28,861 nt of DNA from Chromera velia. Taxonomy: Eukaryota; Sar; Chromeraceae. Within the stretch, counting starts at the first letter, position 1, and each line of letters starts with the position of its first letter. This document shows positions 1 through 28,861 of this stretch, in pieces. The translations under genes and the position numbers were made by a program. A model generated the notes under the pieces. It made no database searches, had not been told where the DNA came from, and saw nothing but the letters and a program-made list of their open reading frames with translations. The DNA is taken from positions 1 to 28,861 of the forward strand of contig JAHBMJ010001578.1 of the NCBI GenBank assembly GCA_018398765.1, in the 5' to 3' direction.

Positions 1-999
1 CTGTGTGTCTGAGCGTGCGCGTGTTTTCTCTCCTGTCGGTCAGCCTTCGCTGCGGGGAGAAGGGGATCGCGACTGGGTCTGGTCGGTGTATAGGACTGAC
101 TGAGAGTGCGTCTGTGTGTCTGAGCGTGCGCGTGTTTTCTCTCCTGTCGGTCAGCCTTCGCTGCGGGGAGAAGGGGATCGCGACTGGGTCTGGTCGGTGT
201 ATAGGACTGACTGAGAGTGCGTCTGTGTGTCTGAGCGTGCGCGTGTTTTCTCTCCTGTCGGTCAGCCTTCGCTGCGGGGAGAAGGGGATCGCGACTGGGT
301 CTGGTCGGTGTATAGGACTGACTGAGAGTGCGTCTGTGTGTCTGAGCGTGCGCGTGTTTTCTCTCCTGTCGGTCAGCCTTCGCTGCGGGGAGAAGGGGAT
401 CGCGACTGGGTCTGGTCGGTGTATAGGACTGACTGAGAGTGCGTCTGTGTGTCTGAGCGTGCGCGTGTTTTCTCTCCTGTCGGTCAGCCTTCGCTGCGGG
501 GAGAAGGGGATCGCGACTGGGTCTGGTCGGTGTATAGGACTGACTGAGAGTGCGTCTGTGTGTCTGAGCGTGCACGTGTTTTCTCTCCTGTCGGTCAGCC
601 TTCGCTGCGGGGAGAAGGGGATCGCGACTGGGTCTGGTCGGTGTATAGGACTGACTGAGAGTGCGTCTGTGTGTCTGAGCGTGCGCGTGTTTTCTCTCCT
701 GTCGGTCAGCCTTCGCTGCGGGGAGAAGGGGATCGCGACTGGGTCTGGTCGGTGTATAGGACTGACTGAGAGTGCGTCTGTGTGTCTGAGCGTGCGCGTG
801 TTTTCTCTCCTGTCGGTCAGCCTTCGCTGCGGGGAGAAGGGGATCGCGACTGGGTCTGGTCGGTGTATAGGACTGACTGAGAGTGCGTCTGTGTGTCTGA
901 GCGTGCACGTGTTTTCTCTCCTGTCGGTCAGCCTTCGCTGCGGGGAGAAGGGGATCGCGACTGGGTCTGGTCGGTGTACAGGACTGACTGAGAGTGCGT
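1..999. repeat. 111-bp minisatellite, nine tandem copies
   Basis: A unit of 111 bp repeats nine times almost without change and runs off the left edge, so the true array is longer. Units 6 and 9 carry gcacgtg where the others have gcgcgtg, and unit 9 also has a T-to-C change near its end. Because 111 is divisible by three, one plus-strand frame stays open for 337 codons as a 37-residue repeat. The few differences between units (R/H twice, I/T once) are all amino-acid changing in that frame, so nothing shows selection for a protein. I read it as a non-coding satellite, possibly inside an intron of the gene whose exons follow. Confidence 0.95.
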
Positions 1000-1129
1000 C
1001 TGTGTGCATTGGATGATCGTGTTGGCAGGTCATATGCTGCAGGTTTCCTGTTTTTCATGTCTTTTTGCTGTGCTCCCCCCTCCGCCCTTCTGTGTGTGTG
1101 GGTGTGTGTCTGTTTTCGTGGCTCTGCAG

Positions 1130-1987
1130 GGGGCTGGGTATTGTATCGGGGGCGTACAAACTCCACGTTTTTGCAAGTCAGCATTTCACAAAGGCCAGAA
1201 CGCCACTGTATATTAATACATGGATTGCACGCCTTTGCTCGGTGTTTTTTGTTCACTCTGCGCTGCACTGACGAAGTCTTTTCAAATCATCTCCTCACTG
1301 CTCTGCCTAATTCCCCCCTTCCGTCTGCCTGCATTTTGTTTGCCTATCTGTCTGTTTTCTTCTCTCTTCTGTTTGCTTTTGTGTTTGTTCTTTGTTCCCT
1401 TCCTGCCATTCTTGCTTTCACAGGAGACCTCAGTTCGAGTCTTTGCACTTCAAACTGCTATGCTTCCCCTCTTCGGCTGTTGACTCTGCTCCCCTTTTCT
1501 TTGCCCCCCAGGTCTACACAAGGGAAAGGTGGTGATTTCTTTCTCGGGGTGTTCAGTCGACTTGACAGCTGCACGGAGAGAGAGAAGACATACCAACAAG
1601 GGAGGTGAGTTAGCCACAGGGAAAGAAAGCCTGAGAGCAGTTGTCTTCTTTGAACATCGTGAAAACAAAAAAGGACTTGCAGGGAAATCTAGAGGGAAAC
1701 TTAATGCATATGTACTTGAAGGAAGACCAATTGCATGCACGGGCGACCTCTGTTCTCAAAGACCCAACCCCACCTGTCTACCTCTTCTCACTGTGTCTCT
1801 GTCTTGCTGTGTGCCTATTGAACGAATTTGTCTGTATGCAGGCGCTTCTTTCCTTTATTCCTCTGCACGTATCGCTGATCTTTTCTTTCAAGGACCTATA
1901 TTTGCGAATGAAATCTCGGATGAGCCTTTGGGTGCATGTGTCCCTTTTGGGGAACGCTGGATGCATGTGGACCTCGACCGTCTCTGA
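1130..1987 (+). CDS. 3' end of an unidentified multi-exon gene (weak)
   Basis: I do not recognise this gene. The best-supported pieces are an exon at 1512-1604 (acceptor ccccccag, donor gtgagt) and a terminal exon at 1893-1987 (acceptor ctttcaag, TGA stop). Both use phase 1, and joined they read ...VVISFSGCSVDL...NKGGPIFANEISDEP and end in HVDLDRL. A further exon-like stretch starts at 1130 after ctctgcag and is open in two frames, so its frame and its link to the later exons are unresolved. Upstream exons would lie in or beyond the minisatellite. The intron 1605-1892 is pyrimidine-rich like others in the window. No domain is visible, and the stretch could be non-coding. Confidence 0.3.
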
Positions 1988-2484
1988 CCCACCCGGAGTA
2001 AATGGGACCCTCCACCGTCAAACGATTTTTTGATGGATAGATCGATGGAGCTTCTGAACGCACACAAAGTCTTTTTTCTTTTCGGCATCGAGTCTGCCCA
2101 TGCAGAAAGAATACTTTTGCTGAACAAACTGAGTGGACTTTCCAGGCGCGCTCCTGTTTGGCGGAGCAGGATGCTATGACGGGTTCTCGCCTTCTCCCAC
2201 GGGCCATTTCGAAGCGCTCAGGGCACGGAAGTCATAAATCAATCCTTGTGCCGGCCTTTTCTCTCCTTTCCGCGAATTTCTGCTCGGAGGCCATGGTGGA
2301 GGGATTCATCAACTTTCCTCTCGAGAGCCTGCATGCGCGGAGATGGATCGTCGTTGGTATTTGTGTGCCGACAGAGAGGGAAAAAAGAGGGAATGGACCC
2401 CAGTTTCAAGGCGATAGCCTGTCGAATGACCCGACGAAAAAATGTGTCCTTTTATGCTTTTTTGTTTCTTCTTATTCTTGTTTA

Positions 2485-2491
2485 TCTGTCA

Positions 2492-2521
<30 letters not shown>
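2485..2521. repeat. TCTG/TGTC microsatellite
   Basis: The tetranucleotide tctg repeats about eight times with one interruption. It lies between predicted genes. Confidence 0.85.
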
Positions 2522-2522
<1 letters not shown>

Positions 2523-3153
2523 ATAGAGTCTGTCTGTTTCTTTGCTTTTCCTTTTTTTCTTTCCCTCTTTCTTTGGTTCGGATTCGTTTATTCACAAGCA
2601 GGTCTGCAAAGGGACTTTCTTCCTCTCTTCCCTCCTGACCGTCTTGCTGCTGCCACAGCTTCGCACTTCCACTTCCCACAGCAGCAGCTCTTTGCCCCTC
2701 TACCTCCGCCGGAAGCAACAAAGGACCTCCGCTGGAAGCAACAGGGAAACCATTTGTGGAGCAGAAAGGGGAGGCTTCAGGTTGAGGGGGCCTTGATCGC
2801 AAGATGTTAATTGACTTCTTTTGATGACCTTGAACCTTCCTGAATGTGAAGTCTCAATCTCAATCGACAATCACAGCTAGTTCAGTCCCTAGCGACGTAC
2901 ATCTGAACACCATGCAGCAGAACGATCCGCCTTCCTGCCCGTGGGGTCGATCTGTCTCGGTCCTTGAGGGAAAAGATCAACGACACGTAAGCAAGAAATT
3001 AAGAAAACACCTTCAATCAGGCACGCGGAAGGGGAACCACAGGAGACAAGCAGGCACCGTCAAGTCAGAAAGGAGGATGGGGGTGGGGGGCACTTCCCAC
3101 CGGAGGGGAGTCTTCTTCTGCTATTTTTGCTTTCGTGGAAGATGACATTCTTT

Positions 3154-3249
3154 CAGCTTTCAAAGCTGCGTGAGGGAGGGCTCCTTGGTCACAGGGCTTG
3201 GGGCTGAGTTCATGCAAACATGCAAAGACTCTTTCAGCTTTCAAAGCTG
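3154..3249. repeat. Pair of identical 15-bp palindromes
   Basis: CAGCTTTCAAAGCTG occurs at 3154-3168 and again at 3235-3249, each preceded by the same pyrimidine run ctttcag or ttctttcag. Each copy is a perfect palindrome around a central C. The spacing is 81 bp. No gene is attached, so a role as a dimer-binding site is only a possibility. Confidence 0.7.
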
Positions 3250-3473
3250 GGCTCACACTGGGATGGAGGGCTGGCTGGGGAAAGGGAATCCGATGTTGTA
3301 ATAGGGAAGAACCAAGTAATGCACTTGAGGGTAGTGCCTGCCTGTGGGTTTGTGGGAAAACACAAACTGATAAAGAGGCGAAAAAAATGAGCCTCAGGGG
3401 CGCTTTTCAGAGACGCATGCAATCTTGACATTCGAATTCAGATCGATTGCGTGGACCTGGACGTCACCGTGCC

Positions 3474-3938
3474 ATGGAATTCAGTGCTTTGAGTGAGCGA
3501 GCGAGGAGATGCAGAGAAGATCCAGATGAGCTAGAGGGACGGCAGGAGCGCCTCAAAAAGAAAAGGGCTGAGTCTAGAGAAAGAAAGAAAAGAAGGACAA
3601 GAAGGACTGAGACAGGGGATGTCGGCGACTCCTCCAAGATCTATGAAGATCCAACTGGGCCATGCATCAGATCACTGGCAGGTGCTCTCAGAGTATGTCA
3701 ACCCTTGCAATGGAGAGCCATGCAGTTCGTCTTCCTTCCCTTTAATTTCTTTCGTTTCCTCTCCTTCCTCTCCTTTTGATTTGCTTTGACGCGTCGCTCT
3801 GTTCATGCGCGTCTCTTTGAAAGTTGTTGTGATTCTCAATTTATTTGTGTGTCTGCAGAGGAAGAAACAACTTTTTTCTCTCCTTCTTCGCCCCTCCAAT
3901 CGCAACGGGACCGGAGAAGAGCGGGCCGAAGAGACTAG
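3474..3938 (+). CDS. Possible two-exon gene for a 95-aa basic protein (weak)
   Basis: An ATG at 3474 opens a frame rich in Arg, Lys and Glu. A donor (gcag|gtgctc) ends exon 1 at 3681 and an acceptor (gtctgcag) starts exon 2 at 3859, both phase 1, giving a stop at 3936-3938 and 95 residues. The first 45 residues hold a charged helix (RQERLKKKRAESRERKKRR) that could be a nuclear localisation signal or a coiled coil. No domain is recognised. The composition is typical of spurious purine-rich frames in this genome, so I rate it low. An alternative is 5' sequence of a longer gene whose other exons I cannot see. Confidence 0.25.
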
Positions 3939-4051
3939 AAGAAAAAGCGAGGGGGCGGGGAGGAGGAGATTCAGTTGAAAAAAAAGGGCTGTCCTTGCAG
4001 CTTGTGCAGCAGACTCGGCCTGGCAGACACTTAAAAAAAAATGTTGAATAG

Positions 4052-4700
4052 AGAAAAACTAGATGATAGCTGTGCCTCGGGAACAAATAGCTAGCGGCAC
4101 TTAAAAAAGAAACAGGCCATGTGATGGAATACTGACATCTAAAGATCACCAATTATATACTGAATATCTCTTATCATTCAATATCATTCATATGAAATTC
4201 AAAGTGAGCGTTATCAATGAAGATTATGATAGTCAAACTCATAGTAAGTTATTAATAACTATAATAAGCGAAACTAAATAAAACATATTATTTATTTCAA
4301 TTATTGATTGATCTTAATCTAAGACTATGATAATCTTTACAAATATTAAAAACTATACTTTGGCAGCTACTAGTTGAAGTTACTGTTAAACAGAAAAACT
4401 CTATAAGACAAAACGGCGACAGTGCTCTAGGGCACCACTAATCACTAAACACTAAACTAAACTAAACGTTTTTTTAAAAAGCTGATGATTGCATTTAAAA
4501 ATTAAATTAAAACTATACTAGAAACTATACTAGAATTTTTAGATATATTGAAGAATTATTTGAAGTTGAATATTCACTATTACTAGCACTACTATCTAAT
4601 GCCATATATCTAACGCTAGGCTCCGAATCATACAGACGCGCACACGCGTAGACCCCTTAAGAGGCCCAATAATACGGACATATGTACACACGGCTGTCAC
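4052..4700. other. AT-rich island, no gene seen
   Basis: Composition changes sharply from the GC-rich, pyrimidine-tract style of the flanks to about three-quarters A+T. It contains short direct repeats (actatactagaa twice near 4512-4532, and actaaact units near 4447-4464) but no open frame of note. I could not find terminal inverted repeats that would define a transposon. It resembles the other AT-rich islands in the window, which do carry mobile elements. Confidence 0.7.
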
Positions 4701-4931
4701 ACGCCGCTTCGTGACAAAAGTCATCCCATTCCCTATATAACCCAGCCCCGCGCCACTCTACCACACACCAAGGGGGAGAGAATGGGAGGGGGGCAGAGAC
4801 ACAGAGGGAGAGAGACCGGGAATTTAAAGGGGGGGGCGGGGGGGAGCGTCTCTGTAGCATATACAAACTTTAAAAGTGTCTTCGCACGCATACGTACATT
4901 CGAGATTGGCTTTTCATTATATTTTGCGCAC

Positions 4932-4975
4932 TCCCCTGATTCTTTCAATGAAGTCCCCTGATTCTTTCAATGAAG
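4932..4975. repeat. 22-bp perfect tandem duplication
   Basis: The unit tcccctgattctttcaatga plus ag occurs twice back to back (4932-4953 and 4954-4975). It lies just beyond the stop codon of the oxygenase gene, in its likely 3' untranslated region. Confidence 0.9.
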
Positions 4976-5009
4976 AGGAAAGAGCATTTTGCAGTGCTCA
5001 CTCAACAAC

Positions 5010-6155
5010 TTATTTTGCATCAAAGAAAACGAACATGCGAGTCTCAATGCTTTCTCTGGGACGCACCTCAACGTTGTCAAGCAGTGACTGACACGGTTTT
5101 CCCCTTTTCTCATCCATCAGAGATCTTTCTGTCTCTCTTTGCCACAGCAGTTGCCCTTCAGCAATCGTGTCTCTCTCAAAAGACACGTGAAGCACACCTC
5201 CACAATTCCCCCCTGAGGCTCCCTCAAAGGAAACCGAAGGACAGATAGACTCCGACGGCGGTGACACAGTCTCGCTGACAGCCTCTATCGGGCCGTCACT
5301 CCCTTTTCCCCCCACCCCCTTCACTGTCCTGCAGACAGGAGCTGCACTTGCGGCATCAGAGAACGTGGGATCATCTCGACCTCCTTTCAGAGTCTCAGGA
5401 GAGAACATGTCCTCGAAGGTGCAGAAGAGAAGGCTCTCAGTTGGAAGGAGTCGAGGGAAGTACAGCCACCTGTGTTCTGGACTTCCGATTGCCACCTGGA
5501 TCTCTCCTACCCTGTCTTTTCCCCTCCTTTCTACTGTGATCCTCTCCGCAGGCTTGACGGTCTGGCGGTCACAGAACGCGACGGGCCAGCAGAGGACCTC
5601 CTCTCCGTTTGCACTCCTCCATAAATTAAACACACAAAACCGGCTGTGCTTCCTCAGGAGCTCCTCACCTCTCTCCTCCCCTACAAACTCCTTGAGCCTC
5701 TTGTGGGCACTCCAGCGTGTGTAGTCGCTATGAACTTGGGAGGCCACCTCTCTTGACTTCTTCAACTCAATCAAGGCTGTGGAGGAAGCTCTGCGGGTAT
5801 GGTCAAACACAATCACCTCGGCAGCCTTCAGGAACGATTTTACGAAATCTGAAATCAACGGTGCGTATTCATCTGCAACAGTCTGGTCATTGTAGAAATC
5901 GAACCTTTGGAGATTCTCTCGAGAAGTGTCCAAAAGTTCGACGCCCTCCTTGGAGACGGAAGGAATCGGATGGAGGAGACGGCCATTGAAGACTTCCACC
6001 TCCCTCATGTCTTTTGGACTTTCATACTTACTGTTCGCCTGCCCAGCCTCAGATGGTATCAACACCAGTCGCTGTGTACCGGTCGCTTCGGTGTAGGACA
6101 AAATGGCACGAGTCGACGTCTGGGACGGCAACACGTGCTCTAAGAGTCCTGCCAT
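5010..6155 (-). CDS. CmcJ/NvfI-type Fe(II)/2-oxoglutarate oxygenase, intronless
   Basis: A single open frame of 381 residues (ATG at 6155; the frame extends eight codons upstream to 6179 without an ATG) has the layout of the CmcJ/NvfI/GA4-desaturase oxidoreductases. These are non-haem iron enzymes of secondary metabolism known mainly from fungi and bacteria. Landmarks in order: VIVFDHTRR near 115-122; the metal-binding HSD at 142-144; FNLWR at 176-180; a W-x-YFP block at 230-234; LHVSFERD with the probable distal iron ligand His323; and the C-terminal RPRESIETR at 365-373. The latter arginines would hold 2-oxoglutarate by family analogy. Between the YFP...TFED block and His323 is a Ser/Gly/Pro-rich insertion of about 70 residues, longer than expected. 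No intron is present although neighbouring large genes have many, which fits horizontal or retroposed origin. The substrate cannot be inferred. Confidence 0.85.
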   Translation of the reverse strand: MAGLLEHVLPSQTSTRAILSYTEATGTQRLVLIPSEAGQANSKYESPKDMREVEVFNGRLLHPIPSVSKEGVELLDTSRENLQRFDFYNDQTVADEYAPLISDFVKSFLKAAEVIVFDHTRRASSTALIELKKSREVASQVHSDYTRWSAHKRLKEFVGEERGEELLRKHSRFCVFNLWRSANGEEVLCWPVAFCDRQTVKPAERITVERRGKDRVGEIQVAIGSPEHRWLYFPRLLPTESLLFCTFEDMFSPETLKGGRDDPTFSDAASAAPVCRTVKGVGGKGSDGPIEAVSETVSPPSESICPSVSFEGASGGNCGGVLHVSFERDTIAEGQLLWQRETERSLMDEKRGKPCQSLLDNVEVRPRESIETRMFVFFDAK

Positions 6156-6669
6156 CCCGTCTTCTAGCTGGAGTGTCAAAGAGGCCCACGAAATTCTGTC
6201 TGAGCTGCAGAAGAAGAGTCAACCGACAACGACGCCACAAAAGTCCGAGATCAAATCCATATTTGGGCCTGCAGATGACACAGTGGCAGTACATTCCTCG
6301 GGTCACTGGAATGCGGAAGAGTCGATGAAGATTTAACCGTTCGATAGCCGCGCGTGGACGACTTCGCGTGCGTCACAGTCGTCATTCACATGCAACCTCT
6401 AACCTAGCTGGCGAGGCCGGACCCAAGCTGCACGGGCCGCCACTTTTGCAGGACCGTCGGGGAAAAAAGATCTGCTCGTCTCCTACCTCGTCTCCCAGGA
6501 ACAAAATTCTCCTTAAGCAAAAAAAAGAGCTTTTGTTCTTCGATCAGCACGTCAGGAACACTCAAATACACTCAAAAAAGAAGAGAAGGCGGAGGGGCTT
6601 CACTTCGTTGAGGCTAGATACGATAAATCTCATTGACCTTTGCTAACCTTTGCACAGTAAGAGTTTTTT
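6156..6669. other. Upstream region of the oxygenase gene
   Basis: No gene is supported here. Frames run on for some distance on both strands upstream of the oxygenase ATG, and a cttctgcag acceptor-like site (minus strand, near 6208) leaves open a short 5' exon. After about 6480 the DNA becomes A-rich and leads into the next AT-rich island. The promoter of the oxygenase gene should lie here, but I see no defined element. Confidence 0.5.
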
Positions 6670-6677
6670 CCCGTTAC

Positions 6678-6920
6678 AACCTCCCTGAACCTAAATGCCA
6701 CTTAGTGCCACTTGAAAAAATATAATCACGATGATCTCTATCTGCGGCATCGTTTTTCAAGAAACCGTCCACACCTGCGGCGTACACGGTCAAGACACCA
6801 TCCAGATATGTGGCTTTTGCTTTCAAGACACTATAAATAATGCGCGGACTTTCAAGTTTATCCCAAAATGCGGCTAAATACGGCCTAAACTTTCAAGTGG
6901 TAGTTAGGTTCAAGGAGGTC
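6678..6920. mobile_element. MITE, copy 1 (243 bp, 8-bp target duplication)
   Basis: The element starts aacctccctgaacctaa and ends with the near-complement ttaggttcaaggaggtc, so the ends form inverted repeats of about 24 bp that include a ccactt/aagtgg block. It is flanked by a perfect 8-bp direct repeat CCCGTTAC (6670-6677 and 6921-6928). It has no coding capacity. A second copy lies at 21858-22346. An 8-bp duplication is typical of hAT, P and Merlin transposons; I cannot choose among them, although hAT is the commonest. Confidence 0.88.
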
Positions 6921-6928
6921 CCCGTTAC

Positions 6929-7325
6929 TACACGTTACAATTCGATATAATTTTATTTTGATACACTTGCTTATTGCTTATTTCTTAATTTGTACACCAC
7001 CCCAAATTATCTCAAATTAGATAAAAACTCTTATTGCGTCTGTTTTTTCCCCTCCAAAAAATGAAATAAAATGAAACCACAGTTATTTGAGGGGGGTAGG
7101 AAGAAATCCTCAGGAATGGGGCAACGGAGTACAATGAAGTCTCTCCTCATTATACACAATGTTTTTACTTTTTTTAAATCAAGATTTTCTTTCATTTTTT
7201 CAAGAATGTTGTTTAGTACTTCTAAAATTATTTCATGATCATCATTATCATCATACACCATCGCCATCAGCCTGTGTAAGACGTCTAGCATTCGGCATCA
7301 GACAGACTGTTATTTTAATTATTAG
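6929..7325. other. AT-rich spacer
   Basis: This AT-rich stretch sits between two short mobile elements. An 86-codon minus-strand frame (7031-7291) is low in complexity and begins with plausible-looking residues, but no splice or homology signal supports it. I see no other feature. Confidence 0.5.
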
Positions 7326-7327
7326 TA

Positions 7328-7548
7328 GGCTTGGATTCTATATATATATTTCTATATATATTTTCTGAACTAGAATATAATGTATAAATATATAAAAAAA
7401 TATATTACCTCATTTATGTCTACTACCAAGCATATACTACCCATCATAAATTAGTTTGATGACTTAGGTTGATAAGCCAGTTTATTTATATGAATAATTT
7501 ATTTTTGAAATCATAACATAATATATATATTTATATAGAATCCAGGCC
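7328..7548. mobile_element. Putative TA-flanked MITE (221 bp)
   Basis: The ends are inverted repeats: ggcttggattctatata on the left and, read from the right, ggcctggattctatata, followed by AT-rich sequence that also pairs. Each end is bordered by the dinucleotide TA (7326-7327 and 7549-7550), as expected for Tc1/mariner-type insertion. The interior is almost pure AT and non-coding. The TA could be chance in such AT-rich DNA, so the inverted repeat is the stronger evidence. Confidence 0.65.
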
Positions 7549-7550
7549 TA

Positions 7551-7967
7551 GGATTATTATTATTAGGAGAATCTAGCAATGATCGAAACATATTATATAC
7601 ATACGGATTTTTTGATGTTAGAATTAAATAATTTTAGAAATAATTAATCTGTAAACATGCCAATATATGTCTAAGTCTATGTTGTTTTTCCATCTTTTAG
7701 CACACTGATTTGATTCAACTTCAACTGAGTAAAGATAGCTAATAAAAACCAAACCTTAATTAAATTCAACTTGCATTTGTAGATTTGAGACTCAAGTGTA
7801 CTGGCATAAGGTGCAAACCAAAAGAGAGACCCCCGTGCTGTCATAAGAACGCCTAAAGAACGCCCAGCCTCTGTCATTGTGTATTGACACAGTCTGAGCT
7901 TCTGTGTCAGTCACTCCGCGTGGCGATCCTGGTAGTGAAGAGTTGCATAAGAACCAGAGATGCACAT
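7551..7967. other. AT-rich 3' flank of the DUF1399-Hint gene
   Basis: The AT-rich island continues to about 7790 and then changes to the composition of the gene. The 3' untranslated end and poly(A) site of the minus-strand gene should lie here. No gene is supported. Confidence 0.5.
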
Positions 7968-9132
7968 TTATTGTACAGGTGGGTAAGAAATCTCGAGATC
8001 CTTCTCCGTAACGCGCGAGAAGTCCACAGCAGGCTCCCAGACGATGTCGCAAATGCGGCAGGAGCCCTCCGATTCCCGCGCCCTCTCCTGAGACCCAGGG
8101 GCGGAAGAAACAGAAGAAGAAGAAGAAGTCACCTCCGGAGGGCATCTCGTGCTCTTGCGGGTGAAAACATTCCATCCGAATTCCTTTCCGCAATACACCC
8201 CAAGACAGGCCACCACCGTCCCATCCACCACAACCGTGTCTGCGTGCCCTTCCAGTTCCAGTGTGTACACCACATCAGTCTCTCGCGTCTCGATGAACTC
8301 ACACCGCGAGCTCTGCAGCAAACAAGGCCGTGCATGCGGCAACTTCAAAATCACGACAGCATCAGAACAGCTCAACCGAATTTACCTCTTCTGGTTTGTT
8401 CTTTTGCCTCGGCAGACTGTAAGAGAAAACGCACGGGGAACATACATGGAGTCGTACAGCAAGCCGTTGACAGCAAGCCATCTTGGTGTGTCCTTGCGTG
8501 CGTCAACATACATGGAGTCGTACAGCAAGGCAGTCATTCATACTGTCAAAGAAAGCGTGGGTCGAGCTACTTACATTCTCGACTTTGACCCACTTTCCCT
8601 TTCCCCCCCTCAGTTTTCCCGCCTCATCCTCTTCCCACACTGGATGTCCCTCAGTGAGCTGGCACCCCCCTCGGAGAGTCACCACCCGTGCGCTCCCGTC
8701 ATCAGTCGGGCACTCCCACAGCCTTGCCACACGCGCAACCGTCTCGTCTCCAAATGCACCGCTGATCGGCCCTCCCATCAGTTTCTGCCCAGTCACGACC
8801 AAGTCGCCGGCAGACAGGTCACAGACTGCGCGGGTTCCCCCACCGGGGAGGGCAACCTGAGGGTTAGAAAGAAACTCACAGGCAGGCAGGGAGGCAGGCA
8901 GGCAGGCAAAACAGTTCAGATGTCAGTCAGTGAATCAATCTAGCAAGGCGGTGAAAACATGAATTGATGGTACAGGACTCTCTCTCATCTTCTGTCTCCT
9001 CGTTTCCACTTTCTTGCTGTCTACGTGTGTCCCTTTCTCATTTCTCGCTCTTTTTCTCCGAGCACCCCCTTCTCTTCCTCCCGAACCCCCTCACTTTCTT
9101 TCTTTTCTTTTCTTTTCTTTTCTTTTCTTTTT

Positions 9133-9168
<36 letters not shown>

Positions 9169-9943
9169 TTCTTTGGTCCCTTTCTCCCTTCCTTGCTTTG
9201 TTGCTTTTTTCTTCTTTGTCGACCTGCTTTGTCTGACTCAGCAAATATTTGATCGTAAGTGAGAGAGAATACGAAAGGATGAACCAAGGACGCAGCTGAC
9301 CTGCGACTCAGCAACAAAGCAGGAACAGCACCGGTCGTCGCTGCTGGACTTCCTCCGTCTGCACATACAGGCACCCGGCATGTGCGTGCACTCATCGCAC
9401 CCGCACAGTCCGCACCAGAAGACGGGCGCGTTCGCGAACTCGCGTTTGTATCTCCGGTAGGGTGTCTTGCTCCCGCACTGGCATCGGCCTGTGCACCCAC
9501 ACACAATGGCAAGAGGATGCTGTACCGCTCTGGGGTGCACTTTACCCTCTGCGACAGTATTTCTGGGATTCGCATTCTCGACCCGAATCACTTGGCCGCA
9601 CTCCTTGCAGGGGCAGGCGCCACAGAAGGGTAGGGTCTCAATGTTGGAGAGAAACTTGACGCGTGTGAGAGCGTGGATGTTCCTTGTTTTCGTTCGACAG
9701 AAAGTACAGGGACGCATGTGGGGGGCTCCTGACGCATGGATGCTCGTGTTCGTGCTGCACTGCCGCAGATGAGCGGCTTGCTTCAGAGTTCCGCCAAGAC
9801 AACTGCTCAAGGGAAACGAACGCACGCACACACACACACACACACACACACGCACGCACACACACATGCACACATACACGCAGACACACGCCGACACACA
9901 CGCACGCACACGCACGCACACACACGCACACACACGCACACAC

Positions 9944-9978
<35 letters not shown>

Positions 9979-12900
9979 ACGGACACGGACACGGACACGT
10001 ACATACCACGGGGAATAATGTACATTGATGAAACTCTTGCAGTGGAAAGAAACGGGCAGCAGAGAAGAGGGAGAAAACGGGACTCAAGGAAGTGAGTACC
10101 CGGGCAAAGGATACAACGGTTAGTCTGTACAAAAGAGTAACCCGGATAGACTTGAATCTGCCTTTTCTTTTCGTCGATGGGTTGCCAGCAGGAGCTGCCA
10201 AGGAGGTTGAGTGAAGACTGGATGGTTTGATGGATGAAGGGACGCATGAATTAATGGAACAACTGAGAGTGAGTAATGGCCAGGGAGGTAAAGTGAATGG
10301 CTATCTGGTTGATTCGTCTTGCGGACCTACCGAGGAATGCACGAGGTCAGTCGATCGCATTGAGTACACTTCTTTGCTGGTGGCTTGATGAAGGCATACA
10401 CGGTCTGGAACACCCCGATCGGAAGAGCCCCCAGAGCTTTCAGTCTAGCCACTCTCCTCTCCTCCTGTCCCTCTTTCCCTTTCTCTCCAGACCCAACGCC
10501 TTTCTCCTCTGAAGAGGCCAACTTCTTCGCCCAACGACAGACGAAAATGAAACTCTGCATCCAGTCGTTAAGAATTGCAGGGGTGGACAGGTTTTCGAGA
10601 AAGGAAGGCAGAGAGGAGAGGAGGACGCATCCGGGGTTTGTCTGCTTCTGTGTCTCTGCATATGTCTCTCTCTCTTTCTCGATGCATGGGTGTGGACGTG
10701 TTCTCTTGCTGTGTCAGTCGATGCCACAGGAAGCCCGAGAATGGCCATGGAAGCGTGAGACAGGGGAAAGGCGTATCCCAACCAACAGCCATATACGGGC
10801 AGGCAGAAGCGCACACACATTCATCGCACAAAGTGTCAGATATCGTTGAGGAGCAGAGTCACAGCCAGCCTACTGCCCAGCCAGCTTTCCAATATCCACC
10901 AGAGAGAAATAGACTGACCCACCATCATCTCAATGTGGGGGTCAGAGACAGCCTCGATCCATGCTTGGATGCTCTCTGCTGGTGGTAATTTTCTCACGTG
11001 AAGTTTCCCTGCGTCCAGCTTTTCCTGCCATTCCTTCTCCCTTGCCTTCTTCTCCTCTCGCCAAGCGGTGCCGACAATCTCTCTAGGTTGATTGCCGACC
11101 AGATGCTGCCATGCCAGCTTGGACCTCTTTGCCGTTGCCCCTTGTCTCGCCCTCTCGGCAGCTGAAGCTTTCGCGGACGGTTCGAAGGGAATGTGCACCA
11201 AGGCGTCCCCAAACCTGCATGCATGCGTGGCATCATTGGGGTGTAAACAAGTCCCATGCATGAAGAAGAAGAAGTTGTCATTTGGAAATAGAATGGCACC
11301 TACAAGCAAAAAGACAGTGAGACCGACAAACAGACAGCCGGGAGAAGCATTGGACAGCCGACGGACCGACAGAGAGGACAAATAGAGAAGTTAATCAAAT
11401 AAAAGAGACAAAAGACACACGAGAAACGAAGTGAAGGACAACAAGGCATTGGCACGATCATGCCGACGAACGGACCACTTCTTTGTGTCGTCAATGTAGG
11501 CACACGGGTGCAACATGTGCAGATGCCACATCAGGTCTCCTGTCAGAGAGGGAGTCACCTCCCCCTTCAAGCTGAGTGTCAAACAAAAAGGGAAGCAGAG
11601 AGAAATGACTTAAATGTGCATGAGCCGACAGTGTGCCGCCAGTGTGTTCGTTGTCCTGGAGAAAAAAAAGTGACAGAGATTGCGAGAACAATGCATGCTG
11701 AAGACTGAAGGCCCTGCAGAGCTCAATGGAACAACTGAACAGAGCGAGTTTCTCTTCGGCAGGGCAACAGCACGGGAGCCAGTACACACATGTATGAACA
11801 TACTTTTCCAGTATTCAGCCCCCCATTCCCACTCGGAGTCACGCCATGGGCGGACTGCACGAGTACCCACGTCGACTCACCTCCCTGCGAGGACTAGGAA
11901 GTACCGATAGGATGCCTCACAAGCCCTGAGAAGCCAAGAGAAAGGGGGGGAAGAAGAGGGTGGAGAGGAAGAGGAAGAAGACGAAGATGAGGAAGACTGT
12001 GAGCCAGGACGCCTCTCCTTGGTATCTGCCGTCAGAGGCACCTGGCACGCCCTCTCCTCTGCATCCACTACCCACATCCCCCCCTGTCTGCAATCCATTT
12101 CAATGTCAGACGCCCCAATTTCAAGGAGCAGCTGCGAGAGGTCGTCGAAGAACCCCAAGTCTTTCACGAATGCTTCCTTTGGGATCAGCTCTCTGATCTG
12201 CACATATGCAATCAGAGAAGGAGGAAAGAGTTGAAAGAAAAGAAGCAGCAAGAAATAAACAAACTGATCGAGCAGGGGGGTAGGAGAGAGAGAAGCCGAT
12301 GAACTCACCTCTCGTTGGATTTTTTCCATCGTTGCCTGAGTCACGTTAACCCCTGCAAGCATACAAACACAGAGAAGTGCAAAAGTCGTCTGAGGGTAGA
12401 AGTCGAAATCACACAACACACAGAATAGAAAGGAGCACAAGCAGACAGAGCTGGACGTGAAAAAACACTAGAGCCCCTTTTGTCCTGCAGGCCTTGTGAT
12501 TCTTTCATTCCATTCAAACCCCCCTATTCACCCCACCCTCCTCTTCATGGAGTTAGGGGGGAAAGGGAAAGCAAAACCGGGGGTCTAGACGGTGAAAGAC
12601 TCGGGCGTGAGAAGAGAGGGAAGAAGAAGGCAAATGAGCGGCAGAACGGCAAGAGATGCAGAAGTAAAGGAACACCCTCACGACCTCTGTCTGCCTGACT
12701 GACGAGTGCTGCGTCTCAAATCACCTTTCCCTCCCACCCGCGCACGAACCTTTTTTGGAGATGGCGTTCCTCATACAACCGTACGCGTTCTCAATGCCCC
12801 CCTTTGAGCTCTCCTCGGCGCTGCATTGGGGGAAGGAGAGGACATCGAAGGATGTGATCTGATTCCTTCCTTCCTTCCTTCCTTCCTTCCTTCCTTCCCG

Positions 12901-13937
12901 ATCGAGAGAGACGAGACTGTTTCATGGAGGGGGATGCTTTAACTTCAGACGCCCCGAATCGATTGAGCTTTCGGAACACTTCATTGCGATGCAGAGACAG
13001 AGAAAGGGTGCTCGAGAGAAAGCCTAGATTGACGACTGAATTCACACAAATCTGATGTGGCAGGGTGCAGAAGTAGCAGAGAAACCAGGGTAGATATCTC
13101 CTGTTGGAAGGGTCTGCCTGAAGAGCTTCCGAGGAATGCTGGGATTCATGCGCAAGGACATCAGATTTTGCATCAAGAAACCACAGAAGGATAAAACCGG
13201 GGACAAGAGTGAGGGGCTCGCAACATCACGAAAAGGCGGCAGCCAGTCCCGGGAACTCAGAGAAACTTCCAAGAAAATTCCGAGTAAAAAGAGACAATCT
13301 ATCCTGTCGGTCGCCTCCCTGCTTACTTTGGCATCTCCTTTGCAACCCAGTGATCGATGCGCTTGAAGGCGATTTGGGCACTCAGGTCTTTGTAGCTCAA
13401 GGGACGGAGCATGTGCGAGTGCCAGAGTGCCCAGACCGGCAAGGGAGGTTTCTCGTCATACTTTCCGTCTCCCCTCAGTGCAATGAATGAGATGTAATCC
13501 TTGACTAGAGTCTCCATGCTGAACTCTTTTGCATCCAGCATTTCTCGCATTGTAGCGCCCACGTTCCCCTGAATCCATCGTGTCATGTAGACGGTGCATG
13601 CGTCTGTAAGGGGGACAGTCGGCTTGAAGGTGAGTGACTCGGAGACGACCCACGAACTCGCACGATCGAGGAAGGGCTGAGGTAGGTCGGCTAGTTTCAA
13701 GCCAGAGGCGCTCTGCCCGCTTTCCTTGCGTTCAGACCTTTCAACCAAGAGCTCCATCATAAACCTTGCCGCGTCTTCGGGGTTTTTCAACTTACTCCAC
13801 TCATTTTCGTACTTTGTGCCCTTCAACCATTCCCTCCCTGGCACCTGCTTCGTCTGTCGCTCCGTTACCTTCCTCGTGGCGTCGGCACGCGCATAGTTCG
13901 GTTTTTTGGATGGTACCGCTGGTCTATTTGGCCGCAT
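7968..13937 (-). CDS. DUF1399/GRDP-like protein with Cys-rich region and C-terminal Hint/Vint domain (12 exons, 1053 aa)
   Basis: Exons (minus): 13937-13327, 13138-13046, 12820-12750, 12352-12309, 12197-11881, 11571-11468, 11299-10923, 10554-10331, 10194-10003, 9802-9301, 8856-8575, 8312-7968. All phases agree and total 1054 codons with the TAA stop. Residues 172-177 (WHSHML) and 394-399 (WHLHML), each followed by P-x2-Y and preceded by a YxxF helix, are the hallmark of the DUF1399/glycine-rich-domain family. Residues about 590-840 are rich in CxxC and CxC pairs and probably bind zinc. Residues 839 to about 980 form a Hint fold of the Vint type: Cys839-Phe start, LSAGDLVVTG, LTEGHPV with T913 and H916, then VVYTLELEGHADTVVVDG and LG. 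Such domains cleave the chain ahead of their first Cys. The tail 981-1053 has a poly-Ser stretch and a CRIC pair. The frame stays open upstream to 13970, so an extra 5' exon is possible. Joins at exons 6/7 and 9/10 are the least certain. Confidence 0.8.
8439..8529. repeat. 25-bp direct repeat in intron 11
   Basis: The same 25 bases, beginning aacatacatggagtcgtaca, occur at 8439-8463 and 8505-8529 inside the intron between the last two exons of the minus-strand gene. Confidence 0.9.
9091..9175. repeat. Polypyrimidine (TTTTC)n/(TTTC)n tract
   Basis: About 85 bp of almost pure pyrimidine on the plus strand (ttttc units, then tttc units) lie in the intron between the Cys-rich exon and the first Hint exon. 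Such mirror-like tracts can adopt triplex DNA. On the transcribed minus-strand message the tract is purine-rich, so it does not act as the splicing pyrimidine tract. Confidence 0.9.
9820..9974. repeat. (CA)n/(GT)n microsatellite filling an intron
   Basis: About 155 bp of CA repeats with scattered CG and TG variants. On the coding (minus) strand it reads as GT/GC repeats and makes up most of the 200-bp intron 9803-10002 of the DUF1399-Hint gene, between a gtacgtgtcc donor and a ccttgagcag acceptor. Confidence 0.93.
12863..12898. repeat. (TTCC)n microsatellite
   Basis: Nine copies of ttcc lie in intron 2 of the minus-strand DUF1399-Hint gene. Confidence 0.93.
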
Positions 13938-14759
13938 CCCTTTTGAATTTGACTGAGTTCCGTTGTTCACGCGCGTATGACTAGTATCACGAGGAGCGTT
14001 GCTACTGGCTAGAAAGCAGATTCACAAAAAACCGCTGGCTTGACCTCAATCAAGTGGTGCTGGCGAAACGGACCTCGAGTAATGGGCTGGCAGAGCTGTC
14101 AGAGGTGGCTTTCTCGAAGTGACCGCCACTTTAAATGGCACTTCTGTTGTGTCACTTCTGTAGCAACAAATAACCCGGAATAGGTGAGGAGTGCATGCAG
14201 CCGATTAATCGGGTGTCGCTTCGCTTTCCCTCGATCGGGGCCATATGATCTCGAGTTTTCGCCAGTTGTAAGAAAGTGCCCCTCAAGCAAGCTCGAGACC
14301 TCACAGTCCAGCTAAAAAAAGAAGCATGCAATTTTAGGAGGCGAAAATTGCCGGAAAGATGTCAGAAATTAAGAATTAACCTGCATGACTTTTTTCGTTT
14401 GGGCGACTAAGTGCTGCTTCAGTGAGGTATTACAAGAAGCGGGTGTGCCTCGAATGTAGATCTTCTGAGGACACTCTTCCATACAGTGCTTCCGACTTTC
14501 GACGTCTGGAGCGATTTCTTGCGCAAACCTTAGGCAGCAAGGAAAAGAAAAAAAAATCAGAAGCCGCAGAGACGGACTCGTTTCGCGTTTCTCTGTTCCG
14601 TTTCTTCGGAGAACGTTTCCCTCTGGCGGAGTGGAGGTGTAGTCCAGAATAATTTAAGAAGAACTATTTTGCAACCCCGTCTGATCGCTTTTTGTCTCAC
14701 GAAAGTTCCACAGGTCTCTCGTCTGGCTTGTGTGTGTCGTTTCAGACTCCAAGAAGTTC
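13938..14759. promoter_or_regulatory. Divergent intergenic region with probable shared promoters
   Basis: The 5' ends of two multi-exon genes face away from each other across about 0.8 kb, so both promoters must lie here. No TATA-type element stands out. A strong acceptor (tgtgtcgtttcag, ending at 14745) just before the plus-strand ATG suggests a 5' untranslated or short upstream coding exon. A 76-codon frame at 14422-14652 starting RYYKKRVCLECR is a candidate for that exon, but nothing confirms it. Confidence 0.5.
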
Positions 14760-17700
14760 ATGGAGAGTTCTGCCGAGACGGGGGTCAACCCTACCAACCA
14801 TCTCGTTCACATCACTCAAATTACAGGAGCGCCTGCTTCTCCTTCCCCATCGTCTCAGCAGGAGTTCAGTGGGGCGAAGGCAGCAGTGCCGAACGTGAGT
14901 GGAGGCTCCACTCTTCCTCCTGGCTTGCGGGAAGAAATGGAGCGGGAGGAGGCGGAAGAGAAAAGTCAGGAAGGCCAGTCAGAGGCAGTTCCGATGGATG
15001 GAGACGCAGGTGAGGGACCGAATGCAGTCAATGGTACGGAAGAGGGAGGAGAGCAGGAAGGTGGTTACAATACGAATGATGCCGAGAGGCAAGAGAGAGC
15101 GTCAGAGGAGGCCGGAGAAGAGGACGATGACAGGATGAGAGACGTGGGAGAGAGAGATCCACGAGATCAGGACCAGGGTGTGGAGGGAGAGGTGGGGATG
15201 TTATCGGGGCCTTCTTCTCCAGGTCGCCATCAGGAGTCTGCGCGTTGGACTCCTGGCCACTCTGGTTATCCGGATGAGGAAAGAGACGCATACGATCGGT
15301 ATGATGCTGGGGGGGAACACTCTTTCTCAGGCGGCAGGGAGGAGGACGAGATTGACGAAGAAGAGGAAGAGATCGAAGACCACGAAGGAGAACCCGAAGG
15401 AGAGGGAGTTGCAGTGAAGAGGGAAGGTGAGGAAGGCAAGGAACCAGGCGAGGAAGAGGGGGAGGTGGGAGACGGGAAAAAAGACGGAGAAGAAAAAGAC
15501 GGGCAAGCTGGGAAGATGAAGAAGGCGTTCTCGCATCTGGTCAGTCTTACGCTTCTTGTGTTTTTGACAACCTCCCACAGTACATCCTTATTTGTCTCTC
15601 TTTTGTTTTTTTGCTTCCTTGCTACCTTCCGTTCACTTGTTTCCTGCCTTAGATCTTCACTTTCTTTTCTTGCCTGCTTATTTGTCTTTGTGTTTTCTTG
15701 GATGAAAGCGCGGATGGAAGGGCAGCCCCAGTCAGAGCATGCAGCAATGACACATCAGAAGAAGAAAAGCGAAGAACACAACCTGCAGGAGGAAGGACGC
15801 GTGTGGAGTAGTTGCACGTCCCTCGAAAGAATGGCATCCTTTGTGTTTTTCCCCTTCCTTCCCTACTTTTTTTCTTTTCTTGTTGCAGGAGTATTTGAGG
15901 TACCGTGCCGAGATCGCGACGCCTGTCACCGTGGCGGATCTCCTTTTGAAGGATGGACCCGGATTGAAAGAGGAGGCCACAAAGTTTGGGGTCTCTGAGC
16001 AGGAGGGAGAGGGCGAGACGGCAAGAACCAAAGAGAAGGAGGAGCTGATCGAGGAAATCGTCCTCGCTGCTTACAGGGGCGTCGGTCTGACGGCCGCGTT
16101 GGGGCAGTTGGAACTTCGAGGAGACCGCGGGACTCTTAGGTGGGTGGTGATGCGTGTATGTGTGTATGGGAGAGTGGGAGATCCGCTGTCTCGATCCTTC
16201 TCCCCTCTCTTTCAAAAAGAGCGGCCTGCCTGCATTGTCTGTCTCCTCGGAGGCTGTCACCACACGAAAAGGGTCTGTGAGAACATCAGAGAGAGAGACA
16301 TTCAGTCAGTAAGATGATTCAAATTGAAGCGAGATGGAGTCGGCACTGTCAGGGCACGAGAGGATGAGGGAAATGCAACAGCAAGCATCACGCCTCAAAG
16401 GAAAACGAAAGTTCGAATAGCGTATGTGCAACTCGAAGCTGACCTTCTGATTTCTCTCTCTGTTGCAGAGTGAAGCCAGGACGTGCCTTCTCGATTGGAG
16501 ATGTGTACATCGCGGGAAGCCAAATCCGAAAATTCATCCTTCAGGCTGGAGACAAGTGAGGGAAAGACAGAGACAGACAGACAGACAGACAGACAGAGAC
16601 AGGCAGGCAGGCAGGCAGGCAGAAGAAGACGGACAGGCTTTATCTTTCGTAGGCAGACAGAGGCAAACAGACAGACGAAAAGACAGATCCGGGAGGGGAT
16701 TAGGCCTTTTTTTTGCTTTTCTGAGCAGAAGCAGACGAGTCTTTACCCTGCATTTGTCCATTTTCTTGCCTGAGCTTTTGGCGGGCGTTTCTTCGTTCTA
16801 ATTTGGCTTCCCTTCTATCGTTCCTCACTCGTTGCTTGCTGCGAGTCTCTCTTCTGACTCCCCCCCCTTTTGGCTGAATGCTTTCAGAGTCCTCGCAGAA
16901 GTCCGGGCCCCCTATGCCAGAGGAGAACGTCTCTTTTGCGTCGCCCAGATTCTGGCCATCAACGGAAAGTACGTCCGTCCGTCCATCCGTCCGTCCGGCA
17001 GCCGCCATCCATCCGCGTAGCCACAGATTGATGGTGCCTGCAGGGGTCGGGGGTGAGGAACACAAGAAAGAGGAACGAACGTTGAAAGGAACAGCATGAG
17101 ATGAAAACAGGCCGGCCGACCTTCCCGCTTCCCTCGTTTCAACATCCGACTGCCCGCGTTTGCAGACTTGCCATCCGCTCGCGTATCGCAGCATCGGCAC
17201 TAGACAGACAGACAGACAGACAAGCAGGCAGGTAAGGAGAAGAACAGGCCCACCCGCACAGGAAACTCCGACACCCCCCTCTTTCTCATCGCCGCTGCCC
17301 TCCCTCCCTGTCTGAGTGTCCCTCCCGGACCTCCCAAGCAATTCCTTCACCCGAATACCATCAATAAAGCAGAAGGAGAAGAGACGAAGAGCTATATTAG
17401 ATCGCATCCCTCCCACAGCTGCGAGCCCTTTTGAGGCTCTTTCTGCTTTTAGACACTCGCATGCTCCCTCGAGCTGCGGATGGAAACTCCGGTTGCTCGA
17501 ACAAGCCAGCCACCTTTCCGAATTCTCTCGAATGAATTCCGTCTGACGTATCCCTCTTGCCTGCCTGTGTGTCCTACCTCCCTTCCGCATAGTAGAAGCA
17601 GCAACACTCTCACCGCACCGTCTCATAGTAGAAGCAGCCTCAGCAACCCTCTCATAGTAGAAGCAGCAACACTTTTTTCTCTTTGCAGTCTGCCTACAGC

Positions 17701-19928
17701 CCAGCCGTGTCCTCGTATATGCGCAGAGAGAGCTACACGGGTTGGACAACCGGCACACAGAACAAGAGAGAGAAGAAAAAGCCTCTCAATGAGAGCACAG
17801 TCCCATTCCCCTACCCTGCCTGCATTCTCTCTTGTTTAAACGTCTTCTTCCAAATCTCTATGTTGTTGCTCATCTCTGCTGCTGCCGTCAAGCAGCGTCT
17901 CGAGACGCAACTGCGAACCGCCCCCTGGCTGACCCCTCCCCCCCCTCGAGAGACAGTCTCGCACTTCCCTCCCTCCCTCCCTCCCGCCTTCACAGCGATC
18001 CCCCGCTCTGCTTGGCATCGACACACCACATTGCATCGCAGTCTAAAAGAAACGGCACGCCCTGGCCCCCCCTTCCCCTCCCCTTCCCGCCAAGAAGGTG
18101 CAACCCTCCCGTGCGTGTATCTTCCTTGTCACAGTAGTCAGCCCCCCCCCTTCCTGCCTCCGCATGTCTTCTGTCCTATCCGCTGCAGGCCGACAGAGGT
18201 TTACGAATCCGAGGAAAGACCCGAGAGGCTGAAGGCGAGAGAAGAAGAGAGGGAGAAAGAACATGAGAGCAGAACCGAACACATCGTGAGGGAAAAGAAG
18301 GATACAGCCAAGAGGGAGGCCGTCGGACTCGGTCAGTGTGTGGCTTGAGGGGCAGAGGGAGGGAGTGGCTGACTGTCCTGTTTGTCTCTTCGATCTCGAT
18401 CCTCACATTCCCTCCCGTCTACTCTTTTCTCTCTTGTTTCTGCCTTGACACTGCAGCCGATCAACTTTTAGCTTCCCTTCTTTGTCTCATGTTGACTTTC
18501 TGAAAACAGTCCCCCACTCTCTTTGCAGAGCTTCCGTTGGCAAAAGTCTTCTGTATTTTCTACACATGTGCATTCAACTTTATCTTCCTTTTTGCAGGGC
18601 TCCCACCGGATGCTGTTCCCGGCATGCCCTTTCGATCCCGAACGTACATCACGGGAATTCCCCCCAGGTTCCGAGAAAAGGAAGGGGCAGGGGGGATAAA
18701 CAACGCCGTCTCCCTCCCCCCTCCGAAGGTCCTCCGGGCAGGCATGGGGCCGAACTCTAGTATCCCTCCGGAAGACGACAGAGACAGGAGAGGGGGGGGG
18801 GCAGTGACAGCGGGAGGTGTCACTTTGCGACCTCGTGACAGCGTACTTGCTGACAGGGGGGATAGAAGGGGGAGTGGTGGGGGGGGGGCATTTCCTGTCC
18901 CTGCTGAGGCCTCCTGGCGGGACAGGGACAGGGACAGGAACAGAGAGAGATATTTGGACGGGGGGGATTCCTCTCCAGCCCCTTTGGAGAGAGAGTACTC
19001 TGGTGGGCATGCCCACTCGATGGCGCCCCCTCTGCTCGGCCGTGACATGGTGGACGGTGTGCCCCCCGGAGGCAGCGGTATGCCGATGTCGATGGGGGGG
19101 GCAGCGGTGGGTGGTGGGGGTAGTTCGTTCAATGGACGTCGGTGGAGAGACCCCGCCTTAGATCGGGAGCCGCAAAGGGGTGACTACCCCGACGCCTCCA
19201 GGGGTCTGCCAAGAGAAAGGGAGAAGGAGAGAGATCGGGGGGGTGAGGGCAGAAACAGTCGGGAGAGGGACCCCATGGGCTCTGCGTATGCGATGCATCA
19301 AGAGAGAGAACGGGAAAGAGAGAGAGACAGAGACAGAGATTTAGAGCCAGACAGAGCCGACCGGAATCGGCGGAGTCGCCCAACCGAACGAGGAGAGTAT
19401 GGGGAGTATGGGGCGCGAGAGAGAGAGAGGACTCGGGATAGAGAGAGGGAGATGGACGCTGCCCGAATGAGTACCCGAAGAGGGACAGGAGGTCCAGGGA
19501 GGAGTCCCGCCCTTCCGGTTCAGATGATGGACAGAGATAGGGAAAGAGGCAGCAGTAGAGAAAGAGGAAGAGGGGCTGAACTTCACTCACACCCCTCTCA
19601 CCAGATGCATTCAGCGCATCATCTCAGCAGAGACAGCCATCACATGGGATCGATGCAGGCATCCCCGAGAGTCCTTAACCGCGATCCCCGGAGAGAGAGA
19701 AGCCCTCCCGTCTCTCCTTCCCGTCTCCATCATTATTCTGCGGGCGGGCATGGACACGGGGAAGAGGACCTTCCCAGATACGATCCTGATGCAGATGAGC
19801 GTGAGCGACTCCGCTTTGCCCACCGGATGCCCACACAGGTCCCCATGATGTCTGCCCCCTACGACAGAGACAGAGACAGGGAGCGAGACAGGGAGAACGA
19901 ATATCTCATGCGAAGGCATCAGTATTAG
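14760..19928 (+). CDS. Rho_N plus Rho-type RNA-binding domain protein with acidic N-terminus and RD/RE-rich tail (6 exons, 890 aa)
   Basis: Exons: 14760-15539, 15889-16139, 16469-16555, 16888-16968, 18189-18331, 18598-19928. Phases agree throughout (0, 2, 2, 2, 1) and total 891 codons with TAG. Residues 1-260 are Glu/Gly-rich and disordered. Residues about 276-322 resemble the Rho_N SAP-like helical domain: LKEEATKFGV, then a KEKEELIEEIVLA helix. Residues 330-399 match the cold-shock RNA-binding domain of bacterial termination factor Rho, block by block: GQLELRGDRGTLR, GDVYIAGSQIRKFIL, QAGDKVLAEVRAP, GERLFCVAQILAING. A Lys/Glu helix follows, and from about 448 a tail full of RD, RE and ER dipeptides with SP sites, like splicing-associated proteins. 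There is no Walker A/B ATPase, so it is not a helicase; nuclear RNA binding is my inference. Intron 4 (1220 bp) may hide a cassette exon at 17167-17232, phase 2 in and out. Confidence 0.8.
16566..16625. repeat. (GACA)n/(GGCA)n microsatellite
   Basis: A tetranucleotide run of gaca units followed by ggca units starts about 10 bp after the exon 3 donor of the Rho-like gene, inside intron 3. Confidence 0.9.
17588..17667. repeat. Three copies of a 15-bp motif in intron 4
   Basis: The motif catagtagaagcagc occurs at 17588-17602, 17624-17638 and 17653-17667, spaced 36 and 29 bp, just before a strong acceptor-like site (ttttctctttgcag, ending 17687). It lies inside the long intron 4 of the Rho-like gene. 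A further frame after that acceptor (AYSPAVSSYMRRESYTGW) is open, but its phase does not fit the neighbouring exons. Confidence 0.85.
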
Positions 19929-20966
19929 GTAGGCAGAGAGAGATAGACAAAGTGTGTCAGCGGGCAAAAAAAAGGAGATGGAAAGGAGAGAGGGGGGACG
20001 AAGATGTACTGCGAGAGGGAAGGGAAGAAACGGACCAGGAGATTGATTCATTCACTTACTTTGTCCCTGATGCGGTAATCAAAGTTTCTTTTCTCCGCGT
20101 TTGTGGCCTTTCTCTCTCGTGCCTCTCGCATGTTTTCCTTCTTCCACTGGTTTCCTTGCGCTGACCGCTGCAGACTTCTTCTGGGTCAGCCTGTCTCCGC
20201 TCTCTTGTTCATTCCTCTCTTCCCCTCTCTCTTTTGTCCTCCTTGCTGTCTGTAGCGCGTGATTAGACCTCTTAGCATGTCCTCCATTCAATGAAAAGGA
20301 CTGACGGTCCATCTTGCCCTCCTCTTCAGTCCCTGACGCAGGAGAATGAAAGGAGGGGGAGAGATGTGACAATCCAATGCCCCCCGTCTGTTCTGTCGTT
20401 TCCTAGGCAGTTAAGCAGCGCACGCAACAGAGACAAAAAAAACCAAGGCAAGAGGACGGCGTGAATGACTTTGTTTGGTCGCATTTTTCGTCGGCTCTCT
20501 TTCGGACTACCGTTAAAATTTTGTACCTTTTTCTTTTTCTTTATTCCTATCTCTCTCCTTTGTCGTACGGGAAGAGTCCATTTCTTTCTTTCTTTTCGTC
20601 TGGTTCAATTGGCCTGTCGCGTCTGCAATTTTTCTCCTCAAGCGCTTGGCTCGGATGCAGGCTTGGGGGGTTGGGGGAAGGGGTGGTGATTGTATGAGCA
20701 GGGCTTCATGTGGGTGGATGGAAGGGATGGGGGTTTTCTTTTTAATTTGTTGGGACTCACTTCCGTGAGGGGGAAAAAAACCTTTTTCCTGTCTACTTGT
20801 GCTTGCATTCTGTCTTCCTGCCTTTGTTCTTTCTAGATTGAATGGGGAACACGGGAGGAATGACGCACGCTTGCCCGTGGCTCTGGTGGCCGTCTCTCCT
20901 TTTGCAAGTTGATCGAGGAGGATTAGGTCCTCACTCTCCCTCCTCTCTCTTCCGCGTGTGTGTGTG

Positions 20967-20998
<32 letters not shown>

Positions 20999-21857
20999 GA
21001 AAGCGAGCGTCGGGAGCGGTGAAGAGAAGCACGACATCTTTAGACAAAGCTTAGTCCTTCCCGGAAGTTCAATACTCTTTGCTGTCTCCCCACAAAGCGT
21101 GACGTAATTACCGACTGACGGATCGTTTCTTTGTTGGATCCATTGATTGATTTCACAGCGTTTGCATGGCCACGGCATCCAGCTAACCCGTCATGACTGC
21201 CCTGATGGCCTTCAGCAACCAAGCACACCCACACAGACACATGCACACACAGGTGTGTGTAAATCTACACGGCATGTTTCTTCCTGTTATGACAATTCAT
21301 GAAACACTGGTCTTGATTGTCGAGATTCATCATAAATTTCATTATTGTTCACTGCTGGCATCAGTCTGATACACAAGTTGTGACCCAACTGCATGAGAGG
21401 AGCCTTACAGAGATGCACAGCCTCGCAGGTAAGTTTCAGACGCTGTCGTCCCTAGCATCCGACTCCCTGCTTTTTCGGATGAAGAGGAAGAGTTGAAGTA
21501 TAGGGTGCCAGCCTGAGCATGCTGCGCAGCGAATCACTCTTCAAAGAATATTAAAATTGAATCATTCCATGATATCAGTATCCTAGTCAGTATCTAAATT
21601 ATAGGATCTAAGCCTGTATTAATATTTATAGGTCTCCCGTCCCCGCATATATAATGCGTCTAATTGCCTTACATGCATGCTTGAACATATATACTATATA
21701 TCCGACTCCACACACCAGGGGGTGCAAAAACTTGAAGAGCATCAAAAGAAAAGAAAGATCTGAAACAATTGAAATACAATGCTAAGAAAAGATATACTGT
21801 GACTAAAAGACTAGCTAAAAGACGTGTACGTCAAGTTTACACTGGCTAGTACACTGG
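19929..21857. other. About 1.9 kb with no supported gene
   Basis: This follows the stop of the Rho-like gene and should contain its 3' untranslated region. Open frames on both strands are low-complexity. The stretch is pyrimidine-rich to about 20960, has a 30-G run, and turns AT-rich after about 21540, where the next mobile element sits. Confidence 0.6.
20968..20997. repeat. Uninterrupted run of 30 G
   Basis: Thirty consecutive G residues follow a short (GT)n run. The plus strand could fold as a G-quadruplex. The length is likely polymorphic and prone to sequencing error. Confidence 0.9.
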
Positions 21858-22346
21858 TCACCTCCCTAAACCTAAGTGCGACTTAAAAAAATATAATCAA
21901 GATGATTTTTATCTGCGTAATCGTTTTTTAAGACATCGTCTACGCCTGCGGCGTAGACAGTCAGGACACTGTCCAGATATGTGGCTTTGGCTTTGTAAGG
22001 GCTCAATATGGAGGTGCCCGCCGCCAGACCCGCCACCGCATCTTATTGAAATATGCGGGGCGGGCGTACCGCATAGATTTATGAAATAGTGATCGCATGT
22101 TGATTGAAGCATGATTGAATACGAATCAAACAGACTGATTGATAAGAAGGAAGACATTCTCCTTCTTATCAGTCCTCTCCGTATGAATGTTTTGCATCCT
22201 CCTATAGTAAGTTCTCTTCTATGTAGAGCCTAGTACCTTACAGGCTTTCAAGACACCGTAAATGATCCACGCCTGTGGCGCGGACTTTCAAGCTTATCCA
22301 AAAATGCGGCTTAAACTTTTAAGTGGTAGTTAGGTTCAGGGAGGTC
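21858..22346. mobile_element. MITE, copy 2, interrupted by a nested insertion
   Basis: This is the same family as 6678-6920: it begins acctccctaaacctaa after a two-base lead and ends aagtggtagttaggttcagg plus gaggtc. Internal blocks such as ccagatatgtggctttg, the gcggcgta-type stretch and gcggactttcaag are shared in order. A 7-bp direct repeat ACACTGG flanks it (21851-21857 and 22347-22353). Without the 248-bp insert and its duplicated target it would be about 235 bp, close to copy 1. Confidence 0.85.
21995..22242. mobile_element. Nested insertion in MITE copy 2 (248 bp)
   Basis: The segment is absent from the otherwise colinear copy 1, which serves as the empty site. It begins gtaagg and ends ccttac plus one base, and the 6-bp sequence GGCTTT stands on both sides (21989-21994 and 22243-22248) as a likely target duplication. 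It is non-coding. An internal hairpin with arms ending aagaagga and tccttctt lies around 22134-22173. Confidence 0.75.
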
Positions 22347-22939
22347 ACACTGGCACACTGCATACCAATTATAACATATTATTACTAAAGAAAAAAAAAT
22401 GTATATGAATCATGAATGTCAAATTGTCATTAAATTTATCAATTAATTCGAAACATTGCATGCCAAAAAATTAAATTAATGTAAAATCAAACTTTTTTTT
22501 TTTAAGTGACTCAAGTCAAAAAAAGTTGAAAGGACAGCTTTTTGAGTGTTGCAGCACTGTTGCTACACATAGTTGCATGAATCGTAGCATAAATCATTGT
22601 AATGTCTAGATATGATTCATTATATGAAAGTTCTCTATTGAATATATTCTAGAATTGTTATTTGTGTATATTACACAACTGTATAGTTGACACGTTAAGT
22701 TAACTGAGAACTTAACTCAAGTGTTCTTGAGCCTAGTGTAGCCTAGTGTTGAACTTTAAAAAAATAGGGGTGGGAAAACCTATAGAAAAAGGCTTTGATG
22801 GTTTATTTTCTTTTCTTTAATAATAGTATCTGACGTCGATATATATAGTTTGAATTGAAATTTAATTAATTCATTAAAACAGTTTTTTTTAAGCTATTAT
22901 ACGACTACAATTCTAGCTAAAATTGTAGCTAATACTAAG
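22347..22939. other. AT-rich island, no gene seen
   Basis: AT-rich DNA with homopolymer runs follows MITE copy 2. The sequence gcctagtgt is directly repeated near 22732-22750. No open frame or defined repeat end is visible. Confidence 0.6.
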
Positions 22940-23248
22940 CTAGTAGCCTTTAGGGCCAGTAGAAGCCGTTTTGAAGGATCCAACAAGGACATACTTAATT
23001 TGAGTCCACTTTGCTAATCGTGCAAGCTGAGCAAAACTCCAGCCCGAGTGCAGGCCTTCAAGTTTTTCTCGAACACCCGCATGCGCAAAAACGTTCAAGA
23101 ACCGGTAGCCACAGTATGACAAATGCCTACTCTGAAACTATCTCAGACTTCGGTAGAAGCACGAGGGCCCTTCATCGTTGAAGACCCCGTGGGCTTTTAC
23201 CTTCGGTCGAAGGCGAGGGCAAATACTGGGAACGTAGAAACAAGTCAT
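22940..23248 (-). CDS. Possible two-exon gene for a 79-aa protein (weak)
   Basis: An ATG at 23248 starts a 48-nt exon ending at a ccgaag|gtaaaag donor (23201). An acceptor (gagatagtttcag) starts the second exon at 23131, which ends in TAG at 22940. Phase 0 fits and the result is 79 residues. The second exon reads like ordinary protein (GYRFLNVFAHAG, FAQLARLAKWTQIKYVLVG), with no family recognised. It is on the same strand as, and downstream of, the zinc-module gene, and overlaps a plus-strand frame that is equally protein-like, so at most one may be real. Confidence 0.3.
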
Positions 23249-23317
23249 TCACTCTCTCGCGCAGAGTCGCTGAACAGGTTTTGGAAGTTCCGTGATGTCC
23301 TGACTTGCGCATCTTAA
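23123..23317 (+). CDS. Possible 64-aa single-exon protein, antisense to the previous candidate (weak)
   Basis: A complete ATG-to-TAA frame of 64 residues has mixed composition (FIVEDPVGFYLRSKA, ESLNRFWKFRDVL) and no low-complexity bias. No family is recognised, and no upstream exon or promoter element was identified. It overlaps the minus-strand candidate 22940-23248 almost completely. Confidence 0.25.
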   Translation: MPTLKLSQTSVEARGPFIVEDPVGFYLRSKARANTGNVETSHSLSRAESLNRFWKFRDVLTCAS

Positions 23318-23389
23318 TGGTTGCTGAATGAAGCCGTTGTACACAGACGGTCAGGATAGGTCAGGCACTCTGGAGTTCCTCGATTTCTG

Positions 23390-23896
23390 TCAGTATTCCC
23401 TGTGCCCGCACTTTTGGCATTTTGCAAACTTGTAGTTGTGTTTCATGCCGTCTGTGCATGTGCCTGCGGACCCTTTCGAAACAGTCTCCGTTTTCCCGTA
23501 GCCCTCATTACATTGGCACTTGCTGCACTTTCCGAATCTGCACAACAAGTATCGCAAAACACAAGCATGCACAATTGAGGCATGCATCACTAACAAGGCA
23601 GCTGAACAGGAAGTTACCGGGAACGGGACATTACACGACACGCAGACTGACTTCCACGTGTGAGGACCTCCCTTTGGGCAGTTGCCAGACGTGGACTCTC
23701 TCGCATCGCCGGGAGCGGCTTTGTACGTACTGACTTCTCCTGCCTGTCGCCTATTCGTCGCTGCGTTGTCGAACTGCATCGGGCCGTGAAGCGCTGCAGG
23801 AGCGACCTTGAGAGGCTTCAGGCACTTTGGACATTCATTTTTCCCGTACTTGTCAACCCAGGTGTAACCACAGGTTGGGCACTCCTTACGCACCAT
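23390..23896 (-). CDS. Small zinc-ribbon protein with duplicated C-x5-H-x6-C-x2-C module (2 exons, 130 aa)
   Basis: Exons 23896-23652 and 23537-23390 are separated by a 114-bp intron (donor aa|gtcagt, acceptor ttgttgtgcag, phase 2). The ATG at 23896 opens on a zinc ribbon: Cys6-x2-Cys9-GYTW...Cys22-x2-Cys25. After an Ala-rich linker come two copies of one module: Cys73-x5-His79-x6-Cys86-x2-Cys89 and Cys109-x5-His115-x6-Cys122-x2-Cys125, both with a KF-x-KC-x-KC core. The first copy spans the splice junction and appears only after splicing, which strongly supports the intron. The protein ends CGHREY. Binding of three zinc ions is expected. The partner (nucleic acid or protein) is unknown and I do not recognise a named family. 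It is divergent from the membrane-protein gene. Confidence 0.8.
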
Positions 23897-24452
23897 CTTG
23901 TCTGAACAGTGAGAAAACTGATTTCGTACTGAAACTGTTGTTGAGTTTAACCGTCAAGTGTTCTACGAACCGACCGTCAACTGTGCGAGCCCTGATTGTT
24001 ATTTTACTTATTTTTGCTCCAATTTGTATCAAGTGTTGGAGAACACAACTGTCGTGTGTGGAGGGTTTGAAGTGCCCGCAGTGACTTCGAACTGTTACCG
24101 CATGTCGCTTCGATCCTAGCTCATGCAATTCACTCAATCGATCGACTTGCATGTTGTTCGTACGTTTTGTCAGCCTCGGAGGGCATCTCAACCTATGGAA
24201 AGGCCCCAGGATTAGTTTTTTCCGCATAAAGTATGCCATTCGCGCGCGTATATATATATATATATATATATATATGCGTACGTGTATATATATATACGAC
24301 GTACGTAAAAATAGAAAAGCTCCAAGGCACTCACCACTCAAACGATGTGTGTCAGTCTGACTGAAGGGGACCTTTCCGAATAATCGGCTACCACAGCATT
24401 CACTACAGCTTTAATTCTCTTTCTGAAATGATTTGCAACAGGATCAAGTTTG
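23897..24452. promoter_or_regulatory. Divergent intergenic region with (TA)n tract
   Basis: The zinc-module gene (minus) and the membrane-protein gene (plus) start on either side of this 556-bp spacer, so their promoters are here. It contains a (TA)n run of about 27 bp at 24249-24275 and a second TA run near 24284-24296, with gcgcgcg and acgtacg-type palindromes between and around them. An atttgcaacag acceptor-like site 10 bp before the plus-strand ATG hints at a 5' untranslated intron. Confidence 0.5.
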
Positions 24453-26363
24453 ATGAAAAAAGGCAGTGGACCACCACACGACAATGCACCATCAGTTGTG
24501 GACGAAACTCTGCTGGCCTCGAGCTGTAGCAGCATGCCCAGAATCGAACAAGGGGAGACAGAGGAGTCAAGCCCTTCTGCTTCCCTCCCTCCGTCTACCC
24601 CTGTCTTTTCTTTGCCTCGCCCGTCTCCTGTGAATCTGTTGCCACGGCGACCGGGGAAGGAAGGCACTGGAACAAGAGAAAGGCAAGGAGAGGAGGACGT
24701 ACACAACCCTTCGGAAGACAGGCAAGGAAATCCCAGCCTCTTCTCACGGAAGAATTCGGGGCAGCAGGCACTTCAAACACTTGAAGGAGACGATTGTGAA
24801 GGAAAGAGCACTCTCCCTGTCGTGTCTACTTGTGCCCCAAAACAGCAAAATGGACTCGATGGACTTGTGGATCAGCAAGAGAGGACTTTTTGTGTTCCCC
24901 AACCAGCAACCAAAAGCACCGGGGAACTCGCAATAAGTCCGCAGAGGGATTCTGAGGAAGGAGAGGCTCGACAGAGGGTCTCTAGTTCGTTGTCTAGTTC
25001 TGTGATTCTTTCGGCAGCGTTCTCTTCGTGTGATGAGGGTGAACAGGGTCTGGCAGATCAGAGAGAAAATGATCTTGAGGGTGGAGGGTGTGCAGAGGGC
25101 AATCAGGAGCCTGTGCCTGGACGTGCGCGGTTCAGTCAGTCTGTCGCGGTTGCTTGTTATGAAGTGGAGGAAGATTCAGCTCCAAGTCAGGCTCTTCCTG
25201 TGCAGGAGAAGGAGGAAGGGGTGTCTGGCTCTACACAGGGAGGGAAGAGAGAATCGTCAGTCTCTCGTGGAGCCTCTCGGTGTCTTCTTCCGTCAAATTT
25301 AGATTCGAAGGAAAGGGGGACGGAGGACTGGTACGGTTCAGATCTTTCAAAGTGGACTTTTCGAAATGTGATCAGAAACAGGAATCTGAATCCGTGGATT
25401 GGAATTGCAATAATTTTAGCCGCTGTGGGGGCGGGATTGTCTGTTCCAATTTTGAGACTGAGTGACATGTCCAGAGCAGTTCGCGAGTTTCGGTCACATG
25501 GAATCTCTCCTGGAGCTCTGGTTGTTCTTCTGTATACGCAGTACAGTGTGACGGTTTTTGCTGCATTCGTCGGTCTCGTTGGTTTTGGGTTCTCTCCGCG
25601 TACCCCTGCATGGACTTGGGCCCTCAGAGTTCCCATCTTTACTAGTGTAGTCAATGGAGCGCTTCGGTTGCTTGACCCGTTTGAGGGTCTGCTCGTTGCA
25701 TACGCAACAGCCGGTCTGTACTTGTCTGTTTTTTTTGTGGCGTACAGTGTTTTCTCTTTCCCTGGTGCCTCATGGATCAATCATGGCTTGCATGTCCTGC
25801 GATGCACTTTCATTCTGTATGACTATTCATCGGAGATTGCTTTGGGTTTGTTGACGATTGAAAAGGGCGTTGATCTGAAGTCAGACCTATTCCTGACTGC
25901 GGGCGTGTGCATCGTCGTGTGTGCTTGTACTGTCGATGTGCCGCTGTTGGTGTACAATCTTGAGCACAACCACGTGAGAACGGTACCGTTGAGCAATGTC
26001 TTCAGGGTACTGCTGTGGATGAGTATGTTTGCTGAGTTCGTTGTTCTTGGGTCTCTGTGGTTTGTCTCTCCCTTCGTGCACGGAGAGAGTTCGGAAGAAG
26101 AGAAGGGCGTCCAGGTGACTCTGCTTGTGATCACCTCTCTGCTGACCATTCTGGGCGTTGTGGACAAAATTCTTCTCCTGAGGGGTTTCGACGTCATGCT
26201 GGTGATCGAACAGAGGTTCGACAGGGTCAAGCAGTCTGTCACCCCTGTCCTTTCTAGAATGACGCAGAGAGTCAGGGACACATTCACGTCCTCTCGTGCA
26301 CAAACGCGCCAGTCTCGCAGCGGGACGCAGGGAGGTGTAACAGTTGCGGAAACTGTTGTTTAA
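24453..26363 (+). CDS. Intronless polytopic membrane protein with long hydrophilic N-terminus (636 aa)
   Basis: I do not recognise a family. The ATG at 24453 gives 636 residues and a TAA stop. Residues 1-310 are hydrophilic, rich in Ser, Gln, Glu and Gly, and look disordered. The rest is hydrophobic, with likely membrane helices near 314-335 (IGIAIILAAVGAGLSVPIL), 352-378, 411-435, possibly 444-468, then 477-502, 516-540 and 553-576. A basic 60-residue tail (RMTQRVRDTFTSS) follows. With six or seven helices it could be a receptor- or transporter-like protein, but no motif identifies it. The count of helices fixes neither the topology nor the side of the N-terminus. No intron is needed, unlike the two large genes to its left, and no signal peptide is visible. 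Confidence 0.82.
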   Translation: MKKGSGPPHDNAPSVVDETLLASSCSSMPRIEQGETEESSPSASLPPSTPVFSLPRPSPVNLLPRRPGKEGTGTRERQGEEDVHNPSEDRQGNPSLFSRKNSGQQALQTLEGDDCEGKSTLPVVSTCAPKQQNGLDGLVDQQERTFCVPQPATKSTGELAISPQRDSEEGEARQRVSSSLSSSVILSAAFSSCDEGEQGLADQRENDLEGGGCAEGNQEPVPGRARFSQSVAVACYEVEEDSAPSQALPVQEKEEGVSGSTQGGKRESSVSRGASRCLLPSNLDSKERGTEDWYGSDLSKWTFRNVIRNRNLNPWIGIAIILAAVGAGLSVPILRLSDMSRAVREFRSHGISPGALVVLLYTQYSVTVFAAFVGLVGFGFSPRTPAWTWALRVPIFTSVVNGALRLLDPFEGLLVAYATAGLYLSVFFVAYSVFSFPGASWINHGLHVLRCTFILYDYSSEIALGLLTIEKGVDLKSDLFLTAGVCIVVCACTVDVPLLVYNLEHNHVRTVPLSNVFRVLLWMSMFAEFVVLGSLWFVSPFVHGESSEEEKGVQVTLLVITSLLTILGVVDKILLLRGFDVMLVIEQRFDRVKQSVTPVLSRMTQRVRDTFTSSRAQTRQSRSGTQGGVTVAETVV

Positions 26364-26784
26364 ATCCAGCGTACTGCTTCTTTATTACTTGAAAATGTAT
26401 AATTACCCATGACCTTCCATGCAGATCTATAGTTCCAGATGAACCTGTTTGACACTGGCAGAAATCAGACCCCAAACTTTAAACTTTAATCACTTTAGAA
26501 CTTTAGAATAGAAAAGCTTGGAATTAATGATGACTCATGCATTGATGAGTTTTTTAAAAAGTTTTTGAAACCTAGTTTGAAACATTCTTTCATCTTAAAA
26601 ACATACAAATACATACAAAAAAGTATATATACTCATTAAAATATATTATAGAAGTCTATTTCAAAAATTTTATTTCATAATTTATGGTATGAAATCAAAC
26701 TTTATAAACTTCATTAATTTGACTTTAAAACTTTAAAAATCATACATTCTCATACAAACCTAGAATAAACCTTTTGTGATCTCT
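26364..26784. other. AT-rich 3' flank
   Basis: The DNA becomes AT-rich within about 30 bp of the membrane-protein stop codon. It contains repeated aaactttaaa-type words (near 26475-26505 and 26697-26740) but no gene. Confidence 0.55.
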
Positions 26785-26794
26785 AGTTTAATCT

Positions 26795-27326
26795 AGAGTT
26801 GTTAGATACCGGCTAGGATAAATACCGATAACCATTATTTGGGGGTCAAATACCGAATTTAGGTATAAGGTATTTATAGATACCTGAATAAATTGACTAT
26901 ATGTATAAGATCAACTCCCGAGGAGTTTAGAGCCAATGACCTAGTAACAATGGGGTATGTTTTGCTATGTTTTACAGAATATATTGTTCCAAAGAGTTCA
27001 TGAAGGCATGAAAAACAAAAAAACAAAGAGTTGTCACCCTAGGTTGTCTGACCGTTGTCACCATTATAAGAGTGTCCTGGCCACACTAGTGGCCATATCA
27101 CCGAAATACGAGGAGTGTCAGCATTGTGAGAGACGTCACGAGTTCTGACTCAGTTCTTCACCCATAAAGTTTTTTTATGTTAATGATTTCATATTTTTCA
27201 CGCTTGGTTGCTTAAATACTTAAAACGGTAAGTTTAAATACCGAATACCATCATTTAGGCGTAACAGGTTAAAAACGACCAGACTCCTGGACCAGTTATA
27301 ACCGGTATGTGGTATTTAATAACTCT
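26795..27326. mobile_element. Non-autonomous DNA transposon (532 bp, 10-bp target duplication)
   Basis: The left end is agagttgttagatacc and the right end, read inwards on the other strand, is agagttattaaatacc (14 of 16 match). A perfect 10-bp direct repeat AGTTTAATCT flanks it (26785-26794 and 27327-27336). Inside the ends, further blocks such as aaataccgaa and catcattt/ccattattt are inverted relative to each other. It holds a hairpin TGGCCAC...GTGGCCA at 27078-27095 and no convincing coding frame. A 9-11-bp duplication is typical of Mutator-like elements; that assignment is inference. Confidence 0.85.
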
Positions 27327-27336
27327 AGTTTAATCT

Positions 27337-27819
27337 TTTCAATAAGATAACCTAGTAAAACAAACGAACCAAACCTAAAATAAAACGAACAGTCAAGTAT
27401 CAGCGGCTGGAGGCCCGGAGCACACTGCTTCGGCGAGCCCCAAGGGCGGGGTCTGATACCTTAGCCTAGCTGCGGAACGCCCCGCCCTGCTACGAGAAAG
27501 GACTTCTTTCTAGAGGTTTGTACTGCCAAAGGCCGGTGTAGTGCCTTCTGTAAGTTTTGAGGCCAACATCGTGTCAAAAACTTTGGGCATCGGAAAGATT
27601 AGTTTATTTTCTGATACAGCTTGATATGCTAAGTCTAAAAATATACTTTTTAGTAAAATGCCCCCATGGGCACCTAGGGAAACCCCCCTTGTAAGTCATG
27701 TTGCATGGATTTGATATCGACATCCGATGTCAACATCGGGTTATGAAGATGTCGGCTAAAAAAAATGGCTAGTGTTGGCTGATAGGAATGTTCTAGTATG
27801 ATAAGTTCTCTTCCAACAG
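27337..27819. other. Mixed region with GC-rich patch
   Basis: A GC-rich patch of about 100 bp (27403-27500) sits in AT-rich surroundings and is partly enclosed by the 7-bp inverted repeat GTATCAG (27397-27403) and CTGATAC (27453-27459). It has no open frame. I could not fit it to a tRNA or another standard RNA gene. The rest, to 27819, shows no feature. Confidence 0.45.
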
Positions 27820-28180
27820 CCGAGACAGTCCTGCTATGCACGTACTGTTTGCTAAGGAACCGACGGTGGACTCTACCGAAATCACCATCTCCAAGATTGG
27901 TCAATATGACGGCATGCTCTCACTTCTGGGTAAGTCAAATAATCGAACAAAAAGAATGCATGCAAAAAATTCCACTTTTGTGCGATCCGGGTGGGGACGC
28001 CGAAAAAAGTGAATAATTAATGTATGCACCTTCTACGTGCATATCATTCGCGAGAAGTCACGGGTCTGATTGCATATTATACAATGGTGCTGACACACCA
28101 GAACCGTGCATACAATATCAGACGGACTGACTCCAAGAATGCAATATCTGATCAATCGAGAAGCACAGAACAAGACATGA
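27820..28180 (+). CDS. Possible last two exons of an unidentified gene (weak)
   Basis: An exon 27820-27929 has a good acceptor (ctcttccaacag) and a consensus donor (gtaagt). It is open in a protein-like frame containing MHVLFAKEPTVD and ISKIGQYDGMLSLL. Its phase-1 end fits an acceptor (acaatatcag) at 28121, and the next exon, 28122-28180, reads DGLTPRMQYLINREAQ before a TGA stop. No domain is recognised and no upstream exon was found. The exon frame also contains an ATG near its start. Confidence 0.3.
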
Positions 28181-28234
28181 GAACCGACGTGCACGACCCC
28201 CTTTTCCTCTTTGCTGCTGTCTTTTGTCTATCAC

Positions 28235-28839
28235 TTCCAGCAGGTGAATAGTGCACTCAATTGTATAAGCAGGAAAGAACATAAGAAGATCAGTTATCAA
28301 AGGAGGGAATGTAACAAAATCAACCAAGAACAGTAAAAAGAAAGAAAGTCCTTTCATTCCATAATGCGATCAACGAAGGACTCCTCGAATGAGCAATGAC
28401 ATCAGAAAAAACCTTCGTGAGAAAACGAAAAGGCCAACGAAGAAGAAAGCATTCAAGAAAAAGAAAAGTCAGTTCATCAACAAGTGAACGCTACTCCCAC
28501 CCTCGGGGGTGCGGGGGGGGCAAAGAGGGCGTGTGGGCGTGTGGAGGGGTTGTGGAGGCTGGTGGGGGGGATGGTGTTGTTTACCAAGGTTCCAGCAGGT
28601 GAATAGTGCACTCAATTGTATAAGCAGGAAAGAACATAAGAAGATCAGTTATCAAAGGAGGGAATGTAACAAAATCAACCAAGAACAGTAAAAAGAAAGA
28701 AAGTCCTTTCATTCCATAATGCGATCAACGAAGGACTCCTCGAACGAGCAATGACATCAGAAAAAACCTTCATGAGAAAACGAAAAGGCCAACGAAGAAG
28801 AAAGCATTCAAGAAAAAGAAAAGTCAGTTCATCAACAAG
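28235..28839. repeat. Tandem duplication: two 250-bp copies, 355-bp period
   Basis: 28235-28484 and 28590-28839 are the same sequence with about two substitutions (gaatgagc/gaacgagc and cttcgtga/cttcatga). The 105 bp between them is G-rich (cggggggtgcgg-like) and occurs once. Each copy starts with ttccagcag, which looks like a splice acceptor, and then has one open frame of 31 codons (VNSALNCISRKEHK) before a TAA. This might be an exon duplication, but no matching upstream donor phase is established. Confidence 0.9.
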
Positions 28840-28861
28840 AACACGAGCAGGGGCATTACAG

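Follow-up and report, generated by a model that had tools for sequence, protein, structure and literature searches.

An intron-bearing gene at positions 14760-19928 (+ strand) of the window, that is, of the whole 28,861-nucleotide stretch of Chromera velia DNA analyzed here, encodes the RNA-binding (OB-fold) domain of Rho, the bacterial transcription terminator, without the Rho ATPase. With a probability of roughly 0.5, its product acts in the nucleus as an RNA-binding factor that is constructed around a captured, motor-less Rho N-terminal domain. The narrower proposal that the alveolate nucleus employs this captured domain in pre-mRNA processing or in transcription is put forward somewhat more tentatively.

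Gene structure and the Rho RNA-binding domain

The spliced gene comprises six exons separated by introns that all have GT-AG boundaries (phases 0, 2, 2, 2, and 1, in order), and it yields an uninterrupted frame of 890 amino acids. Exon 1 (14760-15539; residues 1-260) encodes an N-terminus of low complexity and acidic composition, with a net charge of -49, and exon 2 (15889-16139; residues 261-344) encodes Rho_N-like helices and then the beginning of the Rho RNA-binding domain. The core of the domain, IGDVYIAGSQIRKFILQAGDK, lies in exon 3 (16469-16555), as indicated by PF07497 and the profile score, and its end, RAPYARGERLFCVAQILAING, in exon 4 (16888-16968), as indicated by the profile score. 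Exon 5 (18189-18331; residues 400-447), which was placed by splice signals and phase, contributes the final few residues of the Pfam match and then a charged segment of Glu, Lys, and Arg. Exon 6 (18598-19928) encodes a tail dense in RD, DR, RE, and ER pairs and runs through the stop codon. All features are on the + strand. Splice phases agree at every junction and the domain module spans three of them, just as the initial annotation had claimed.

The search with Pfam Rho_RNA_bind (PF07497, curated cut-off of 27 bits) gave a significant match in the expected region around residues 330-399, with an E value of 6.6e-11 and a score of 42.3 bits over residues 334-402 for a 259-residue core and 3.9e-10 and 39.8 bits over residues 341-402 for the whole protein. 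The match crosses three exon junctions and covers positions 5-72 of the 73 in the profile, which places the protein in the Rho_RNA_bind family. A sequence search of the PDB returned 13 matches, all of them Rho chains, with Thermotoga maritima Rho as the best (E = 9.7e-8) and Escherichia coli Rho (1a62) at E = 1.4e-5. On a local profile built from 38 bacterial Rho N-termini, with 2000 shuffles of each segment as controls, the core scored 54.2 bits compared with a maximum of 8.4 bits for the shuffles, which supports the presence of a Rho RNA-binding domain in an intron-bearing gene. Exons 3 and 4 scored 20.5 and 8.8 bits, respectively, each above all 2000 of its own shuffles, and exon 2 scored 6.1 bits (equalled by one shuffle in 2000). 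Exon 5 showed no Rho similarity of its own on this profile (-1.1 bits, equalled by 1057 of 2000). The best aligned segment was 33-48% identical to bacterial Rho among the best 80 of at least 550 confirmed loci.

An open frame persisted in 1 of 1000 dinucleotide shuffles of exon 1 and in none of 1000 of exon 6; both exons are open far beyond chance. The corresponding counts for exons 2, 3, 4, and 5 were 84, 354, 585, and 290 of 1000, so that openness says little about these four. Homology supports the joins of exons 2 to 4 and extends into exon 5 by a few residues only, whereas the joining of exons 1 and 6, which lie outside the homology, is suggested by splice signals and open frames.

Three NCBIfam Rho models matched the spliced protein solely over their N-terminal part (positions 22-136 of 413, 26-134 of 415, and 3-75 of 360) and far below their cut-offs (45.8 bits versus 315 for PRK09376, 39.7 bits versus 509.45 for TIGR00767). 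The ATPase is therefore absent from the encoded protein, as had been noted at the outset, and the protein lacks the RecA-type ATPase by which transcription termination factor Rho is recognized.

Rho_N region and nucleotide-binding face

A diverged Rho_N three-helix region with a seven-residue insertion probably precedes the OB-fold (15922-16083, + strand; approximately residues 272-325). The claim of a Rho_N domain in the initial annotation drew backing from some measures and not from others. Only 4 of 500 shuffles attained the whole-profile alignment score of the region, and 7 of 1000 attained that of helices 1-2 taken separately; the score of the region also exceeded that of all 62 other windows of the protein, and the region aligned collinearly with 15 bacterial Rho N-termini. 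On the other side, the Pfam search of the spliced protein did not match Rho_N, and the local profile score was close to chance: 114 of 2000 shuffles equalled it, and for helices 1-2 taken separately the count was 690 of 2000. The AF2 model of exon 2 alone (pLDDT of 55) contained four helices, three of them at the positions of the Rho_N helices and the fourth (67-77) at the place where Rho starts a strand. Inclusion of 15 bacterial rows (pLDDT of 63) gave three helices and two strands, and Foldseek with this model returned Rho as the top match, at an E value of 3.7. The A2 profile matched 14 Rho chains in the PDB, a result that is uninformative given that 15 of the 16 A2 rows, taken from 37 trimmed sequences, are themselves bacterial Rho.

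Comparison with bacterial Rho indicates that the nucleotide-binding face is kept in part. Equivalents of E. coli Rho D60, D78, Y80, S84, Q85, I86, R87, F89, D95, R102, E108, R109, and F111 are retained, R88 is represented by Lys, and R66 is kept in one alignment and not in another. The equivalents of F62, F64, and Y110 are not aromatic here, compared with 37, 38, and 38 aromatic residues, respectively, in the 38 bacterial rows. P83, which is Pro in all 38 rows, is also replaced, and K115 corresponds to Gln, a residue found in one of the 38. We take F62, F64, R66, D78, Y80, E108, and Y110 to be the primary-site base-binding residues of Rho. Given the changes at F62, F64, P83, Y110, and K115, the domain may bind RNA weakly, in an altered way, or no longer at all. 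For E. coli Rho, R88E is described as abolishing and K115E as lowering the binding of rut RNA (PMC11018626).

The same changes would be in keeping with retention of the Rho fold as a scaffold or protein-binding domain from which RNA binding has gone. In bacteria, this face is a contact site for proteins, both for Rof and for the NusA/NusG elongation complex (PMC11018626). We consider such a role unlikely, because retention of the equivalents of D78, Y80, R87, F89, R102, E108, and R109 is hard to explain by the fold alone, and the domain has a net charge of +6 compared with -6 and -3 for the neighboring segments (residues 261-330 and 403-460, respectively). In the RNA-binding factor that we favor, the OB-fold would probably make weak contact with single-stranded RNA through the kept edge, formed by Y357, E386/R387, S361-Q362-I363-R364-K365-F366, and R379. 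The core of one Rho site is described as accommodating only about two nucleotides, and the extended site about six (PMC11018626); with so few nucleotides per site, useful affinity would need the tail or partners in place of the Rho hexamer.

The sequence gives little reason to link the domain to C-rich or pyrimidine-rich introns, as had been suggested, since the two phenylalanines of the bacterial Rho face and its pocket tyrosine are missing here and the introns are not unusually rich in pyrimidines. Described earlier as very pyrimidine-rich, the latter contain pyrimidines at fractions of 0.61, 0.45, 0.50, 0.57, and 0.65, in order. With the N-terminal domain of bacterial Rho (Rho_N plus Rho_RNA_bind) the protein shares Rho_RNA_bind homology and much of the RNA-binding edge; it differs in being without an ATPase/translocase, in its eukaryotic introns and long charged flanks, and in the replacement of three binding-face aromatics.

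Charged flanks and probable cellular location

The tail contains an arginine-enriched mixed-charge stretch (19161-19490, + strand; approximately residues 636-745) in which 58-63% of residues per 60-residue window are charged, the net charge is about zero, and Lys is hardly present. Residues 681-740, for example, include 19 Arg, no Lys, and 19 Asp plus Glu among 60. This composition, in which Arg is dense alongside Asp/Glu, Lys is scarce, and the charges nearly cancel, is that of arginine-enriched mixed-charge domains, proteins with which are reported to accumulate in nuclear speckles (PMC9324279). Those domains are described as consisting mainly of Arg and Asp (PMC9324279), whereas Glu is as frequent as Asp in the dipeptide pairs of the tail. 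An alternating Arg/Asp peptide reached speckles yet did not phase-separate alone (PMC9324279), so that a tail of this kind would not necessarily increase RNA affinity. The likeness to the speckle proteins lies in the net-neutral Arg/Asp/Glu stretch, of which approximately 60% is charged. The folded domains of those proteins belong to other types, with no Rho OB-fold known to us among them. From the acidic N-terminus and the arginine mixed-charge tail, we reasonably infer that the protein may serve as a host RNA-processing factor, with the tail probably keeping it in nuclear speckle-like bodies together with pre-mRNA.

RHON1 of plant chloroplasts likewise binds RNA in a eukaryote and includes part of the Rho N-terminal region, and it is not known to have the Rho motor or the OB-fold domain. 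It acts in chloroplasts (PMC13289151) and carries a Rho_N motif at its C-terminus, a region that one sentence of the source names the "Rho RNA binding domain" (PMC11120748). In the present protein, by contrast, the Rho-like region is central (approximately residues 272-402 of 890), significant similarity is confined to the OB-fold domain, and no plastid leader was seen. The full-length, plastid-targeted Rho of euglenophytes resembles our case in that Rho homology resides in a eukaryotic nuclear gene and is attributed to bacterial transfer; it differs in that its motifs are intact and it has an N-terminal extension resembling a bipartite signal (PMC6242988), whereas only the RNA-binding part is present here.

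The two published examples that we found of eukaryotes using Rho parts are thus both plastidial, which lends some weight to an organelle factor similar to RHON1, acting in the plastid (or mitochondrion) in termination, transcript stabilization, or R-loop handling through a Rho-type domain. A TTTCAG sequence resembling a splice acceptor ends at 14745, upstream of the modeled ATG, so that further upstream sequence is possible, and six short in-phase candidate upstream coding exons can be drawn with a simple GTA/GTG donor rule. These candidates measure just 7 to 67 bases, however, with frame and a donor-like GT as their sole support, and the modeled N-terminus consists of polar and acidic sequence in which neither a signal peptide nor a plastid leader can be discerned by eye. 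Imported plastid proteins also rarely carry a 260-residue acidic N-terminus or a large Arg/Asp/Glu tail. An organelle factor is thus an improbable reading of the protein.

Origin and significance

Our scan of bacterial genomes yielded at least 589 candidates, at least 550 of them confirmed, from which the best 80 were kept, a set biased to near relatives. An ORF with the search motif was obtained for 74 of the 80 loci (six dropped), and 38 of these 74 were left after removal of near-copies (36 dropped). In a tree of these 38 Rho proteins and the window sequence, the latter had a branch of approximately 10 and fell in no starred set; the tree points to no particular donor or direction of transfer. 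Other sources were also considered. A comparison of the spliced core with viral contigs gave 40 candidate stretches, none confirmed; alignment A1 gave 20 candidates, of which the single one confirmed has an ORF for a complete 418-residue Rho; and the phage and plasmid collections contained no match at E = 1e-5.

No second copy of the module was seen in the genome, with a fifth match (E = 2.5) taken as chance, although one copy search also missed the exon-split domain of the window itself, and a diverged, intron-split second copy would escape likewise. No member of the Rho_N family was found in the genome at E = 1. The long branch, the lack of a visible second copy, and joins to exons 1 and 6 that homology leaves uncovered could all point to a horizontally acquired gene that survives as a non-functional remnant, or to a mis-predicted fusion of unrelated exons. 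Set against five GT-AG introns, 890 codons without a stop, terminal exons open far beyond chance, and the many domain residues kept, this is very improbable. Separately, the genome contains 11 alveolin-family matches, all above cut-off, in support of the host being an alveolate, and a Hint-like identity considered for minus-strand ORFs at 7971-8922 of the window received no support from Pfam.

The captured nuclear factor that we propose would be the product of a nuclear protein-coding alveolate gene, with one copy of the Rho N-terminal RNA-binding domain as its center. The likeliest course is that a bacterial rho gene, or just the 5' part of one, was acquired by an ancestor; the ATPase part would then have been lost or never have been present, introns would have been gained, and the Rho domain would have come to lie between the acidic disordered N-terminus and the arginine-rich mixed-charge tail. 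Among the literature entries listed, we found no earlier case of the Rho fold in use outside bacteria and plastids. The authors of the euglenophyte study state that their search revealed no further genuine Rho in eukaryotes (PMC6242988), and the paper on the chromerid genomes uses "Rho" only twice in its main text, as a correlation coefficient (PMC4501334).

An intron-rich nuclear gene with the Rho RNA-binding domain alone would show that the loading module is separable from the motor and reusable, and it would offer a natural test of how a lone Rho domain acts outside the hexamer. If the protein is associated with speckles, nuclear RNA processing would have recruited a piece of the bacterial transcription machinery, and would have done so in an organism that is probably related to the apicomplexans.

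Gene model and Rho RNA-binding domain

The gene at 14760–19928 (+) was modeled with six exons, located on the forward strand at 14760–15539, 15889–16139, 16469–16555, 16888–16968, 18189–18331, and 18598–19928. All introns are GT-AG, with phases of 0, 2, 2, 2, and 1, and the spliced exons encode 890 residues without a stop. The frame remained open by chance in 1 of 1000 dinucleotide shuffles for exon 1 and in 0 of 1000 for exon 6; the corresponding values for exons 2 to 5 were 84, 354, 585, and 290 (each per 1000), and openness is therefore a weak argument for these four exons. A splice-acceptor–like TTTCAG at 14740–14745 lies directly upstream of the modeled start codon, and the sequence upstream may hold a 5' UTR or a coding exon.

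Rho_RNA_bind was the sole Pfam family matched by the spliced core, the 259-residue part bearing the Rho-like region (hmmscan, E = 6.6e-11, residues 334–402), which confirmed the proposed RNA-binding domain, and all 13 solved sequences that matched the core were Rho. Scored with a profile built from the N-termini of 38 bacterial Rho sequences, the core reached 54.2 bits, compared with 8.4 bits for the best of 2000 shuffles. Exon 3 (20.5 bits) and exon 4 (8.8 bits) alone each exceeded all 2000 of their own shuffles, and the scores for exon 2 (6.1 bits) and exon 5 (–1.1 bits) were equalled by 1 and 1057 of 2000 shuffles, respectively. Given that consecutive parts of one domain sit on separate exons in phase, homology supports the joining of exon 2 to exon 3 and of exon 3 to exon 4, as well as, through a few residues, the join to exon 5. 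NCBIfam Rho models matched at their N-terminal part only; the ATPase is therefore absent from the 890-residue protein, as had been proposed. A eukaryotic gene carrying a Rho RNA-binding domain is well supported, and the original observation is sound.

Helical region and RNA-binding face

Rho_N helices had also been proposed, and these are less secure than the RNA-binding domain. Rho_N was not found by the Pfam search of the spliced core (hmmscan), whereas a whole-profile alignment permitting a seven-residue insertion scored 11.8, when shuffles averaged –5.4 (sd 5.2), and was equalled by only 4 of 500 shuffles. The best of 62 other windows in the protein scored –11.4, and helices 1–2 alone were equalled by 7 of 1000 shuffles. 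Local profile searches gave 1.5 bits for the region (equalled by 114 of 2000 shuffles) and –0.8 bits for helices 1–2 (690 of 2000). AlphaFold2 applied to exon 2 alone (mean pLDDT of 55) predicted helices at 15–21, 26–30, and 48–62, positioned as in Rho_N, as well as an extra helix at 67–77, where Rho starts a strand. Inclusion of 15 bacterial Rho rows, which bias the model, yielded three helices and two strands (pLDDT of 63), and the top Foldseek match of this model was Rho, but with E = 3.7 and a probability of 0.38. The helical region preceding the OB-fold is probably a diverged Rho_N.

In a comparison with 38 bacterial sequences and E. coli Rho (E. coli numbering), equivalents of D60, D78, Y80, S84, Q85, I86, R87, R88 (Lys), F89, D95, R102, E108, R109, and F111 were kept, and those of F62, F64, P83 (Gly), K105, Y110 (Leu), and K115 (Gln) were altered; R66 was kept in the HMM alignment but not in the MAFFT alignment. 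In E. coli Rho, rut RNA binding is abolished by R88E and reduced by K115E (PMC11018626). With the binding face partly kept and partly altered, RNA binding by the domain is plausible, and binding identical to that of Rho unlikely. A scaffold that does not bind RNA, for which the altered positions might speak and against which the kept ones would, seems improbable.

Host, neighboring sequence, and origin

The assembly holding this contig comprises 177.8 Mb in 4040 contigs. All 11 of its matches to the alveolin family PF12314 were above the cut-off; given that 1 of 14 control bacteria (Caulobacter) also gave a match, they support, but do not prove, an alveolate host. Elsewhere in the window, a 111-base unit is repeated in tandem across 1–1006 (nine copies, 99% matching); the array extends past the left end and accounts for long open frames on both strands there. 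Minus-strand ORFs at 7971–8922 contain VCDLSAGDLV, LTEGHPVW, and VYTLELEGHADTVVVDGTVVACLG, motifs that may resemble Hint. A 642-residue open frame at 24435–26360 (+), with a low-complexity N-terminus followed by several hydrophobic stretches as judged by eye, is possibly a membrane protein, and a Cys-rich ORF at 23393–23953 (–), with CPTCG, CPKC, and CQKCG, possibly binds zinc. Pfam gave no match for either of these two frames or for the 7971–8922 ORFs, singly or joined.

Searches of the assembly turned up neither a second copy of the module nor the Rho_N family; one of those for the module also missed the gene's own intron-split copy. The best 80 of at least 550 confirmed bacterial loci belonged to Ignavibacteria, Acidobacteria, Betaproteobacteria, and others, with 33–48% identity across the best segment. 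The tree gave the protein, with a branch of ~10, no placement. Capture of the domain from bacteria is likely.

Charged flanks and possible role

Euglenophytes possess a full, plastid-targeted Rho; the authors who describe it knew of no earlier report of Rho from eukaryotes and attribute the remaining eukaryotic database matches to bacterial contaminants (PMC6242988). RHON1 has a C-terminal Rho_N motif and acts in chloroplasts (PMC11120748, PMC13289151). Among the open-licence literature matches listed, we found no example from eukaryotes of a protein that has the Rho RNA-binding OB-fold and lacks the motor; the domain may already be annotated for this gene in InterPro or a genome database.

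Residues 1–260 carry a net charge of –49. The tail from residue 461 contains 19 RD, 20 DR, 20 RE, and 19 ER dipeptides but only 3 RS and 7 SR, and residues 681–740 include 19 Arg, 0 Lys, and 19 Asp+Glu. Nuclear speckles are reported to gather proteins with arginine-enriched mixed-charge domains; blocky variants instead localize to the nucleolus, and an alternating Arg/Asp peptide reached speckles but did not by itself phase-separate (PMC9324279). By analogy, the mixed-charge tail would favor a nuclear role. An organelle factor, as the plastid and chloroplast examples might suggest and the tail would not, is a doubtful alternative. The likeliest reading, at a probability of about one half, is that the protein is a nuclear RNA-binding factor.
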